Assembly: GCF_030450125.1 (NCBI RefSeq) | Contig: NZ_CP123923.1 | Location: forward strand, 7,535,001 to 7,599,000 | From: Streptomyces sp. WP-1 | GTDB taxonomy: Bacteria; Actinomycetota; Actinomycetes; Streptomycetales; Streptomycetaceae | Length of the DNA: 64,000 bases | Reading direction: 5' to 3' | Part shown: one piece after another, positions 1 to 64,000 of the stretch | How the letters are laid out: every line of letters begins with the position of its first letter | Position numbering within the stretch: position 1 is the stretch's first letter | The notes under the pieces: model-generated | The model's database searches: none | What the model saw: the letters and a program-made list of their open reading frames with translations, nothing else | What the model was told of the DNA's origin: nothing | Made by a program: the position numbers and the translations under genes

Positions 1-642
1 GAGCTTCTTGCCGGTGGCGGCGTCGGTGACCACGTGCAGCTGGTTCGGCGTGCCGTCGTCCTGGAAGCCGCCGATCACGGTCTCGTAGGCGAGGACGGGC
101 TTGCCGCCCGCCGCCCAGACGACCTTGCGCGGAGCCCGCTCGACGGCGGGCTTCGCCGAACGGTCCTTCTTCGCCAGGCTCAGGGCCTGCTTCCGCGCCG
201 TGGCCGCGGCGATCCCCGGGGTGAGCGAGGCGAGCTTCAGCGTGGCCTTCGACGCTCTGGTCACGCCCTCCGTCCTGCCGGACCCGGAGGTGTGCACGAT
301 CAGGTCGCCGCCGAGCACCGGGAGGCCGGCGTAGGTGCGCTCGTACCGGGTGTGGACGGTGCCGTTGCCGTCCTTGACGACGTCCTTGACGACCAGCTTC
401 TCCTGGCTGCCCAGGCCGAGGGCCTTGGCGGTCTGGGCGAGCCCGGCCTGCGCGTCGCGGAGGAGACCGGTGCGGGCGGTGGCCGACAGGGCGACGGGCG
501 CACCGGCCGGGCGCGCGGTGGCGGCGGTGGGCCGGGCGGCGGCCGAGGCGGTGAGCGAGGTGCTCAGCAGGGCCGCCGCGGCGGCGACGGCGGTGGCCGC
601 GGCGAGGGTCGTACGCCGGCTGCGTATGGTGCCGTGGGTCAT
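1..642 (-). CDS. Secreted M4-family (thermolysin-like) metalloprotease, N-terminal part
   Basis: Partial gene: only the first 214 codons are present and the catalytic domain lies beyond the left edge. The ATG follows a GGAAAGAG ribosome site. The product opens with an Arg-rich n-region and an Ala-rich hydrophobic stretch ending in ASA-A near residue 35, a typical Streptomyces Sec signal. Residues 50-125 resemble the FTP propeptide (KDGNGTVHTRYERTYAGLPV, then GGDLIVHT). Residues 135-214 resemble a PepSY propeptide (VWAAGGKPVLAYETVIGG, then LHVVTDAATGKKL). These prodomains precede the HExxH catalytic domain in secreted M4 proteases. The family call is firm; which protease it is cannot be told from this part. 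Confidence 0.8.
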   Translation of the reverse strand, partial: MTHGTIRSRRTTLAAATAVAAAAALLSTSLTASAAARPTAATARPAGAPVALSATARTGLLRDAQAGLAQTAKALGLGSQEKLVVKDVVKDGNGTVHTRYERTYAGLPVLGGDLIVHTSGSGRTEGVTRASKATLKLASLTPGIAAATARKQALSLAKKDRSAKPAVERAPRKVVWAAGGKPVLAYETVIGGFQDDGTPNQLHVVTDAATGKKL

Positions 643-1020
643 GCAGGCTTCTCTTTCCGTGGGGGGATTTCCCGGTCGGTGTGGGGCCGGCCGGTGTGAG
701 CTACCTGAAGAGCGCACCCCGAAATGGCAGGAGCATGCCAATACGGGAATGAAACTCTGCGTCTACCAATTCCCCTTGTTGCGCGGGGGGTTGGCGTGAC
801 ACCCAGAGAAAACCCCAGCAACGACCGCTCGCGCCATACATCCGGAACGCAAACGACAACAACCCCACGCCTCCTTCACAGGCGACGCACAGCCTGTTCC
901 GCATGTGTACGTCGCGCGAACGGCCGGGAAGACGCACGCACCGCGCTCGCACGGTGGACGGGCCGGGCCGTACGGCCACGACCGGTGCCCGGCGTGTTCC
1001 CGGTCCGTTCGGGCCCCGCG
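643..1020. promoter_or_regulatory. Upstream region of the M4 protease gene, with an inverted repeat
   Basis: No convincing gene lies in these 378 bases. They are locally less GC-rich and should hold the leftward protease promoter. A perfect inverted repeat, TGGCA-6-TGCCA, lies at 725-740, about 83 bases upstream of the protease start, and is a candidate regulator site. Secreted metalloprotease genes in Streptomyces are often controlled by a dedicated activator, but no such gene is adjacent here. Confidence 0.35.
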
Positions 1021-2403
1021 TCAGGGCCTCGGGGCGGCTCCCTCGTCGACGGGCAGTGCGAGGGGTTCTTCAGCCGGGAGCGCCCGCGCCCGCCCCGGTC
1101 CCGGATCCGCGCCGGGTGCCGTACCCGCCCCGCGTGTTCGCGCCGCCCGGTTCGCGCGGTTCGCGCGGTGCAGCGCCAGATGAAGGGCCGGGATCAGGAC
1201 ACAGGTGACGGCGGCGGACTGCCACAGCAGGGCGTCGAGCCGGCCCGCCGCCAGATAGGCGCCCGCGGCCACCGCGGCCAGGGCGCACACACCGCGGTCC
1301 ACGATGCTCTCCACCGACAGCAGGGTGGCACGCGGAGCGTCCTTCGGGATCGCGTCGTTGATGAGTTTGCGCTGCACCGGATAGCAGAAGCCGGTGATCG
1401 CGGCGAACACGCAGAGCAGCCCGGCCACCGTCCACGGGCCGCCGACGGTGGTGCCCGCCAGCGTGGCCGCGAGCGCGACACTCAGCAGGGACACCCAGGC
1501 CGTGGGCGACAGCCGGGAGCCCAGCCACTGGGGCCGCGCGGAGGCGACCGCCTCGGCGATCGTCATCGCCGCGAGCACACCGCCGTGGCTGTCCTCGCCG
1601 ATGCCATGGTGCAGCAGCACCGGCTGGAAGAGGTTGACCTGGCAGATCCGCGACAGCGTGAAGACGGCCACCCCCTGGACCATGAGCAGCGCGAGCCACG
1701 GTGACGAACGCAGGGCCCGCAGCGCGGCGCCCGTGTGCCGCAGCGGCGAGGCATGGCGCCGCACGGAGGCGCGCCCGGCCCCGCCCGCGTCGCGCGGAGC
1801 GAGCCGTGGCAGGGCGAGGGCGCAGCCGAGCGAGCCTGCCGCGCTCGCCGCGCTCAGCACGTACGGAGCCTGCGGCGCCAGCACCATCAGCGGTCCGACG
1901 AGCGGCCAGCAGACGACCTTGGCCGCCAGGCCCAGGGACCGCGCCGTGCCCTCCGCGCGGAGGTAGTGGGCGTCCGCCGCTTCCGCGCGCAGCCCGTCGT
2001 AGAGGCAGGCGCTGGCCGCTCCCGAGGTGAGGGAGCGTCCGGCGGCGATGGCCAGGAAGTGGAGCAGGAAGCCCGTGTAGGAGGGGGAGAACACCGGCAT
2101 CAGGTTCGCCGCCGTCATGACCACCGCGCCCGCCCACAGGCAGTTGCGTGCGCCGATGCGGTCGGCGACGAGTCCGGTGGGGATCTCGAAGAGGCAGAAG
2201 GCGATGTAGTAGATGCTCTGGATGCCGAAGATCTGGCCGTCGGACAGGCCCGCGTCACGCTGGTAGGCGTAGAAGACGGGCATCCACCACAGCAGGTTGA
2301 ACAGCAGCTGGAACCCGTTGTTGAGGCGGATCACCCGGCGGGCCGCCGGGGTCAGGTCCTCCCGCGCGGCGCGGCGCCACACCGCGGGCGTACGGCGCCT
2401 CAC
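1021..2403 (-). CDS. MFS transporter, probable exporter of the ligase/dikinase product
   Basis: A 460-residue integral membrane protein with about 12 hydrophobic segments and a basic, disordered tail of about 40 residues. The first loop has FEIPTGLVADRIGARNCLWA, matching the major facilitator motif-A region (G-x-x-aD-r-x-G-r-r), and the first helix is rich in aromatic residues. The GTG at 2403 overlaps the upstream TGA by 4 bases (GTGA), so translation is coupled to the dikinase gene. It is the last gene of a three-gene leftward operon and most simply exports the product. The long upstream extension of the reading frame is out-of-frame noise inside the previous gene. Confidence 0.8.
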   Translation of the reverse strand: MRRRTPAVWRRAAREDLTPAARRVIRLNNGFQLLFNLLWWMPVFYAYQRDAGLSDGQIFGIQSIYYIAFCLFEIPTGLVADRIGARNCLWAGAVVMTAANLMPVFSPSYTGFLLHFLAIAAGRSLTSGAASACLYDGLRAEAADAHYLRAEGTARSLGLAAKVVCWPLVGPLMVLAPQAPYVLSAASAAGSLGCALALPRLAPRDAGGAGRASVRRHASPLRHTGAALRALRSSPWLALLMVQGVAVFTLSRICQVNLFQPVLLHHGIGEDSHGGVLAAMTIAEAVASARPQWLGSRLSPTAWVSLLSVALAATLAGTTVGGPWTVAGLLCVFAAITGFCYPVQRKLINDAIPKDAPRATLLSVESIVDRGVCALAAVAAGAYLAAGRLDALLWQSAAVTCVLIPALHLALHRANRANRAARTRGAGTAPGADPGPGRARALPAEEPLALPVDEGAAPRP

Positions 2404-4412
2404 CGGGCGTACGGGCGGACCTGGACCAGCTGGAACGCCCCCTCGTCGGTCATCAGCCACTCGATGTCCAGGGCGTCGTCCGGGTCGTCCGCGCTGAAGT
2501 GGGACTGCAACAGGCGGCCCGCCAGTGCCAGTTCGGCCAGCGCGTCCCTCGTGTCCGCCGGCAGGTCCGTGCCCGGGGATCCGACGGCCACCGTACGGCC
2601 GCCGCCCTCGACCGTGTTGTACAGGTACTGGTGGGGCAGGACCGTGCCGTCCACCACGCGCTCGGGCGAACCGGCCGTGCAGTTGAGGTACGTGTTCCGG
2701 AAGTCCTCCCGGCGCGTGGGGTTGCAGGTGACCAGCACGCCCCCGAGGTCGGCCGGCGTGTACTCCTGGACGATCACCCCCATGTAGGTGTCGTCCAGCG
2801 CGATGCCGACCTGGTGCCGCATCCGCACGCTCCGCGGCGACAGCAGCGACGCCCACACGTGAAGGACGGCGTCCAGCAGCTGTTCCGCGCCGCGTACGGT
2901 CGTCACCGAGTCGTAGATGCCCGCTGCCGAGAACCCCGGCAGGTCCTCGGCGTTGGAGGAGGAACGCACCACCAGACGGCGGCCGTCGGCCAGCAGCCGC
3001 GGCACGGCTCCGGTGATGGCGCGCGCCACGTCCTCGGGCATCGGCGTGCTGCGCATCAGGTGCTGGAGATCCAGCGAGAGCGAGTCGATCATGTCGAGGG
3101 CGTCGAGTTCGAGCGCCATCTTCAGCTTGCCGATGCCCTGTTGGAGCGCCGGTGACGAGGTCAGGTACAGATGGTGCAGATGGAACGGCAGCGCCACGCC
3201 CCTCGGTGCCCGGACCGTCCGGGACACGCGTTCGGCGGCCGAGAACCGGAGCCGCTCCAGGGGCGCTTCCGGCTCACTGAGCCGCGCGCCGAGATGGGCG
3301 AGCAGATCCGGCCGCGGCGGGCGCGGGCGGGCGTAGAAGGCCGTCAGGTCCGCGGTACGGCTGTCCAGCACATGGTGCAGTTCGCCGAGGTGGGCGGCCT
3401 TGGTGCCGTAGCTGTCGCGGTCGTCGAGCCGCAGCCGGTGCAGTTCCATGATCGGCGCGTCCCCGATGAGCGGGGCCCCGATGTGGATGCGCTGGGTGTC
3501 CCAGACCGGCCGCTCCAGCGCCGGGGCGCAGGACAGCGGTTCCAGGGTGACGGCGTCCTCCCGCACCCGGTAGCGGACCCAGGCGTCGTCCAGGCCGTGC
3601 CGCTCCACGAGGGCGTCCAGGTCGCGGACGATCGCGTTCGGGATGCCCCAGCCCGAGGCCAGCACGTTGGTGTGCGAAAGCGGTGTCGTGGGGCGGGTGT
3701 TGATGAATCCGGCCACCCGGGGCACGTCGTCGGGCAGGCCCGCCATGGCGACGATGTCCGCCCAGCCGAGGTCCGCGGCGCCGGCGCGGTACTCCTGCGG
3801 ACTGCGGAAGTACCGCAGACGCCCCTCCGCCACACCCGGGTTGAGGCAGGTCCGGGTGCGGCTGCCGAACAGCTCCTGGCTCAGGATGCGCGGGATACGG
3901 GCGTCGCCGATCAGGGCCAGCTCATGCTCCTGGCCGTGGTTCGCCGGTTTCAGCAGCAACGGGAGGCGCCCGTCCACGCGGTGGCGGACGTAGTCGTAGA
4001 ACTCCTGGAGCAGGGCGCCGTGCATGGTGTCCGCCTCCGTCGTCTCCAGGACGAGGAAGGGGCGTTCGGCGCCCTCGGAGTCCTCGTCGCTGTGCAGCGA
4101 GAGGATTCCCAGCAGGAAGCGGCGGTCCGGCGCCATGTACACCGAGGCGTTGAACGCGTCCAGCTCCGCGTCGAGCCGCTGCGGCGTCATGCCGAGTACG
4201 CGCGTGGCGATGTAGTCGACGTGGAAGGGGTGCACCCGGGTGTCGAGCAGATGCCAGGTGTCCTCGGTCCGGTCCACCACGACCTTCAGGTACGGGTGAC
4301 CGGCCAGCACACCGGACAGCGTGCGGAACAGCGGCAGCGACAGGTTGACGCCGACCACGGTACGGTCGCCCGCCGCATCGGGGACGCGGGCCTCGTCCGG
4401 CGCGGGCGTCAT
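2400..4412 (-). CDS. PEP-synthase/glucan-dikinase-like phosphotransferase
   Basis: A 670-residue protein whose C-terminal half is a PPDK_N/PEP-synthase ATP-binding domain. The phosphate-binding segment is LVVRSSSNAEDLPGFSAAGI, followed by VIVQEYTPADLGGVLVTCNP and the terminal DIEWLMTDEGAFQLVQVRP. About residue 230-265 there is TTPLSHTNVLASGWGIPNA, resembling the swivelling phosphohistidine domain; His247 would carry the phosphate. The order histidine domain then ATP domain is the one found in glucan water dikinases, opposite to PEP synthase. Residues 1-220 are unrecognised. ATG at 4412 overlaps the ligase stop (ATGA). It probably phosphorylates or activates a small molecule made with the ATP-grasp enzyme. 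The substrate is unknown. Confidence 0.65.
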   Translation of the reverse strand: MTPAPDEARVPDAAGDRTVVGVNLSLPLFRTLSGVLAGHPYLKVVVDRTEDTWHLLDTRVHPFHVDYIATRVLGMTPQRLDAELDAFNASVYMAPDRRFLLGILSLHSDEDSEGAERPFLVLETTEADTMHGALLQEFYDYVRHRVDGRLPLLLKPANHGQEHELALIGDARIPRILSQELFGSRTRTCLNPGVAEGRLRYFRSPQEYRAGAADLGWADIVAMAGLPDDVPRVAGFINTRPTTPLSHTNVLASGWGIPNAIVRDLDALVERHGLDDAWVRYRVREDAVTLEPLSCAPALERPVWDTQRIHIGAPLIGDAPIMELHRLRLDDRDSYGTKAAHLGELHHVLDSRTADLTAFYARPRPPRPDLLAHLGARLSEPEAPLERLRFSAAERVSRTVRAPRGVALPFHLHHLYLTSSPALQQGIGKLKMALELDALDMIDSLSLDLQHLMRSTPMPEDVARAITGAVPRLLADGRRLVVRSSSNAEDLPGFSAAGIYDSVTTVRGAEQLLDAVLHVWASLLSPRSVRMRHQVGIALDDTYMGVIVQEYTPADLGGVLVTCNPTRREDFRNTYLNCTAGSPERVVDGTVLPHQYLYNTVEGGGRTVAVGSPGTDLPADTRDALAELALAGRLLQSHFSADDPDDALDIEWLMTDEGAFQLVQVRPYAR

Positions 4413-5782
4413 GCGCGTGCCTCCTCGGCGGTGTCCACCCGCAGGATGTCCGGCAGCGCGGCCACCAGGGCGGTGAAGTCGCGCACGACGGACTGCGGCC
4501 GGTCGGCCGACAGCAGGCACAGCCCCGCCATCGTGTTGGCGCCGCCCGCGGGGTCGTAGACGGGGACCGGTGAGCCGTCCGGAAGGGAACTCTCCCGGAC
4601 CACGGACAGCGTGCTGCCGGCACCGACCGGCGCCTTGCGGATCACGGCCGAGGAGTCCCACAGATGGCGCCGCTGCCACGGCTTGCCGTCGCCGTCGACC
4701 GCGAGCACCACCAGGGAGCCCGTCGCGCCCTCGGCGTCCGCGGGCGTCAGCGTCCGCGCGGGCCAGGCGGGCGAGCGGCCGAGCAGCTGGTCGGTGAACA
4801 TGCCGACCAGGTCGAGGCCGAAGACGTCCTCGATCTGCGGCACGGTCATCGCGCCCCCGAACCGGGCGGCCGTCTCGATGACCCACATACGGCCGTCCGC
4901 GCCGAGCTTGATCTCCGTGTGGGTGCCGCAGTTCTCCAGCCCCAGCGCGTCCACGGCCTGCCGGGCCAGCTCCACGATCCGGTGCTGGGCCCCGCTGTCG
5001 ACGGCGGCCGGAGTGATGCCGGCGCGCTCGGTGAACGGCCACACGGTCGGCAGGCGTCCGCTCAGGCAGACCGGCCGGAAATCGCCGTCGACGACGACGC
5101 CCTCGACGCTCACGTAGTCACCCCAGCCGGGTCCGTCGAACCACTCCTCGGCCCGTCCGGTGACGATCTCCTCGACGATGAAGTCCTCCGCCGCGCCCCG
5201 CACATGCATTTCGGCGAAGCCGAGCTGCGCCGACTCCGCCATGACCTGACGCGAGCGGTGCCAGGCGTGCCGCGCCTGCCCGGGTCCGTCGATGATCTGG
5301 TGAGCGGTCGAACCCGCGCTCCACGCCGCCTTGAGTAATAATGGGCATGACAAATCAGTGGTCGCGCGCTCCAGCTCGGCGAGCCCCGCGACGGGGCGGA
5401 AGCGGGGCTGCGGAACACCGTGACGCTCCCACGTGGCGCGCATCAGCCGCTTGTCGCGGGCGAGGGCGGCGGCCGCCCCGGCGCCCCTCAGACCGAGCCG
5501 CCGGCACGCCTCGGCCACCGCGACCACCGCGTACTCCGAGAAGGTGAGGACGGCGTCCGCCCCCACCTCGCGGGCGCGCGCCGCGATCAGCTCGACGAGG
5601 TCCCGGTGCTCCGCCCGAGGAGGCGTCACCACCGAGGCGCACAGCCGCGCCGCGTCGTCCGCCACCCCCGCGGGCAGCTCGCTGAGCGCCAGCAGGTGCA
5701 CCGCGGCCCGCCCGGCCACCCGCGTCAGGGCATGGCCCACCGGGGGACCGCCCTTGGCATGCACGTACAGCACCTGGCTCAC
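4409..5782 (-). CDS. ATP-grasp carboxylate-amine ligase
   Basis: A 457-residue ATP-grasp enzyme, the class that joins a carboxylate to an amine through an acyl phosphate. Visible parts are an N-terminal preATP fold (about 1-100, with DAVLTFSEYAVVAVAEACRR), the ATP-grasp lysine segment PLLLKAAWSAGSTAHQI, the adenine-side FIVEEIVTG, and the metal-binding end THTEIKLGADGRMWVIETAA then RFGG. GTG at 5782 follows GAAGGAG. It is the first gene of the operon with the dikinase and MFS genes. Codons 148 and 149 are both TTA (5336-5341), the rare leucine codon read by the bldA tRNA, so expression is likely tied to development. Peptide-bond or amide formation in a small natural product is the best inference. 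Confidence 0.8.
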   Translation of the reverse strand: MSQVLYVHAKGGPPVGHALTRVAGRAAVHLLALSELPAGVADDAARLCASVVTPPRAEHRDLVELIAARAREVGADAVLTFSEYAVVAVAEACRRLGLRGAGAAAALARDKRLMRATWERHGVPQPRFRPVAGLAELERATTDLSCPLLLKAAWSAGSTAHQIIDGPGQARHAWHRSRQVMAESAQLGFAEMHVRGAAEDFIVEEIVTGRAEEWFDGPGWGDYVSVEGVVVDGDFRPVCLSGRLPTVWPFTERAGITPAAVDSGAQHRIVELARQAVDALGLENCGTHTEIKLGADGRMWVIETAARFGGAMTVPQIEDVFGLDLVGMFTDQLLGRSPAWPARTLTPADAEGATGSLVVLAVDGDGKPWQRRHLWDSSAVIRKAPVGAGSTLSVVRESSLPDGSPVPVYDPAGGANTMAGLCLLSADRPQSVVRDFTALVAALPDILRVDTAEEARA

Positions 5783-6036
5783 GTAGACCCATCTCCTTCG
5801 ATGTCGCGGCAGTTGATGTCGGGAGCACTCACACCCGCCGGTTCTCCTCCTTCAAGCGAACCAGTCCGAACTCACCTTCCAGTGGCCGCGCTACGCGAAC
5901 GATTCAGGCAAATGCCTTACCCCGCTGGGCGATCGGTGCCATGTGGAGGTGTCGTGATGCGCTAGCGGGCAGATGGTGCAGAGCCTGAGAGCGCCCGGTC
6001 CTCCCGTCTTCCCAGGGTGCTACGGCTTACGCACGA

Positions 6037-6052
6037 GACGTCACCCAACGTC
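6037..6052. promoter_or_regulatory. Inverted repeat upstream of the PAS-LuxR gene
   Basis: GACGT-6-ACGTC, a perfect inverted repeat 30 bases before the GTG start of the regulator, in the 299-base divergent region (5783-6081) shared with the ligase operon. It could be an autoregulatory operator. No clear -35/-10 pair was found beside it. Confidence 0.3.
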
Positions 6053-6081
6053 ATGTCGCGCAGTGTTGAAGGAGTGGGGCC

Positions 6082-7122
6082 GTGGACGAGACGGAACGCG
6101 CAGCACCCCTGGACGAAGCGGCCGGTCCGCCCGGCCGTAACCCCTTCGGAGCCCTCGCCGAACTCACCCCGGCCGCCGCGTTCATGCGCGACGGCGCCGG
6201 CCGCTATGTGTGGGCCAATCACGCCTACGCCCACCTGTACGGGACGACACGCGACGCCGTGATCGGCCGCCACCTGTCCGACCTCGACGAACCCGCCAAC
6301 GCCGGCCGCTTCCTCGCCATGGACCAGCAGGTCCTCACCGACGGCAAGCCCATCCGGCACGCCCTCACCTACCACCGCCCGGACGGAACCTCCGCACACG
6401 CGGCGGGCTACCGCTTTCCCGTCCGCTGGGGCGAGGAACGCTGCGTCGCGGGTATCTACGTCGACGTCACCGACTACGTCCGGACGATGGACCAACGGCA
6501 CCGCGCCGAGGCGGACTTACGCGCACTGCGCGACCACAGCGGACTGGCCTGCGTACGGCTGGCCCCGGACGGAAGGGTGAGCGAGGCGGGCACCGCCACG
6601 GCCGAGATCCTGCGCGTCCGCCTCTCCGATCTGACCGGACTGCGCGCCGCCTCGCTCCTCGCCGACACACCCGAACGCGGCGCCCTGATACGAGTCTGGG
6701 ACGACCTGATCGCCGGCCGGCGCAGAAGCGCCCGCGCCTCAGCGGTGCTCGTCGACGGGGAGGGCTGGCAGCGCCGGGCCCGTATCCGGCTGACCACCGT
6801 CGGCGCGGCGGCGCCGGGCGTGACCGGCGTGTGGGCCGTCGTCACGCACCTGGGCCGACGCCAGCGGACCCAGCCCACCCTGACCGCCGCCCAGGTACGC
6901 ATCGTCGCCCTGCTCGCGGCGGGCCGCAGCAACGCGGACATCGCCGAGGAACTGCGTCTGTCGCGGCAGACCTTGGACTACCACCTGAGTCGTCTCCGCG
7001 TCCTCCTCGAAGCTCCGACACGCCCGGCACTGGTCGCCCGCGCCTACGTCCTCGGCATCCTCTCACCCCGGACCTGGCCACCCCGCTCGCCCACGGCGGC
7101 CCACCCCTCCAGCCCGGTGTGA
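6082..7122 (+). CDS. PAS-domain LuxR-family transcription regulator
   Basis: A 346-residue protein. GTG at 6082 is set by GAAGGAG eight bases upstream. Residues 20-140 form a PAS sensor (FMRDGAGRYVWANHAYAHLY; GIYVDVTDYVRTMDQ). Residues 150-255 look like a second, weaker PAS-like region. Residues 265-330 are a LuxR-type helix-turn-helix (LTAAQVRIVALLAAGRSNAD, then IAEELRLSRQTLDYHLSRL). It is divergent from the ligase-dikinase-MFS operon and is the likely pathway regulator. Codon 146 is TTA (6517-6519), so it should need the bldA tRNA, like the ligase it probably controls. Confidence 0.8.
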   Translation: MDETERAAPLDEAAGPPGRNPFGALAELTPAAAFMRDGAGRYVWANHAYAHLYGTTRDAVIGRHLSDLDEPANAGRFLAMDQQVLTDGKPIRHALTYHRPDGTSAHAAGYRFPVRWGEERCVAGIYVDVTDYVRTMDQRHRAEADLRALRDHSGLACVRLAPDGRVSEAGTATAEILRVRLSDLTGLRAASLLADTPERGALIRVWDDLIAGRRRSARASAVLVDGEGWQRRARIRLTTVGAAAPGVTGVWAVVTHLGRRQRTQPTLTAAQVRIVALLAAGRSNADIAEELRLSRQTLDYHLSRLRVLLEAPTRPALVARAYVLGILSPRTWPPRSPTAAHPSSPV

Positions 7123-7230
7123 TCGGCCTCGCGACGTGGGCCGCCCCCGCGGCGAGGGAGGCTGGTGGCCGGGCGGACGGACAGGACGTTTGTCCACGGC
7201 GGGCCCGTCATGCGGAGGGGCAGCCAGCCG

Positions 7231-7510
7231 TCAGACGAAGTAGGACAGGTTCACGAAGAAGGCGACACAGGCGATGGCGAGGAGCACCACGCGCGTGGTG
7301 AACCACAAGCGGGTGTCCAGAACCAGGGGCGCGTCGTCCGACGAGGTGTCAGGGCGACACCGCCTTTCCCCCGGCACAGCGCCGGCCCTCCGGCGAACCA
7401 CACCAGGGGGACGACCACCACGAGGATGGCGACGATCACACCGGGCCGGCCCGCCCCCGGCGCACTGCCGCGCCCGTTGGCCAGCCGGGACGTGTCCGCC
7501 GCGCGGGTGA
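7231..7510 (-). pseudogene. Possible frameshifted small membrane protein
   Basis: Two hydrophobic segments lie in neighbouring leftward frames: GVIVAILVVVVPLVWFAGG, encoded around 7385-7445, and TRLWFTTRVVLLAIACVAFF with VNLSYFV, ending at the stop at 7231. Joined, they would make a two-helix membrane protein of about 90 residues. As read, no single frame with a good ribosome site encodes both. A one-base indel near 7340-7390 would explain this. I do not recognise the family. The rest of 7123-7573 shows no other gene. Confidence 0.3.
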
Positions 7511-7573
7511 ACGCGGATGCCCGGCAAGCCGCCGCTGGTGCGCGGCCCGTCGAGCGGGGGAGAGGGTCGGTGC

Positions 7574-8038
7574 ATGAACACTCACCCTGCTGACGGTCCG
7601 GACGGTGCGCACCTGCGCCCGCCGGGTGTGTCGGACACCCTCGTACAGGCCCTGGGGGCGTTGTCGGAGGCGTTGGAGACGACCGAACGCGCCCGTGGTC
7701 ACCTCTACGCCTTCCACCAGCTGACGGGAGGGGCCGACTTCGCGCTGGACCGCGCCGTGGCGCTGCTGCGGGAGGCCGGCCACCCCGGATGGGCGGACCG
7801 GGTGCAGCGGGAGATCCTGGGCCGCAACGTGATTCCGGGGCACTGGACGTTCCAGATCGTCGAGGCGTACAACGCCACCTACTACGCGCCGTTCAAGGAC
7901 GTCGAGGCCCAGGCGCGCCGGGAGCTGGTCGCGGGCAAGGACCACCTGTACGAGGCGGAGCTGAAGGAGCGGCGGCGCACCAGGGGACATCCTGGCCACG
8001 CTGCCCGGCCCGCCACGGCCGGGGAGCCCGGCGAGTAG
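7574..8038 (+). CDS. Conserved hypothetical protein, 154 residues
   Basis: ATG at 7574 is preceded by GGGGGAGAGGG; the longer upstream frame has no ribosome site. The soluble, mixed-charge protein has a helical N-terminal part (SDTLVQALGALSEALETTER) and a distinctive centre (IPGHWTFQIVEAYNATYYAP) followed by an acidic-basic helix. No membrane segment or signal peptide is seen. I do not recognise a function; the conserved look of the middle and the codon use support a real gene. Confidence 0.65.
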   Translation: MNTHPADGPDGAHLRPPGVSDTLVQALGALSEALETTERARGHLYAFHQLTGGADFALDRAVALLREAGHPGWADRVQREILGRNVIPGHWTFQIVEAYNATYYAPFKDVEAQARRELVAGKDHLYEAELKERRRTRGHPGHAARPATAGEPGE

Positions 8039-8157
8039 GGGAGTGGGTTGCCTCCTTCGGCAGGACCCTCTCTCACCGTCCTACCGCCTGCGGATTCACG
8101 GGCGATGTCCCGGTTGGCACGCCGATCGCGCCCCGGGGGCGTCGGCCCGCCTGCCGT

Positions 8158-9165
8158 TCAGCCGGGGAAGCGTCCCGTGGAGCGCAGCTGCCAGCGGCGC
8201 TCCGCGTACGCCAGGTCGTCACGCCACAGCCGCCCGGCCGCGGCGCGCATCAGGGGACGCAGCAGTGGCGCGGCACGGCGGACGGCGGCGAACCCCGGAC
8301 GGTCCGAGGCGGCGACCACCGCCTCGGTGACCACGGTGCGGGGCCGACCGGCTTCGTCCGCGCCCAGCGGCGTGGCATGCGTCTCCACCACCGAGCCCGC
8401 GCCCTCGCCACGCGTGATGCGCATGACGACCGTACGTGGTCCGGGCGCGGTGAACACGGCGCGGACCGGCACGACCAGCCGGCCCGCCGCCTTGAAGGAC
8501 ACGTCGACGGTCAGGGCGTCCGGACCGCCGTCGTTCGCGCCGAGCGGTTCCCCGGGCGCGTCCACCACCGTCAGGTCGACGAACGAGTAGGGGTGCAACC
8601 ATGCCCCGTGCCACGGGTCGAGCCGGTTGGCCACCACGTCCTCGGGCTCGCAGACACCCACCCCCCTGTAGACGGCCGTCACGGCGCGCGCGGGCTCGGG
8701 CCGCCACGGTACGGCCGGTGCGTCCCGCGGCTCCTCGCCGCCCACCGCGTCCAGGCGTATCCACACCAGCACCCCGTCGTCGTGCACCGGCAGCGGCGAC
8801 CAGCCCGCGTACGGGCCGCCGTCCAGAGCCAGTCCGTGCCAGTGGCACACCAGCGTGCCGCAGCGCACCGGGCTGTCCCGCAGCGGTGCGCCCAGGTGCG
8901 GGCAGATGCCCGGACCGCCGACGGGGCGCCCGTCGGGCCCTCGCCACACCACGACCTCGTGCCCCGCCACGCTCAGGGCGAGTTTGCCGTCACCGCGCAG
9001 GGCACGGGAGGCGCCGACGACGTACCAGTTCCCGGACGGGCGGGCCTGCGCCCGCTTCAGCGCCCCGGCGATCACCGCGGGCCGCGCCTCGCGCCAGGTG
9101 GGGCGCTGACGCTCCCAGGGCACGGCGTCGCGGCGCAGTGACAGCGGCAGGCGACGGCGGTTCAC
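8158..9165 (-). CDS. Rieske [2Fe-2S] protein of the carotenoid operon (crtV position)
   Basis: A 335-residue protein with a Rieske centre about residues 45-130: CPHLGAP, then 15 residues later CHWHG, giving the Cys-x-His...Cys-x-x-His ligand set. The region after residue 140 lacks the usual oxygenase mononuclear-iron pattern and looks like the DUF5914-type C-terminal domain found with actinobacterial Rieske proteins. GTG at 9165 overlaps the crtB stop (GTGA). It is the last gene of crtE-I-B-x, the place taken in other Streptomyces clusters by the gene called crtV. It is probably a redox partner or oxygenase in isorenieratene formation; its exact step is not settled by the sequence. Confidence 0.75.
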
Positions 9166-10196
9166 GCGACCTCCTCGGCGGAGCGGACCGCCGTCCCCGG
9201 CGCGAGCGCCGCCGCGGGCAGGAAACGGGGGCCGTCGGTGGCTGGCCGGGGCACGGGACCGGTCCGCGCCCGCAGCCGGGCCGCCGCCACCCGGACCAGC
9301 CCGTCGACGGCGACCACCGCTCTGCGCCGCCGCTCGACCACCGACCGCCGGTGCAGCACGGTGTAGCCGTCGCGGGCGACGGCGTCGAGGATGCCGCCGT
9401 ACAGGACGGCGGCGGTACGGATGCAGGGCCGCGCCACCGGATCGAGCAGCTGGATCCCGGGGACCGCCGACCGGTAGACACCGCGGATCAGTGCCTCGAA
9501 CTCCCTGAGCGCGGCGGTGATCCGGCGGTCCGGGCGCCCCGCCGCGCGACTCCAGGACAGCAGTTCCCGGTCGACGCCATGACCGGCGAGCAGATCGCCG
9601 GGCAGGTAGACGCGCCCGCGGTCCAAATCCTCGCCGACGTCCCGCAGGAAGTTGCTGAGCTGGAAGGCGACGCCGAGCGCCGCGGCGTACGGCGCGGCCT
9701 CCTCCCGAGGCACCACCGTGCCCAGCACGGGCAGCATCTCAAGACCGATCACCGCCGCGGAGCCGTGCATGTACGCCCGCAGATCGGCGTAGGTGGGGTA
9801 GGCCGTCACGACCAGGTCGGAGCGCATCGCGGCCATGAAGTCCCGGAAATGGGCGTGGTCGATGGCGTAGCGGCGGGCGGTGTCGGCGAGCGCGTGCACC
9901 ACGGGCTCGCCGCTGCCGCCCCGCCGCAGCCCCTCCTCCAGTTCCGTCTGGAGCCGCGCCAGCGCCCGCGCGCGCACCTCGGCGCCGGCCCCGGAGGCGA
10001 GGCAGTCGACGATGTCATCGGCCCAGCGGGCGAAGCCGTACAGGGCGTGCACGGCGGACCGGCGCTCGACCGGCAGCAGCCGGGTGGCGAGGAAGTACGT
10101 CCTGCCGTGCCGGGCGTTGAGGGCGCGGCAGTGGCGGTAGGCCGCGCGCAGTGCCGGGTCGGTGATCCCGGCCGCGGCCAGCTCTCGATCGGTCAT
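9162..10196 (-). CDS. crtB: Phytoene synthase
   Basis: Joins two geranylgeranyl diphosphates to phytoene, the first committed carotenoid step. The 344-residue product has both Asp-rich metal sites of the squalene/phytoene synthase family: [14 protein letters not shown] (about residue 45) and [19 protein letters not shown] (about 175), and also starts its core with [12 protein letters not shown] at 10196 overlaps the crtI stop (ATGA); its own stop overlaps the Rieske start. Length is slightly above the family norm because of a Pro/Arg-rich tail. Confidence 0.93.
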
Positions 10197-11983
10197 CCCG
10201 TCCCGCCTTCGTTCGTGGGGTCGGCCAGGAGGTCGTCCGGCGCATCGGGTCGCCTCGCGGCGACCGGGGGGTGCGGTGAGGAGGCCGACGGTTCCCGCGC
10301 GTCGGCGAGCCCGGCGGGCGGTGCCGCGTCCGCTCGCCGGACAACCGCCGGGGTCCGCCCGGCGGCCGGGCCCCCGGACGGCGGCGCGGAACTCGTGGGG
10401 GCCGGGGCGGCGGTCCGGGCGGCGCGTACGGCGGTCCGGGCGGCGCGTACGGCGGTCCGGGCGGCGATCGTGGAGGGGCGCGCGCGGATGCTTCGGCGCG
10501 GTGGGACGCCCGTGACGCGGGCCGCGGCCAGCTTCCCGGACAGCAGCACGGTCGGCACACCGACCCCGGGTGTGGTGCCGCAGCCGGCCAGGACCGCGTT
10601 CTCGGTGCCGCGCACCAGGTTGCGCGGCCGGAACGGGCCGGTCTGCGCGAAGGTGTGGGCGGCCGAGAAAGGGGTGCCCGCCGCGTGCCCCAGGGCGTGC
10701 CAGTCGGCCGGGGTGACCAGGCACTCCGCCTCGATGGCGGCTTCGAGCCCGGTCAGTCCGCGCCGCTCCAGCTCCCGCAGCAGGGTGTCCCGGTAGCGCG
10801 GGCCGAGGTCGGACCAGGCCGCCGCGTCCGGCCCGATGTCGGTGTTGGGGCAGGGGGCGAGGACGTAGTGCAGGTGGCGGCCCCGCGGCGCGAGGCCCGG
10901 GTCCGTGGCGGTGGGGCGGGTGACCAGCAGTGACGGGTCGCTCATCAGCTCCCCGGCGCGGGTGAGTTCGTCGAATGTGGAGTGCCACGCCGCGCCGAAC
11001 GAGATCGTGTGGTGGGCGAGATGGGGCCAGGTGCGGTCCGTGCCGGCGTGCAGCACGACCGCGGACGGCGAGTGCCGCAGCCCGAGCGGTCTGCGCGGCC
11101 GGCGGCCGAGCAGCCGGTAGGCGACGGGCAGGTCCGGGGTGAGGACGACCGCGTCGCACGGGATGCGGCCGGTGTCCGTGACGACGGCCGTGATCCGCCC
11201 GCCCGACCGCTCCAGCCGGGTCACCCGCTGTCCGAAGCACAGCTCGGCACCAGCTTCGGCGGCCGCCTCCGCCATCGCCCGCGGCAGCGCGTGCATGCCG
11301 CCCCGGGGGAAGTACACGCCGGCGACGGTGTCCATGTAGGCGATGACCGCGTACGCGGCCAGCGCCCGCGCCGGGGGCACACCCGCGTACAGGGCCTGGA
11401 AGGAGAACACCCGGCGCAGCCGCTCGTCGCCCAGGAAGCGGCCGATCCGGGCGTCCAGGCGGCCGAAGCCGCCCAGCGCCGCCAGCCGGGCGAGGTCGGC
11501 GTTGAGCAGACCCAGGGGCGAGTCGAAGTTGGCGTCGATGAACCGGCGCATCTGGGCCCGGTACAGCCGCTGGAGCCAGTCGCGCAGCCGCCGGTAGCCC
11601 GCCGCCTCGGCCGCCCCGGCGAACCGCTCCACCTCGGCGGCCATCGCGTCCGCGCCGGTGTGCACGTCGAGGCTGCTGCCGTCCGCGAAGCAGGCCCGGT
11701 AGGCCGGGTGCAGGGGGATCAGCTCGACCCGCTCCCGCAGGCTGTCGCCGACGGCGGCGAACGCCTCGTCGGCCAGCTCGGGCATGGTCAGCACGGTGGG
11801 CCCGGTGTCGATCCGGTAACCGGCCAGGTCGAGGCGCCCGGCTCTGCCTCCCGGCAGTTCCTCGCGCTCGACGACGGTGACCCGCCGCCCGGCGCCCAGC
11901 AGATGCAGTGCCGCCGACAGCCCGGCCAGTCCGGCGCCGACGACCACCACATGGTCCGTGGGACCGGGCAGGGTGCGCGTCAC
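10193..11983 (-). CDS. crtI: Phytoene desaturase with a repetitive C-terminal extension
   Basis: Desaturates phytoene to lycopene. The 596-residue product begins with a dinucleotide-binding fold ([21 protein letters not shown], then GGRAGR) and ends its core with the FAD-binding motif [19 protein letters not shown] near residue 490, as in CrtI enzymes. GTG at 11983 overlaps the crtE stop (GTGA). Beyond the core there are about 95 extra residues with the heptad-like repeat ARTAVRA three times, then a Pro/Ala/Ser-rich tail. CrtI proteins normally end about residue 500, so this is an unusual low-complexity addition made by a 21-base tandem repeat. Confidence 0.93.
10408..10470. repeat. 21-base tandem repeat, three copies, in the crtI 3' end
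   Basis: Units start at 10408, 10429 and 10450. The first two are identical and the third diverges in its last bases. The unit length keeps the crtI frame, giving the peptide repeat ARTAVRA. Confidence 0.85.
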
Positions 11984-13419
11984 CGGCCACTCCCCGCCCC
12001 GCTGCGGACAGGATGCGCGTACGGGCCGTGCGCGGGCCGTGGACGTGCGGCGTCCCCGTCCGGCCGTTCCTCGTCCGGCCGCGCCCCGGCCGTCGCGAGC
12101 AACAGGGCGCGCAGCGGCCCGGCGCCCTCCGCGTCCAGCACCGCACGGTCGAAGTGCCGCAGCCCCCGCGCGGCGAGCCGCTCGATCCTGCTCTCCACGG
12201 CGTCGCGCGCGCCCGTCCCGACCAGCACGTCCCGCACCTGCTCAAGACCGCGTCCGGTGAGTTCCGTGTCGCCGAGCCACCGCTCCAGAACGGCCAGCGC
12301 GGCACCGTCACCGGCGGCCTCGGCCCGCGCGCGGGCGACCGCGAGAAGGTAGGTGGGCTTGCCCTCCCGGATGTCGCCACCGCACGCCTTGCCGGTCTCC
12401 CGTGGATCGCCGAAGACGTCGTCCAGGTCGTCCCGCAGCTGGAACGCCATGCCCACACAGCGGCCGGCGTCGCCCAGCCGACGCGCGGTCATGTCGTCGG
12501 CGCCCGCTGCGGCCGCCCCCAGGGCGAGGGGCCGCCCCACCGAGTACAGGGCGCTCTTCAGGCAGGCGGCCCGGCGCACCCGGGGCAGCGACCACGCCGC
12601 CGCGATCTGGCCCCGCACATCCAGGAACTGGCCCGCGACCATCTCCGTACGCATGTCGCTCCACAACCGTCGCACCACCATCGCCGTCCGGGGCGGCAGC
12701 GGCGTCTCCGCGACCAGGTCGTCGGCCCAGGCCAGCGCCAGATCCCCGGCGAGGACCGCCGCCGACTGCCCGAACCGCTCGGCCCGCTCGTCCCCCACCC
12801 GACCGGCGTACCCCTCGGCCAGGTCCGCGTGCAGCGCGGGCCGGCCGCGCCGCAGGGCAGCCCGGTCCATCACGTCGTCGTGGACGAGCGCGCACGTCTG
12901 GAGCAGTTCCAGGGCGCCTCCGATGCGCAGGGCGGCCGCTGCGGCCGCCGGATCCCGTCCGGCGCATGCCCGCACGGCCCACCACACGAGTTGCGCGCGG
13001 GTGCGCTTGCCACCCTTGAGAGTGAAGCGCGCCACCCGTTCGGCCAGTTCCTCGGCGAAGAGGGGATCGGCCGACCGGGCCCGGCGCAGGCGCTCCGCCA
13101 GCACGTCGTCGAGTACCCGGCCGACAGCGCCGGGCACGTCTGCGTCGGCCTCGCGCACTTCGGCGGAGCCGGCGAAGAACGACGCGCTTGCCACGGGGTA
13201 CGCCTCCTCGTCGTGCCGCTCCCGGCCGCGGGCCCAGGGCCCGCGCGGAAGCGACGCCCCGGCCGCCTCAGACGTCTCGGCCGCCCCAGGCGTCTCGGCC
13301 GCCCCAGGCGTCTCGGCCGCCCCAGGCGTCTCGGCCGCCTCGGACGTCTCGGCCGCCGCGGCCGTCGGTGGAGGCGCAGCGGTCGAGGCGGAGCGGTCCT
13401 TCGCGTGGGTGGGACGCAT
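11980..13419 (-). CDS. crtE: Geranylgeranyl diphosphate synthase
   Basis: Makes the C20 precursor for phytoene. ATG at 13419 is set by GGAGGGAACC just upstream. The 479-residue product has the first Asp-rich motif HDDVMD (about residue 205), KGGKRTR before it, and the second motif [13 protein letters not shown] (about residue 360), all standard for trans-isoprenyl diphosphate synthases. The first 100 residues are not part of the fold: they contain the repeat AAETPG and are Ala/Pro/Glu-rich, encoded by an 18-base tandem repeat. It is the first gene of the leftward crt operon. Confidence 0.92.
13270..13359. repeat. 18-base tandem repeat, five copies, in the crtE 5' end
   Basis: Five 18-base units at 13270, 13288, 13306, 13324 and 13342; units two and three are identical, the others differ at a few bases. 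Frame is kept, giving the hexapeptide AAETPG and variants. Confidence 0.85.
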
Positions 13420-13773
13420 CCAGGTTCCCTCCGTCGTGTGTTGTGGTCGGTCGGTCCCGTCACCCGTCTGCTTCGGTGCGGGCGGCACGGTCGGATGCGC
13501 GAACACCCCACCGGATCGCGGCAGCACCGGGATCCGCCCTCCACTACCGTGCCCTGACTCGCGCTCAGCCGCTCGCCGCGCGAGGCGCCCTGCGTCCGCC
13601 GGGGTACACAATCCGAAAGAACAGGACCCGGGACTCCGGGGGCCGGGCCGCCCTGCTCCCCGGACCGCCGTCGCGCTCCATCACCGCCGTGGACCACCGT
13701 CGCCGTAAGTCGCCTCCAGGACGGAAGACAGGAAGCCGCAGAAGAAGACAGGAAGCCGCAGAAGGGAGACACC
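13420..13773. promoter_or_regulatory. Divergent promoter region of the crtE and crtY operons
   Basis: A 354-base gene-free interval between the crtE and crtY starts that must hold both promoters. I could not place convincing -35/-10 hexamers. In other Streptomyces this interval is driven by the light-responsive LitS sigma factor under LitR, but neither regulator gene is in this window. Confidence 0.5.
13724..13763. repeat. Perfect 20-base direct duplication before crtY
   Basis: Two identical adjacent 20-base units at 13724-13743 and 13744-13763, rich in GAAG and GGAAG, ending 10 bases before the crtY GTG. Each copy brings a purine-rich stretch; the true ribosome site is the GAAGGGAG just after. 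Confidence 0.85.
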
Positions 13774-15039
13774 GTGCCGGACACGGACGTGGCCGTCCTG
13801 GGCGCGGGCGCCGCCGGGCTGTCGCTGGCCCACCGGCTCGCCGGGAGCGTTCCCGGCCTGCGCACACCGTCCGTCGTACTGGTGGACGCGCCCCCCGGCC
13901 CGCTGCGGCCGCCCCCGCGGACCTGGTGCTACTGGACGGCCGGGGGCGGGCGGTTCGACGCGGCGGTGCGGGCCGAGTGGCAGCGGCTCAGAGTGCGCCC
14001 GCGTGCCGGTGCCCCGGTCGAGGGGGACATCGCTCCGCTGCGGTACCGCATGATCCGCTCCGACGACTTCGAACGCCTCGTCCGCCGGGACCTGGCCCGC
14101 AGCACCAATGTGCGGCGACTCGAAGCCACCGTCGAGACGGTGGAGGACGTACGAGGCGGTGCTCACGTCCACCTCAGGGACTCCGGTGGGCTCGGGCATG
14201 TGCTGAGTGCCCGCTTCGTGTTCGACTCCCGCCCCCCGGGCAGCCTGCCGGCCGCCCGCACCACCCTGCTCCAGCACTTCCACGGCTGGTTCGTGCGCAC
14301 CGCCCGGCCGGTGTTCGACCCGTCCGTCGTGGAGCTGATGGACTTCCGCACCCCGCAGCCGGACCACGGCCTCTCCTTCGGTTACGTCCTGCCGACCGGG
14401 CCGTGCGAGGCGCTGGTGGAGTACACCGAGTTCTCCGGACGCTCCCTCACTCCCGACCGCTACGAGGCCGCCGTACGGCACTACGCCGACGAGGTACTGC
14501 GGCTCGGCGAACGGCTCGTCCTGGCCACCGAGACCGGCCTCATCCCGATGACCGACGCGCCGATCCCCCGGCAGACCGGAGCCCGCGTCTTCCGCATCGG
14601 TGCCGCCGGCGGAGCGACCCGGCCCGCAACCGGCTACACCTTCGCCGGACTGCAACGCCAGACCAGGGCCGTCGCCGACGCACTGCGCCGCGGACGCTTC
14701 CCACTGCCCCCCGCCGCCCACTCGGCGCGCTCCCGGGCCATGGACGCCGTCCTGCTGCGCGCGCTGGACAGCGGCCGGGCCGACGGACCGGAACTGTTCA
14801 GCCGCCTGTTCGCCCGCGTACCCATGGCACGGCTGCTGCGCTTCCTCGACGGAGACACCCGCCTGCACGAGGACCTGGCCATCGGCCTGCACGCTCCCGT
14901 GGCGCCGATGCTGCGCTCCGCCCTGGAACTGCCCCGCCTGCCGCGCCGCTCCTTCGACCTGCCCGCACCACCGTGTCCGCCGCCCCTTCCCGCGCCGGGT
15001 CCGCACTCCTCGCACCTCCCCCCGACGGAGAACCCATGA
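13774..15039 (+). CDS. crtY: Lycopene beta-cyclase
   Basis: Cyclises lycopene to beta-carotene. The 421-residue product opens with a nucleotide-binding motif (VAVLGAGAAGLSLAHRLAG) and has PRTWCYW and LRYRMIRSDDFERLV of the CrtY-type cyclases, with GAAGGATRPATGYTF near residue 275 matching the conserved FAD-side motif. GTG at 13774 follows AGAAGGGAG. Its stop overlaps the next ATG (ATGA). The last 30 residues are Pro-rich. First gene of the rightward crt operon. Confidence 0.9.
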   Translation: MPDTDVAVLGAGAAGLSLAHRLAGSVPGLRTPSVVLVDAPPGPLRPPPRTWCYWTAGGGRFDAAVRAEWQRLRVRPRAGAPVEGDIAPLRYRMIRSDDFERLVRRDLARSTNVRRLEATVETVEDVRGGAHVHLRDSGGLGHVLSARFVFDSRPPGSLPAARTTLLQHFHGWFVRTARPVFDPSVVELMDFRTPQPDHGLSFGYVLPTGPCEALVEYTEFSGRSLTPDRYEAAVRHYADEVLRLGERLVLATETGLIPMTDAPIPRQTGARVFRIGAAGGATRPATGYTFAGLQRQTRAVADALRRGRFPLPPAAHSARSRAMDAVLLRALDSGRADGPELFSRLFARVPMARLLRFLDGDTRLHEDLAIGLHAPVAPMLRSALELPRLPRRSFDLPAPPCPPPLPAPGPHSSHLPPTENP

Positions 15040-15764
15040 CGCTGCTGCGCGACGAAGACCTCGCCGCCGCCTTCGACCACGCCTCCCGCAGCTACGACGC
15101 CCTCGTGGCCGCCAACCCCGGCTACCACGCCGACCTGCGCCGCTCGGTGCGCCGGCTCGGCCTGCCCGGACAGGGGCGGGGGCTGCGCCTGCTCGACCTC
15201 GGCTGCGGCACCGGGGCGTCCACCGCGGCGCTGCGCTCCGTCCTCCCCGCCGCCGAGGTCACGGCCGTCGACGCCTCGGCCGGCATGCTCGGGCGGGCCG
15301 CGGCCAAACCGTGGGCGGACGGGGTGACCTTCGTACACGCCCCCGCCGAACGCCTGACCGAGGCCGGGGTGAGCGGCCCCTTCGACGCGGTGTTCGCGGC
15401 CTACCTCCTGCGCAACGTCACCGATCCCGACGCCGTACTCGCCGCCGCGCGCGGCCTGTTGCGCGCGGGCGGCCGGCTCTGCGTGCACGACTACACGCTC
15501 AGCGGACGGCGCGTCGACCGCGCGGTGTGGACGCTGGTGTGCCGGGGTGTCGTACAGCCCGCGGCGACCCTGCTGGGGGACGGGCGGCTGTACCGGCATC
15601 TGTGGCGCAGTGTCGTGGAGTTCGACACCGCCGGACGCTTCGCGCACCGGCTGCGCACGGCCGGATTCGACCAGGTGCGCGCGCTGCCGCTGCCGGGCTG
15701 GCAGACGGGCATCGCCCACACCTTCGTCGCGCGGCGGCCGTACGGCCACGGGGCGGAGGCATGA
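15036..15764 (+). CDS. crtT: SAM-dependent methyltransferase of the carotenoid cluster
   Basis: A 242-residue class I methyltransferase: motif I is LRLLDLGCGTGASTAALRS (about residue 50), followed by VTAVDASAGML and FDAVFAAYLLRNVTDPDAVL, the UbiE-like pattern. ATG overlaps the crtY stop, and its own stop overlaps the crtU ATG. Genes called crtT occupy this slot in other Streptomyces crt clusters. The acceptor is not established from sequence. Confidence 0.85.
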   Translation: MTLLRDEDLAAAFDHASRSYDALVAANPGYHADLRRSVRRLGLPGQGRGLRLLDLGCGTGASTAALRSVLPAAEVTAVDASAGMLGRAAAKPWADGVTFVHAPAERLTEAGVSGPFDAVFAAYLLRNVTDPDAVLAAARGLLRAGGRLCVHDYTLSGRRVDRAVWTLVCRGVVQPAATLLGDGRLYRHLWRSVVEFDTAGRFAHRLRTAGFDQVRALPLPGWQTGIAHTFVARRPYGHGAEA

Positions 15765-17383
15765 GGGCCCCCCGCCAGGCCGCCCCCCGCCAGGGCGCGG
15801 CACGCCGGGCCGCCCCTCGCCAGGGCGCCGCACGCCGGGGCCGCGACCGGCGGGCCCGGATGCTGCCGGCCCCGCCCGGCGCCCCCCGGGCCGGGGAAGA
15901 CCGGCCGTCGGTGGCGGTGGTCGGCGGGGGCATCGCCGGCCTGGCCGCCGCCACCGCGCTCGCCGAGCGCGGGGTGGCCGTCACCGTGTACGAGCGGCGC
16001 CCCTACCTCGGCGGGCGGGTCGGCGGATGGCCGACCCGGCTGCGCGACGGCTCCCCGGCGACCATGAGCCGCGGGTTCCACGCCTTCTTCCGCCAGTACT
16101 ACAACCTGCGCGGGTTGCTGCGCCGGACGGATCCCGCACTGGAGCGGCTCACCGCCCTTGCGGACTACCCGCTGCTGCACGCCGACGGACTGCGCGACAG
16201 CTTCCGGCACATCCCGCGCACCCCGCCCCTCAGCGCCATGGGCTTCGTGGCGCTCAGCCCCTCCTTCCGGCCGACGGACCTGCGCGCCATGAACCCGTTC
16301 GCGGCCCTGCCCCTGCTCGACGTGCGTGTGCCCGAGGTGTACGACCGGCTGGACGGCACCAGCGCCCATGCCTTCCTGGACGCCGTGCGCTTCCCGGACA
16401 GCGCCCGTCACCTGGCCTTCGAGGTGTTCTCCCGCAGTTTCTTCGCCGACCCGCGGGACCTGTCGGCGGCCGAGATGGCGCTCATGTTCCACATCTATTT
16501 CCTGGGTTCCGCCGAAGGGCTGCTGTTCGACGTGCCCCGGGACTCCTTCCCGGCCGCCCTGTGGGACCCGCTCGCCGACTACCTGACCCGGCACCGCGCC
16601 GAGATCCGCACCGGCACGTCGGTCCAGCACATCGCGCCCGTCGCGGACGGCGGTCTCGTGGTCGCCTGCGAACGGGACGAGCGGCGCTACGACGGGGTCG
16701 TCCTCGCCCTGGACAGCGCGGGACTGCGCTCGCTGGTCGAGCAGTGCCCGCGGCTGGGCGACGCCTCCTGGCGCGAGCGGGTCGAACGGCTGCGCACCGC
16801 CCCGCCCTTCCTGGTCAGCCGGCTGTGGCTGGACCGGCCCGTCGCACCCGACCGGCCCGCCTTCCTCGGCACCAGCGGCTTCGGCACCCTCGACAACATC
16901 AGCGTGCTGGAACGCTACGAGGACGAGGCGGCCCGCTGGAGCGGGCGCACCGGGGGGTCCGTCGTCGAACTGCACGCCTACGCCGTGCCGCCGGGAGCCG
17001 CCCGGGACGTCGAACAGAAGCGCCTCCTCGGCCAACTGCACCGCGTCTACCCGGAGACCAGCACGGCGACCGTCCTCGACGCCCGTCACGAGTGGCACGA
17101 GGACTGCCCCATGTTCCCGGTGGGCGGCTACCGCGACCGGCCCACCGTCCGCACCCCGCACCCACGCGTGGTCCTGGCCGGCGACCTGGTCCGCACCGGG
17201 CTGCCCGTGGCCCTCATGGAACGGGCGGCCACGAGCGGCTTCCTCGCGGCCAACGCCCTGCTGGAACAGTGGGGCGTGCGGGGACAGACGCTATGGACGG
17301 TGCCGGACCGAGGGCGCAACGCGCTCCTCCGCGCACTGGCCGCATGGGGGCGGACGCCCGCCGTCGGCGGACGGCGTACCTGA
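15761..17383 (+). CDS. crtU: Beta-carotene desaturase/methyltransferase (isorenieratene synthase)
   Basis: Converts beta-ionone rings to aromatic phi-rings, giving isorenieratene. The 540-residue flavoprotein starts its fold at SVAVVGGGIAGLAAATALAE (about residue 50), then YERRPYLGGRVGGWPT, FHAFFRQYYNLR and the C-terminal FAD motif VVLAGDLVRTGLPVALMERA. The first 45 residues are an Arg/Ala/Pro-rich repeat (PRQGAARRA twice), absent from the fold; an internal start near residue 34 is possible. ATGA overlap with crtT. Confidence 0.9.
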   Translation: MRAPRQAAPRQGAARRAAPRQGAARRGRDRRARMLPAPPGAPRAGEDRPSVAVVGGGIAGLAAATALAERGVAVTVYERRPYLGGRVGGWPTRLRDGSPATMSRGFHAFFRQYYNLRGLLRRTDPALERLTALADYPLLHADGLRDSFRHIPRTPPLSAMGFVALSPSFRPTDLRAMNPFAALPLLDVRVPEVYDRLDGTSAHAFLDAVRFPDSARHLAFEVFSRSFFADPRDLSAAEMALMFHIYFLGSAEGLLFDVPRDSFPAALWDPLADYLTRHRAEIRTGTSVQHIAPVADGGLVVACERDERRYDGVVLALDSAGLRSLVEQCPRLGDASWRERVERLRTAPPFLVSRLWLDRPVAPDRPAFLGTSGFGTLDNISVLERYEDEAARWSGRTGGSVVELHAYAVPPGAARDVEQKRLLGQLHRVYPETSTATVLDARHEWHEDCPMFPVGGYRDRPTVRTPHPRVVLAGDLVRTGLPVALMERAATSGFLAANALLEQWGVRGQTLWTVPDRGRNALLRALAAWGRTPAVGGRRT

Positions 17384-18150
17384 AGGGCACCTTCCGGGGC
17401 GGGAGGCCGTACGGCGCAGCGGCTCGGTGAACTACGGCCGGACGGTGGTCCGGCGAGGTCTGACGCGGCCCGGCACGTCCGGCACGTCCGGCACGTCCGG
17501 CACGTCCGGCGCGGTCCGGCCGGGGATGGTCGCCGCGGCCGACCAGGTGACCGGAGCGGACCCACTGCCGGGGGCGCCGAACCCGGGGGAGACGATCACC
17601 GTGGCCGGGGTAGGCGATCACCGCGCCCGAGGGAGGGACGATCACCGCGCCCGGCACCGGATCGTCGGCATGGCCCGGGACGGAGAACGCCGGACACGTC
17701 CCCGGGGCCCGCACCGCGACCGACCGGAGATTCCGCAATGAGCGCCGCGCCCGGCGGACGCACGCGTTCCGCGCTCGGGCCTCCTGACCGAACGCGACCT
17801 GTCCGGCCCGGCACCGGGCGGAGGCGGTGTAGGACCGGCGGCCATGTCGTCCCCGCTCCCACGACGACGGAGCGGGCCGGCGGCTCCCCGGTCCGTGCAG
17901 TGACACGCGTGCCGGGACCACGGCCCGGGCGCGCGCCGCTGCGCGAAGAGGGAGGCCGTCGTTCCCCTTCCGCATCCCGGAGTCCGTCCCGATGGCGGCA
18001 GAACACCCGTCCCCACTGCATGACGTGACCCCTTGTCAGTGAGCGCACCCCTCCTTACCTTTGTGCAGCGAATCCTCGGCCCGGCGGGTCCACCCGCCCG
18101 CGTCGGCCGTTTCCTGCTCTTCAGCGCACGACACACCCTGGAGGCGTCAC
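17384..18150. other. Gene-free interval between crtU and the lanthipeptide locus
   Basis: In 767 bases no frame has both a ribosome site and protein-like content. It contains the 9-base minisatellite at 17471-17506 and several GATCACCG repeats at 17595-17650. TTGTCA at 18033 and TTACCT at 18055, 16 bases apart, form a weak candidate promoter for the precursor gene. Confidence 0.5.
17471..17506. repeat. 9-base tandem repeat, four copies
   Basis: Four perfect copies of CGGCACGTC in a gene-free interval, about 90 bases after crtU. Function not apparent. Confidence 0.85.
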
Positions 18151-18333
18151 ATGCCCGTAGCCGTGCCGGATCTTCTTCAAGCCGACGGATTCCGCGACGC
18201 GGGTCCGCTGGAGATCGACGACGAGGCGATCGCGTTCGAGGACGACGACCGTGGCGACCGCGAGCCCACGGCGTGTCTCGCCGACCCCTGGGTGACCGCC
18301 ACCACCCGCTTCTCCTGTGACCTGAACGCGTAG
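18151..18333 (+). CDS. Lanthipeptide precursor peptide
   Basis: A 60-residue peptide, ATG at 18151 with GGAGG seven bases upstream, ending two bases before the synthetase gene. The leader (about 1-38) is acidic (LEIDDEAIAFEDDD). The C-terminal core starts near residue 39 and has Thr40, Cys42, Thr49, Thr51, Thr52, Ser55 and Cys56: two cysteines and five hydroxy residues, enough for two (methyl)lanthionine rings. Its small size, acidic leader and position directly before a LanKC/LanL-type enzyme identify it. The longer upstream frame lacks a ribosome site. Leader cleavage site unknown. Confidence 0.85.
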   Translation: MPVAVPDLLQADGFRDAGPLEIDDEAIAFEDDDRGDREPTACLADPWVTATTRFSCDLNA

Positions 18334-18335
18334 CG

Positions 18336-20885
18336 GTGCCCGTCTCCATCGCCGGCCGCAGCGGCTGGTCCGACGAGACGTGGTCGTACCTCAACGACCC
18401 GCGGATGCCGGCGATGGAACACGGCTGGAAACTGCACGTCTCGGCGCGTCCCGGCGACCTCGACACCGTGACCGGACTCGTTCTGCCGGTCCTGTCCCGG
18501 CACGTCTGCCACGCCAAGTTCGCCCGCGACCCGGAGACCCTGCGCCGCCTCAACTCCGGGATGGTGAGCGCCGGAAGCGTCGGCAAGGCCATCACCGTCT
18601 ACTGCCCGGCCGACACGGTGGTCGACGTCGCCCGGGAACTCGCCGCCGTACTGCGCGGCCGGGAAGGACCGCGGGTCGTCAGCGACCGGCGGGTCGATCC
18701 GACGGCACCGGTCTACTACCGCTACGGCCCCTTCACCGGCGACTACCGGACCGGCCGGAGCGGGCGGCTCGAATCCGTCATGACCGGCCCGGACGGCCGG
18801 ATGTTCGACGGCCTGGCCGTCGGCCGCTACCGGTGCCCGCCCTGGGCCGAGGACCCCTTCGCGAGCGATTCCGGACCCGGCGACAACCCGTCCGCACCCC
18901 ACTTCGGCGGCGGACGCTACACGGTCACCGCCGGCATCGCGCGCGCACCCCAGGGCAACGTCTACCGCGCGGTCGACCGCACCTGCCGGCAGCCGGTGGT
19001 GGTCAAACAGGCGAGGGCCTACGTCGGCGAGGACGAATCCGGCACGGACGCCCGCCACCGGCTGCGCAACGAACACACGGTCCTCACCGCCCTCGACGGC
19101 GTCGCGGGCGTGCCCCGCGCACTGGACTACTTCGCCCACCAGTCGGACGAGTACCTGGTGATGAGCACCTGCGGCGACCGTGACCTGCGCCGGGAGGTCC
19201 TGCGCGACGGCCCGTACCGCGACGACGGCACCCGGCCGGAGCGCACCCTGTCCACCCTTGCCGCCAGGCTCCTTCGCGTCCTGGACGCCATCCACGCCCG
19301 AAACGTGGTCGTGCGCGACCTCAAGCCCGACAACGTCGTACTCGACGCCTCCGGCCCCGGCCACTGCCACATGATCGACTTCGGGATCAGCGAGCGGGAC
19401 GGCGCCGGCCCGGGAGGAGCGACCCCCGGATACACCGAGCCGGTTCTGCCCGCGAGCGGCCCGGCCGCCCCCGCCGACGACCACTACGCCCTCGGCGCGA
19501 CCCTCTTCTTCGCCGCCACCGGCATGGACCCGGTGATCGTCGACCGTGACCACGCGGTCAACCGGGACCGGACGCTGGCCTGCCTGGCATGGGCACTGCC
19601 CGGGCGCGCCCATCGGGAGATCCGGTCGTCGATATCCGGCCTCCTGAGCTTCGACCCGGCCGTACGGACCGCCACCGCCGACCGACTGCGCACCGGCACG
19701 GCCGGGACCACGCGCCGACCCGCGCGGCCCCGGATCGACGACGACCTGCTGGACGAGATCATCGAGCACACGACCGCGTTCTGCGTCGGTGAAGCGAGCG
19801 CGATCGTGGACCCGGTACGGGCCGCCCGGCTGAACGTCCCCACCTCGATCGACGTCTACGGCGGCAGCTCGGGGCTGGGACTGGAACTCCTCCACCACGT
19901 GCACCGGCCCCGCGTGCGTCCGACCGTGACCGCGCTGGCCCGGTGGACGGCGGAACAGTCCAGGAACCTCCCACCCGGCTTCTACACGGGCCGCACGGGC
20001 GTCGAACTCTTCCTCACCCAGGCGCAGTCGGCAGCAGGAGCCGGACCGTACGAGGACACGTGGTCCGGGCACCCCGCCCTGCCGGACCGCGCACCGGACG
20101 GCGGCCCACCGGAGGCGGACCTGATCGCGGGCGCCGCCGGGATCGGCCTCGGCCGACTGCTGCTGGCCCGCCACGCCCTCCGGGCCGGTCACCGGCACGC
20201 CGCACACCGGCACCTCGCCGTCGCCGCCGACTGCGACCGGATGCTGGCATCGGGCACCGCCCGGCTGACCCCGGCCGGCCCGGACACGACCGGCAGCGCC
20301 GCGCTCCGCGAGGGCATCGCCCACGGTGAGGCGGGCGTCGCCTGCTTCCTCCTCGAATACGGCGGCGTGTCCGGGGACCCGGACGCGATCAGCCGCTCCG
20401 AGCAGGCCGGCGCCCACCTGGCCGCCGTGACACCGGACATCATCGCGGCGGCCACCGGGCCAGGAGCGACACGCCGCTACGGCTCGTGGTGCCGGGGCCT
20501 GGCCGGCATCGGGACCGTACTCGTCCGTGCCGCCGAACGCCTCGACGAACCCGGATACCTCGACCTGGCCCGGCGGACCGCGCGCGCCTGCGCCGCACTG
20601 GCACCCCGGATGCCGCTGGTCACGCAGTGCTGCGGGCTGGCCGGGGCGGGCGAGCTGATGGTGGATGTCGCGGAGGCGTCCGGGTCCGAGGAGTTCTGGG
20701 ACGCGGCCGAGACCATCGCCCTGCTCATCCTGATCCGCAGCGGCGGCACCTGGTCCCGGCCCGTGTTCCCGGACACCGGTCTCGCCCGGTCGAGCGCCAC
20801 CTGGGCCGGCGGCTCCGCGGGCGTCCTGGCCTTCTTCAGACGACTGCGCGACCGGGGCGGCCCGCGGCTGGGCCGAGTCGCCTGA
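18336..20885 (+). CDS. Class IV-like lanthipeptide synthetase (lyase-kinase-cyclase)
   Basis: An 849-residue three-domain enzyme that phosphorylates Ser/Thr of the precursor, eliminates phosphate and cyclises onto Cys. Residues 1-200: OspF-like lyase (HGWKLHVSA with Lys32/His34, then CHAKFARD). Residues 200-480: kinase with Lys224 (VVVKQ), catalytic VRDLKPDNVVLD (Asp328) and DFG (Asp348). Residues 510-849: LanC-like cyclase. Zinc-ligand positions are Cys719 (SWCRGLAGIG), Cys765 and Cys766 (TQCCGLAGAG). Class III enzymes lack these ligands, so this is class IV-like; but the usual Cys-His-Gly is Cys-Cys-Gly, the three-cysteine set known from ProcM-type LanM. GTG start two bases after the precursor stop, with poor ribosome site, suggests coupling. 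Confidence 0.88.
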   Translation: MPVSIAGRSGWSDETWSYLNDPRMPAMEHGWKLHVSARPGDLDTVTGLVLPVLSRHVCHAKFARDPETLRRLNSGMVSAGSVGKAITVYCPADTVVDVARELAAVLRGREGPRVVSDRRVDPTAPVYYRYGPFTGDYRTGRSGRLESVMTGPDGRMFDGLAVGRYRCPPWAEDPFASDSGPGDNPSAPHFGGGRYTVTAGIARAPQGNVYRAVDRTCRQPVVVKQARAYVGEDESGTDARHRLRNEHTVLTALDGVAGVPRALDYFAHQSDEYLVMSTCGDRDLRREVLRDGPYRDDGTRPERTLSTLAARLLRVLDAIHARNVVVRDLKPDNVVLDASGPGHCHMIDFGISERDGAGPGGATPGYTEPVLPASGPAAPADDHYALGATLFFAATGMDPVIVDRDHAVNRDRTLACLAWALPGRAHREIRSSISGLLSFDPAVRTATADRLRTGTAGTTRRPARPRIDDDLLDEIIEHTTAFCVGEASAIVDPVRAARLNVPTSIDVYGGSSGLGLELLHHVHRPRVRPTVTALARWTAEQSRNLPPGFYTGRTGVELFLTQAQSAAGAGPYEDTWSGHPALPDRAPDGGPPEADLIAGAAGIGLGRLLLARHALRAGHRHAAHRHLAVAADCDRMLASGTARLTPAGPDTTGSAALREGIAHGEAGVACFLLEYGGVSGDPDAISRSEQAGAHLAAVTPDIIAAATGPGATRRYGSWCRGLAGIGTVLVRAAERLDEPGYLDLARRTARACAALAPRMPLVTQCCGLAGAGELMVDVAEASGSEEFWDAAETIALLILIRSGGTWSRPVFPDTGLARSSATWAGGSAGVLAFFRRLRDRGGPRLGRVA

Positions 20886-21171
20886 CCGCCGCCGACGTCG
20901 CGCACGGTGCCTGACATGGGTAATTCGTACGCGTCCCAGAACTGTGAGCGGCTCGTCGAGGATGCCGTTCTTGGCCGGGTCGGACACCTCGTCCGGCACG
21001 CCCGCCGGATTGCTCTCCCAGACGGCGGGGGACAGCGGCACTGCGGGGGACAGCGGCGCTGGGGATGGGAAACGCCCCGCGCCGCCGAGCGGACGCGTCG
21101 CGGGATCGGCCGAGGGCCTCCACGCTGGAAAGCGGGGGAGTGCGCGGACACAGGTGCGAAGGAGAGCCGGC

Positions 21172-21399
21172 ATGGCGAAGAAACGTGACGCGGGCAGCGA
21201 ACTGAAGAAGGGCGATCACGTCACCTGGCGCAGCCACGGGAGCCAGGCCGAGGGTGACGTGGAGAAGGAGATCACCGGACGCACACAGGCCGCCGGCCGC
21301 ACGGTGGACGCCTCGCCGGGCGACCCGCAGTACGAGGTGCGAAGCGAGAAGTCCGGCAGGACAGCGGTGCACAAGCCGTCCTCGCTGAAGAAGAAGTGA
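21172..21399 (+). CDS. HVA1/DUF2945 Tudor-like small protein
   Basis: A 75-residue basic protein, ATG set by GAAGGAGAG. KKGDHVTWRSHGSQAEGDVE and YEVRSEKSGRTAVHKPSSL are the hallmark of the hypervirulence-associated TUDOR family (formerly DUF2945), common in stress regulons of actinobacteria and proteobacteria. Soluble and cytoplasmic. Often next to a DUF3140 gene, as the remnant downstream here also suggests. Confidence 0.85.
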   Translation: MAKKRDAGSELKKGDHVTWRSHGSQAEGDVEKEITGRTQAAGRTVDASPGDPQYEVRSEKSGRTAVHKPSSLKKK

Positions 21400-21535
21400 A
21401 CCGGCCTGGACGGCGACGAGCGCAAAGAGGCCGGTCAGGCCTTTCATGAGCTGGTGGACATGACACCGGCCGAGCTGGAGTAGTGGCCCGCCTCCGACCG
21501 GTCACGCCGCCGGGCCGCACCAGGACGGAGCCGAG
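21400..21535 (+). pseudogene. Remnant of a DUF3140-type gene
   Basis: In frame straight after the HVA1 stop, the translation reads AGQAFHELVDMTPAELE, then TAG (21481-21483), then WPASDRSRR. The pattern FHxLVxMTxxELxxWLxTD is typical of DUF3140 proteins, so a sense codon before W has become a stop, and the N-terminal part is missing. 21536-21826 shows nothing further. Confidence 0.5.
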
Positions 21536-21826
21536 GCCGCCACCGGGTCCCGTGTCACGAGCGTCGGCGCGCAGCGCGCCGCGGCCGCCCCGCCCGTGCC
21601 GCGATGGCGTCACCATGTCGCATGTGGTGGGACGGCAGCTCGCAGGCGCCTCGCCGGCCGACTTCGCGACGCGGTCGGAACGGACCACACGTACGCCGTG
21701 CCGCCGACTCATGGCGCTTGCCGCCGCACCGCCGCACCACCGCGACGACGTACGCTTGGATGTCGGCTTGTCGCCACCGCCCCGCGGCGAGCCGCCGCGC
21801 AACGCCCGCCGCCTCCGGAGCCCTCC

Positions 21827-23011
21827 ATGACCCGACCGTCCGCCACACCGGACGACGGCCGCGACGCGCTGTTCGGCCTGGAAGCCCTCGGTGCGCCGGA
21901 CACCCCGCCCGCCGCGCGAGCAGCCGACGACGCGTTCCGGACCAGCGACACGGCCCGCCGTCTGCTGCCGGTACGGCAGATCTATGCCGAGCCCGCCGCC
22001 GCCGCGTCACCGCGCGGCCGGCAGGTGCTCGACCGGTTCCCGCACGCCCAGGTGATCGAGGTGGCCTCGCATTGGGGCATCCCCGGCCTCCACGGCAACG
22101 ACGGCAATGTGGAGCGCTGGGTCCGCGTCAAGGGCGAGACGCTGGTCCTCGGGGTGAAGAAGAACCTGACCACCCGCCCCAACGGCCGGTCCGCCGACTG
22201 GATCGCCCCGGGTCCGTCCAACGGTTGCGCACTGGCCTGCTCCTACTGCTACGTGCCGCGCCGCAAGGGGTACGCCAACCCCATCACCGTCTTCACCAAC
22301 ACGGACCGGATCATCGCCCACCTGGGCCGCCACATCGCGCGACAGGGCAGGAAACCCGAACCCAACCAGTGCGACGACACGGCGTGGGTGTACGACATCG
22401 GGGAGAACGGCGACTGCGCGGTGGACGCCCTGATCTGCGACAACACGGCCGACCTGGTGCACGCCTTCAGGCGGTGGCCCACGGCCAAGGCATCCTTCGC
22501 CACGAAGTTCGTCAATCCCGACCTTTTGGGTTACGACCCGGGCGGCCGTACACGCATCCGGTTCTCCCTCATGCCGGCGGACGACTCGCGGCTCCTGGAC
22601 CTGCGCACCTCGTCGGTCGACGGGCGCATCGCCGCCGCCGCGGACTTCCTGGACGCGGGCTACGAGGTGCACTTCAACCTCTCTCCCGTCGTGCTGCGCC
22701 CCGGATGGCGCGTCGCGTGGGCCGACCTGCTGAGGCACCTCGACGACGTGCTGCCGGAGCGGGTCAAACGCCAGGCGGCGGCCGAGGTGATCATGCTCAC
22801 CCACAACCAGGACCTGCACGAGGTCAACCTCGGCTGGCACCCCAGGGGCGAGAGCCTGCTCTGGCAGCCGCACCTCCAGCAGGCCAAGCGCTCAGAGAAC
22901 GGCGCGCTGAACGTCCGCTACCGCAACCACGTCAAGGCACAAGCTCTGAACGACCTGCGCGAGCTGATCGCGGCTCATGCGCCTTGGCTGCGGATCCGGT
23001 ACGCGTTCTGA
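21827..23011 (+). CDS. Spore photoproduct lyase family radical SAM protein
   Basis: A 394-residue protein; ATG at 21827 with GGAG upstream. CALACSYCYV (about residue 137) is the radical SAM Cys-x3-Cys-x2-Cys cluster motif, and GPSNGCALACSYCYVPRRKG plus LGYDPGGRTRIRFSLMP match the spore-photoproduct-lyase-like family, which repairs UV lesions in spore DNA of endospore formers. Actinobacterial members are common; their lesion specificity is less certain. Monocistronic, with a convergent DedA gene after it. Confidence 0.85.
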   Translation: MTRPSATPDDGRDALFGLEALGAPDTPPAARAADDAFRTSDTARRLLPVRQIYAEPAAAASPRGRQVLDRFPHAQVIEVASHWGIPGLHGNDGNVERWVRVKGETLVLGVKKNLTTRPNGRSADWIAPGPSNGCALACSYCYVPRRKGYANPITVFTNTDRIIAHLGRHIARQGRKPEPNQCDDTAWVYDIGENGDCAVDALICDNTADLVHAFRRWPTAKASFATKFVNPDLLGYDPGGRTRIRFSLMPADDSRLLDLRTSSVDGRIAAAADFLDAGYEVHFNLSPVVLRPGWRVAWADLLRHLDDVLPERVKRQAAAEVIMLTHNQDLHEVNLGWHPRGESLLWQPHLQQAKRSENGALNVRYRNHVKAQALNDLRELIAAHAPWLRIRYAF

Positions 23012-23098
23012 GGTGCGTCCTGGGCAGTGCCGTCGCCGAGTTCTTCCGCCGCGACGGTCCTCACCGTGGTCACCGTGGTGCTGATCACGGGGATCGTC

Positions 23099-23752
23099 TC
23101 ATCGGGGTACCGAGGGGTGGTCCTGTGCCTGCTGGTGGCGGCGCTTGAGCCAGGCGCGGGCGACGAAGGCCGCCAGGAGGAGGGCGAGGGCGGGCAGCAG
23201 CAGGAGCTGGTATCGCATGGCCTGGTGGTAGAGGGGGCCGATGTCGGTTCCGGCACCGTAGCCGAGCGCTGTCCATACGACCGTCCAGAAGGCGGCACCG
23301 AGCGCGTTGGCGGCGGAGAACCGCGGATGCGGAAGGCGGTTGGCACCGGCGAGCAGGCCGTTGGTCTGACGCAGTACGTCCACGAAGCGGGAGACCAGGA
23401 CGATCGGTATGCCGCGACGCCGGTAAAACGTCTCGGCACGCGCGTAGCGCTGCGGGGTGAGGCCGACGTAGCGCCCGTAACGGTCGATCAGCGTGCTGCC
23501 CCGGCGGCGGCCGAGCAGGTATGCGGCCTCTGCCGCGGCGGTGGCGGCCACCCAGGCGACCAGCGAGACGGCGACGACGTTCATCCGGCCGGTGCCCGCG
23601 TACACGGCGGCCACGATGATCATCGTCTGCCCGGGAACGGGAATCAGCGCATTGTCCAGGCCCACCAGCAACGCCAGCGCCGCGTAGCCGCCCCGGTCCA
23701 GCAACGGTTGCAGATGTGCCAGCGCGCCGGGCAGCCCCGCATCGGCGCTCAC
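23099..23752 (-). CDS. DedA-family membrane protein
   Basis: A 217-residue integral membrane protein of the DedA/SNARE-associated family (lipid scramblase-like). Diagnostic regions: LDNALIPVPGQTMIIVAAVY near the start, the amphipathic Arg-rich segment RYGRYVGLTPQRYARAETFY, then SRFVDVLRQTNGLLAGANRL, followed by two terminal helices. GTG at 23752 with GGGGGGAGCAGGA is preferred over the longer frame because of this ribosome site. Confidence 0.85.
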   Translation of the reverse strand: MSADAGLPGALAHLQPLLDRGGYAALALLVGLDNALIPVPGQTMIIVAAVYAGTGRMNVVAVSLVAWVAATAAAEAAYLLGRRRGSTLIDRYGRYVGLTPQRYARAETFYRRRGIPIVLVSRFVDVLRQTNGLLAGANRLPHPRFSAANALGAAFWTVVWTALGYGAGTDIGPLYHQAMRYQLLLLPALALLLAAFVARAWLKRRHQQAQDHPSVPR

Positions 23753-24072
23753 TCCTGCTCCCCCCGTGACGCGCACACACGCCCTTGCCGCGCCACGACC
23801 CCGCCGATCAGCCCGCCGATCAGCCCCCTTGACACCACCGACAGCTCCTCCTGTTGTGCGCACAGTCCCGATGGACGCGCGGTACCCGCTCTGGGCCGCG
23901 CAATGCAGCTTCCTCCGGTACGGCCGGCCTCGGCGAGCGCGACGCTGCTCCCCCCTGTTGAATACGGTGGCGTTCGTGTCTCGATTCGTTTCACTCGAAT
24001 GGATCGATATGCTCAGCTTTTCCCGGGCAGGACCGTGAGAGGGATCATCAGGTCGACTTGCTGGGAGCAGAA
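23753..24072. promoter_or_regulatory. Divergent intergenic region with an ATTCG/CGAAT inverted repeat
   Basis: 320 gene-free bases between the DedA gene and a small secreted-protein gene. ATTCG-7-CGAAT at 23984-24000, inside a slightly longer imperfect repeat, sits about 75 bases before the secreted-protein start and may be an operator. An 11-base direct repeat occurs at 23806-23826. Confidence 0.35.
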
Positions 24073-24408
24073 TTGAGGAATCGCGCCATCACCTCCGTGG
24101 CCGTCGCCGCCGCTCTGTTCGGGCTGAGCACGGTACTGCCCGCGTCGGCCGCCCCGGCCCCTGCGGACATCCGCTCCGGCCTGGACTGCGCCACCTGGAT
24201 TCACAACAATGACCCGTTGACCGGCGGGGTGGATTGCACCAACAACACCAGCGGCCCGATCACCTTCCACGCCGACATCGTCTGCGGCTGGGCGCCGGAC
24301 GTCCAAGGCAACTCCGTGACGGCGCAGCCGGGCCGTACCGAGGAGTCGGCGGGGCACTGCGCCGTCTACTCCACCGGCATCGGCCACATCGGATGGACGG
24401 TGGAGTAG
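24073..24408 (+). CDS. Small secreted protein, 111 residues
   Basis: TTG at 24073 preceded by GGGAG gives a clean signal peptide (RNRAITSVAVAAALFGLSTV, then LPASA); TTG at 24058 is an alternative. The mature part of about 85 residues has four cysteines (DCATW, DCTNN, VCGW, HCAVY), suggesting two disulphides. No family recognised. Likely extracellular. Confidence 0.65.
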   Translation: MRNRAITSVAVAAALFGLSTVLPASAAPAPADIRSGLDCATWIHNNDPLTGGVDCTNNTSGPITFHADIVCGWAPDVQGNSVTAQPGRTEESAGHCAVYSTGIGHIGWTVE

Positions 24409-24499
24409 CCTCACGAAGTCGCCTCCCGTGGCCGCGTGACCGGTTCGGGGGCCCCGGAGACACCCGTTCCGCGGGGCCGACGCTGGAGGCGGAACGCTG

Positions 24500-24763
24500 T
24501 CAGCCGGTCTCTCTCACCGAGTGCAGGGAGCCGTTGAGGGTGCCTTCCTGCTGTTCGTAGTGGGAGAGTGCGAGGCCGAGACCGATGAACGTCGGTGCCC
24601 ATTCGCCGACGAAGATCCCCCATCGGTCGGCGCGCTCGACACCGGCCTTCTCGGCCTGCAGGCTCGCGAACCAGGAGACGAAGCTCAGACCGACCGAAGC
24701 CAGCCCGGCGATGTAAGCGTGCTCGCTGCGGATGCCCAGGTCGTGCATCTTCTTGATCACCAT
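24500..24763 (-). CDS. Small membrane protein, 87 residues
   Basis: ATG with GGAG eight bases upstream. One clear hydrophobic segment (AYIAGLASVGLSFVSWFASL) and a second weaker one (FVGEWAPTFIGLGLALSHYE). The pattern is that of small conserved actinobacterial membrane proteins of unknown role. Alone on this strand. Confidence 0.65.
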   Translation of the reverse strand: MVIKKMHDLGIRSEHAYIAGLASVGLSFVSWFASLQAEKAGVERADRWGIFVGEWAPTFIGLGLALSHYEQQEGTLNGSLHSVRETG

Positions 24764-25015
24764 GGGGCGCTCTCCGTTCTCGGGGTTGCCTGTCGGAGTA
24801 TCCAGTCCCCGTACGCCCTATTCATCCCATATGGGTGCAGTTGTGATGAGGGTCGGGACGGGGCAGACGGTCGGTCCCGTCATGGCCGAAGAATTCTGGG
24901 GACCAAGGGATGAGGGAGCCATCAGTGCTCGAAGGCGTCCTTCGTCTTCTCCCCGGCCGCACGAGGAGTGCCCTCGGCGATGGAGGGCATACGGCGGGTC
25001 AGGAGGTTGATAACC

Positions 25016-25186
25016 ATGGTTCCCCTTTTGCTCGTACTGCTTCTCGCGCTCATCCTTTTCGGCGCCGGGTTCGCCGTCCAGATTCTCTGGTGGGTGGCTC
25101 TGGTCGTCCTCGTGGTGTGGCTGCTCGGGTTCCTCGTGCGCTCCACGAACGCCGGCGGCGGCCGCGGCCGCTGGTACCGATGGTGA
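25016..25186 (+). CDS. Small hydrophobic protein, 56 residues
   Basis: ATG at 25016 has a strong AGGAGG nine bases upstream, so the longer frame is rejected. Two hydrophobic helices (VPLLLVLLLALILFGAGFAV; LWWVALVVLVVWLLGFLV) and a GRGRWYRW end, the form of a small hydrophobic protein widespread in Streptomyces. It is followed by a strong terminator. Confidence 0.75.
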   Translation: MVPLLLVLLLALILFGAGFAVQILWWVALVVLVVWLLGFLVRSTNAGGGRGRWYRW

Positions 25187-25214
25187 CCTGACCGCACATC
25201 ACACATCCGCCCTG

Positions 25215-25246
25215 TGGGGCCCGGCCGTTTGCTCGGCCGGGCCCCA
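25215..25246 (+). terminator. Strong stem-loop terminator
   Basis: A 12-base GC-only stem (GGGGCCCGGCCG / CGGCCGGGCCCC) with a 6-base loop, 30 bases after the hydrophobic-protein stop. It lacks a long U-tract, as is usual in Streptomyces. Confidence 0.8.
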
Positions 25247-25670
25247 TCGCGCACCACTACCGGCACTGCCCTGCTCAGCGATGGTGAGGCAACCGAGGGC
25301 GCCACTTCCGAGAATGCGCTGGTGGCCGCGGTGAATCCTGCCCGCCCAAGGCTGCGGAGGAGAGGGATTGCGCCCGTTTGCTCCGGTGAGCGTACGAATC
25401 GCGTACCTTGCGCGTACGAAGTTCGAGTGGCGGAAACGACACGCAGATGCCGGGCCTCCTTCTCCTTGACGCTTTCTCTGTGCCGGGAAGGTGTGCGACG
25501 GTGGGAGGACAAACGAGACCGACCGGCCCGCTCCAAGCGCTGGTCTTTCGGGGAGCCGGGCGTTGCCCCCATCCCGGGCACCGGGCCCCTGCCATCGTCG
25601 TGGACCCCCTTTTCGCTACGGGGGCGCTCGTCTTTGGGCTCATCAACCCCCGGAAGGGGGCGCGCCCAGT
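25247..25670. other. Gene-free interval before the STAS gene
   Basis: No supported gene in about 420 bases. It contains CGTACGAA and GCGTACG repeats around 25390-25425 that could be regulator sites for the STAS gene downstream; no clear promoter was located. Confidence 0.35.
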
Positions 25671-26012
25671 ATGTACGCCACCACAACCCTCGACGGCACG
25701 TCGGCTCGCATATCGTGGCGCGGAGACGTCGATTTCGACACTCTGCCCGCGCTGCGCGCGGCCGCCGACGCGCTACCGGCAGACGTGGCCGACCTGCTGT
25801 GGGACCTGAACGACGCGCCTTTCATGGACGTCACCGGTCTCCACTTCCTTTTCGCCCCCACTCAGGTCGACGGCCCGAACCGCCGGACGACCGTGACGGG
25901 CCTGCGCCAGCAGCCGCTGCGGCTGTTGCTCTTGGCCGCGGACCTCGACCCTGCCGCCTTTGACATCGCCCGCCTGCCTCCGGAATTTCGGCCGCCCCCG
26001 GACAGCTTCTGA
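25671..26012 (+). CDS. STAS-domain protein (anti-sigma factor antagonist-like)
   Basis: A 113-residue single STAS domain: ARISWRGDVDFDTLPALRAA then LLWDLNDAPFMDVTGLHFLF, matching the beta-strand/helix pattern of anti-anti-sigma factors. The usual phosphorylated Ser (D-S-S/T) is replaced by DVTG, so regulation by phosphorylation would use the Thr or be lost. It lies near a SigB-family sigma gene and may act in its partner-switching network. Confidence 0.75.
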   Translation: MYATTTLDGTSARISWRGDVDFDTLPALRAAADALPADVADLLWDLNDAPFMDVTGLHFLFAPTQVDGPNRRTTVTGLRQQPLRLLLLAADLDPAAFDIARLPPEFRPPPDSF

Positions 26013-26258
26013 GCGGCTCAGATGACGGCGTGCGCGCGCTCCCGCGAGTCCCGCTGCCGGAGTAGCTCCAGCGTCGAGGGCCAGGGCCTGGCCGTCCCGG
26101 GAAGAAGCGGGCACGGCCGGACCAGCGAACGCGGACACCGCGGGTTTCCCTTTGCCGCGCGGTCGCCGTGAGAAGCCGGCCTCGCTCGGGCGTGGAAACA
26201 CGGATGGCAGCGGCTTGGCCCCGGGCCCTGCCCGACCCCCGGATCCGCAGGAACACAT

Positions 26259-26283
26259 GCATGAAGGCAAAATGGCGGGGTAA
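26259..26283 (+). promoter_or_regulatory. Candidate SigB-type promoter of the sigma-factor gene
   Basis: GCAT, 15 bases, GGGTAA, close to the Streptomyces SigB consensus GNNT-N14-16-GGGTAC/T. It lies 63 bases before the start of the sigma gene, suggesting autoregulation. The rest of 26013-26345 shows no gene. Confidence 0.4.
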
Positions 26284-26345
26284 TCGGAGCTCCGAAAGTT
26301 GATCTGACGGTCGGCTGCGATGCCGACGCCACCTCGGGAGGGGAC

Positions 26346-27191
26346 ATGCCGCTCATGACCACGATGGCAACCGGCACGCGGGTCACCGGCCTGCCCGATG
26401 TGGTCGAGCCCTCCAAGGTGGCGCCCAAGGACGCCCGCGATCTCTCCCGGCTCTTCTTCGAACAGCTGGCGACGCTGGAGGAGGGCACGGCCGAGCACAG
26501 CTACGCCCGCAACACGCTGATCGAGATGAACATGTCGCTGGTCCGCTACGCGGCCGGCCGGTTCCGCAGCCGGGGACCGGAGGAGATGGAGGACATCGTC
26601 CAGGTCGGCATGATCGGCCTGATCAAGGCGATCGACCGGTTCGAGCTGTCCCGCGAGGCGGAGTTCACCTCCTTCGCGATCCCCTACATCGTCGGTGAGA
26701 TCAAGCGGTTCTTCCGGGACACCACCTGGGCCGTGCATGTGCCCCGGCGGCTCCAGGAGGCCCGGGTCCAGCTCGCCCGGGCGACGGAGGAGCTGCGCGG
26801 ACGCCTGGACCGCGAGCCGACGGTCAAGGAGCTGTCGGAGCTGATGAGCCTGCCCGAGGACGAGGTGCGCGAGGCCCGGCTGGCCTCGAACGGCTACAAC
26901 TCCTCCTCCCTGGACGCCACCCTCAACGGCAGCGAGGACGGCGAGTCCGTGCTGCGGGACTTCATCGGCGCCGAGGACACCGCGCTGGAGCTGGTGGAGG
27001 ACTTCCACGCCCTGGCGCCGCTGATCGCCGGGCTGGAGGAGCGGGACCGGCGGATCATCCACCTGCGGTTCGTCGAGGAACTCACCCAGGCGGAGATCGG
27101 CGAGCGCCTGGGCGTCTCCCAGATGCACGTCTCCCGGCTGCTCTCCCGCTGCCTGGCCCGCCTGCGCGAGGGCATGCTCACCACCGGCTGA
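26346..27191 (+). CDS. RNA polymerase sigma factor, SigB/SigF family
   Basis: A 281-residue sigma factor. Region 2 has NMSLVRYAAGRFRSRG and MEDIVQVGMIGLIKAIDRFE with FTSFAIPYIVGEIKRFFRD; region 3 has WAVHVPRRLQEARVQLARA; region 4 ends with LTQAEIGERLGVSQMHVSRL. This is the stress/development SigB-SigF-SigG group. ATG at 26346 with GGGAGGGG six bases upstream. A likely anti-sigma kinase (27277-27789) and antagonists are beside it, so it is probably held inactive until dephosphorylated STAS proteins release it. Confidence 0.9.
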   Translation: MPLMTTMATGTRVTGLPDVVEPSKVAPKDARDLSRLFFEQLATLEEGTAEHSYARNTLIEMNMSLVRYAAGRFRSRGPEEMEDIVQVGMIGLIKAIDRFELSREAEFTSFAIPYIVGEIKRFFRDTTWAVHVPRRLQEARVQLARATEELRGRLDREPTVKELSELMSLPEDEVREARLASNGYNSSSLDATLNGSEDGESVLRDFIGAEDTALELVEDFHALAPLIAGLEERDRRIIHLRFVEELTQAEIGERLGVSQMHVSRLLSRCLARLREGMLTTG

Positions 27192-27276
27192 CCCTCCTCG
27201 GCCGTGCTCGCCGACTCCCACCGTGTGGCTCGATGCCGACTCCCACTGTGCGGTCGACGCAGGTCGATGGAGCGGG

Positions 27277-27789
27277 TCAGCGCAGCCGGAGGTGGGCCAC
27301 GATCTGCTTGCCGGTCGTCAAGGCGGTGTGATGGAGCCGGTCGCACAGCAGCGTGACAAGACGAAGGCCGTGACCGCCGGGCCGGCCTGGATCCGGAGCG
27401 GGCATCACGGGCAGGCGGGGGGAGCTGTCGCGGACGGTGATCCGCAGCAGGGTGGCATCGGGCGTCAGTTCCAGCGTCAGGGCTCCGGGGCCGGGAGCGT
27501 GCCGGATCGCGTTCGTGACCAGCTCGCTCACGACGAGCTGGGCGTCCTGGCTCGGCCGCTCGTCGGGACGGTGGCCCGCCTCGTCGAGCAAGACGCGTAC
27601 GGCGTGTCTGGCATCGGTGATCGACGTGTGCGTCGCGTCCCACGCCATGCTGTATCGCAGGGGCAAAGGGAGTCCTTGTTCGCGTGTCGTCTGCTGGCTG
27701 AGCGGGGTGACCATGAAAGCGATCCCGGAGTCTGTCTTCGCGTCTTGACCGTTCGCGCTGTTGCGTCTACCCACGGTTGGCTTCGTCAT
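27277..27789 (-). CDS. RsbW-like ATP-binding anti-sigma factor
   Basis: A 170-residue protein with a GHKL/HATPase domain: N-box QLVVSELVTNAIRHAPGPG and G-box RPGGHGLRLVTLL. Such kinases bind sigma factors or phosphorylate STAS antagonists. The ATG at 27789 lies 12 bases after the STAS gene stop with a poor ribosome site; ATG at the MVTPLS codon is an alternative. It is cotranscribed with the STAS gene at 27802-28149 and faces the sigma gene. Confidence 0.8.
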   Translation of the reverse strand: MTKPTVGRRNSANGQDAKTDSGIAFMVTPLSQQTTREQGLPLPLRYSMAWDATHTSITDARHAVRVLLDEAGHRPDERPSQDAQLVVSELVTNAIRHAPGPGALTLELTPDATLLRITVRDSSPRLPVMPAPDPGRPGGHGLRLVTLLCDRLHHTALTTGKQIVAHLRLR

Positions 27790-27801
27790 GAGAGCGCGTC
27801 G

Positions 27802-28149
27802 TCAGCTGGTGGGCGAGGGTCCGGCGCCCGCGACCCGGAAGTGTGCGAGCGCGCCGCTGAGGGTGAGGAGCCGGGTGACCGCCGGGGCGAGCGGGCCCAG
27901 CAGGACGAGATCACGGCCGGCGGCCGCGTGGCGGCGGCGAGCGTCGAGAAGGGCGTAGAGGAGCATGCTGTCGGCGAAGGTCACCTGGGACAGGTCGATC
28001 GCCGTGACCGGCAGCGCCGCCCGGTCGGCCGCGTCCCAGACGGCCTCGAACTCGTTGCTGTCCTCGTGATCGGTCTCACCACGAACCACGATCATGAAGA
28101 CTTCTTCATGAGGTATGACGTGCACTTTTCTCTCGGGCGCCGTATGCAT
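27802..28149 (-). CDS. STAS-domain anti-sigma factor antagonist
   Basis: A 115-residue STAS protein: VVRGETDHEDSNEFEAVWDA, then TAIDLSQVTFADSMLLYALL with the canonical phosphorylatable Ser in ADS, then LLGPLAPAVTRLLTLSGAL. Directly upstream of the RsbW-like kinase gene (12-base gap), the typical antagonist/anti-sigma pair. Start by the ATG before HTAPERK; no strong ribosome site. Confidence 0.8.
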   Translation of the reverse strand: MHTAPERKVHVIPHEEVFMIVVRGETDHEDSNEFEAVWDAADRAALPVTAIDLSQVTFADSMLLYALLDARRRHAAAGRDLVLLGPLAPAVTRLLTLSGALAHFRVAGAGPSPTS

Positions 28150-28374
28150 GGCGCCATACTCACATTCGCGCAGGACACTGAGCCAACCCCCGGGGGCAGC
28201 GACTGCGTTGAGCAGCTCACACCTGAAGTGCGGCGTGCCCCTCCGCGGTCCCGGCGCGAGCTGCGCGCCAGGCGAAAGCTGGTGGCGCCCCTTGGCCTCC
28301 GGAGCCCGGCCGGACCCGGCGCTACCGGCTGTCTGATAATCGGTGGAGGCGCAGAAGGCGGAGGAGGGTCGACG

Positions 28375-28767
28375 GTGTTCTCGGTGGATGCGGGGCCAGG
28401 CGGATGTGAGTGCGTGCTCGCTCTGCGCGGTGAGCTGGATTACGCCAGTGCCGCGCAGTTGCGGGAGGCGGCGGATGCGGTGCTCGCCGGGCCACAGCCG
28501 CCTGCCTTGATGATCCTCGACTGTTCGGCCCTGGAGTTCTGTGACTCCTCCGGCATCAATGTCCTGATCGGGATGCACCAGCGGCTGGCGGCGCGCGGCG
28601 GTGTGCTGAGGCTGGCGGGAGTGCCCGGTTCGGTGACCCGGGTGTTCACGCTGACCGGTCTGGACCAGGTCATAGGCCTGTACGGCACGGTGGCCGACGC
28701 GTCGGCCACCGTGCCCGGCGACCACGGAGCGTCCTCCGTGCCTGCGGCCGGCAAGAGGCAGCGATGA
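28375..28767 (+). CDS. STAS-domain anti-sigma factor antagonist
   Basis: A 130-residue STAS protein: CVLALRGELDYASAAQLREA and ILDCSALEFCDSSGINVLIG, with the classical D-S-S-G phosphorylation site. GTG at 28375 follows GGAGGAGGG. Its stop overlaps the start of the PP2C phosphatase (ATGA), which should dephosphorylate it. Confidence 0.88.
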   Translation: MFSVDAGPGGCECVLALRGELDYASAAQLREAADAVLAGPQPPALMILDCSALEFCDSSGINVLIGMHQRLAARGGVLRLAGVPGSVTRVFTLTGLDQVIGLYGTVADASATVPGDHGASSVPAAGKRQR

Positions 28768-30965
28768 CCCCCGTTCCGGAGCAGCAGCCCGTCGAGGCCG
28801 TGAACCGTCCAGGCGGCCCAGAGGGGGACCACGACCTCCGGGCCCTGTTCGGCCGGTCCACGGCGGTGTTCGCGTCCCTGTCCGGCCCGGCCCACATGGT
28901 GGAGGTCGCCAACGAGGCGTTCTTCGCCGCGATCGGCGGCGCGGAGCGGGTCCGCGTGGGAGTGCCGCTGGGGCAGTTGATGCCGGAGCTGGCCGAGCAG
29001 GGCTTCATCACCTTGCTGGATCAGGTCTACCGCACCGGCGAACGGCACGTCGGGCGCGACGCCCGGGTGATGATCGGGACCGGCTCCGCGGCACGGGAGG
29101 CGTTCTTCGACTTCACGTACGAGCCGCGGACGGACACGGGCGGCAACGTCACCGGCGTACGGGTCATCGGGGTGGAGACCACCCAGGTCAAGCATGCCCA
29201 GCGGCTCACGGCCGAGCACCGCGTGCTGCTGGAGCAGATCGCTCGCCAGGCGCCCCTGGCCGAGGTGCTGGAGGGCATGGCTCACGCGATCGAGGACCTG
29301 GCACCGGAAGGCGTCCTGGTCTCCGTGCTGCTCGCCGACGCCGACGGCAAGCATCTGCGGCACGGCGCGGCCCCGAGCCTGCCCGATTTCTACAATCAGG
29401 CCATCGACGGTATCGCCACCGGCGAGGGTGTCGGCTCCTGCGGCACCGCCGCCCACCGGCGCCGGCCGGTCATCGTCTCCGACATCACCACCGACCCGTT
29501 CTGGGACGACTTCCTGCACCTCGCCCAGGCCGCGCGGCTGGCGGCCTGCTGGTCCACGCCCATCCTGGCCAGGGACGGTTCCCTGCTGGGCACCTTTGCC
29601 ATGTACCACCGCACCCCGCGGGCGCCCCAGGAGTCCGACCTCGCACTGGCCCGTGTATTCGCCGACACCGCCGCCCTGGCCATCGAACGTCACCACGCCG
29701 ACGAGGCCCGCCGGGCCGCCGAGAGGAAGGAGCAGGCGGCACGTGCCGACCTGGCCTTCCTCCTCAACGCCAGCACCGTCCTCACCTCCGGACTGGACCA
29801 GGGACAGACCCTGCGGCGCCTGGCCACCTCCTGCATCCCGGTGCTGGCCCCGCTGGCCGCGGTCGACATCGTCGACCAAGGCAGGGTGCGCCGCATCGCC
29901 ACCGCCGCCCCCACCCAGGCCCAGCAGGACCTGCTCGCCTCCCACATCCCCGTCTACGACACCGACGACGACGCCGTCGCCCGCGTCCTGGCCTCCGGCC
30001 TGAGCGAGGTCGCCCGCCGTACCCCCACCGGTCCCGGTCCCTGGCACGAGCTGGGCGTCACCGGCTACCTGTGCGCCCCGCTCCTGGACCGGGGCCACGC
30101 CTTCGGCACCCTGACCCTGCTGTCCACCGGAGAGCACACCTTCGACGGCCACACCATCGCCCTCGCCGAGGAACTCACCCGGCGCGCCGCCTCAGCCGCG
30201 CTCAACGCCCGGCAGTACACCCAGCGCGTCGCGCTGACGCGCGATCTGCAAGCAGGACTCCTCCTGCCCGAGATCCCGGCCCTGCCCGGTGCCCAGGCCG
30301 CCGCCTACTACCACCCCGCCGGCGAGGGACTGGACATCGGCGGCGACTTCTACGACCTCTTCCCCCTCGACGACGGCAGCTGGGCGTTCATGCTCGGCGA
30401 CGTCTGCGGCCGCGGCGCCACAGCCGCCACCACCACCGCCCTGGTCCGCCACACCGCCCGCGCCGTCGCCCCGCTCCTGCCCGGCCCCGAAGCAGTCGTC
30501 CGAGCCGTCAACAAAGCCCTCCTGCAACGGCCCCACAGCCACGGCACCGGTTTCGTCACCCTCGTCTACGGCCACTTCACCCCCGCCCGGACCGGTGGCC
30601 TCGACCTCACCCTCGTCCGAGCCGGCCACACCCTGCCCCTCCATCTCGACCAGCACGGCACAGCGCACCCCCTCGACTGCCCCGGCGGCCTCATCGGCAT
30701 CAGCGACGACGCCCACCTCACCACCTGCCACCTGCACCTCGAACCGGCCGAAAGCCTCCTGCTGTACACCGACGGCATCACCGAAGCCCGTAACCACGAC
30801 CGGGAACAATTCGGCGAGGAGCGCCTCGTCCACGCCCTCAGCAACGCCTCGTCCCCGCTCACCGCACAGCAGACCATCGACGCACTCACCCGCGCCGTCC
30901 ACGCCTTCACCGGCCCGGACGGCATACACGACGACCAGGCGGCCCTCGTCCTCACCGCCGACTGA
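28764..30965 (+). CDS. PAS-GAF-GAF-PP2C (SpoIIE-type) phosphatase
   Basis: A 733-residue RsbU-like phosphatase. A PAS domain (about 25-140), first GAF (150-310, EGVGSCGTAAHRRRPVIVSD), second GAF (330-485) and the PP2C/SpoIIE domain (505-733). Metal ligands are intact: GGDFYDLF, MLGDVCGRGATAA, LLYTDGITEARN and HDDQAALVL. ATGA overlap with the STAS gene shows they are a pair: the phosphatase reads a signal through PAS/GAF and activates the antagonist, freeing a sigma factor. Confidence 0.9.
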   Translation: MTPVPEQQPVEAVNRPGGPEGDHDLRALFGRSTAVFASLSGPAHMVEVANEAFFAAIGGAERVRVGVPLGQLMPELAEQGFITLLDQVYRTGERHVGRDARVMIGTGSAAREAFFDFTYEPRTDTGGNVTGVRVIGVETTQVKHAQRLTAEHRVLLEQIARQAPLAEVLEGMAHAIEDLAPEGVLVSVLLADADGKHLRHGAAPSLPDFYNQAIDGIATGEGVGSCGTAAHRRRPVIVSDITTDPFWDDFLHLAQAARLAACWSTPILARDGSLLGTFAMYHRTPRAPQESDLALARVFADTAALAIERHHADEARRAAERKEQAARADLAFLLNASTVLTSGLDQGQTLRRLATSCIPVLAPLAAVDIVDQGRVRRIATAAPTQAQQDLLASHIPVYDTDDDAVARVLASGLSEVARRTPTGPGPWHELGVTGYLCAPLLDRGHAFGTLTLLSTGEHTFDGHTIALAEELTRRAASAALNARQYTQRVALTRDLQAGLLLPEIPALPGAQAAAYYHPAGEGLDIGGDFYDLFPLDDGSWAFMLGDVCGRGATAATTTALVRHTARAVAPLLPGPEAVVRAVNKALLQRPHSHGTGFVTLVYGHFTPARTGGLDLTLVRAGHTLPLHLDQHGTAHPLDCPGGLIGISDDAHLTTCHLHLEPAESLLLYTDGITEARNHDREQFGEERLVHALSNASSPLTAQQTIDALTRAVHAFTGPDGIHDDQAALVLTAD

Positions 30966-31043
30966 CCCCTCCACCGGAAAGAGACCGGTGCGCTGTCAGG
31001 CTTTCGACGCCCGTCCCGGCCGGGCCGGTGGGAGACTGGTGGG

Positions 31044-31316
31044 ATGGCGCACAGCGATCGGGAAGCTGACCGGCGCTTGGAGCGAGCGATCCTGGAACTG
31101 CTGGATCGCCGCGGTCCGACCGCCACGATCTGCCCCTCCGACGCCGCGCGTGCGGCGTACGAAGGGGACGACGACGGCTGGCGCGCGCTCATGGAACCGG
31201 TCCGCCGCGCCGCACGACGCCTGGTCGCTGCCGGCACGGTGGAGATCACGCAGTCCGGCCGTCCTGTCGAGCCGGCCACGGCCCGTGGCCCCATCCGCAT
31301 CCGCCGTGCGCGCTGA
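31044..31316 (+). CDS. DUF3253 family protein
   Basis: A 90-residue protein: ERAILELLDRRGPTATICPS at the start, then RRLVAAGTVEITQSGRPV and RGPIRIRRA at the end, the DUF3253 signature (a winged-helix-like small domain of unknown role). ATG preceded by GGGAGACTGG. Monocistronic. Confidence 0.85.
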   Translation: MAHSDREADRRLERAILELLDRRGPTATICPSDAARAAYEGDDDGWRALMEPVRRAARRLVAAGTVEITQSGRPVEPATARGPIRIRRAR

Positions 31317-31705
31317 CACGGCGGACCCCGAAAGGCCCCGCGCGCAGCGGGTCCGGGGCTGACGCCGGAACGTCGGCGATTCGGGAGGGGACCCGGAGGA
31401 AGACGGCCGAGCGATCCGGCGCCGGCCCCCTACGGCAATGCCGCCAAGGGCTGACGGACCAGCGCGCATTCGGTGCCTTGGGCCTCCGAATCCTCCGCCG
31501 ACTGGTTCGAGGAACACGGTCCCAATCTGTCGGCCCGGCATGGAGGCCGAAGCCGGCTTCCTGTCCGACTCCACCGCCAGCAATGTTCGCCGCCGACCGG
31601 GCCGAGGCGGCTGAGCGGGCACCGGGGGCATGCCCGCGCGCGGCCCGGGCACAAGTGAACGACGGGCAGGGGCTTCCCCCACCCATGCCGGGGAGGGACG
31701 TGGTC
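31317..31705. other. Gene-free interval before glgX
   Basis: 389 bases. A GCCCCG/CGGGGC stem at 31336-31361 may terminate the DUF3253 transcript. The frame that runs into glgX from 31478 lacks a ribosome site and protein-like content. Confidence 0.4.
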
Positions 31706-33847
31706 ATGCGTATCTGGCAAGAGAGCACGAAGATGGGCCCGCGGCCGGGCCGGATGTCGCCGCTGGGCGCCACCTTCGACGGCGCCGGGACGAACTTCGC
31801 CGTGTTCTCCGAAGTCGCGCAGCTCGTGGAGCTGTGTCTCTTCGACGAAGATGGATCGGAAGAGCGCGTCCCACTACGGGAGGTGGACGGCTTCGTCCAC
31901 CACATCTACCTGCCGGACGTCGGGCCCGGACGGCGCTACGGGTTCCGGGTGCACGGTCCTTGTCGTCCGGAGCGGGGTGAGCGCTGCAACCCGAACAAGC
32001 TGCTGCTCGACCCCTACGCCAAGGCGATCGAGGGTGAGATCCATTGGGACGAGGCCCTCTTCCCCTACCGTTTCGGGGACGTCGAGCAACGGAACGACCT
32101 GGACTCCGCGCCCTACACCGCGAAGTCGGTGGTGGTGAACCCCTACTTCGACTGGGGCAGCGACCATCCGCCGCGGACCCCGTACCACGAGACGGTCATC
32201 TACGAGGCCCACGTCAAGGGCATGACGCGGACCCACCCCGCGATCCCGGAGGCCGTTCGCGGCACCTATGCCGCGCTCGCGCACCCGGCCATGGTCGAAT
32301 ACTTCGTCAAACTCGGTGTCACCGCGGTGGAACTGATGCCGGTCCACCAGTTCGTGCAGGACCACGCCCTGGTGCAGAAGGGACTGTCGAACTACTGGGG
32401 GTACAACACCATCGGGTTCTTCGCGCCGCACAACGCCTACTGTTCCTCGGGGCAGCGGGGCGAGCAGGTGCAGGAGTTCCGCTCGATGGTCAAGGCCCTG
32501 CACGAGGCAGGTATCGAGGTGATCCTCGACGTCGTCTACAACCACACCGCGGAGGGGAACCACCTCGGCCCGGTGCTGTCGTTCAGGGGTCTGGACAACG
32601 CGGCGTACTACCGCCTGTCCGAGCAGGACCCGCGCTTCCACTGGGACACCACCGGCACCGGCAACAGCCTGCGGATGAACCACCCGCACACCCTGCAGCT
32701 GATCATGGACTCGCTGCGCTACTGGGTGACCGAGATGCACGTCGACGGCTTCCGGTTCGACCTCGCCGCCACCCTGGCACGCCAGTTCCACGCGGTCGAC
32801 CGGCTGTCGTCGTTCTTCGACCTCGTCCAGCAGGACCCGGTCATCTCCCAGGTCAAGCTCATCGCCGAGCCGTGGGACGTCGGCGACGGCGGCTACCAGG
32901 TCGGCAACTTCCCCCCGCTGTGGACCGAGTGGAACGGCAAGTACCGCGACACCGTACGCGACTTCTGGCGCGGCGAGGGCGGCACCCTGGGGGAGTTCGC
33001 CTCCCGCCTCACCGGATCCTCCGACCTCTACCAGAGCGACGGCCGCCGCCCCTACGCGTCGGTCAACTTCGTCACCGCGCACGACGGATTCACCCTGCGC
33101 GACCTGGTCTCGTACAACGGCAAGCACAACGATGCCAATGGCGAGGGAAACCGGGACGGCGAGAACCACAACCGCTCCTGGAACTGCGGGGTGGAGGGCG
33201 CCACCAGGGATCGCGACGTCCTCGCCCTGCGCGCCCGGCAGCAGCGCAACCTCCTCGCCACCCTGCTGCTCTCCCAGGGCGTGCCCATGCTGCTGCACGG
33301 TGACGAACTCGGCCGCACCCAGCACGGCAACAACAACGCCTACTGCCAGGACGGGGAACTGTCCTGGATCGACTGGCCGAACGTCGTCGACGGCAGCGAA
33401 CTGCTCGACTTCACGCGCAGGCTGATCACGCTGCGCCGCGATCACCCGGTCTTCCGCAGACGACGGTTCTTCAAGGGCCGGGTGGCTCACGGCAGTAGCG
33501 CCGACGGCAAGGACATCACCTGGTTCACCCCCGCCGGGCGCGAGATGAACGACACCGACTGGGACACCGGCTTCGCCAGGTCCCTGATGGTCCACCTCAA
33601 CGGGAAGGCCATCACAGAACCGGACCTGCGCGGCCTGCGGGTGGAGGACGACTCCTTCCTCCTGCTCTTCAACGCCCATAGCCAGACCCTCACCTTCACC
33701 CTCCCCGAGGAGACGGGCCGGTGGTGGGCGGTGGAGGTGGACACGGCCATCCCCTACACCGAGTACCGGCCGCTGATCAAGGGCGGCAGCGAGGTCGAGG
33801 TCGAAGCCCGCGCCATGCTCGTGCTGCGGGATCACCAGGACGGCTGA
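31706..33847 (+). CDS. glgX: Glycogen debranching enzyme GlgX
   Basis: Hydrolyses alpha-1,6 branches of glycogen limit dextrins. The 713-residue product has the N-terminal CBM48-like region (GATFDGAGTNFAVFSE) and GH13 motifs: VILDVVYNHTAEG, VDGFRFDLAATLAR (nucleophile Asp), LIAEPWDVGDGGYQVGNFPP (acid Glu) and NFVTAHDGFTLRDLVSYN. ATG at 31706 follows GGGAGGGAC. Monocistronic before a small-protein/PRC-barrel operon. Confidence 0.93.
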   Translation: MRIWQESTKMGPRPGRMSPLGATFDGAGTNFAVFSEVAQLVELCLFDEDGSEERVPLREVDGFVHHIYLPDVGPGRRYGFRVHGPCRPERGERCNPNKLLLDPYAKAIEGEIHWDEALFPYRFGDVEQRNDLDSAPYTAKSVVVNPYFDWGSDHPPRTPYHETVIYEAHVKGMTRTHPAIPEAVRGTYAALAHPAMVEYFVKLGVTAVELMPVHQFVQDHALVQKGLSNYWGYNTIGFFAPHNAYCSSGQRGEQVQEFRSMVKALHEAGIEVILDVVYNHTAEGNHLGPVLSFRGLDNAAYYRLSEQDPRFHWDTTGTGNSLRMNHPHTLQLIMDSLRYWVTEMHVDGFRFDLAATLARQFHAVDRLSSFFDLVQQDPVISQVKLIAEPWDVGDGGYQVGNFPPLWTEWNGKYRDTVRDFWRGEGGTLGEFASRLTGSSDLYQSDGRRPYASVNFVTAHDGFTLRDLVSYNGKHNDANGEGNRDGENHNRSWNCGVEGATRDRDVLALRARQQRNLLATLLLSQGVPMLLHGDELGRTQHGNNNAYCQDGELSWIDWPNVVDGSELLDFTRRLITLRRDHPVFRRRRFFKGRVAHGSSADGKDITWFTPAGREMNDTDWDTGFARSLMVHLNGKAITEPDLRGLRVEDDSFLLLFNAHSQTLTFTLPEETGRWWAVEVDTAIPYTEYRPLIKGGSEVEVEARAMLVLRDHQDG

Positions 33848-33977
33848 CCCCGCCCGGACGGTGTCCGGCTCTTCGCCACGGTGGAAGGCGTGCAACCCCG
33901 CTGGGCGGGAAGCCGGAAGCCAGGGGAGCGCCACATGGGGCGACGACCCGGGCGGAGACGGCAGAAGGAGGTCGGCG

Positions 33978-34124
33978 ATGGAATGGTCTGGCTGGATTGT
34001 TTTCCTCATCGCGGTGGTGGTGTTGCTCGCCGCCGCGGCACTGGTGGTCCAGGCCAAACGCCGTAGCGGAACGGTGATCGCCATGCGTTCGGGTCGCGGG
34101 CCGGGCGGGAAGGAGAAGCGGTGA
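33978..34124 (+). CDS. Small single-pass membrane protein, 48 residues
   Basis: ATG at 33978 with AAGGAGG seven bases upstream. One helix (WIVFLIAVVVLLAAAALVVQ) and a basic cytoplasmic tail. Its stop overlaps the GTG of the PRC-barrel gene (GTGA), so the two are coupled. Function unknown. Confidence 0.75.
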   Translation: MEWSGWIVFLIAVVVLLAAAALVVQAKRRSGTVIAMRSGRGPGGKEKR

Positions 34125-34726
34125 TCACCCCCCTGCTCGCCTCGGAACTGACCAAGAGGGTGGTCGTGACCCTGGGCGGCGAGGCGGTCGCTCAGGTCAA
34201 GGACACCGTCTTCGACTTCAGGGCAGGCCGGATCACCGGCTTCACCTTGAGCGGGCGCGGCCTGCTCGCCGGTCCGCTCAAGGTGAGCCTGCCGCTCTCC
34301 GGAGTGCACGCCATCGGACCGTCCGCCGTGATGATTCCCGGTACGGCGGTCCTGGTGGAGCGGAAGGCGGTTCTGGCGGCCCATCAGGCCGAGCACGGGC
34401 AAGTCATCGGCGCACCGGTCCTCACGGACGAGGGCACCGAAACGGGCACGGTCCTGGACGTCGTGATCGAGGCCGGCAGCAGCGGTCGCGTGATCGGCTT
34501 CGAGATCGCCATGAAGGAGAGTGCCGACCACGAGAAGCGCAGGGCGTTCATCCCGCGCGGGGAGGCGCTCGCCGTCTCCGGACGGGCCATGGTCATCCCG
34601 GCGCAGGCCCGCCACTTCGTCGCGGACGACTTGCCCAGCTTCGGCGCCCAGGTCGAGGCATTCCGCCGGCACACCGCGCCGCCGACCCACTTCACGCCCA
34701 CGACCGACGAAGAGGCCCCGTCATGA
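34121..34726 (+). CDS. PRC-barrel domain protein
   Basis: A 201-residue protein with two PRC-barrel-like halves: LGGEAVAQVKDTVFDFRAGR then ITGFTLSG (1-85) and VLTDEGTETGTVLDVVIEAG with VIGFEIA (95-165). PRC-barrel proteins bind RNA, metals or membranes depending on context. GTGA overlap before it and ATGA overlap after it define a three-gene operon. Confidence 0.8.
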   Translation: MITPLLASELTKRVVVTLGGEAVAQVKDTVFDFRAGRITGFTLSGRGLLAGPLKVSLPLSGVHAIGPSAVMIPGTAVLVERKAVLAAHQAEHGQVIGAPVLTDEGTETGTVLDVVIEAGSSGRVIGFEIAMKESADHEKRRAFIPRGEALAVSGRAMVIPAQARHFVADDLPSFGAQVEAFRRHTAPPTHFTPTTDEEAPS

Positions 34727-35178
34727 GACTGTTGAGTCAGACCCGTGGCCTGCCGGTGATCACGACCGCGGAGGCCGAGGAATTGGGCCGCGTGGAGGAC
34801 CTGACCGTCGACCCGCGCACGAGGAGTGTCGTCTGCGTGCGTCTGTCCGGAGCTCCGAAACACGCGACGACGATCGCGTGGGAGCTGATCGAAGGAGTGG
34901 GACAGGACGCCGTCGTCGTACGGTCCCTCGCCTCCGCCGGTGTCGGCCCGCACGAATTTCCCACCCATCACGAGATTCTCGGCAAGCGGGTCCTGACGGA
35001 ACACGGCACCGAGCACGGCACCGTCAAGGACCTCGCCTTCGACACCGCCACGGGGCACATCCACACGCTGTACACGGCCCTCGGGGACATCCCAGGAGAC
35101 CACCTCCTGGGCGTCGGCGAGTACGCGGTCGTCGTACGCGGTGCCCGGACAGCGTCTTCACATGATCACCGCTGGTGA
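34723..35178 (+). CDS. PRC-barrel domain protein
   Basis: A 151-residue paralogue-like partner of the preceding gene: TTAEAEELGRVEDLTVDPRT then VVCVRLSG, and LGKRVLTEHGTEHGTVKDLA. ATGA overlap with the upstream gene. Role unknown; the two products may form a complex with the small membrane protein. The 3' end lies in a perfect palindrome. Confidence 0.78.
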   Translation: MRLLSQTRGLPVITTAEAEELGRVEDLTVDPRTRSVVCVRLSGAPKHATTIAWELIEGVGQDAVVVRSLASAGVGPHEFPTHHEILGKRVLTEHGTEHGTVKDLAFDTATGHIHTLYTALGDIPGDHLLGVGEYAVVVRGARTASSHDHRW

Positions 35179-35182
35179 TCAT
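35162..35182. terminator. Perfect 9-base inverted repeat at the end of the PRC-barrel operon
   Basis: ATGATCACC-GCT-GGTGATCAT straddles the stop codon (35176-35178). It may act as a terminator or mRNA 3' stabiliser, or be a protein-binding palindrome. Confidence 0.5.
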
Positions 35183-35596
35183 GGTGTCGTGATACGTCGC
35201 CACGTACTGGCCGACGCCGAGCGCGGGGCCCTGAACGGGACCTTGTGAAAATTCCGGACCGGGACGGCCTGGCGGGGCGCACCCGAGCGCTGTGGTCCCT
35301 GGGGCCACGCTGCGCACGCGATTTCGCGATATGTACGGCCGCCGGCCTCCTCCGCACGGCCTCCGCACGACCGACCGGAGTCCACCGAGCGCGTCACGCT
35401 GGACCAGGGGCCCCGGTCAAGCTTGCGGACGGCCGAGCCGGGCTCGACTGCTGCGCGATGGCCGCTGATGTAGCGCGATCGGGTGATCCGGCCCGTCATA
35501 CCCAGTCCGCGCGCAGGGTGGCAGCGGATTACCGGTGCCTGGTCGCGGCACGCGGCGGGCCGGCGGTGGCTGCCGCCGCGACAGGGAGGAAGGCGC
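35183..35596. other. Gene-free upstream region of the chaplin gene
   Basis: About 410 bases with no supported gene. It should contain the chaplin promoter; no confident hexamers were found. Confidence 0.4.
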
Positions 35597-35863
35597 GTGA
35601 ACATGATGATGTCTCTGCGGTCTCGAGTGATGCGAGGAGCGGGTCTGGTGGCCGCCGCGGGTTCGGTGCTGCTCGGCGGCGCGGCGGCCGCGGCGGCCGA
35701 CAGCGGAGCGCAAGGGGCGGCGGTCGGCTCGCCCGGTGTCCTGTCGGGCAACGTGATTCAGGTCCCGGTCGACATCCCGGTCAACGTCTGCGGGAACACC
35801 GTCGACGTGATCGGCTTGCTCAACCCCGCCTTCGGCAACGCCTGCGTCAACACCGGCATGTGA
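35597..35863 (+). CDS. Short chaplin
   Basis: An 88-residue secreted amyloid-forming surface protein that lowers surface tension for aerial hyphae. Signal peptide about 1-35 (Ala-rich, ending AAAAADS), then one chaplin domain: GSPGVLSGNVIQVPVDIPVN and the Cys pair VCGNTVDVIGLLNPAFGNAC. No LPxTG anchor, so it is of the short ChpD-H type. GTG at 35597 follows GGGAGGAAGG; ATG two codons later is possible. A developmental marker for Streptomyces. Confidence 0.92.
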   Translation: MNMMMSLRSRVMRGAGLVAAAGSVLLGGAAAAAADSGAQGAAVGSPGVLSGNVIQVPVDIPVNVCGNTVDVIGLLNPAFGNACVNTGM

Positions 35864-35964
35864 CGCACCAGGCGCCACCGCGACAGTCCTGTCCGAGGGG
35901 GCCCGGGCCCCTGCCCAAGCATCCTCGGACGGGCTGTCGCCCCAACCTCTGGTGCGGCGACGTT

Positions 35965-36004
35965 CTCACCGACTCACTGACTCACCGACTCACCGACTCA
36001 CCGA
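35965..36004. repeat. 8-base tandem repeat, five copies
   Basis: CTCACCGA repeated five times with one mismatch (second copy), in the 321-base gap 35864-36184 between the chaplin and carbonic anhydrase genes. Nothing else is seen in that gap. Confidence 0.85.
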
Positions 36005-36184
36005 TGAACGCGGAGTGGCCGCCGCCGCATTCTGGCGACGCGCGCACGCCTTTTTCTCCACGCCCGGCGTAACCCTTGAAAGGGCCCCTGACCGACAGCG
36101 GCTCCCGCTCTCGGTCCCTACAGTTCGGCCGGGCTTCGAATGACCGTGCGGGCAACCTGCGAGCCGTACATCTAGGCTGCGGGC

Positions 36185-36832
36185 ATGACCGAGACCCATA
36201 CCCCGAGCCCGACACCACGCGAAGCCTTCGAACTGCTGCTGGCCGGTAACCGGCGCTTCGTGGCCGACACCCCCGAGCACCCCAACCAGGACGTCGCCCG
36301 CCGCACCGAGACCGCACCGTCCCAGCAGCCCTTCGCCGTGCTGTTCGGCTGCTCCGACTCCCGGCTGGCCGCCGAGATCATTTTCGACCGCGGCCTGGGC
36401 GACCTGTTCGTGGTCCGCACCGCGGGCCACGTCATGGGACCCGAGGTGCTGGGCAGCATCGAATTCGGCGTGGACGTACTGGGCTGCCCGCTGATCGTGG
36501 TTCTGGGCCACGACTCGTGCGGGGCGGTGGGCGCGGCGTGCGCCGCGCTGCAGAACGGCATGACGCCGGCCGGATACGTCCGGGACGTCGTCGAACGGGT
36601 GACCCCGAGCGTGCTGGCCGCGCACGCCGCCGGACAGGTCGAACCCGAGGAGATCCTCGCCACGCACATAGGGCACACCGTCGACCTGCTGCTCGACCGG
36701 TCCCGGGTCCTCGCCGAGAAGGTCGCTGCGGGCCGGGCCGCCGTGGTGGGCCTGCGCTACCGCCTGGCGGACGGCAGCGCGCACCTCGTCACCTCCCGAG
36801 GACTCGACATGCCGGTGTCCAGCGCCACCTGA
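36185..36832 (+). CDS. Beta-class carbonic anhydrase
   Basis: Interconverts CO2 and bicarbonate. The 215-residue product has the zinc site Cys56 with Asp58/Arg60 (LFGCSDSRLAAE) and the His/Cys pair in VVLGHDSCGAVGAA, with VVRTAGHV between, the full beta-CA signature. Start ATG with GGGC upstream; no strong ribosome site. Monocistronic, convergent with the Sua5-type gene. Confidence 0.92.
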   Translation: MTETHTPSPTPREAFELLLAGNRRFVADTPEHPNQDVARRTETAPSQQPFAVLFGCSDSRLAAEIIFDRGLGDLFVVRTAGHVMGPEVLGSIEFGVDVLGCPLIVVLGHDSCGAVGAACAALQNGMTPAGYVRDVVERVTPSVLAAHAAGQVEPEEILATHIGHTVDLLLDRSRVLAEKVAAGRAAVVGLRYRLADGSAHLVTSRGLDMPVSSAT

Positions 36833-36958
36833 TCTCCGCCGGCCGTGCGGACGCGGGGGAGGCACGCCGCCCCTCCTGCGTCCCGACGACGTCCCGACAC
36901 TCCCGCAACCGGCCGCCCGCAGCGGGAACGGCTCGCTGAAACACGGAGTCTGTATCGG

Positions 36959-37936
36959 TCACACGGTGGATCGCGGCCCCGCGGCGCGGCGCAGCCGATT
37001 GGCGATCGCCAGTCCCAGCCCCTCCTCCGCCGGCAAGGACGCGAAGATCAGGTCGCACCCCTGCTCGTCGAACCCACGCAGGAACCCGTACAGCTCGCGT
37101 GCGTACGCGGCCGTCGAACGGGGGACGGGCACCACGGCGTGCACCTTGGCCACGGCACCGGCGGACGAGGCCGGGAGGAAGACGCCTACCTGGTGCCCCG
37201 CCTCCTGCGCCAGCTCCGCTTCGGCGAGCACCTTCTCCGGCTCGACGAGGACGACGCGCGCCCGTGGCGCGTAGTGCGACGGGTGCTGGCCGGGCACCCG
37301 CACGCGGCTCGACGAGGGGACTTCGAACGGGCACCCCACAACCGCTTCGAGTTCCTCGCGCGTCACCCCGCCCGGCCGGAGGATGCTCGGCGTATCGCCC
37401 GTGACGTCGACGATGGTCGACTCGACGCCGACCGCGCAGGGGCCGCCTTCCAGCACGAAGTCGACCGCGCTGCCGAGCTCGGCACGGACATGGTCCGTCG
37501 TGGTGGGGCTGACCGAGCCGAACCGGTTGGCGGACGGGGCCGTGACCCCACCGCCGAAGGCCGCCAGCAGGGCCAGTGCGACCGGGTGGTCGGGTACGCG
37601 CACGGCCACCGTGTCAAGACCACCGGTCGCCTCCAGAGGCACCCGGCGACCGCGCCGCAGCACCAGGGTGAGCGGCCCCGGCCACAGGTGCTCGGCCAGC
37701 AGACGCGCCGCCGCAGGCACGTCCTGGACCCAGTCGTCCAGCAGATCGGCGTGGCCGATGTGGACGATCAGAGGGTGGGTGGGCGGCCGTCCCTTGACCT
37801 GGAAGATGCGGGCGACGGCGGCGGGGTCCTCGGCGTTGGCGCCCAGGCCGTAGACGGTCTCGGTCGGGAGGGCGACCAGCCCCCCGGCACGCAGCACACC
37901 GGCCGCCTGCTCGATGTCACTGGTTCTTGCTGTCAC
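36959..37936 (-). CDS. Sua5/YrdC/YciO-type L-threonylcarbamoyladenylate synthase
   Basis: Makes threonylcarbamoyl-AMP for the universal t6A37 tRNA modification. The 325-residue product is the long Sua5 form: YrdC domain (1-205; GGLVALPTETVYGLGANAED, KGRPPTHPLIVHI, WPGPLTLVL, TAPSANRFGSVSPT) and C-terminal Sua5 domain (215-325; PGQHPSHYAPRARVVLVE). GTG at 37936 lies seven bases after TAGGAT, so the transcript may be leaderless. It may be a second copy besides the housekeeping gene, which I cannot check. Confidence 0.88.
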   Translation of the reverse strand: MTARTSDIEQAAGVLRAGGLVALPTETVYGLGANAEDPAAVARIFQVKGRPPTHPLIVHIGHADLLDDWVQDVPAAARLLAEHLWPGPLTLVLRRGRRVPLEATGGLDTVAVRVPDHPVALALLAAFGGGVTAPSANRFGSVSPTTTDHVRAELGSAVDFVLEGGPCAVGVESTIVDVTGDTPSILRPGGVTREELEAVVGCPFEVPSSSRVRVPGQHPSHYAPRARVVLVEPEKVLAEAELAQEAGHQVGVFLPASSAGAVAKVHAVVPVPRSTAAYARELYGFLRGFDEQGCDLIFASLPAEEGLGLAIANRLRRAAGPRSTV

Positions 37937-38656
37937 CCGCACAATCCTAGGAGCAGAAAGTCCGGCACTGCCCCGATCCGGCTCGGACCAGCGCGGTCCC
38001 CCTCCGAGGCGGCCGTTGGACTGCCGGGACAGGCGCCGATGGCGTGGACGACGCCGTTCAACGATTGACGAGCTGACGGGGGTTTTCATCCACCGGGTGG
38101 AGGACGCCACCCGGCTACCCGCCCAACTCGGTCGAACCTGCGAACAGGATCGGCGCTGTCCTGTACCCCTCCGAGAGCGGGTGAGGGCTCGCGCCTCGCG
38201 ACCCCCGGGCCGACCCGGACGCGTGCGCCGACGAGGAGCGATCGCCCCCCGCTCCCCGCTCGTGATCCGTTGCCGTCCGCCCCCGTACACCGCGTCGGCG
38301 GCGTGCCGCGTCGCGCGACAACTCTCGACCCACGGCGGTCGGCCGTCACTTGGGCGATTCGGCCGTTCTTCCGCGGGGATCCGTCCGGCACTCGCCGAGC
38401 GGCCGCCCGGGTCGCCGCCGGGAGACGTGCGCGGACGGACTCGGGGTATCCGAACCCAGGTAGGGGCCCCTGTGAGCATCTGTTGCCATTTGACAATAAT
38501 GGTCTTGGGGCAAGAAAGTGACCGTGTCGAGCCGCACGGGGAAGGGCGGGGAATGTTCCGGTGGGCGGAGGTTGCTCCGTGCGGTGGTCGCCGACGTTCT
38601 GCGGCGTCGGGAGATCCGGTGGGGCGCTCCGGTGTTCGGGCGGCCCGGCCGTCCGC
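37937..38656. other. 720-base interval with no supported gene
   Basis: Open frames here lack ribosome sites and recognisable content. An AT-rich patch at 38480-38520 contains CCATT-7-AATGG and GACAATAATGGTC (38492-38504), resembling a site upstream of rsbR at 40515-40527. Confidence 0.4.
37944..37949 (-). promoter_or_regulatory. Candidate -10 box of a leaderless promoter
   Basis: TAGGAT read leftward, seven bases before the GTG of the Sua5-type gene, the spacing expected for actinobacterial leaderless transcripts. No strong -35 is visible. Confidence 0.4.
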
Positions 38657-39142
38657 TCAGGCCGTCCGGCCGTCCGACCGCTCGGCCGGGTCGTGCATCT
38701 GCGATGCCGCCGCGCGGCAGAACGCCTCCAGGCCCTCCAGCAGCGCCGTTCGCTTGCCCGCGGGCATGAGGGCCAGGACCGCCTCCAGCTCCTTCTCCCT
38801 GCGCGCGCGCAGGTCCACCAGGAAGGCCCGGCCCTTGGAGCTGAGGTGCAGGCGCACTTCGCGCCGGTTGACCGCGCTTATCACGCGTTCGACGAGGCCG
38901 GCGGCGACCAGGCGGTCGCACAGCCTGCTGGTGGACGGAGGCGTGGAGGCGAGGGCGTCGCTGAGTGTGCGCAGGTTGATACCGTCCTGGTGCTCCAGGG
39001 TCAGCAGCACCCGCATCTGGGATGCCGACGCCGGAGCGGTGGAGGCCCGGCCCCACAGGACTTCCAGCAACTCTCCAGCCGTCGCGGTCACACGGGCGAC
39101 CTCGACGGGCTCCGGGCGGGGGCGGAAAGCAGCCACTGTCAC
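38657..39142 (-). CDS. MarR-family regulator (first copy)
   Basis: A 161-residue winged-helix regulator: MRVLLTLEHQDGINLRTLSD, then ALASTPPSTSRLCDRLVAAG (recognition helix) and EVRLHLSSKGRAFLVDLRAR (wing). Divergent from the PP2C gene at 39252, which it probably regulates. A paralogue with the same SRLCDRLxAAGLxxRxxxxxxRREVRLxL pattern lies at 44939-45454. GTG at 39142; GTG two codons later is an alternative. Confidence 0.85.
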   Translation of the reverse strand: MTVAAFRPRPEPVEVARVTATAGELLEVLWGRASTAPASASQMRVLLTLEHQDGINLRTLSDALASTPPSTSRLCDRLVAAGLVERVISAVNRREVRLHLSSKGRAFLVDLRARREKELEAVLALMPAGKRTALLEGLEAFCRAAASQMHDPAERSDGRTA

Positions 39143-39251
39143 ACTCTCGCAGGCACTGGGACGGCCGCCAGCCTACTAGGCGCCCGCAGTAGCTGGAGAG
39201 CTTTGGCCGGCCCGGGCGGCTCGACCCGGCTGAATCGTATGACCTCCTCAC

Positions 39252-40460
39252 GTGAGCAGGCTGTTGAGTCTCCGTCGGAAGAGTGGTGTTTTTACCATCG
39301 TGAACAGATTTGTGACCGCCGAGCGCGCGCTGCGCACGGCGGCACCCCACGGTTTGCTCGACGCTGTCCGTCGGGTGCTGGCCGATCAGTACGCCGCGGA
39401 GTCGGTGGAGCTGTTCATGGCCGACTACGGCCTGACGGTGCTTCAGCCGGTCTCGGTGCTGCCGCACGTCAGGAACCCGGTCTCCGTGCACAACAGCGTC
39501 GCGGGCCGGGCTTTCAGCGCTCAGGAAGCGGTCGTCGAGGCCCGTGCCGACCGGCGCGTGCGGGTACACCTGCCGGTCAGCGTGCGCGGGGACCGGCTCG
39601 GCGTACTGTCCGTGACGCTCGTGGACGACGGCCAGGTACGGGACCTGCTGGGCGAGTTGATGGACATCGCCGAGGTGCTCGGGCACGAGGTGGTCGTCGC
39701 CGAGCGGGACACCGACGTCTATCTGCAGGCGCGACGCAAGGACCGGCTCACCCTCGCCGCCGAGATGCAGTGGCAGCTCTTGCCCGGGCGCTCCTGCTCC
39801 CTCCCCGAGTACGACCTGGGGGCGCAGCTGGAGCCGGCGTACGCGATCTTCGGGGACAACTTCGACTGGTCCACCACGGCCGATCACCTCATGCTGTACG
39901 TCACCAACGGGATGGGGGCGGGTATAGAGGCGTCCTTGCTGACGAATCTGGCGATCAACGCACTGCGGAACGCCCGGCGTGCCGGGATCGCCATCGACGA
40001 CCAGGCGGCCCTGGCCGACCAGGCGGTGTACGCCCACTACCAGGGCCGCTGCTACCTGTCGGTGCTGATGTTCGACTTCGATCTCGCGACGGGCCGCGCC
40101 ACCGTGGTGGATGCCGGTTCCCCGCGGCTGCTGCGGCTGCGCGACGGTGTCGTGGAGCGGGTCGTCTTCGAGGCGCAGCTTCCGTTGGGCATGTTCGAGG
40201 AGACCGACTACGTGACCCAGGACTTCCGGGTCGAGCCCGGCGACCGGCTCGTCTTCGTCAGCGACGGGGTGCACGCGGTCGCCGGCCCCAAGGGCGAGGC
40301 CGACGGCGACATCGCGCTGACCCGGGCGATCCAGGCCACCCGCCTGCTCCCCGCGGCCGAGGTGCCGCGCGCCATCCTGCGGGAGCTGTCCGGACACCGC
40401 GGTCAGTCGGTGCCGGACGACGACGCCCTCGTCGTCTGCCTCGACTGGCGCGGACGCTGA
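39252..40460 (+). CDS. GAF-PP2C (SpoIIE-type) phosphatase, first copy
   Basis: A 402-residue RsbU-like phosphatase: GAF-like region about 25-145, PP2C domain about 165-402. Motifs: WQLLPGRSCSLPEYDLGA, FGDNFDWS, YVTNGMGAGIEASLLT, FVSDGVHAV and PDDDALVVCLDW. The metal-binding Asp expected in the third motif is Asn219, whereas the paralogue at 43719 keeps Asp there. Start is uncertain: GTG 39252 has no ribosome site; GTG 39300 fits the paralogue's N-terminus better. Sits just upstream of rsbR-S-T-X and divergent from a MarR gene. Confidence 0.82.
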   Translation: MSRLLSLRRKSGVFTIVNRFVTAERALRTAAPHGLLDAVRRVLADQYAAESVELFMADYGLTVLQPVSVLPHVRNPVSVHNSVAGRAFSAQEAVVEARADRRVRVHLPVSVRGDRLGVLSVTLVDDGQVRDLLGELMDIAEVLGHEVVVAERDTDVYLQARRKDRLTLAAEMQWQLLPGRSCSLPEYDLGAQLEPAYAIFGDNFDWSTTADHLMLYVTNGMGAGIEASLLTNLAINALRNARRAGIAIDDQAALADQAVYAHYQGRCYLSVLMFDFDLATGRATVVDAGSPRLLRLRDGVVERVVFEAQLPLGMFEETDYVTQDFRVEPGDRLVFVSDGVHAVAGPKGEADGDIALTRAIQATRLLPAAEVPRAILRELSGHRGQSVPDDDALVVCLDWRGR

Positions 40461-40514
40461 GTGTGTCGATCCTGTGTTGTTTGCGCACCGCTCCAGCGCT
40501 TACGTTTGTCATGA

Positions 40515-40527
40515 GGCAATAATTGTC
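40515..40527. promoter_or_regulatory. Near-palindrome upstream of rsbR
   Basis: GGCAAT-A-ATTGTC (5 of 6 arm positions paired), 47 bases before the rsbR ATG in an AT-rich patch. GACAAT-A-ATGGTC at 38492-38504 is similar. The size suits a MarR-family operator. Confidence 0.35.
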
Positions 40528-40573
40528 TTTTGGTGATCAGTCGCTGGCCGTCGGGCCTGTACAAAAGGAGACG

Positions 40574-41458
40574 ATGCAGTTGTCGGAGCAAGAGTCGGTC
40601 ACACCTTCAGCGCGCGCGTTGACGGGCTTCCTGAAGCACCGCCGGGAGCAGATCGCTCAGCGGTGGGCCGATGTCCCGCTCTTCCGGTCGGTGTTCACCG
40701 TCTCGCGCGACGAGGCCGTGGACGCGTGCAAGTCGGTCGTGGACGCCCTCGCCGTCGTGGCGTCGACCGGGCGACTCGAGGACATCGAGGCCCCCGGTTT
40801 CGACACCGTCCGCGAGCAACTCGGCAGCATGTCCGGGTCCCGCAGCCGCATAGGTCTGAGCCCGGCCCGGATCGCCGACGAGGTGGCCGCCCTGCGTCCG
40901 TCGGCGGCCGAGCTGCTCCGGGCGGAATTCCCGGACCCCGCCGCCGCGGAGGCCACCGAGAGCCTGCTGGATCTCACGACGCTCATGGGCACCCTGCGAC
41001 TGGTGGTGATGCAGACGGCGCTCAGCGCGGGGGAGGAGCTGATCACACGACAGCGTCAGCAACTGCTCGAAGTGGCCACCCCGGTGATCAAGCTGTGGGA
41101 GGGCGTCGTCGCGGTGCCGCTGATCGGCACACTGGACAGCGCGCGCAGTCAGGTCGTCATGGAATCGCTGCTGCAGAGCATCGTCACCCAGCGTGCGCGG
41201 TACGCCATCCTGGACATCACCGGTGTCCCCACGGTCGACTCCCTCGTGGCCCAGCACCTGATGAAGACGGTCGCCGCCGCCCGCCTGATGGGCGCCGACT
41301 GCATCGTCTCCGGCATCCGTCCGGCCACCGCGCAGACCATCGTCCAACTCGGCATCGACCTGGGTACCGTCCTCACCCGTGCCTCGCTCGCCGACGCCCT
41401 GGCCTACGCCCTCCGCCGGCAGGACATCGCAGTGTCCGCGGGGGCGAGCCTGCGGTGA
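40574..41458 (+). CDS. rsbR: RsbR-type stressosome scaffold/sensor
   Basis: A 294-residue protein: a helical, globin-like N-terminal sensor (10-165; FLKHRREQIAQRWADVPLFR) and a C-terminal STAS domain (170-285; ILDITGVPTVDSLVAQHLMK, with the TVDS phosphosite). ATG at 40574 is fixed by AAAAGGAGACG. RsbR and RsbS build the stressosome core, from which RsbT is released on stress. First gene of a four-gene coupled operon; its stop overlaps rsbS (GTGA). Confidence 0.88.
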   Translation: MQLSEQESVTPSARALTGFLKHRREQIAQRWADVPLFRSVFTVSRDEAVDACKSVVDALAVVASTGRLEDIEAPGFDTVREQLGSMSGSRSRIGLSPARIADEVAALRPSAAELLRAEFPDPAAAEATESLLDLTTLMGTLRLVVMQTALSAGEELITRQRQQLLEVATPVIKLWEGVVAVPLIGTLDSARSQVVMESLLQSIVTQRARYAILDITGVPTVDSLVAQHLMKTVAAARLMGADCIVSGIRPATAQTIVQLGIDLGTVLTRASLADALAYALRRQDIAVSAGASLR

Positions 41459-41868
41459 CCGCGCACATCCCCGACCGCGCCACAGCGGTGCCGGTCCTGG
41501 CACTGGGGCAGACGCTGCTGGTCAGTCTCCAGGGGGAGTTGTACGACACCCTGGCCGAGCAGCTCCAGCACGACATCACCCTCCGCGTCGCCGACAGCGA
41601 GGTCACCGGCGTGATCATCGACATCTCCGGAGTGGAGATCGTCGACTCCTACCTGGGACGCGTACTGGCCGAGATCGCCGCGGGCGCGCGGCTGATGGCG
41701 GCCCGCACCGTACTGGCCGGCATGCGGCCCGCCGTGGCGATCACCCTGGTCGAGCTGGGCCTGACCCTGCCCGGCCTGATCACCGCCCTCGACGTGGAAC
41801 GCGCGCTGGAACTTCTCGCGCGACCCTCGGCGCCGGACGGACCCGGTCTCCCCGAGAGGGCGGCCTGA
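41455..41868 (+). CDS. rsbS: RsbS-type stressosome STAS protein
   Basis: A 137-residue single STAS domain: LLVSLQGELYDTLAEQLQHD and VIIDISGVEIVDSYLGRVLA, with the RsbS phosphosite Ser in VDSYLGR. GTG at 41455 overlaps the rsbR stop and its own TGA shares a base with the rsbT ATG. Confidence 0.9.
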   Translation: MTAHIPDRATAVPVLALGQTLLVSLQGELYDTLAEQLQHDITLRVADSEVTGVIIDISGVEIVDSYLGRVLAEIAAGARLMAARTVLAGMRPAVAITLVELGLTLPGLITALDVERALELLARPSAPDGPGLPERAA

Positions 41869-42314
41869 TGACGGCCTCCGACCCCGCCATGACGATACGA
41901 GTGCCGATCGGCTCGGACGCGGACCTGTCCTGGGTAAGGCAGCAGGTACGCCAGCGCGCGGCCGAACTCGCCTTCGGACTCGTCCAGCAGACCAAACTGG
42001 TCACCGCGGCCAGCGAACTGGCCCGCAACACTCTGGTCCACGGGGGCGGCGGACACCTGGAGATCGCTTCGCTGGGACATGGCGGGACGGACGGCCTGTG
42101 CCTCTCCTTCGTCGACGACGGCCCGGGGATCCGCGACGTCCGGCTCGCCATGACCGACGGGTACACCACAGGCGGCGGTCTGGGGCTCGGCCTGAGCGGC
42201 GCCCGGCGCCTGGTGGACGAATTCAAGATCGACAGCGAACCCGGCCGGGGCACCACCGTCACCGTCATCGCCTGGGCCACAGGTCTGCCCGTGACCGCGC
42301 GGGCGGTGCGATGA
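41868..42314 (+). CDS. rsbT: RsbT-type serine/threonine kinase
   Basis: A 148-residue GHKL kinase: N-box TAASELARNTLVHGGGG, FVDDGPGIRDVRLAMTDGY (G1) and GLGLGLSGARRLVDEF (G2). In Bacillus, RsbT phosphorylates RsbR/RsbS and then activates the RsbU phosphatase. TGATG overlap with rsbS and ATGA overlap with rsbX. Confidence 0.9.
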   Translation: MTASDPAMTIRVPIGSDADLSWVRQQVRQRAAELAFGLVQQTKLVTAASELARNTLVHGGGGHLEIASLGHGGTDGLCLSFVDDGPGIRDVRLAMTDGYTTGGGLGLGLSGARRLVDEFKIDSEPGRGTTVTVIAWATGLPVTARAVR

Positions 42315-43354
42315 CGCGCGTCTGGGACATCCCGGTGCACGACTCCACCCGCGTACGTGATGTCCGGGTGGCGGCCGAGGCGGCCTGCCTCCTCGCGGGC
42401 ATCGACCCGCACCGCACCGCACTGGCCGCTCTGGCCGCCACCGAACTGGCCACCAACCTGCTCAAGCACGCCGGCGGCGGTCGCATGGTGATCGGTCTCG
42501 TCGACCATCCGCCGGAGGAGGCGCGCGCCGCGGCGGTCCAGCTCACCGCCCTCGACCACGGCCCCGGCATCGGCGACGTCAGCGCCGCGATGCGTGACGG
42601 CCACAGCACCAGCGACGCGTCACTGGGCGCCGGTCTGGGGACCTGCCTGCGCATTTCCAGCGCCTTCGACCTCTACAGCACGCACCGGGGCACCGTCGCC
42701 GTCTCCCGCATCGATCAGGACGGCAAGGAGAAGGCCAGGTCAGCGCCCAGGGCGGGCGGGATCAACGTTCCGCTCGCCCACGACGAGCACTCGGGAGACG
42801 CCTGGTGCTGGACACGCTCCGGCGCCCGGGTGACCGTCATGCTCGCCGACGGCCTCGGCCACGGAGCCAAGGCCGCACACGCCTCCGACACAGCGGTCGC
42901 CGAACTGCACCGCTCCGCACACCTGCCCGTCGCCGAGATCCTGCGCCGGATGCACCCCGCCCTGCGACTGACCCGCGGGGCGGCCGTCGCCGTCGCCCAG
43001 CTCGACACGGACGGTGGAGAACTGACCTTCGCCGGAGTCGGCAACATCGGCGCCCGGCTGTACGCGGAGAGCTCATGGGAGCACCTCGTCTCCCACCCCG
43101 GCATCGTCGGCGCCCAATTCCCCGCCACGGTGCCCGTACGGTGCCGGACCTGGGGGCCGGACAGCCTGCTCGTCCTGCACAGCGACGGATTGCCCAGCCG
43201 GTGGGTGCCGCCCGAGGACGGCGACCTCCTCGCCCACGACCCGGCGGTGGTGGCCGCGACCATCCTGCGGGACGCCAGCAGCCCCGCCAGCCCCGCGCGC
43301 GACGACACCTGCGTGGCCGTCCTGGCCGGAGACCGGGCGGACCGGCGCCCATGA
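42311..43354 (+). CDS. HATPase-PP2C fusion, RsbX-like
   Basis: A 347-residue fusion. Residues 1-140 are an RsbT-like HATPase domain (ALAATELATNLLKHAGGGRM; DHGPGIGDVSAAMRDGHSTS). Residues 150-347 are a SpoIIE/PP2C domain with intact metal motifs (VMLADGLGHGAKAAHAS, LVLHSDGLPSRW, RDDTCVAVL). RsbX resets the stressosome by dephosphorylating RsbR/RsbS. ATGA overlap with rsbT. Confidence 0.87.
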   Translation: MTRVWDIPVHDSTRVRDVRVAAEAACLLAGIDPHRTALAALAATELATNLLKHAGGGRMVIGLVDHPPEEARAAAVQLTALDHGPGIGDVSAAMRDGHSTSDASLGAGLGTCLRISSAFDLYSTHRGTVAVSRIDQDGKEKARSAPRAGGINVPLAHDEHSGDAWCWTRSGARVTVMLADGLGHGAKAAHASDTAVAELHRSAHLPVAEILRRMHPALRLTRGAAVAVAQLDTDGGELTFAGVGNIGARLYAESSWEHLVSHPGIVGAQFPATVPVRCRTWGPDSLLVLHSDGLPSRWVPPEDGDLLAHDPAVVAATILRDASSPASPARDDTCVAVLAGDRADRRP

Positions 43355-43718
43355 CCGCCGCGGTGCCCGGAAGACCTGCGCCACGGAAGCCGTCCGCGGC
43401 GGATCTTCGCAGCATGCCTCGCCACCGTCCGCCACGGCGACGGACAAAGGACCCGGTATCGAGGTCCCCCTGGGACGCCCGCGCCGACCGCCCCAGGGGG
43501 ACTACCCCGGACGGAGCGCCCCACCCAGGAGCCGAACCGTCCAGCCGTACCCGTGCCGCGCTCGACGAGTCACCTCCGCGGGAACCCGCAGGGTGCGCCG
43601 AAGCGCTGCTCCAGCCGACGGACCACCACTGCGCACGCGGCACCGACGTCCGCCTGCTGCGGAGCGGAACCGGCTCGTGCCGCGATAGTGTGAAGGCCGT
43701 ATGGGGAGGGTGAACGCC
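43355..43718. other. Interval between rsbX and the second PP2C gene
   Basis: 364 bases. A frame starting with ATG overlapping the rsbX stop runs to 43713 but is Arg/Pro-rich with no domain-like pattern, so I do not call it a gene. Confidence 0.4.
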
Positions 43719-44927
43719 GTGAATGCCGCTGAACCGTTTTCGTCCGCGGAGAGCCGACTGCGGGCCGTGCCGCCCCACGCTCTCGTCGCCACCGCCGCCA
43801 CCCTCCTGGCCGAGAGATTCGACGCCGAGGACGTCACCCTGCTCCTCGCCGACTACGGCCTGACCGCCCTGCAGCCGATCACGCATCTGCCGCACACCAG
43901 CGAGCCGGTCTCCGCGCACGACGGACCCGCCGGCACCGCGTTCACCGGTCAGACGCCGGTGATCGAGGTCATCGCCGGCACCACCGCGGAACGCGTGCAC
44001 CTGCCCATCACCGTCCGGGGCGACCGGCTCGGCATCCTGTCCGTCGGCGTACCCGCCGCCTCCGCCGACCCGGCGGCGATCCTCCGGCTCGGCGAGTTCG
44101 CCACGGCTCTCGGGCACGAGATCGCCGTCGCGGGCCGGGACACCGACCTGTATCTGCAAGCCCGCCGTACCCGCCGCCTCACCCTCGCCGCCGAGATGCA
44201 GTGGCAGCTCCTGCCGGGACGAGGCTGCGCCCGCCGGGAGTACACCATCGGCGCGCACCTGGAACCCGCCTACGCCGTCGGCGGTGACAACTTCGACTGG
44301 TCCACCAGCGCCGACCACCTCGACCTCACCGTCACCGACGGCATGGGCCAGGGCATCGACGCCTCCTTGCTCACGAACCTCGCCGTGAGTGCCCTGCGCA
44401 ACGCCCGTCGTGCCGGCCTCGCCCTCGCCGACCAGGCCGCCCTCGCGGACCAGGCCGTCTACGCCCAGTACGGCGGCAAGGTGTACGCCGCCACGCTGCT
44501 GCTCCGCTTCGACCTGGACACCGGAATCGTGCACGCCGTCGATGCCGGTTCTCCTCAGCTCTACCGCCTGCGCGACACCGGCATCGAACTGATCGAACTG
44601 GAAGCGCAGCTACCACTGGGCATGTTCGAGGAGACTCCGTACGACGAGCAGACCTTCGGGGTGGAACCGGGCGACCGTCTGGTCGCCATCAGTACCGGTG
44701 TGCACGGCACCCGTTCGGCGACCGGAGACGTCTTCGGGGAGCGCGCCCTGAGGCAGATCCTGGGCGCGACACGGCAGACCTCTCCGCATGAGACGGCACG
44801 CTCGGTCGTCGCCGGACTGATCGAACACTTCGGCAGCAAGGACCTCGTCTCGGACGCGGCGGTGATCTGTCTCGACTGGACGGGCAGGGTCATCGACGCG
44901 GCTCGTCCGACCTCCGCGGGCGCCTGA
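43719..44927 (+). CDS. GAF-PP2C (SpoIIE-type) phosphatase, second copy
   Basis: A 402-residue paralogue of the 39252 gene, alike along its whole length (WQLLPGR, GGDNFDWSTSADHL, LGMFEET). GTG at 43719 is chosen because GGGGAGG lies nine bases upstream. Its first acidic motif is intact (VTDGMGQGIDASLLT), but the second, SDGV in the other copy, is STGV (Thr326), and the C-terminal acidic pair reads SDAAV. So each copy lacks a different metal ligand. Convergent with the second MarR gene. Confidence 0.84.
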   Translation: MNAAEPFSSAESRLRAVPPHALVATAATLLAERFDAEDVTLLLADYGLTALQPITHLPHTSEPVSAHDGPAGTAFTGQTPVIEVIAGTTAERVHLPITVRGDRLGILSVGVPAASADPAAILRLGEFATALGHEIAVAGRDTDLYLQARRTRRLTLAAEMQWQLLPGRGCARREYTIGAHLEPAYAVGGDNFDWSTSADHLDLTVTDGMGQGIDASLLTNLAVSALRNARRAGLALADQAALADQAVYAQYGGKVYAATLLLRFDLDTGIVHAVDAGSPQLYRLRDTGIELIELEAQLPLGMFEETPYDEQTFGVEPGDRLVAISTGVHGTRSATGDVFGERALRQILGATRQTSPHETARSVVAGLIEHFGSKDLVSDAAVICLDWTGRVIDAARPTSAGA

Positions 44928-44938
44928 TCACGGGCTTG

Positions 44939-45454
44939 TCATCCCGCGTCCGGCGCCCCTCCCGGAGACGACGGTGTACTGCTGAGAGCGACAAGAAGTG
45001 CTTTCATACCGCAGCTCAGCGCCGACCGCTCCGCCGGCTCCATGGCCGCCAGGGCGATCGCCAGCGCCTGGGTCCGCCGCTCCGCCACGTCGTCCAGCAC
45101 CCGGCGTCCTGACACGGTGAGACGCAGACGGACCTCGCGGCGCTTCTCCGGGTGCAGCGCACGATCCAGCAGGCCCGCCGCCTCCAGCCGGTCGCACAGC
45201 CGGCTCGCCGTGGGGAGCCCGATGTCCAACCGCTCGGCCAGCGCGGTGAGGTTCAGCCCTGGTGCCGCGTCAAGCGCCCGCAGCGCCCGCAACTGGTGCA
45301 GGGACAGGCGCAGGGCCGCCTCCTGCGCGGCCAGCGACCACAGGTTCGTGAGACTCTCCACGGCGTCGGCGATCTCCCGTGCAACGGCGTTCGCGCGAAC
45401 GTCCGGTCCCTCCACACGATCGCCGCCAGAGTCGTCGAGCCTGGTCACGAACAC
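44939..45454 (-). CDS. MarR-family regulator (second copy)
   Basis: A 171-residue winged-helix regulator: LHQLRALRALDAAPGLNLTA, LAERLDIGLPTASRLCDRLE, then REVRLRLTVSGRRVLDDVAE. Similar in arrangement to the copy at 38657-39142. Here it is convergent with its PP2C partner (11-base gap). GTG at 45454; GTG two codons later possible. Confidence 0.85.
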   Translation of the reverse strand: MFVTRLDDSGGDRVEGPDVRANAVAREIADAVESLTNLWSLAAQEAALRLSLHQLRALRALDAAPGLNLTALAERLDIGLPTASRLCDRLEAAGLLDRALHPEKRREVRLRLTVSGRRVLDDVAERRTQALAIALAAMEPAERSALSCGMKALLVALSSTPSSPGGAPDAG

Positions 45455-45581
45455 ATCGCTTTCAGTGAGTTCCGCGTGCTGCCGAGAGAAGCCTCATGCA
45501 ATCGCTGTACCCGAAGACACGGGATACACGCAGGTCCCATGGTGACCGGCACCGTTCGTACACGACGCCCTTCCTCCCGGC

Positions 45582-45737
45582 GTCCGACATGCGGATGAGA
45601 ACGGTGTCGCTCACCTCGTAGCAGTCAGCGGCGAGATCGACATGAGCAGTGCCGGCCGCCTTCACCTGACGGACCTGTTCGTCCTCCCCGCCGCGCACCC
45701 GGAGGATTCGCACGGATGGACCGAACAAGGTGGATGA
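45582..45737 (+). pseudogene. STAS-domain gene remnant
   Basis: The rightward frame reads HADENGVAHLVAVSGEIDMS then SAGRL, the first strand and helix of an anti-sigma antagonist STAS domain, then loses similarity and stops at 45735. There is no start codon or ribosome site, and its 3' half overlaps the YihY gene on the other strand. Confidence 0.5.
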
Positions 45738-46624
45738 TCCCCGTGGGCTCGCTTCGCCAGTTCGACGTTGAACTGCGCGCCCGCCAGGAGGGCGAGGTTG
45801 GCCAGCCAGAGCCAGACGAGGAATATCACCACCCCTGCCAGGGAGCCGTAGAGGCGGTGGTACGTGTTCGCGTGCGAGGCGTAGACGGTGAAACCGAAGG
45901 AGGCCGACAGCACCAGTACGATCGCCAGGCCGCCACCCGGAGCCATCCTGCGCAAGGGACGCGACGGTGCCGGACCCGAGCGGTAGAGCACCAGGACCAA
46001 GGCGACGGCCACCACTGCCAGCGCGGGCCAGCGCAGCGCGTCCCACGCGGCCTGCGGAACGGTGCCCATGTCCAGTGCCCGGCCCACACTGCGCGCCAGC
46101 CCGCCGCTCACCAGCAGAGCGAACGTCGTGACCAGGAGGGACGCGAGCAGGACGAGCACCGTGATGATGATGCGCGGAGCAGTCCGCCACACCGGCCGGT
46201 GCGCACTGACGTGGTGCATGGCGTGCAGGGCCCGGCGGAAGACGCTCAGGTAGCTGGAGCCCGACCACAGCGCCCCCGCCGCCCCGAAGAAGAGCAGCAG
46301 CCAGGCCGCGGTCGACTGGCCGGCCAACTGCAGCAGGACGTCCCGCAGCAGGCCACGGGACTCGGCGGGGACCATTTTCGTGAGCCGGTCGATCACCTCG
46401 GGTTTCGCCGTGGGCATGGTGAGCCCCAGCACCGACAGAAGCACGAGGAGGACGGGGAAGAGCGCGAGCACCGCGTAGTAGGTCAGGGCGGCGGCCCAGT
46501 CCGTCACGTCGTCGTTCCAGATGGAGACGGGCGTCCGGCGCAGAGCGGCCCACCACCGGTATGTTCTGCCGCCGCTCTCGCACGGGCGGTCGTCCGCTTC
46601 CGGGACGGTGATCCTGTCCGACAT
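45662..46624 (-). CDS. YihY/BrkB-family inner-membrane protein
   Basis: A 320-residue protein with six hydrophobic segments. DWAAALTYYAVLALFPVLLV near the start, WSGSSYLSVFRRALHAM and TYHRLYGSLAGVVIFLVWLW near the end are typical of the YihY/BrkB (formerly RNase BN) family. ATG at 46624 with GACGAGG close upstream; the longer frame is rejected. The last 25 residues are Cys-containing and unlike the family, perhaps altered where the gene meets the STAS remnant. Confidence 0.85.
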   Translation of the reverse strand: MSDRITVPEADDRPCESGGRTYRWWAALRRTPVSIWNDDVTDWAAALTYYAVLALFPVLLVLLSVLGLTMPTAKPEVIDRLTKMVPAESRGLLRDVLLQLAGQSTAAWLLLFFGAAGALWSGSSYLSVFRRALHAMHHVSAHRPVWRTAPRIIITVLVLLASLLVTTFALLVSGGLARSVGRALDMGTVPQAAWDALRWPALAVVAVALVLVLYRSGPAPSRPLRRMAPGGGLAIVLVLSASFGFTVYASHANTYHRLYGSLAGVVIFLVWLWLANLALLAGAQFNVELAKRAHGDHPPCSVHPCESSGCAAGRTNRSVR

Positions 46625-46688
46625 CCTCGTCGATCCTGTCCTTCCAGACGTGGATGGTGTGCGCACAGCGCGTCTACCCGACCGACGG

Positions 46689-47057
46689 TCAGTGATGTGC
46701 CCCCGTTCCGGTGACCACGGCGAAGACGTCGATGCCGTACGGGACAATCCGCCGAACACGGGTGAACGCCATCGGCCCGCTCACCTCCTCACCCGGGCGG
46801 CGGCCGGGACCGCCGGACAACCCCGTGTGCCTGGGCCGCTCGGGCAGATCGAGCCCCTGCTGTTCGTGGAATGCCTGTGGCACGGGGAGGCGCGCCACCG
46901 TCACTGCCGAGGGCGACGCCTCCATCCCCACGGTCCAGTCCGGGGACCGGACCATCGTCAGCGAGGCGGGCTGACCTCCGGGCAACCAGGGCTGAGCTGA
47001 CCTGCCGCACCAGTGACCCGGCCCCGCGCTTGCGGGGCACGCCGCCGTTTCTGTCAT
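46689..47057 (-). CDS. Hypothetical protein, 122 residues
   Basis: ATG at 47057 has GGGAGG nine bases upstream, a strong ribosome site, and the frame has GC-rich third positions. The protein is soluble with no recognised domain; the middle (TVARLPVPQAFHEQQGLDLP) and the end (FTRVRRIVPYGIDVFAVVTG) look protein-like. It could be a real short gene or the end of a decayed one. Confidence 0.4.
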   Translation of the reverse strand: MTETAACPASAGPGHWCGRSAQPWLPGGQPASLTMVRSPDWTVGMEASPSAVTVARLPVPQAFHEQQGLDLPERPRHTGLSGGPGRRPGEEVSGPMAFTRVRRIVPYGIDVFAVVTGTGAHH

Positions 47058-47222
47058 GGAAACCAGCCTCCCGTGTCGCGGTTGGTGGTGCAGGTTTGGG
47101 TGGTTTGTCGCGTGGTGTGGTACTGCGTCGTCATGGTGTCGGTGCCACGGCGTCCATCTCCTTTCCGAGCCCGGAGTGGGACCGGGGCCCGTCGATGGGA
47201 CGAGCCCCGGCAGGGCATCGGG

Positions 47223-47450
47223 TCAGAGCAGACGCTGACGCAGCTCGGCGGCCGGCACACCGCCGGCCCCCAGGACGGCGAGGGCCTCCTGGAGCTTCAT
47301 CCCGCGGGCGAGCAGGACGAACAGCGCGGCCAGGAGTATGACCAGCAGGAGTAAGGAGACCCGCGGCGAGGACTGGGCGGTGCTCGCCGGGGTGTGCGCG
47401 CACGGCCCGTTCTGCTCAGCAGGAACGGGCTCGGGAAGGAGGTACGACAA
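47223..47450 (-). CDS. Small membrane-anchored protein, 75 residues
   Basis: The frame ends with a clean helix SLLLLVILLAALFVLLARGM and MKLQEALAVLGAGGVPAAEL. TTG at 47450 with GGGAG eight bases upstream is the best start. It follows directly, in another frame, after the beta-helix remnant. Family not recognised. Confidence 0.45.
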   Translation of the reverse strand: MSYLLPEPVPAEQNGPCAHTPASTAQSSPRVSLLLLVILLAALFVLLARGMKLQEALAVLGAGGVPAAELRQRLL

Positions 47451-47461
47451 GGAAGTTGACT

Positions 47462-47925
47462 CCCGACGCCCGGAGCCTGGGTGACCGGGGCGCTGCCGTC
47501 CCCGAAGTCGACCGAGTACGTCGCGATGGGCTTGCCCCACGAAGTGGTGGCGTCGTCGGTCCGCACCGAGGCGACGAACGGCGCGACGCCCCTCGACGGC
47601 GACGGCATGTCGTCGCCGGGGACGGTGAGGGTGTCCTGCCGTTCGATGGCACCTCGGTCGGGGCGGCCCGTCGTGCCGGTGCCGGTGCCGGTGCCGGCGA
47701 CGAGCGGGTCGTCCACGACCGGTGCACCGTCGATATCGGTGGTCAGCTCGCCCGGTGCGTCGGCATCGCCGGAGTCGATGAGCGCGGAGCGCTCGGGCGG
47801 CGCGGTGTGGGCGGGCACATTGAGCCCGTCGATGTCGTGCGCGCCCTGGCCGGTCGCGTCGTGCAGCGACACGGCGGTGGTGTACGGGGTGTCGGCCCAC
47901 GCGTACTCGGGGCGCGGCCGGGCGG
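47462..47925 (-). pseudogene. C-terminal fragment of a right-handed beta-helix protein
   Basis: The frame reads DSGDADAPGELTTDIDGAPV, then VDDPLVAGTGTGTG and DRGAIE, then YSVDFGDGSAPVTQ. Secreted beta-helix (polysaccharide lyase-like) proteins of Streptomyces end with this D-I-D-G/DRGA pattern and a PKD-like DFGDG segment. The N-terminal repeats and signal peptide are absent; the frame is entered from a methyltransferase fragment. Confidence 0.55.
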
Positions 47926-48438
47926 CGGTACCGCCGGGTCGTGCCCCGCGGCCACCAGCGCGCCGGGCCAGTCCTCCCGCAGATCCACCGGGACGGTGAT
48001 CCGCTCGCAGCGTGCGACGGCCTGCTCCTGGCGCAGCACCAAAGCCCTGAAGTCCAGTGGCGCGGCGGTGTCGACCTCGAAGAGCCGGGTGCCCGCGGGC
48101 CAGTCCATCCGGAAGGCCCGGCCGTCCATACCGGCGCCGAGCAGCACGACCTGCCGTATCCCGGACGCGGAGGCCTGCCGCAGCAGATCGTCGGGGAACT
48201 TCGTCCTGATGACGATGGAGAACGCGACACCCAGCCGACGCCGTCGCGCGGCCTCGTCGCCGGGCGGCGTCGACACGGAGGGCCCCAGCCCGCCGGCCGT
48301 GGCGAACGCCTGTGCCAGTGGATCGCGGAACAGCGCGTTCTCCCGCTCGGTCTTCAGCGCCCGCACCCTGGCCACCCCAACCGCCGTGGCCCACACTCCG
48401 GACGGCTGCACGTGCTCATGCTTCTGCTCTTCAGTCAC
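47920..48438 (-). pseudogene. N-terminal fragment of an LCMT/Ppm1-type SAM methyltransferase
   Basis: GTG at 48438 begins a frame with ALKTERENALFRDPLAQAFA, IRTKFPDDLLRQA, then VVLLGAGMDGRAFRMDWPAG and DWPGALVAAGHDPAVP, the start of the leucine carboxyl methyltransferase-like family common in actinobacteria. Similarity stops at about residue 170 of an expected 280; the expected continuation (WLAEGLLMYL) is replaced by the beta-helix fragment in another frame. Probably inactive. Confidence 0.7.
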
Positions 48439-48589
48439 CACGCCAGCCTGTGGGCTGTGCCTGGGAGCTGATCCTGAACGCGGCTTCTCCGCCCCGTCGG
48501 TAAGGAGGCCACCCTCCCACCCGGACCGGATGCTTCGGCCCGCTGAACGGAGCCATCTGGCAACTGCCCAGGTCAGCTGCGGTGAACTC

Positions 48590-48952
48590 ATGACCGAAGC
48601 CCTGCCTGCCGACGTTGCCCACGTGCTGGACGCCATTCTGAGCATGGGGAACGACCCGGGGTTCGCACTCTTTCCGCGGACGCGGCATCTCCGGCTGCAG
48701 ACGCGCTGTGCGTGCGGCTGCGGTTCTGCGGACTTCAGCATCGACGCGGGTGCTGTTGCTCCTGTCCCTGCGATCACGGGCACGCGAGTGGTGGCTGAGA
48801 TATAACTGTTCGGCGCGGGTGGAGGGGCCGTCGGCGAGGTACTGGTGTTCGTCACGGACGGGTATCTGTCGCGGCTCGAGGTCTGCTCGTGGAGCGACGA
48901 ACTTCGGACACCGCCCGACGCACACCGAATTCTGTGCTCATGCGACCGATGA
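48590..48952 (+). pseudogene. Hypothetical gene interrupted by an in-frame TAA
   Basis: ATG at 48590 opens MTEALPADVAHVLDAILSMG and a Cys-rich CACGCGSADFSIDAG. TAA stands at 48803-48805, but the same frame continues with GAGGGAVGEVLVFVTDGYLS and RLEVCSWSDELRTPPDA to TGA at 48950. The two halves read as one protein of about 120 residues, so one codon has become a stop. The 71-residue N-terminal product could still be made. Confidence 0.6.
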
Positions 48953-49495
48953 ACGGTCAAACGCCCCGCGCAGAGGTCTGACGCACCAGGGCAATGGCGC
49001 AACCGGACCGGCGCTGGGCCACACATGGTTTGGCTGTCCGGTGGAGGGCCGGTCCTACAGCGGGTGCGCAGAAGGCGACCCCTCAGTTCGGCGCGCGGAC
49101 CTCCCATATTTTTTCCGCGAGCTTTTGGAACTCCCTGAAGCGCCGTCCTGAGGACCGTTCACCAACATTCAGCTCACCGACGGCGTGCTGCTTCAGCTCG
49201 CCGAGCCGCCGGTGGAGATCCAGATGCAGCATTACGCGTTCGTGTCCGGTCGAGTACCCGAGACGCGGCGCCCGACCGGACGGCAGGATCTGAGTGCCGA
49301 CGAGGTTGGCGGTCGGAGTCGGGAGCAGCACGGTGGCCTACTTCGCCTGGGGGGCTTCACTGACCGCCTGGTGGCCAGGCGGTCGCTCGGGGTCCCTCAT
49401 CGGCTGGTCAGGCGGTCGACTGCCGGGGGATGAGTACGGAAGCGGTACGGCCCGGGGGAGTGGGGTACCCCGGGCCTGTGGCTGTCCGCCGCCGG
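48953..49495. other. Interval holding only a gene remnant
   Basis: 543 bases with no intact gene. It contains the VOC-domain remnant at 49152-49250. A leftward frame at 49083-49331 (82 codons) overlaps that remnant and is not convincing. Confidence 0.45.
49152..49250 (+). pseudogene. VOC (glyoxalase-like) domain remnant
   Basis: Directly after a TGA the frame reads GPFTNIQLTDGVLLQLAEPP then VEIQMQHYAFV, the metal-binding central strand pair of VOC-family proteins (Asp-rich turn, then E-P-x-x-I-x-x-Q-H-Y-A-F). Neither the N- nor the C-terminal part is present. Confidence 0.5.
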
Positions 49496-50032
49496 TTACA
49501 GCCCGACCGGGTTGATGTAGGTGCCCGGGTGGGTGGCGCCGTCCTGCTTGAGGATCTGGCCGCCGAACGGCCACTTCAGGGTGAAGTGAGTCGTCTCGTT
49601 CGGTGGGGTGACGAGGAACTTCGCCGGGACGAACTTCTCCTTCGGGGCCGTGGACTTGGCGACGGGGAGCAGCGTGATGCTGAAGTCGACCGTGCTGCCC
49701 TGCTGGAGGGTCATCCTCGGGGGCTTCTTGGCGGAGCGCGCGAGCGACCAGGTGCCGTCGGTCTTCTGGGCGCCGACCATGTCGACACCGGCGAAGCCCG
49801 CCAGGGTGCAGGCGTGCTTGCTCTTGTTGGTGAACCAGATGAACGCCTGGGTCTGCTTCTTGGTCTGCCCCATCTCCGGCGTTGCGTCGCCCCCCGTGGC
49901 GAAGCCGGCCTTCAGATCGGCGGTGTGGCAGCGGGTCGGAGCGGCGGGGGCGGCCGAGGCCGGGACGGCGGCAGCGGCGGTGCCGGCGACGACAACGGCT
50001 GCCAGAGCCACGGCGGTCAGCTTGTGCTTCAT
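49496..50032 (-). CDS. Secreted DUF4232 protein
   Basis: A 178-residue protein: signal peptide KHKLTAVALAAVVVAGTAAA to about residue 30, then CHTADLKAGFATGGDATPEM, FIWFTNKSKHACTLAGFAGV and a C-terminal beta-rich part, the DUF4232 pattern. Two cysteines could form a disulphide. ATG at 50032 with GGGGACC upstream. Extracellular, function unknown. Confidence 0.85.
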   Translation of the reverse strand: MKHKLTAVALAAVVVAGTAAAAVPASAAPAAPTRCHTADLKAGFATGGDATPEMGQTKKQTQAFIWFTNKSKHACTLAGFAGVDMVGAQKTDGTWSLARSAKKPPRMTLQQGSTVDFSITLLPVAKSTAPKEKFVPAKFLVTPPNETTHFTLKWPFGGQILKQDGATHPGTYINPVGL

Positions 50033-50320
50033 GAAAATTCGGTCCCCTTCGACTACGAATCGGCGCGCGAGGTCAATGCGCGCCTGCACACCTGAAGACG
50101 CACGAAGACCGGGGAAGGTTCGGTGGGCGAGGAGAGTCCTTCACGGCCGAGGGGCGCTCATCGCCGCCAGCCTGATCATGGCGGGTTGAGCCGCCGCGCT
50201 CCGGGGGCGGGTCACTCGGTCCCGCCGATGAGCGGACACGTCCGCCGGCCCCCGGGGAAACCCGTTGCGAGCGACCCGCATCGGATGTCTGACAGGGCGG
50301 CCACTGGCTGGGGAGGGAAC
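50033..50320. promoter_or_regulatory. Divergent intergenic region between DUF4232 and GNAT genes
   Basis: 288 bases without a gene; must contain the leftward DUF4232 promoter. No motif stands out. Confidence 0.3.
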
Positions 50321-50833
50321 ATGAGGGTGCCGCTGCCGCCCCCTCGTTGCACACCGCTCGTCTTCGACTGCGTGCCTTCGAAGACGAGCGATGTGGACGA
50401 TCTCTTCGCCCTGCAGAGCAACGCTCACATCTGGCGTATGGAACAGGAGGGCACGGGGGCACGGTTGGCCGTCGGTCGTGTCTCCGACGGGGCGTTCATC
50501 GGCTGGTGCACCCTGAACAGCTGGAATCCGGCCTTCCGCAGCGCGTCGCTCGGCTACTGCTACGACGACGCGGCCTGGGGCCGGGGCTGTGCGACCGAGG
50601 CGGCGCGTGCGCTGCTGGACTGGGCGTTCGACACGCTGGAGCTGAATCGCGTCCAGGCCGAGGCCGATACGCGCAACACGGCTTCCGCCCGCGTGCTGGA
50701 GAAGCTCGGCTTCCTGCGCGAGGGGACGTTGCGGGAGGACTGCGTCGTCAACGGCGACGTATCCGACTCGTGGGTCTACGGGCTGCTCCGACGCGAGTGG
50801 CAGCCGTCGTCGGAGCCGGTTCCCACCCACTGA
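50321..50833 (+). pseudogene. RimJ/RimL-type GNAT acetyltransferase with compensating frameshifts and a deletion
   Basis: ATG at 50321 (GGGGAGGG upstream). Residues 55-171 are a good RimJ/RimL GNAT (GYCYDDAAWGRGCATEAARA; RVQAEADTRNTASARVLEKL). The N-terminus is odd: the expected LHTARLRLRAFEDE lies in another frame at 50347-50388, so a one-base loss near 50345 is undone by a one-base gain near 50389, scrambling about 15 residues. The usual segment of about 20 residues between NAHIWR and MEQEGTG is missing. The reading frame is open but the product is probably impaired. Confidence 0.65.
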
Positions 50834-51016
50834 CTCCCGGACTGTGCGGTCTCAACCGTCTCGACGGCCGCTGACCTACAGGGAACCCGTTGCCTCGTCC
50901 CATCGGCCGCCGACGAGAATTCCCCGTTGCCGGCGGCCCTACGCGTGTACGGGACGTGGGTGCGGTGAGGGCCGCGCCGAACGCGGCCGTGCGCACGGCG
51001 GTACAAATGCGGTGGT

Positions 51017-51520
51017 TCACGGGGTACGACATGTGCTGCCGCAGTCGTCCGCGACCTGGTCCTCGCGGATGGTGACCAGCTGCCAGTGGATGACGCCGGT
51101 TGTCATCTCGGCGGGGATGGCCACGGCGGAGTCGCTGGGGAGGCCGAGGATCCGTCCCCAGCCGCGTTCCTTCATGCCGGGCAGGTAGGCGCGGATGAGG
51201 CGGACGGTGGACAGGACGCTGACCTCGAAGTGGCGGCGCCATTCGGCGTCGTCGAGCGCGGGCACGGTCCGAAGCGCGCGGGCACGGTCCGAAGCACATC
51301 GGCGGCGCCCCGCTCGGTCGCGAGGTCACCCGCGGCGCCGGTGACGTCCTCGCTGCCGGAGCCGGCGCGCACGGCGTCCGCGACGCGTTCCTCCCCGCGG
51401 CCGTTGACGGCGACGCGGGCTCCCGCGCGGGCGAGTCCGGTGGCGATGGCCGGGCCGATGCCCTGGGAGGAGCCGGTGACCAGGGCGGCACAGCCGGGGA
51501 TGACGGACGCGGGGAATCAC
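51017..51520 (-). pseudogene. Short-chain dehydrogenase pseudogene
   Basis: Leftward from 51520: ALVTGSSQGIGPAIATGLAR (Rossmann TGxxxGIG), VAVNGRGEERVADAVRAG; then, in another frame, DDAEWRRHFEVSVLSTVRLI and RAYLPGMKERGWGRILGLPS. The segment with the NAG/NNLG motif is missing, a 20-base duplication (51257-51296) shifts the frame, and after SDSAVAIPAEM the YxxxK catalytic region is replaced by unrelated WQLVTIREDQVADDCG. Confidence 0.75.
51257..51296. repeat. 20-base tandem duplication in the SDR pseudogene
   Basis: Units 51257-51276 and 51277-51296 differ only in the last base. The extra 20 bases shift the SDR frame. Confidence 0.85.
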
Positions 51521-51734
51521 GATGCTCCGGTCCGCGAGAACGGACGCGCCGCGGACGGCACCGGGGCTACGCCATACGCCCTGGTGTTTTCCCACGATCG
51601 CCCCGCCGCCCTCAAGGCCGCGCGCCGCGCGCCCGGCCGCCTCGTCGGGGCCGTGGGTCGGTGGGGGATGCTTGTGCCGCTTTCCACTCGTCACGGACCG
51701 GGGCGTCCGGCGCGGGGTGTTCTCGGGGGTGTTG

Positions 51735-51828
51735 CGGAGAGGGCAGGATTCGAACCTGCGTGGACCTGCAAGGGTCCGACTTCGGGCTGCTGCCCTGGTC
51801 CCCGATAAGCCGCTCCGGGCACCTCTCC
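51735..51828 (-). tRNA. tRNA-like element with a long variable arm and abnormal anticodon arm (possible tRNA pseudogene)
   Basis: Read leftward: perfect 7-base acceptor stem GGAGAGG/CCTCTCC, D-stem CCCG/CGGG with a normal GAGCGGCTTAT loop, variable arm GGACC/GGTCC, and a perfect T-arm GCAGG-TTCGAAT-CCTGC. Between D-arm and variable arm, ACCAGGGCAGCAGCCCGA cannot form a 5-base stem with a 7-base loop; only GGGC-4-GCCC pairs. No anticodon can be assigned. Type II shape suggests a Ser- or Leu-like origin. CCA is not encoded. Confidence 0.55.
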
Positions 51829-52221
51829 TCGTGTTCGGCCTGCGCTGCGGTGCCGTTCACGAGTACTACCGTGCCAGAACCCGCTGACACGCCCCTGACC
51901 GCCTGCTGACCGGCCCACCCGGCACCGAAGGCGCATGACGTACGACGCCCCGGGTTCACGCGAGCACGCCGGGCCTCCACGGCGGCGTGCTGGCCGCTTT
52001 CCTCCTTCTCCTCTAACGCCGCCGCGAGCGCGGTCTCGGCATCAGGGCCGCCTGCACCGGCCGCGGCAAGGGAACACTGCACTCCGCCGCGTTCCTCTTC
52101 GTGGTCGCAGTCGCTGCCGTCGACGCCTGAGTGCTCCTCGTCGAGGTCGCGGTCCCGCGGCGACGCGGGCCGCGGGCGGGGCCCCGGCGCCGGGCGCCTT
52201 CGAGGGCCGGGCGGGGGCGCC
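51829..52221. other. Gene-free interval
   Basis: About 390 bases between the tRNA-like element and the acyl-CoA dehydrogenase gene with no supported gene or clear motif. Confidence 0.4.
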
Positions 52222-54192
52222 TCAGCCGACGGGGCCGACGAGATCCGGTGCCCGCAGGACGGAGGCCGGGATCCCCCAGGCGTCGACGAGGTCGACGGCG
52301 AGGGGACGCACCTTGCGGCAGAGCTCGTTCACCTCGCGGCTGATCGCCTTGGACCGCTGGACGGTCAGCCGGCCGTGTTCCATGAACCAGGCGCGGTCGG
52401 CTTCGATGGCCGAGAGCGCGAACAGGTCGCACAGCAAGCCGAGGGCGTCCTTTACGGCGCCCTCGGGAAGAGCACGCACCTTGTCGACGAAGGCCTCCGT
52501 GATCAGCCGTTCGACATGGGCCCGGGCGAGGGCGATGACGTGGTCCTGGACGTGCGAGAAGACCTCCCCGGGCGCATCCTGCCGGTCTATACCGCGCTTG
52601 ATGCGGCGGGCGAGACCGGCGAGCATGTGCTCCTCGCGGAAGCGGACCATGGCGAGCTGGTACTCGGAGTCGAGGAGCCCGGCCTCCCGGTCCCAGGCGT
52701 CACCGCCTGGCAGCAGGTCACGGACGCGTTCCAGGAGTTTGTGCGCCGAGGTCCGCTCGATGACGGTCTCGACGGCGAGGCCGGTGACGTAGCGGACCAT
52801 GCCGAGCTGGTCGAGGTCCTCGAACTCGCTGGCGTGGTCGGTGAGCAGGCCCTTGGCCACGAGCTGCAGGAGCACGTGGTTGTCGCCCTCGAAGGTGGTG
52901 AAGACGTCGCTGTCGCGTTTGAGGGCGGCGAAACGGTTCTCGGCGAGGTAGCCGGCGCCGCCGCACGCCTCACGGCACTCCTGGACGACGCGGGTGGCGT
53001 GCCAGGTGGCGAGCGCCTTGATGCCGGCGGCCCGCGACTCGAGGCGGCGCCGTGCCCGCGGGTCGTTCTCGGCGCCGGAGAAGACCTCGTGCAGCTGGGC
53101 TCGTACGACGTCCTGGGCGAAGTGCAGCGCGTAGGTGCGGGCGAGGAGGGGGAGCAGGCGACGCTGGTGGAGACCGTAGTCGAGGAGCACCTGCTCCCCG
53201 GTGTCCGGGGACGCCTCGAACTGGCGCCGCCGGTCGGCGTACTTGGTGGCCACCGTCAGCGCGACCTTGGCGACGCCGACACCGGCTCCGGCGACGCTGA
53301 CCCGGCCCTGCACGAGGGTGCCGAGCATGGTGAAGAAGCGCCGGCCGGAGTCCTCGATGGCGCTCTCATAGGTACCTTCCGGGGTGACCCGGGCGAAGCG
53401 ATCGAGGAGCGCCTCGCGGGGGACGCGCACACCGTCGAAGCGGATACGGCCGTTGTCGACGCCGTTGAGTCCCATCTTCCGGCCGTCGTCCTCGATGGCG
53501 ACACCGGGCAGGACCCGGCCGTCCGACCGGAGGGGGACGACGAAGGCATGGACACCCTCGGACCGGCCGTCGACCTCCAGCTGGGCGAAGACGACGGCAA
53601 GTTCGGCGTGACGGGCGGCGTTGCCGATGTAGTCCTTGCGGGCCTGCTCGTCGGGGGTGGTGAGGACGAACTCCCGGCTCTCCGGGTCGTAGCGGGCGAC
53701 GGTCCCGAGCGCCTGGACGTTGGAACCGTGACCCGACTCGGTCATCGCGAAGCAGCCCATCAGCTCTCCGGTGACAAGGCGGGGCAGATAGGCCTTGTGG
53801 TGGTGACCGGTGCCGAGATGCAGGATGGCTCCGCCGAAGAGCCCGAACTGGACACCGACCTTCACGAGCACGGAGAGGTCGCCGAACGCCAGGGTCTCGA
53901 AGGCGGCTATCGACGCGCCGACGTCATCCCCGCCCCCGTACGCGGCGGGAAAGCCCATACCGGTCTGACCGGTCGCGGCCAGTTGGACGACGACCTCGCG
54001 GACCCTCTCACGGAACGCGTCGATACCGAGCGCGTCGGCCTCGCCGAGGATGTTGGCATGGGCGACCAGGTTGGTCCGGACAAGCTCCCGGATTCCGGCG
54101 TACTCGCCGTCGAGGATCGCGGTGAGAGACGGGACGTCTATCTCGGGCCGGTGCCGGCCGATGGTGGAGGCGGAGGTGCTCTCGGTGGCCAT
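52222..54192 (-). CDS. Acyl-CoA dehydrogenase/oxidase-family flavoprotein
   Basis: A 656-residue acyl-CoA oxidase-like dehydrogenase. Features: GQTGMGFPAAYGGGDDVGAS, the FAD-side CFAMTESGHGSNVQALGT and YIGNAARHAELAVVFAQLE, KMGLNGVDNGRIRFDGVRVP, and the C-terminal CREACGGAGYLAENRFAALK followed by FTTFEGDNHVLLQLVAKGL, whose first Glu (TFEGDN) is the usual catalytic base position in acyl-CoA oxidases. ATG with GGAG upstream. Acts in fatty acyl-CoA beta-oxidation; electron acceptor uncertain. Monocistronic. Confidence 0.9.
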   Translation of the reverse strand: MATESTSASTIGRHRPEIDVPSLTAILDGEYAGIRELVRTNLVAHANILGEADALGIDAFRERVREVVVQLAATGQTGMGFPAAYGGGDDVGASIAAFETLAFGDLSVLVKVGVQFGLFGGAILHLGTGHHHKAYLPRLVTGELMGCFAMTESGHGSNVQALGTVARYDPESREFVLTTPDEQARKDYIGNAARHAELAVVFAQLEVDGRSEGVHAFVVPLRSDGRVLPGVAIEDDGRKMGLNGVDNGRIRFDGVRVPREALLDRFARVTPEGTYESAIEDSGRRFFTMLGTLVQGRVSVAGAGVGVAKVALTVATKYADRRRQFEASPDTGEQVLLDYGLHQRRLLPLLARTYALHFAQDVVRAQLHEVFSGAENDPRARRRLESRAAGIKALATWHATRVVQECREACGGAGYLAENRFAALKRDSDVFTTFEGDNHVLLQLVAKGLLTDHASEFEDLDQLGMVRYVTGLAVETVIERTSAHKLLERVRDLLPGGDAWDREAGLLDSEYQLAMVRFREEHMLAGLARRIKRGIDRQDAPGEVFSHVQDHVIALARAHVERLITEAFVDKVRALPEGAVKDALGLLCDLFALSAIEADRAWFMEHGRLTVQRSKAISREVNELCRKVRPLAVDLVDAWGIPASVLRAPDLVGPVG

Positions 54193-54695
54193 GCCGCTCC
54201 GCTACCCCGAGCCGCGACGATCAACCGGCGCGGCCCCGGCGCCCATGGCGGTCGGCGCGGGAGCCCGGGTCCCCGCTCGCCGCAGCAGGGGACTCGGGTG
54301 CCTGCGCCCGGACCGCGGCCGTGCGGGAGGCACCCGCCAACGGCCCCGAGGGCAGCGGGCGTTGAGCGTTGCCGGTTCGGCTGCGTCGAATGGGTCGAAG
54401 GCGGACCAGGGCCCCGGGACGGCGAGCGGGCGCGCGCCGGCGCCCACGGCCCCGGCCACAGCCCGCCCCGTGCGACGGCCCGGACACCGCCCACCCAACG
54501 GCCTGGCACCTGCACACACCGGGCTCCACCCGACCGTTCGGTTGTCAGGAGAAGCGGTCACGGCCGGATCGACGTACGGGGGACCTGAGAGTTCCTCGTA
54601 CCTGGCAGGCCCGGTGCCATTTCCCCGCGACCGGGGTGCCGCCGGCAGCCGGGCCCGGCATCACTGCCGCGGCCCTCGGCATGAAATCGACGTCT
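54193..54695. other. Gene-free interval upstream of the acyl-CoA dehydrogenase gene
   Basis: 503 bases. All open frames are Arg/Pro/Ala-rich and lack ribosome sites. It probably contains the leftward acyl-CoA dehydrogenase promoter. Confidence 0.4.
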
Positions 54696-55004
54696 TCACC
54701 TCGAAGGAGAAGCCGTTGCACGCCGGCGTCGGCACGCACTGCGTAGTTCCTGAACCCGGCGGGGGACGCGCAGCGCCCACAGCCGGTCGCGGAAGCGGGA
54801 GGCGATGCGGTGGGTCATGGGCAGTCAGAGAGCGACGAGCTCGTCCCGCAGAACGGTGCGCGCCGGGCCGTCCCTCAGGTCCGCCAGCCGGGCGAATTGC
54901 TCAGCCGTGTGCGGGGCGTCATGGTGGACGCGCCGTCCTGGCCCGCTGGTGACGGCGTTCGCTGCGGGACGGGCGGCGAGAGAGGGCGAGTTGTTGGTGA
55001 GCAC
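54696..55004 (-). pseudogene. Decayed SigB/SigF-family sigma factor gene
   Basis: GTG at 55004 with CAGGAG upstream begins LTNNSPSLAARPAANAV and APHTAEQFARLADLRDGPAR then TVLRDELVAL; TGA at 54825-54827 sits where a Trp is expected (AxLPMTHRIASRFRDR follows). After RFRDR the frame jumps to LWALRVPRRVQELRSA, which belongs at region 3, so most of region 2 is deleted. Region 4 is absent. Compare YAAGRFRSRG and WAVHVPRRLQEARVQ in the intact factor at 26346. Confidence 0.7.
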
Positions 55005-55344
55005 GCTGAATCGCTCCTGAAACGTGTGTCCAGGGCACGACCGGAAAGGGGTGCTCCGCCGTGCGGCCTGATCGGCGGAGTCAGGGGTCAAACACACCAC
55101 TGACAACGTTTGTCGGCGGCCGGTTCTCAACCCAGCCGTTGGGCCGCGGGGCGCGCAGCACCCGCGTGCACGGTGCGCCCCCGCCGCCCGAGAACCCGCG
55201 GGAGCGGCTCCGTCGCCATCTGTCCGCCTACAGCGGCGACGGACTGCCGGACGGCATCGCGGCGCTCACCCGTCTGCCTCACTGTCAAGGAGCCACCAGC
55301 GGCGGGCCGGACGAGCATCGGCCGGTACGGCGCGGGCGTCCGGG
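55005..55344. other. Gene-free interval
   Basis: 340 bases. A rightward frame contains NPRERLRRHLSAYSGDGLPD, which looks protein-like but has no start or ribosome site; it may be another remnant. Confidence 0.3.
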
Positions 55345-56157
55345 TCAGAACGCCGTGTGAGCGAACCAGTGGTCCAGGAGCGCCGTGTCCCCCGACAGGG
55401 TGAAGACCGGTTCCCGGCAGGTCCGGCGGCCGTACAGCAGCAGCAGGAGGTCCGCGGCCTGCCCCCGGACCGCTGCGGAGGCCGCCCGGGCGCTGTTCCT
55501 GTCATCTGGCACCGATCGGAAACCGTCCGGTTCGAGCCGCACCCGCCACTCCTCGCCGACCGTGCCCCCGGCGTCCGTGCACCCGAACGTGAGGATCTCG
55601 CCGTCGCCGCGCAACTCGGTCACTCCGGGAGCGAAGAGCCCCGCGTGCGGCAGGTTGACCAGGAACTCGTCGACGCCGTCCGCCGCCAGCACGGGATCGA
55701 CACCGAAGTCGCGGCCGACGGAACGCTCCGCGTCCACTCGGTGCACCAGCGTCTCGAAGAGCATCCGCCGGGCCCAGAACCGCGCGTGCGGATCGGCGCC
55801 CCAGGTCCACATCACCGCGGCGGGATCGGTGGCGCGCAGCACCGCCGCCACCTCGGGTACGCCCGCCGCCAGCCAGTCGGCGTAGTCCCGTACGTTCTCG
55901 GGCAGCCCCAGCTCGACGTCGCGGTTGCGGGGCGCCTCCTGCACCCGCTGGGACAGCAGAGCGCAGAACCAGCGCTGCAGGGCTCCGACGTGCCGGGTGA
56001 GATCGGCGAGCGTCCAGCCGGGGCAGGACGGCACGGCACCGGCCGGGTCGGCGTCCCGCACCGCGTCTGCGAACCGGCGGGTGTCCTGCTCGATCGCCTC
56101 CCGGTAGGTCTCGTACGGCAGGGGGTGCCTCGCCTGGTTCGTCTTGGTCATCTTCAT
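55345..56157 (-). CDS. Maleylpyruvate isomerase family mycothiol-dependent enzyme
   Basis: A 270-residue DinB-like protein: VPSCPGWTLADLTRHVGALQ near the start (the usual metal His), HARFWARRMLFETLVHRVDA in the middle (His for metal), and a C-terminal SCP2-like domain (DLLLLLYGRRTCREPVFTLS). This is the MDMPI N-/C-terminal pair of actinobacterial mycothiol-dependent isomerases or transferases. ATG at 56157; a second Met two codons later is possible. Substrate unknown. Confidence 0.85.
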   Translation of the reverse strand: MKMTKTNQARHPLPYETYREAIEQDTRRFADAVRDADPAGAVPSCPGWTLADLTRHVGALQRWFCALLSQRVQEAPRNRDVELGLPENVRDYADWLAAGVPEVAAVLRATDPAAVMWTWGADPHARFWARRMLFETLVHRVDAERSVGRDFGVDPVLAADGVDEFLVNLPHAGLFAPGVTELRGDGEILTFGCTDAGGTVGEEWRVRLEPDGFRSVPDDRNSARAASAAVRGQAADLLLLLYGRRTCREPVFTLSGDTALLDHWFAHTAF

Positions 56158-56690
56158 CCGCCGTTCTGTGCCGGGCACCCGGTGTCGCGACCAGTGTGGC
56201 GGCTGGAGCGCACTCCAAGGCAAACCGGCCCCGGGGCCAGCGGGCCGACAGCCCGAAGCAGGCGAGCCGGTCCGCTGCTTCCGCCCTGGCCTGCCGGTGC
56301 GCGGACCCGGAACTGCCGGCGCGCCGACCTACATCCTCCATCCCCCGCATGGGCGCCGCACCGGGACGCCCCTGCGCGTGGTCGCGGAGATCCGCCCCTA
56401 CCACCCGGGTCGTAGATCCGGTGGTGACGGCGCAGCCGCGCCCTCAGACGCGTGCCAGCCTCTTCGCCGGTGGGCAGAGGGGCCTGTTGTTGATCAACAC
56501 AGCGAGGATGAATATCTGGCCCGACCCCATTGGGATATGTCCCGGTCGATCTCACCCGCCGCGTCAGCCGCAGCCTGGACCTGCCGGCGGACCGAGGAAA
56601 CAGCCGCCTCGCAGGGCCGCGAAGCACCTGCCGAAGAAGGCGGCGAGCGAGGCTGTCCTCCGGGGCCCTGGCGACGGGCCGGGCGGATAC
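56158..56690. other. Gene-free interval left of the nucleoside cluster
   Basis: 533 bases with no supported gene. It likely marks the left end of the nucleoside operon. Confidence 0.4.
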
Positions 56691-57530
56691 CTACGGCTTC
56701 GTGGCGCGAATGCTGAAGAGGACCGGAAGGGGGTACTCCCAGAGTTGCAGCCGCCAGAGCCCGTCGGTCCCCTGGGTGAGGACGCCGTCCCGGTCGTTCC
56801 GTTCACTCGTCAGGTGTTCCTCCACGGTGTCGATCCGCAGGCCGGCGGCTGCGAATGCGGACACCAGCTCGCCGAGGGAGTGGGACCACTGGACGGTCTC
56901 CCGGTTCTCCAGCGGCCTGTCGGGGGCGGCGTAGCTCGTCGCGCTGGAATAGCGGTGCGGCCCGTCGTCGGCGTACGGGGAGTCGACCACGAGGGGATTT
57001 CGTTGCTCGATCATGCGCGCGAGCGGATGGAGATCGACAACGGCGAGTCGGCCGCCCGGCCGTAGGGCCCGTGTGGCGCTGCGTGCCCACGCCCGGAGGT
57101 CTCCGATCCAGGTGAACACTCCGTAGGAGGCCCATACGACGTCGAAGCTTCCCGCCAGGTCCGCGGGCAGGTCGAGAACGTCTGCGGTGACAAAGTCGGC
57201 AGCCAGGCCGGTGCGCCCGGCGAGTTCCCGTGCGCGCTCGATCGCCACCGGTGAGAAGTCCACTCCGGTGACGCGGGCGCCTTGCCGGGACCAGCTCAGG
57301 CTGTCGAGTCCGAAGTGGCACTGGAGATGGAGGAGATCACGTCCGTCGACGTCCCCGGCCAGTTCGACATCCAGGTCCCGGAGCGTGCTGCCGCCGGCGA
57401 GGAAGCTCTCCGTGTCGTAGTACGACGGGTCCTGCCCGTGGGCCAGTGCGCGCTCGTCCCAGCTGCGCCGGTTGAGATCTCGCGCTTCGTCCTCGGGGAT
57501 GACGTCCCTGTGTTCCGTGGCTCCCGACAT
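56691..57530 (-). CDS. Class I SAM-dependent methyltransferase
   Basis: A 279-residue methyltransferase: RDLLHLQCHFGLDSLSWSRQ (motif I variant, HLQCHFG), ARVTGVDFSPVAIERARELA, FDVVWASYGVFTWIGDLRAW and LRPGGRLAVVDLHP. The HLQCHFG group is common in actinobacteria and its substrates are mostly unknown. The gene is 42 bases after the P-loop gene in the same direction and is probably the last gene of the nucleoside operon, though it could be an independent neighbour. Confidence 0.8.
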   Translation of the reverse strand: MSGATEHRDVIPEDEARDLNRRSWDERALAHGQDPSYYDTESFLAGGSTLRDLDVELAGDVDGRDLLHLQCHFGLDSLSWSRQGARVTGVDFSPVAIERARELAGRTGLAADFVTADVLDLPADLAGSFDVVWASYGVFTWIGDLRAWARSATRALRPGGRLAVVDLHPLARMIEQRNPLVVDSPYADDGPHRYSSATSYAAPDRPLENRETVQWSHSLGELVSAFAAAGLRIDTVEEHLTSERNDRDGVLTQGTDGLWRLQLWEYPLPVLFSIRATKP

Positions 57531-57572
57531 GTCGGGAGCCTACCCCGTGGGAACCGGCATCCGGCCGCATGC

Positions 57573-58310
57573 TCATGCACCATCTCCCCATCCGGTGTGG
57601 CGCCAGCCCGGATAGAGCAGGTCCATGATCTCGCCGCAGTGTGTCTCGAACGTCGCACGCATGGCCGGCGTCCAGTCCTGTGGGCCGGTCGCCCGCCGCC
57701 TGGTGAGCACGGCGAACTTCGCCTTGCCGAACCGATCGTGGTTCTTGTGTGGCAGCGCATCGGGCAGCGGCGACAGCCCGAGCGCTTCGCACATCCGGTT
57801 CCGCTCCGGGCCGGGGGCGAGGATGTCCTCCATGCGGACGATCGGCGCATCCCAGTCCAGCAGCCTGCGGTAGGTCCACGACCAGAAGCGGCAGCACTTC
57901 TCGAAACGGTCGCCGGGGAAGGCGGGTTGCAGCCGTGACCAGTGGGCCTCGCGTGGCCGCACGGTCCAGTAGTACCACCCGTCGTTCATCCCGGAGGCCA
58001 CGGTTGTGCGGCCGTCCCGGCACAGGGCGACGAGCGGCACCTCGGGCAGCGGCCGGTTGTCGAGGAACACCAGGTACGGCGAGACCTCTATTCCGGGTCC
58101 GATGCTGTGCAACAGGGCGACGGCGCCTTCCTGGTCACCGGCGAGCAGACGGCGGACCAGCTCCCTCGCGTGTGTCTCGTGCCGTGCCCGGACGCGGGTG
58201 CCCCCGCGGGAGACGGCCGTGCGGTCGAGGGCCGCGGCGAGAGATGTCGTACCGCAGCGGCCGGAACCGGTGACGAAGCCGTGCGGCGGGAAACCCTGGT
58301 GACTGGCCAC
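57573..58310 (-). CDS. P-loop sulfotransferase-like protein
   Basis: A 245-residue protein beginning with GFVTGSGRCGTTSLAAALDR, matching the 5'-phosphosulfate loop of sulfotransferases, followed by HETHARELVRRLLAGD, LVALCRDGRTTVASG (the 3'-phosphate Arg/Ser region) and APIVRMEDIL. GTG at 58310 follows GGAGGAGAG. It could sulfonate an intermediate or be a non-sulfonating P-loop relative. Cotranscribed with the TS-like gene (25-base gap). Confidence 0.7.
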   Translation of the reverse strand: MASHQGFPPHGFVTGSGRCGTTSLAAALDRTAVSRGGTRVRARHETHARELVRRLLAGDQEGAVALLHSIGPGIEVSPYLVFLDNRPLPEVPLVALCRDGRTTVASGMNDGWYYWTVRPREAHWSRLQPAFPGDRFEKCCRFWSWTYRRLLDWDAPIVRMEDILAPGPERNRMCEALGLSPLPDALPHKNHDRFGKAKFAVLTRRRATGPQDWTPAMRATFETHCGEIMDLLYPGWRHTGWGDGA

Positions 58311-58335
58311 TGCTCTCCTCCGCTCCTTCCGCGCG

Positions 58336-59331
58336 TCAGATCGCCGCCATGAGATCGGTGACCGCAGGGGTGACGGCGGGACTTTCGACGACGGTCTCGG
58401 CGTCGCCGAGTTTGCGGTAGGCGAAGGTGGTGAGGCAGGCCCTGGCGACCTCGGTGAAGGCGAAGGACGCTTTCGTGGCGGCGAAGCGGTCCACGGCCGC
58501 GCTGTCACCCGCGTCGGCCGCCGTACGCAGTCCGCGTTCGAGGTCCACGAGTTCTCGTACGGCGGCGCGCACGTCGTCCGGGCCGCTGGGCAGGGCGGGC
58601 AGCTCCGCCGGTGCCACCGGTTGTGAGATCAGCTTGCCGACCAACTCGACCTCGTTCTCGTACACATGGAAGGTGCCGGACTGATGGATGTAGGGGCCGC
58701 AGGCGGCATCCAGCAGGGCGGCGGCGACCTGGTGCATCACCATGAACAAGAAGGCGTCGTAGGGCAGCACGGTCAGGGCCTGCTGCGCCCGCATCACGGT
58801 GATCCAGGTGAGCGCGCCATCACGCAGGAACAGCTGGACGCCGGCGGCACAGGGGTGCTCGCGGGACTGTGTGAAGTGGTCCGATGAATCGAGGACGACC
58901 GCGAATGTCCGGCGATGCGCCGGGTCCCGCCGGATCCGGTCGATGATCGCTTCCAACTGGTTCCCCGACGCCGCGGCGAGCAGCCGTCGGCCGAACGCCC
59001 CGCTCAACGTGTGCTGGTCGTCGGAGTATTCGTAGGCACCGCGGCGGTAGTAGGCGGGTGTGCCGACGTCGTCCCTGCCGTCCAGCGACCATGCCGCCAG
59101 GCCGAAGCAGTAGGGGAGGTGGACCGGTAGCAGGGGCGTGAAGGCCAGGCAGGACCGCGGTGAGCCGATGCGTAAGGTGTGTGCGAGCAGTTCACGGTAG
59201 GGCCTGTCCTGAGCGCCGAAGCCGGAAGCCTTGGACAGCGGGTCCCGCACGGACGGGACCTTGGCGCCCTGGGACAGGATGTTCTCCAGCTCTCCGGCAT
59301 AGGCCTGTGCGAACGTGTCGTAGGGGGGCAT
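58336..59331 (-). CDS. Thymidylate synthase-like (CMP/dCMP hydroxymethylase-type) enzyme
   Basis: A 331-residue thymidylate synthase homologue: RIRRDPAHRRTFAVVLDSSD (phosphate-binding Arg pair), catalytic Cys161 in SREHPCAAGVQLFLR, and GPYIHQSGTFHVYENEVE matching the nucleotide-binding H-x-x-x-x-x-H-x-Y strand. It lacks the canonical RSxD and so is not a housekeeping ThyA. Relatives in nucleoside antibiotic clusters (MilA, BcmA) make 5-hydroxymethyl-CMP. Here a MilB-like glycosidase gene is in the same operon, supporting that role. ATG with GAGGAG upstream. Codon 53 is TTA (59173-59175). Confidence 0.78.
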   Translation of the reverse strand: MPPYDTFAQAYAGELENILSQGAKVPSVRDPLSKASGFGAQDRPYRELLAHTLRIGSPRSCLAFTPLLPVHLPYCFGLAAWSLDGRDDVGTPAYYRRGAYEYSDDQHTLSGAFGRRLLAAASGNQLEAIIDRIRRDPAHRRTFAVVLDSSDHFTQSREHPCAAGVQLFLRDGALTWITVMRAQQALTVLPYDAFLFMVMHQVAAALLDAACGPYIHQSGTFHVYENEVELVGKLISQPVAPAELPALPSGPDDVRAAVRELVDLERGLRTAADAGDSAAVDRFAATKASFAFTEVARACLTTFAYRKLGDAETVVESPAVTPAVTDLMAAI

Positions 59332-59340
59332 CTGTGCTCC

Positions 59341-60588
59341 TCAGCGGTTGGAGAACTGTCGGATGGAACGGGATGTGGTGGCGAACGCCATCATCGTGAG
59401 CGCGCCCACGGCCAGTGCCGCACCTGTCGCGGGGAAGCCGCCCCAGCTCACCAGTGCCCCCACGACCGCCGGCGCCAATGGCGTGACGGCATTGCTGAGC
59501 AGGTTCACCGCCGAGTGCACGCGGCCCTGCAACTCGTCCGGTGCGTGCGCCGTCTGATAGCCGAAGATGATGCTCTGTGTCGGGGCGATGGTCGTAGCGA
59601 GCAGAAAGATCACGATCGCCACGGCCCAGGGTGCCGAGCTGACGGCGAGGACCGCGAGCATCGGGGGCCACAGCCACCCCAGGGCGATCAGCAGGGCGCC
59701 GTCACGGTACTTCGCGCGCAGCTGCGGCACGGCCAGCGCCCCGGCGGCCCCGCCGATACCGCCGCATGCAAGCAGTGTCCCGATGACCGCCGGTGCGACA
59801 CCGGCCGTACGCAGACCGACGATGACGCCCAACGGCATCGCCGCGACGATCGCGTTGATGCCGCAGAGATAGACCAGGCTCGCCCGGCCCGGCCGGTCGT
59901 GCCAGACCCAGCGCATGCCCTGGAACAGTTCCGACGTGGCCAGCGGCACCTTGTGCTCCGTGCCGGAGAGGCGGGTGGTGATGCCCAGCACGGCGGCGAG
60001 CGACACGAGGTAGGACCCGGTGTCGGCGAGGAACGGCACCGGCGCTCCCAGTGAGAACAGAAACCCGCCGACGGGCGCTCCGGCGATGGTCGCGGCCTGG
60101 AGGTAGATCTGGTTGTGCGCGATGGCCTCGCTCAGCCGCGTGCGTGGGACGAGGTACGGGAGCACCGCGCGTTCAGCCGAGAAGAAGAACACCGAGAACG
60201 CACCTTCGAGGAAGGCCGCCCCCAGGATGAGGGGATAGCCGGCCGTTCCGGTCAGAACCGCCGCGGCAAGGCCACCGGCCGTGGCGGCCCGGCCGACGTC
60301 GCACCAGATCAGAACACGCTTCCTGGAGCAGACGTCGACCACCAGGCCTGCCACCAGGCGCAGCAGCAGTCGCGAACCCGTGCTCACCAGCCCGACGAGG
60401 CCGGCCTTGAACGGGGTGCCGCCAAGGTGCAGTACGAGCAGGGGGTAGGCCAGATCGCTGGCCGCCGAGCCCACGCTGGAGACTCCCTGCCCGAACCACA
60501 GCAGCCAGAAGTCGCGGCCGAACCGGGGCCGGCCCGGGCGGGTACCTGCCTGGGCCGGGCCGGACACCGGCGCCGGGTTCTCACTCAT
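59341..60588 (-). CDS. MFS exporter
   Basis: A 415-residue transporter with about 12 membrane helices, of the MFS_3/DHA-like type: RDFWLLWFGQGVSSVGSAAS, then DVCSRKRVLIWCDVGRAATA, FLEGAFSVFFFSAERAVLPY and HAPDELQGRVHSAVNLLSNA. It likely exports the nucleoside product and gives self-resistance. ATG at 60588, eight bases after the GNAT stop; the upstream extension of the frame lies inside that gene. Confidence 0.85.
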   Translation of the reverse strand: MSENPAPVSGPAQAGTRPGRPRFGRDFWLLWFGQGVSSVGSAASDLAYPLLVLHLGGTPFKAGLVGLVSTGSRLLLRLVAGLVVDVCSRKRVLIWCDVGRAATAGGLAAAVLTGTAGYPLILGAAFLEGAFSVFFFSAERAVLPYLVPRTRLSEAIAHNQIYLQAATIAGAPVGGFLFSLGAPVPFLADTGSYLVSLAAVLGITTRLSGTEHKVPLATSELFQGMRWVWHDRPGRASLVYLCGINAIVAAMPLGVIVGLRTAGVAPAVIGTLLACGGIGGAAGALAVPQLRAKYRDGALLIALGWLWPPMLAVLAVSSAPWAVAIVIFLLATTIAPTQSIIFGYQTAHAPDELQGRVHSAVNLLSNAVTPLAPAVVGALVSWGGFPATGAALAVGALTMMAFATTSRSIRQFSNR

Positions 60589-60596
60589 CGCGACGG

Positions 60597-61169
60597 TCAG
60601 ACCTGAGAGGTGTCCGACTGCCGGTGGAGCACCCTCATCCGCTCGGCGAACTCCTCGGCGAGGACGCCGTAGAGCACTGCGTCGACCGGGGTGCCATTGA
60701 CCAGCCGGGCTTTGCGCGCGATCCCTTCCTGGACGGCGCCGGCCGCCTGACACGCGGCGGCCGCGGGCAGGTTCTGTGCGAGGACCCAGGCGTAGATGCG
60801 GCGCAGTCCCATGACGTGGAAGCCGAATTCGGCCATCAGCAGCGCGGCTTCGCGGCCGAGGCCAAGCCCTCGGTTGCTGATGTCCCCCAGTGCCAGCGAG
60901 ACCTCGGCCGACCTGTCCTCGGAGCCGGGGTTACGCAGCGCACCGAGCCCGAGGGCGGCGCCGTCCTCGGTCGAGTACAGCATGAAGGTCGCGTCGTGGT
61001 ACGAGGGTTTGCCGTGCCTGTCGATCCAGTCCCGCCAGCCGCCGCGGCCCACCGGGTAGCGGTAGCCGAACATGTCGCGGAAGTAATCCTCCTGGAACCA
61101 TGCAAAGACCACGTCGGCGTCCTCGGGTTCCAGGGCGCGTAGGGCAACCCGCTTTCCTGGTGTCACCAC
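60597..61169 (-). CDS. GNAT acetyltransferase
   Basis: A 190-residue RimJ/RimL-type N-acetyltransferase: VALRALEPEDADVVFAWFQE, SLALGDISNRGLGLGREAAL (acetyl-CoA loop with GLGLGREA) and GLRRIYAWVLAQNLPAAAAC. GTG at 61169 with GAGGAGAGG upstream. In nucleoside antibiotic clusters such enzymes either decorate the product or inactivate it for self-protection, as blasticidin S acetyltransferase does. Confidence 0.85.
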   Translation of the reverse strand: MVTPGKRVALRALEPEDADVVFAWFQEDYFRDMFGYRYPVGRGGWRDWIDRHGKPSYHDATFMLYSTEDGAALGLGALRNPGSEDRSAEVSLALGDISNRGLGLGREAALLMAEFGFHVMGLRRIYAWVLAQNLPAAAACQAAGAVQEGIARKARLVNGTPVDAVLYGVLAEEFAERMRVLHRQSDTSQV

Positions 61170-61201
61170 GAACCGTCCTCTCCTCGAGCCGGGCAGGGCC
61201 G

Positions 61202-61927
61202 CTACTTCCGTTCCAGCAACTGAGCGAAGCGCCGCTCCCAGGCGTCCTGATTTCCCTTGGCCTCCTGGACGAACCGGCTCCGGGCGATCCCTCGGATCAC
61301 CATGTTGTTGACCAGGGAGTATGGAAATGCCATCGGCCGTACGACATCCATGAACAGCACGGCACGGTCCTCGTCGGTCCCGTTCCAGGCTTCATGCACG
61401 TAGGTGTCGTCGAAGAACATCCCGGTCCCCTCAGTCCAGTGCGCCTCTTGTCCGCCGACGCGAATACCGCAGGCGTTCTCGGGCGACGGGATCTTCAGCG
61501 CGAGGTGATAGCGGACCACGCCCTTGTAGGGGCCGCGGTGCGGTGGCACGTGTTTGTGCGGGCCGAGGATCGAGAAGAAGGCCGTTTTCAGACCGGGTAC
61601 CCGGGCCAGCAGTTCAGCTGTCCGCGGGCACCGTGCGCAGTTGGCGTCGAATCGGAACCCGTAACCGTAGAAGAAATAGGTCTTCCACTGGTCGTCGTTG
61701 GTGATGCGGCGTTGGTCGGTGGAGATGTCCTGGAAGTTGGGCAGCGCTTCGCGGTGCTCCAGCAGGGCGTCGAGTTCGGCTCTGACGTCACGCCAGTTGC
61801 CTTCGAGTCCACGGCTCCACGGGAACGCCGATTCCGGGATGAACGGGCTGTCATCGAAGCGGGAGTGGTGGACCATCTGCTTTTCGATCCACTTCACCAG
61901 CATGGGAAGAACTCTCGGCACAACCAC
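61202..61927 (-). CDS. Aspartyl/asparaginyl beta-hydroxylase-like oxygenase
   Basis: A 241-residue Fe(II)/2-oxoglutarate oxygenase of the AspH/LpxO family: FFSILGPHKHVPPHRGPYKG (metal His), VVRYHLALKIP, WTEGTGMFFDDTYVHEAWNG (second metal His) and EDRAVLFMDVVRP (2-oxoglutarate Arg). Family members use a His-only or His-x-Asp facial site. GTG at 61927 is the longest start; ATG at 61903 is equally plausible. In this operon it may hydroxylate an amino-acid or nucleoside moiety. Confidence 0.82.
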   Translation of the reverse strand: MVVPRVLPMLVKWIEKQMVHHSRFDDSPFIPESAFPWSRGLEGNWRDVRAELDALLEHREALPNFQDISTDQRRITNDDQWKTYFFYGYGFRFDANCARCPRTAELLARVPGLKTAFFSILGPHKHVPPHRGPYKGVVRYHLALKIPSPENACGIRVGGQEAHWTEGTGMFFDDTYVHEAWNGTDEDRAVLFMDVVRPMAFPYSLVNNMVIRGIARSRFVQEAKGNQDAWERRFAQLLERK

Positions 61928-61958
61928 ACCCCCGCGTACGTCAGTTCGTCTACCGGTC

Positions 61959-62516
61959 TCAGGTGCGTGGCATCACGAGCTCGGCTCGGCCGCCGGCCGG
62001 AATGACCGGACCGAGCAACTCGGTGGTGCACCGGTCGAGTTCGTCGGGATCGAATCTCCCGTCCTCGACACCGACGTATCGCACCGGAGCGATGGTGTGC
62101 ACCCCCGCGACGAGCGGCGGCACTTCCTGACCTCGCTCGATGAGGAGGATCATGGGCTTGGCCATGGCCGACATCCAGCCGAGCTCCACCATCGTGCCCG
62201 GGGAGGGCGGGTCTCCGGGATACGCTACGAAGAGTACGGCCTTGCGCAGTGCGAGATAGTCGAGCCGGGTGCACACGTCCGGGGCCATGACCTCGGCCCC
62301 CCAGGCTTCCCGGCGATGGGCGTTGTCCACCTCGAACCCCAGCGCGGTGAAGTGGTCGATGAGAGCCCGGTAGTTGCTGCGGTGCCGGTCCGGAAGAAGC
62401 CCCGTCTCCGGGTCGAGCAGCCCTTTGAAGGGGCCACCGACGAAGACCAGCGGCTTGCTCCCGTCAGGGTGCAGTGGCTCGTCGGCGGACAGGGGAAGCG
62501 ATTCGGGGTGGCTCAC
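61959..62516 (-). CDS. MilB/BlsM-type CMP N-glycosidase (nucleoside 2-deoxyribosyltransferase fold)
   Basis: A 185-residue nucleoside deoxyribosyltransferase-fold protein: LVFVGGPFKGLLDPETGLL, VDNAHRREAWGAEVMAPD, TRLDYLALRKAVLFVAYPGD and SPGTMVELGWMSAMAKPMIL. The catalytic Glu is Glu111 (VELGW). As I recall MilB and BlsM, they share GGPF, NAHRREAWGAE, TRLD, SPGT and VEIGW. Those enzymes hydrolyse (hydroxymethyl)CMP to the free base and ribose phosphate. GTG at 62516 is set by GGAGGG. First gene of the leftward operon. Confidence 0.88.
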   Translation of the reverse strand: MSHPESLPLSADEPLHPDGSKPLVFVGGPFKGLLDPETGLLPDRHRSNYRALIDHFTALGFEVDNAHRREAWGAEVMAPDVCTRLDYLALRKAVLFVAYPGDPPSPGTMVELGWMSAMAKPMILLIERGQEVPPLVAGVHTIAPVRYVGVEDGRFDPDELDRCTTELLGPVIPAGGRAELVMPRT

Positions 62517-63054
62517 CGAGAGGTTCCCTCCGTTGTAGGAGTTTTGGTGTGGGACAGGTGCGGATTCTCCGGTGACACGGGCGTTGATGACCCCGTGCGG
62601 TACACCTGATGTCAGTTCGCCGACGATCCGGCGCCCGCGGATTCCGACACCCGCGACAGGAGATTTTCTCCTATGGCTGAAACTTGACACTCCCATGTGC
62701 TGCAACGTCACGGCGTCTGAGTGGCGAGCGCCATGGTCCCTTCCGGGGCAGTGAGCCGCCTCGGGGTACCCGGCGTCCTGCTCGGCACGGAAGAGTGAGT
62801 GATGGATTTCGCACGTGCGTTCCCCCGAGTTTTACTCGTCATTGCAGCAAATGACGGGTCGACTGCAAGCTTCGAGTGAAGCGAAGTCCGTGTCAAGGCC
62901 ACGACTCGAATGATGTTGGCCAGTAAGAGAGGTTGCGGGTTCTTGGAATTCGATGTTACGGTCGGCCCGGTGTCTATTCAGCAGCGGCGACCGATGAGTT
63001 CGGCAACGAATTCTTCCCGCTGTTGAGAGGATCTTCGCGCCAGGGGGCCGAGAC
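62517..63054. promoter_or_regulatory. Divergent promoter region of the nucleoside cluster
   Basis: 538 bases, more AT-rich than the surroundings, between the leftward MilB-like operon and the rightward radical SAM gene. TTGACA occurs at 62684-62689 on the + strand, but no matching -10 follows at 16-18 bases. No intact gene is seen. Confidence 0.45.
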
Positions 63055-64000
63055 GTGGACGCACAAATTCCGTTAGGCGCACCACCCTCCATGGAACTGG
63101 TCTACTTCGGCCTGTTCGACAACTGCAATGCCCGGTGCAATATGTGTGAGTGCTGGCTGGCCCCGAGAGCCGATCTGCCGCTCGCTCATTACCGGAATGT
63201 ACTGTCGGCGGTGCTGTCTCTCCGGCCACGCGCCGTTCGCTTCACCGGCGGTGAACCACTGATCTTCGCCGAGCTGCCGGAACTCGTAGGTCAGGCGGCC
63301 GCGGAAGGCGTTCGGGTATCCGTCATCTCCAACGGGCGTATTCTCGGCCCCGGTAAAATCCGTGCCTTGATCGACAGCGGATGCAGGGAGATGGTGCTGA
63401 GCATCGACGCGCTGCGAGAGAATCACGACCGGATACGCGGCACCCCAGGTCTCTTCGACCGCTGTACGGAGGCCATCGGGGACCTCCACGAAGCGAAGAT
63501 GGACTACGGCGTCAACACGGTGCTGCAGGCGCTGGGGGCGGACGACCTCGCATCGCTGGGCGAAACGCTCCGGACACAGCCCAACCCGCCGTCGTGGTGG
63601 CACCTCATCCCCGTCCGGGGCGACGACGCACTCCGGCCCAGCGCGGCTCAGCGGGCGCGCATGCAGGAACTCATACCGAGACTGAGGGAACGGATGTCCC
63701 AGGCGGGGACCCGGATGGTCGCGGCCGACGACCCCTTCCTGGATGCCGGCCCCGAGCCCTGCACGGTGCCGACCTTCACCGCGTACGTGCGCGCTGACAC
63801 CGGCGACATCTTCGGGTGCAACATGCTCGTCTACGCCGATCCGCCGCTCGGAAACGTCCTGCGGTGGCGCGCGCAGGACGCCTGGAACAGCCTGGACGCC
63901 CACAGTCTGCGGGACCGCTGCGCCACCGGCACGAACAGGTCATGCTCCCGGTGCGACCCGAGTTCCAAAGCGATGAACCACGTCCTGAGGGAATTGGCCG
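63055..64000 (+). CDS. Radical SAM enzyme with SPASM-like C-terminus (runs off the window)
   Basis: Partial at the 3' end; 315 codons are visible. LFDNCNARCNMCECW gives the radical SAM Cys-x3-Cys-x2-Cys cluster, VRFTGGEPLIF the GGEP motif, and VSVISNGRIL the SAM region. The C-terminal part has CTVPTFTAYVRADTGDIFGC and CATGTNRSCSRCD, a SPASM/twitch-like set of cysteines. GTG 63055 with a weak ribosome site or ATG 63091 may be the start; with the former, codon 7 is TTA. Radical SAM decarboxylases or dehydratases act on the sugar in blasticidin and mildiomycin pathways; this may be the counterpart. Confidence 0.8.
   Translation, partial: MDAQIPLGAPPSMELVYFGLFDNCNARCNMCECWLAPRADLPLAHYRNVLSAVLSLRPRAVRFTGGEPLIFAELPELVGQAAAEGVRVSVISNGRILGPGKIRALIDSGCREMVLSIDALRENHDRIRGTPGLFDRCTEAIGDLHEAKMDYGVNTVLQALGADDLASLGETLRTQPNPPSWWHLIPVRGDDALRPSAAQRARMQELIPRLRERMSQAGTRMVAADDPFLDAGPEPCTVPTFTAYVRADTGDIFGCNMLVYADPPLGNVLRWRAQDAWNSLDAHSLRDRCATGTNRSCSRCDPSSKAMNHVLRELA

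Follow-up and report, generated by a model that had tools for sequence, protein, structure and literature searches.

A compact row of about 18 genes, which begins in the analysed window (64,000 nucleotides of Streptomyces sp. WP-1) and continues past its right edge, is likely to direct the formation of a peptidyl nucleoside of the cytosylglucuronate (CGA) kind in which, judging from sequence, a hydroxymethylcytosine-glucuronate would be acylated with an aspartate-derived β-amino acid, either β-alanine or isoserine. The product would combine cytosine with a sugar and would probably be an antibiotic akin to blasticidin and mildiomycin, with another type of amino acid; the cluster itself is distinct from those of both compounds. 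CGA-type peptidyl nucleosides such as blasticidin S and mildiomycin serve as crop fungicides, and blasticidin S is also a laboratory selection agent. A search of the open-access literature, with most subscription papers outside its range, found no paper on this cluster. Eight of the genes discussed lie wholly or partly in the window:

56691..57530, minus strand: class I methyltransferase (HLQCHFG), possible edge gene; PF08241, 4.3e-16
57573..58310, minus strand: sulfotransferase-like ORF (weak), possible edge gene; P-loop-like GSGRCGTTSL by eye
58336..59331, minus strand: thymidylate synthase (TS)-fold enzyme, proposed CMP 5-hydroxymethylase; Pfam TS, 4.1e-13; PDB MilA, 3e-20
59341..60588, minus strand: predicted MFS exporter; PF07690, 6.8e-25
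60597..61169, minus strand: putative GNAT acetyltransferase for self-protection or tailoring; PF13302, 3.9e-15
61202..61927, minus strand: Asp/Asn-hydroxylase-family protein, presumed Fe(II)/2-oxoglutarate hydroxylase, nearest model OlsC; PF05118, 3e-53
61959..62516, minus strand: predicted MilB/BlsM-type (hydroxymethyl)CMP N-glycosidase with a Lys gate; PDB BlsM, 3.4e-41, and MilB, 5e-37
63055..64000, plus strand, gene end at 64029 past the window: radical SAM/SPASM protein; PF04055, 1.9e-15, and PF13186

All eight are located where a sequence-only reading of the window had put them, and seven gave strong matches (six to Pfam models, the N-glycosidase to BlsM in the PDB), the sulfotransferase-like ORF being the exception. 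Some gene starts in the cluster were picked by the annotator, and that of the MFS gene was set by eye. The expected continuation to the right was found: the radical SAM gene and ten others reach past the window, namely genes for a DegT aminotransferase, a methyltransferase, CGA synthase, a phosphatase, a kinase, a Fem-type protein, an unnamed protein, a PLP decarboxylase, a carrier protein and a VinN-type adenylation enzyme, the last of which ends the cluster at 73768 (coordinates extended past the window). The unit spans about 58.2–73.8 kb in these coordinates, in which the gene of the unnamed protein occupies 69823–70746. Its genes are closely packed, some overlapping, and its GC content is 0.688, as compared to 0.72–0.73 in the surroundings. 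A scan of the gap between the divergent genes returned no promoters or terminators, and no tRNA genes were found at locus L003.

The sequence-only reading had proposed a pyrimidine nucleoside cluster, although CGA synthase was not visible to it. Extension to the right revealed further nucleoside genes, among them one for CGA synthase 2.3 kb beyond the window edge, whose product scored 393.7 bits with TIGR04467 (E 8.9e-118; curated cut-off 300). Together with the BlsM/MilB type of the N-glycosidase, this supports the proposal.

The N-glycosidase gene starts with GTG, preceded by GGAGG. Its product contains the motifs GGPF, NAHRREAWGAE and VELGW recognized before, and in rows aligned to PDB sequences GGPF and VELGW fit (G/A)-(G/A)-P-F and the Glu of VE(I/L)GW, respectively. 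The protein is 51% identical to BlsM over 140 amino acids; all six sequences found in the PDB search at E ≤1 are named Blasticidin M, CMP/hydroxymethyl-CMP hydrolase or CMP N-glycosidase, and the generic NDT Pfam model gave 23.2 bits, below its cut-off of 28.8, so that the protein is BlsM/MilB-like rather than a generic NDT enzyme. The gate residue is Lys here and in the relatives L005 and L006. When gates were scored across loci, leaving out L015, L020 and L040 with their very short MilB/BlsM matches, Lys occurred in the two loci with a TS gene and Ile, Leu, Thr, Val or Met in the other 12. According to excerpts of PMC4081090, MilB homologues that are associated with a homologue of the ThyA/CH/MilA type have an Arg/Lys gate state, which was tied to 5-hydroxymethyl-CMP, and the gate residue of BlsM is Met. 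The Lys gate fits the hydroxymethyl-CMP that the TS-like enzyme is predicted to form.

In the PDB search with the TS-like protein, MilA ranked first (3e-20) and thymidylate synthase second (2.5e-10). The Cys161 in HPCAAGVQ pointed out by the sequence-only reading is present. The protein has Ala at the position of MilA Ala176, for which a role at the ribose site is described in PMC5175136, and Asp at the ThyA Asn site; the dUMP-site Ser and Asn of ThyA are absent. Among seven comparison proteins only MilA also carries both Ala and Asp, and 78 of 80 database relatives retain the pair. In these two residues the protein resembles MilA and not ThyA, but it does not belong to the close family of MilA: it is 28% identical to MilA and falls into its own clade (100/98) without MilA, in a tree where the MilA row is a fragment on a long branch and of uncertain placing. 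The cluster points to a second TS family, distant from MilA, whose substrate-site residues predict the use of ribo-cytidylate; the choice of CMP rather than dCMP is less than certain because of the tree position and of an Arg where MilA has Lys133. Two other Streptomyces genomes (L055, L056) contain the same TS family in a different neighbourhood, with no match to the MilB-type protein among the ORFs selected, so the family is not confined to CGA pathways.

A thymidylate synthase of housekeeping or phage origin, placed in the cluster by chance, is a very improbable explanation for this protein. No other PF00303 match occurs in the genome, and distant relatives are present in 1148 phage records (22–28% identity among the 20 matches listed). 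However, thymidylate is covered by a ThyX encoded elsewhere in the genome, Asp and Ala replace the dUMP-type Asn and Ser as in MilA, and the gene is grouped with an N-glycosidase whose gate suits the proposed product. The presence of ThyX and the missing dUMP residues led us to reject the housekeeping role.

The radical SAM gene diverges from the N-glycosidase operon, as recognized earlier, and its product contains CNARCNMC (CxxxCxxC) and GGEP. It scored 76.8 bits with the BlsE model TIGR04466 (cut-off 400), whereas four of five sampled rows of the other radical SAM clade pass at 466–674 bits and the fifth, L047, reached 386. In trees in which L007 is represented by an incomplete radical SAM sequence (253 aa) and L008 by a DegT sequence taken from one of two frames, the radical SAM and DegT proteins each belong to a separate five-row clade (supports 100/100 and 97/99), whose other members among the compared loci are only those of S. 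griseofuscus, S. natalensis, Nocardiopsis CNR-923 and Thermogemmatispora. Assignment as BlsE was rejected on the basis of the model score. The sequence-only reading took the TS-like, N-glycosidase and radical SAM genes as a start common to mildiomycin, bacimethrin and blasticidin pathways; to our knowledge, the bacimethrin pathway lacks a CGA or radical SAM branch and the blasticidin pathway lacks a hydroxymethylase, which contradicts the claim.

The mildiomycin cluster (mil, Streptoverticillium rimofaciens; gene roles from excerpts of PMC11784345) resembles the present one in a TS-fold enzyme, an N-glycosidase, CGA synthase, DegT and radical SAM proteins, a carrier protein and a proposed aminoacyl transferase, and the blasticidin S cluster (bls) shares the CGA synthase family, radical SAM and DegT proteins and the BlsM-like N-glycosidase. 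The CGA synthase, DegT, radical SAM and MilB-type genes, common in kind to these systems, would suit an ordinary mildiomycin or blasticidin relative with the same product logic, i. e., BlsE-type decarboxylation and an arginine side chain. We regard this as unlikely, since the radical SAM and DegT proteins stand apart, and in place of the MilN-like dihydrodipicolinate synthase family, which had no Pfam match among the 18 cluster proteins scanned, the cluster carries a VinN/BtrK-type β-amino-acid module. It differs further from mil in the low identity of its TS-like protein to MilA, and from bls in having a hydroxymethylase-like gene and the Lys gate.

In this module, the genes of the stand-alone VinN-type adenylation enzyme, the carrier protein and the PLP decarboxylase adjoin in a row, in line with the carrier-protein logic of vicenistatin VinN and butirosin BtrK. 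Decarboxylase and carrier protein were matched in two of 44 CGA loci, each viewed up to 10 kb from the synthase. The VinN pocket residues D230, F231, S299, K330 and R331, whose roles are described in PMC11253843, correspond to D, Y, T, K and R (three identical, two conservative), with no gap at the short loop of VinN. Among solved structures the decarboxylase is closest to BtrK, with 200 bits as compared to 160 for the next non-BtrK entry. In contrast to the VinN/BtrK systems, the module is joined to a nucleoside pathway and glutamate mutase is absent from the 18 cluster proteins; two PF06368 homologues elsewhere in the genome keep 3-methylaspartate among the possible substrates. The Asp/Asn-hydroxylase-family protein gave 257.2 bits with the OlsC ornithine-lipid hydroxylase model NF052565, below the cut-off of 450, and might act on the nucleoside instead of the amino acid.

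VinN/VinL/VinO sets occur in macrolactam clusters (PMC10662134, in part), as would be expected if a nucleoside cluster reaching to about 68.7 kb merely touched an unrelated β-amino-acid cluster at 68.7–73.8 kb. This is very unlikely: within the compared range of 54.0–83.8 kb, S. natalensis shares a single block, 58189–73757, with 92% DNA identity, the right edge of which coincides with the end of the VinN-type gene, and the GC3-filtered ORF list of the same range contains no PKS or multidomain NRPS by eye. Moreover, the conserved unnamed protein and the Fem-type protein are also encoded near CGA synthase in the uncharacterised loci of Nocardiopsis CNR-923 (L008) and Thermogemmatispora aurantia (L007), together with the phosphatase and the radical SAM/DegT clade. 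There, unlike here, a carrier-like domain is fused to a SerRS-like amino acid-[carrier] ligase; the 19–21 kb compared contain no BtrK-type or TS-like match, and a MilB-type match in L008 only. We tentatively suggest, with rather less than even confidence, a branch of CGA nucleosides spanning Actinomycetota and Chloroflexota, in which a new radical SAM subfamily performs a non-BlsE reaction on (hydroxymethyl-)CGA and a protein family without known relative transfers a carrier-held amino acid (β-alanyl or isoseryl here, one loaded by a SerRS-like ligase elsewhere) to the sugar amine.

For the peptidyl nucleoside favoured here, a pathway may be drawn up from gene content, homologies, active-site residues and conservation of the unit. 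The TS-like enzyme would hydroxymethylate CMP at C5, the MilB-like enzyme would then free 5-hydroxymethylcytosine, and CGA synthase would couple this base to glucuronic acid. The sugar would next be reshaped and aminated by the radical SAM enzyme and the DegT aminotransferase specific to this clade, and a methyltransferase may add a methyl group. In parallel, the VinN-type ligase would load aspartate, or 3-methyl- or 3-hydroxyaspartate, via the β-carboxyl group onto the carrier protein, and the BtrK/VinO-type decarboxylase would yield a β-aminoacyl group, β-alanyl or, if the OlsC-like dioxygenase hydroxylates, isoseryl. Transfer to the sugar amine is assigned by elimination to the Fem-type and/or the unnamed protein. 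The PDB search with the Fem-type protein gave three matches, each with E of at least 1; the unnamed protein was also considered as a tRNA-dependent cyclodipeptide synthase, which was rejected (hhalign probability 0.3% when its shallow profile of eight rows was compared with 15 CDPS rows). Kinase, phosphatase, GNAT and MFS proteins are the likely set for self-protection and export. Through its distinct radical SAM enzyme, its β-amino-acid module and a carrier-protein amide route, such a branch would broaden both chemistry and enzyme set, and it raises the testable questions of how the radical SAM enzyme acts on CGA and by what route amino acids pass from the carrier to a nucleoside amine.

At the left edge, two members of the earlier gene set need correction: the DNA in common with S. 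natalensis leaves out the methyltransferase gene and covers just a part of the sulfotransferase-like ORF. The latter ORF is present (uncertain start, GTG at 58310 or 58508), but its label is weak, the best Pfam match having 12.4 bits (E 0.19; cut-off 27), and in the genus a relative was found in its own genome alone (1 of 295). In S. natalensis, 51 amino acids of it are matched, and the common DNA stops inside the ORF at 58189. The methyltransferase gene is unmatched in the S. natalensis locus and is matched at 97% in S. griseofuscus.

The cluster is a new variant within the nucleoside clusters of the cytosylglucuronate (CGA) type; the open-access literature searched yielded no description of it, although this does not prove that none has been published. 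Its contig is single (7,618,767 bases); the window covers bases 7,535,001–7,599,000 of it, which places the right edge of the window 19.8 kb from the contig end, and the right part was read from the same contig in extended coordinates that count on past 64000. All genes named in the sequence-only reading were found where it had placed them. Seven genes, from the N-glycosidase to a methyltransferase, form a leftward row with gaps of 8–42 bases between neighbors, and a GGAGG lies upstream of the N-glycosidase start at 62516. After a gap of 538 bases follows a rightward row of 11 genes, in which five of the ten joints overlap by 4–14 bases with the starts as chosen; the frame of the unnamed protein, which runs to 70746, also overlaps that of the decarboxylase, for which 70733 and 70739 are candidate starts.

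Genes of the cluster (ext., extended coordinates)
56691–57530, leftward row, methyltransferase
61959–62516, leftward row (its start), N-glycosidase
63055–64029 ext., +, radical SAM protein
64026–65258 ext., +, DegT aminotransferase (PF01041, 6.6e-84)
65255–66289 ext., +, methyltransferase with N-terminal Cys pairs (PF13489, 1.8e-25)
66292–67527 ext., +, CGA synthase (TIGR04467)
67524–68195 ext., +, histidine phosphatase (PF00300, 3.8e-30)
68215–68736 ext., +, small P-loop kinase-like protein (AAA_18, 9.4e-9)
68757–69803 ext., +, Fem-type transferase (PF13480, 3.6e-14)
69823–70746 ext., +, unnamed protein (start uncertain, 69778–69838)
about 70739–72037 ext., +, PLP decarboxylase (PF02784, 1.3e-33)
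72024–72281 ext., +, carrier protein (PF00550, 2.8e-11)
72278–73768 ext., +, adenylation enzyme (PF00501, 3e-78)

In a collection in which each bacterial or archaeal species is represented by a single genome, 44 CGA synthase loci were found. All 17 genes tested are present in Streptomyces griseofuscus (93–99%; kinase, 98%), where the likeness extends on the right, apart from a short unmatched stretch, to the locus end (window 76036), and on the left for about 0.3 kb. The S. natalensis locus, compared with 54.0–83.8 kb, has one common block (window 58189–73757, 92%), and because it ends there, the right edge of the cluster was set at the end of the adenylation gene. The sulfotransferase-like ORF was matched partly in the S. 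natalensis locus and the methyltransferase 56691–57530 not at all; both are therefore regarded as edge genes. Within 56691–73768 the GC content is 0.688; the left flank has 0.730, the right flank 0.720, and window 1–54000 has 0.719. Fructose-operon-like genes, judged by eye, are next on the right.

The cluster kind proposed from the sequence alone, a pyrimidine nucleoside natural-product cluster, is supported. The protein encoded by 66292–67527 scored 393.7 bits against TIGR04467 (cut-off 300). Among 120 relatives listed, five Streptomyces proteins, including those of S. griseofuscus and S. natalensis, are 75–96% identical to the CGA synthase, followed by a metagenome protein (56%) and one of Frankia sp. 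B2 (54%); the others share 38–51%, one fragment (P0047) excepted. Outside the Actinomycetota, a Lysobacterales metagenome genome (L047:7676–11020) carries, side by side, the genes for a CGA synthase (34%), a near-BlsE radical SAM protein and a DegT protein.

The radical SAM protein, which together with the DegT protein would act on the sugar, contains the motifs CNARCNMC and GGEP, but reached only 76.8 bits against the model of the decarboxylase BlsE (cut-off 400). In a tree of 35 rows, including a partial Thermogemmatispora aurantia row without the Cys motif, it groups with the proteins of S. griseofuscus, S. natalensis, T. aurantia and Nocardiopsis CNR-923 (100/100); the Nocardiopsis protein scored 118.8 bits. 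The other 30 rows all have CNADCFMC, and four of five scanned pass the BlsE model (466–674 bits; L047, 386). The DegT tree (34 rows, that of Nocardiopsis read in one of two frames) recovers the same five-row group (97/99), which L047 adjoins. These results set the radical SAM/DegT part apart as a separate branch, and the radical SAM reaction is not deducible from BlsE. The Thermogemmatispora radical SAM frame (L007:4715–5473) lacks the N-terminal part including the Cys motif, which is present in the window and the other three loci. The Thermogemmatispora DegT protein is 71% identical to that of the window, and the occurrence of such a locus in a Chloroflexota genome may reflect transfer between phyla.

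The TS-like protein and the N-glycosidase would supply hydroxymethylcytosine. The best PDB match of the TS-like protein is the CMP 5-hydroxymethylase MilA (3e-20, 28% identity). Both carry Ala at the substrate site and, in place of the Asn of the two ThyA rows, an Asp, a mark of cytosine nucleotides; at the same pair of sites, Ser/Asp is seen in T4 hydroxymethylase and phage G, and Ser/Asn in phages Candle and ctfPj964. The Ala/Asp pair is kept in 78 of 80 database relatives (exceptions P0160 and P0200). PMC5175136 ties this Ala to acceptance of ribose. Two points count against a MilA-like role: Arg replaces MilA Lys133 in the TS-like protein and 79/80 relatives, and the tree, in which the family is its own clade (100/98), leaves the position of MilA open. 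The TS-like gene (window 58336–59331) is the one PF00303 match in the whole genome. Since a ThyX-family gene, to which thymidylate supply presumably falls, is located at contig 2384812–2385447, a housekeeping role is unlikely. Two other Streptomyces genomes encode the same TS family (65–67%; L055, 9953–10993; L056, 8992–9984) adjoining, with gene kinds judged by eye, ECF-transporter-like genes and a common row of long protein, HAD-like, FemAB-like and MFS genes. The MilB-type protein of the window had no match among the ORFs selected there, and the family may be used by a second, different pathway.

All six PDB sequences matched by the N-glycosidase (E up to 1) are BlsM or CMP/hydroxymethyl-CMP N-glycosidase chains. 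According to PMC4081090, an Arg/Lys gate occurs in MilB homologues linked to ThyA/CH/MilA homologues and is absent from unlinked ones. Lys occupies the gate in the S. griseofuscus and S. natalensis loci, the two with a TS match, whereas the 12 other loci scored have I, L, T, V or M there. For these 12 the view spans only ~10 kb around the synthase, with a distant TS gene possible and several matches cut by the locus end; L015, L020 and L040, with very short matches, were left out.

The genes that the sequence-only reading listed beside the TS-like, N-glycosidase and radical SAM genes are, as it had noted, not a set known from the mildiomycin, bacimethrin and blasticidin-type pathways. The adenylation enzyme is nearest to 3wvn (1.3e-145), listed as VinN in PMC11253843; at the five pocket positions it has D, Y, T, K, R, versus D, F, S, K, R in VinN. 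The decarboxylase is nearest to BtrK (6.4e-58); VinO/FlvO-type decarboxylases are paired with 3-amino-2-methylpropionate and beta-alanine starters in PMC10662134. Because none of the 18 cluster proteins is a glutamate mutase, a route from aspartate to a beta-alanyl group is favored, with 3-methylaspartate as a possible alternative substrate; two PF06368 homologues are encoded elsewhere in the genome, far from the cluster. OlsC hydroxylates next to the carbonyl. The OlsC-like protein, which scored 257 bits against the OlsC model (cut-off 450), would, if it did likewise, convert the aspartate-derived beta-alanyl group to an isoseryl group.

The unnamed protein matched neither Pfam nor NCBIfam and has four database homologues (8000 candidates scored). 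Its gene lies in 4 of the 44 CGA loci, and it is these four that also have the Fem-type gene and a radical SAM protein of the window's clade. Frankia sp. B2 encodes a homologue and also a CGA synthase, each reported on a contig of 111,174 bases, co-location being deduced from the equal sizes. In Nocardiopsis and Thermogemmatispora, the preceding gene codes for a carrier-like domain (by eye) fused to a region that is similar to amino acid-[acyl-carrier] ligases, with E-values of 6e-9 and 3.5e-10 and bits far below cut-off. The unnamed protein may thus transfer a carrier-bound amino acid, although other functions would fit too. A cyclodipeptide synthase was also considered; no likeness was detectable.

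The cluster encodes a kinase and a phosphatase, and the Thermogemmatispora and Nocardiopsis loci an APH-type kinase and a phosphatase, suggesting from gene content that phosphorylation may provide protection during synthesis. In Nocardiopsis, a double ATP-binding-cassette protein, by eye of the ABC-F type, adjoins the CGA synthase.
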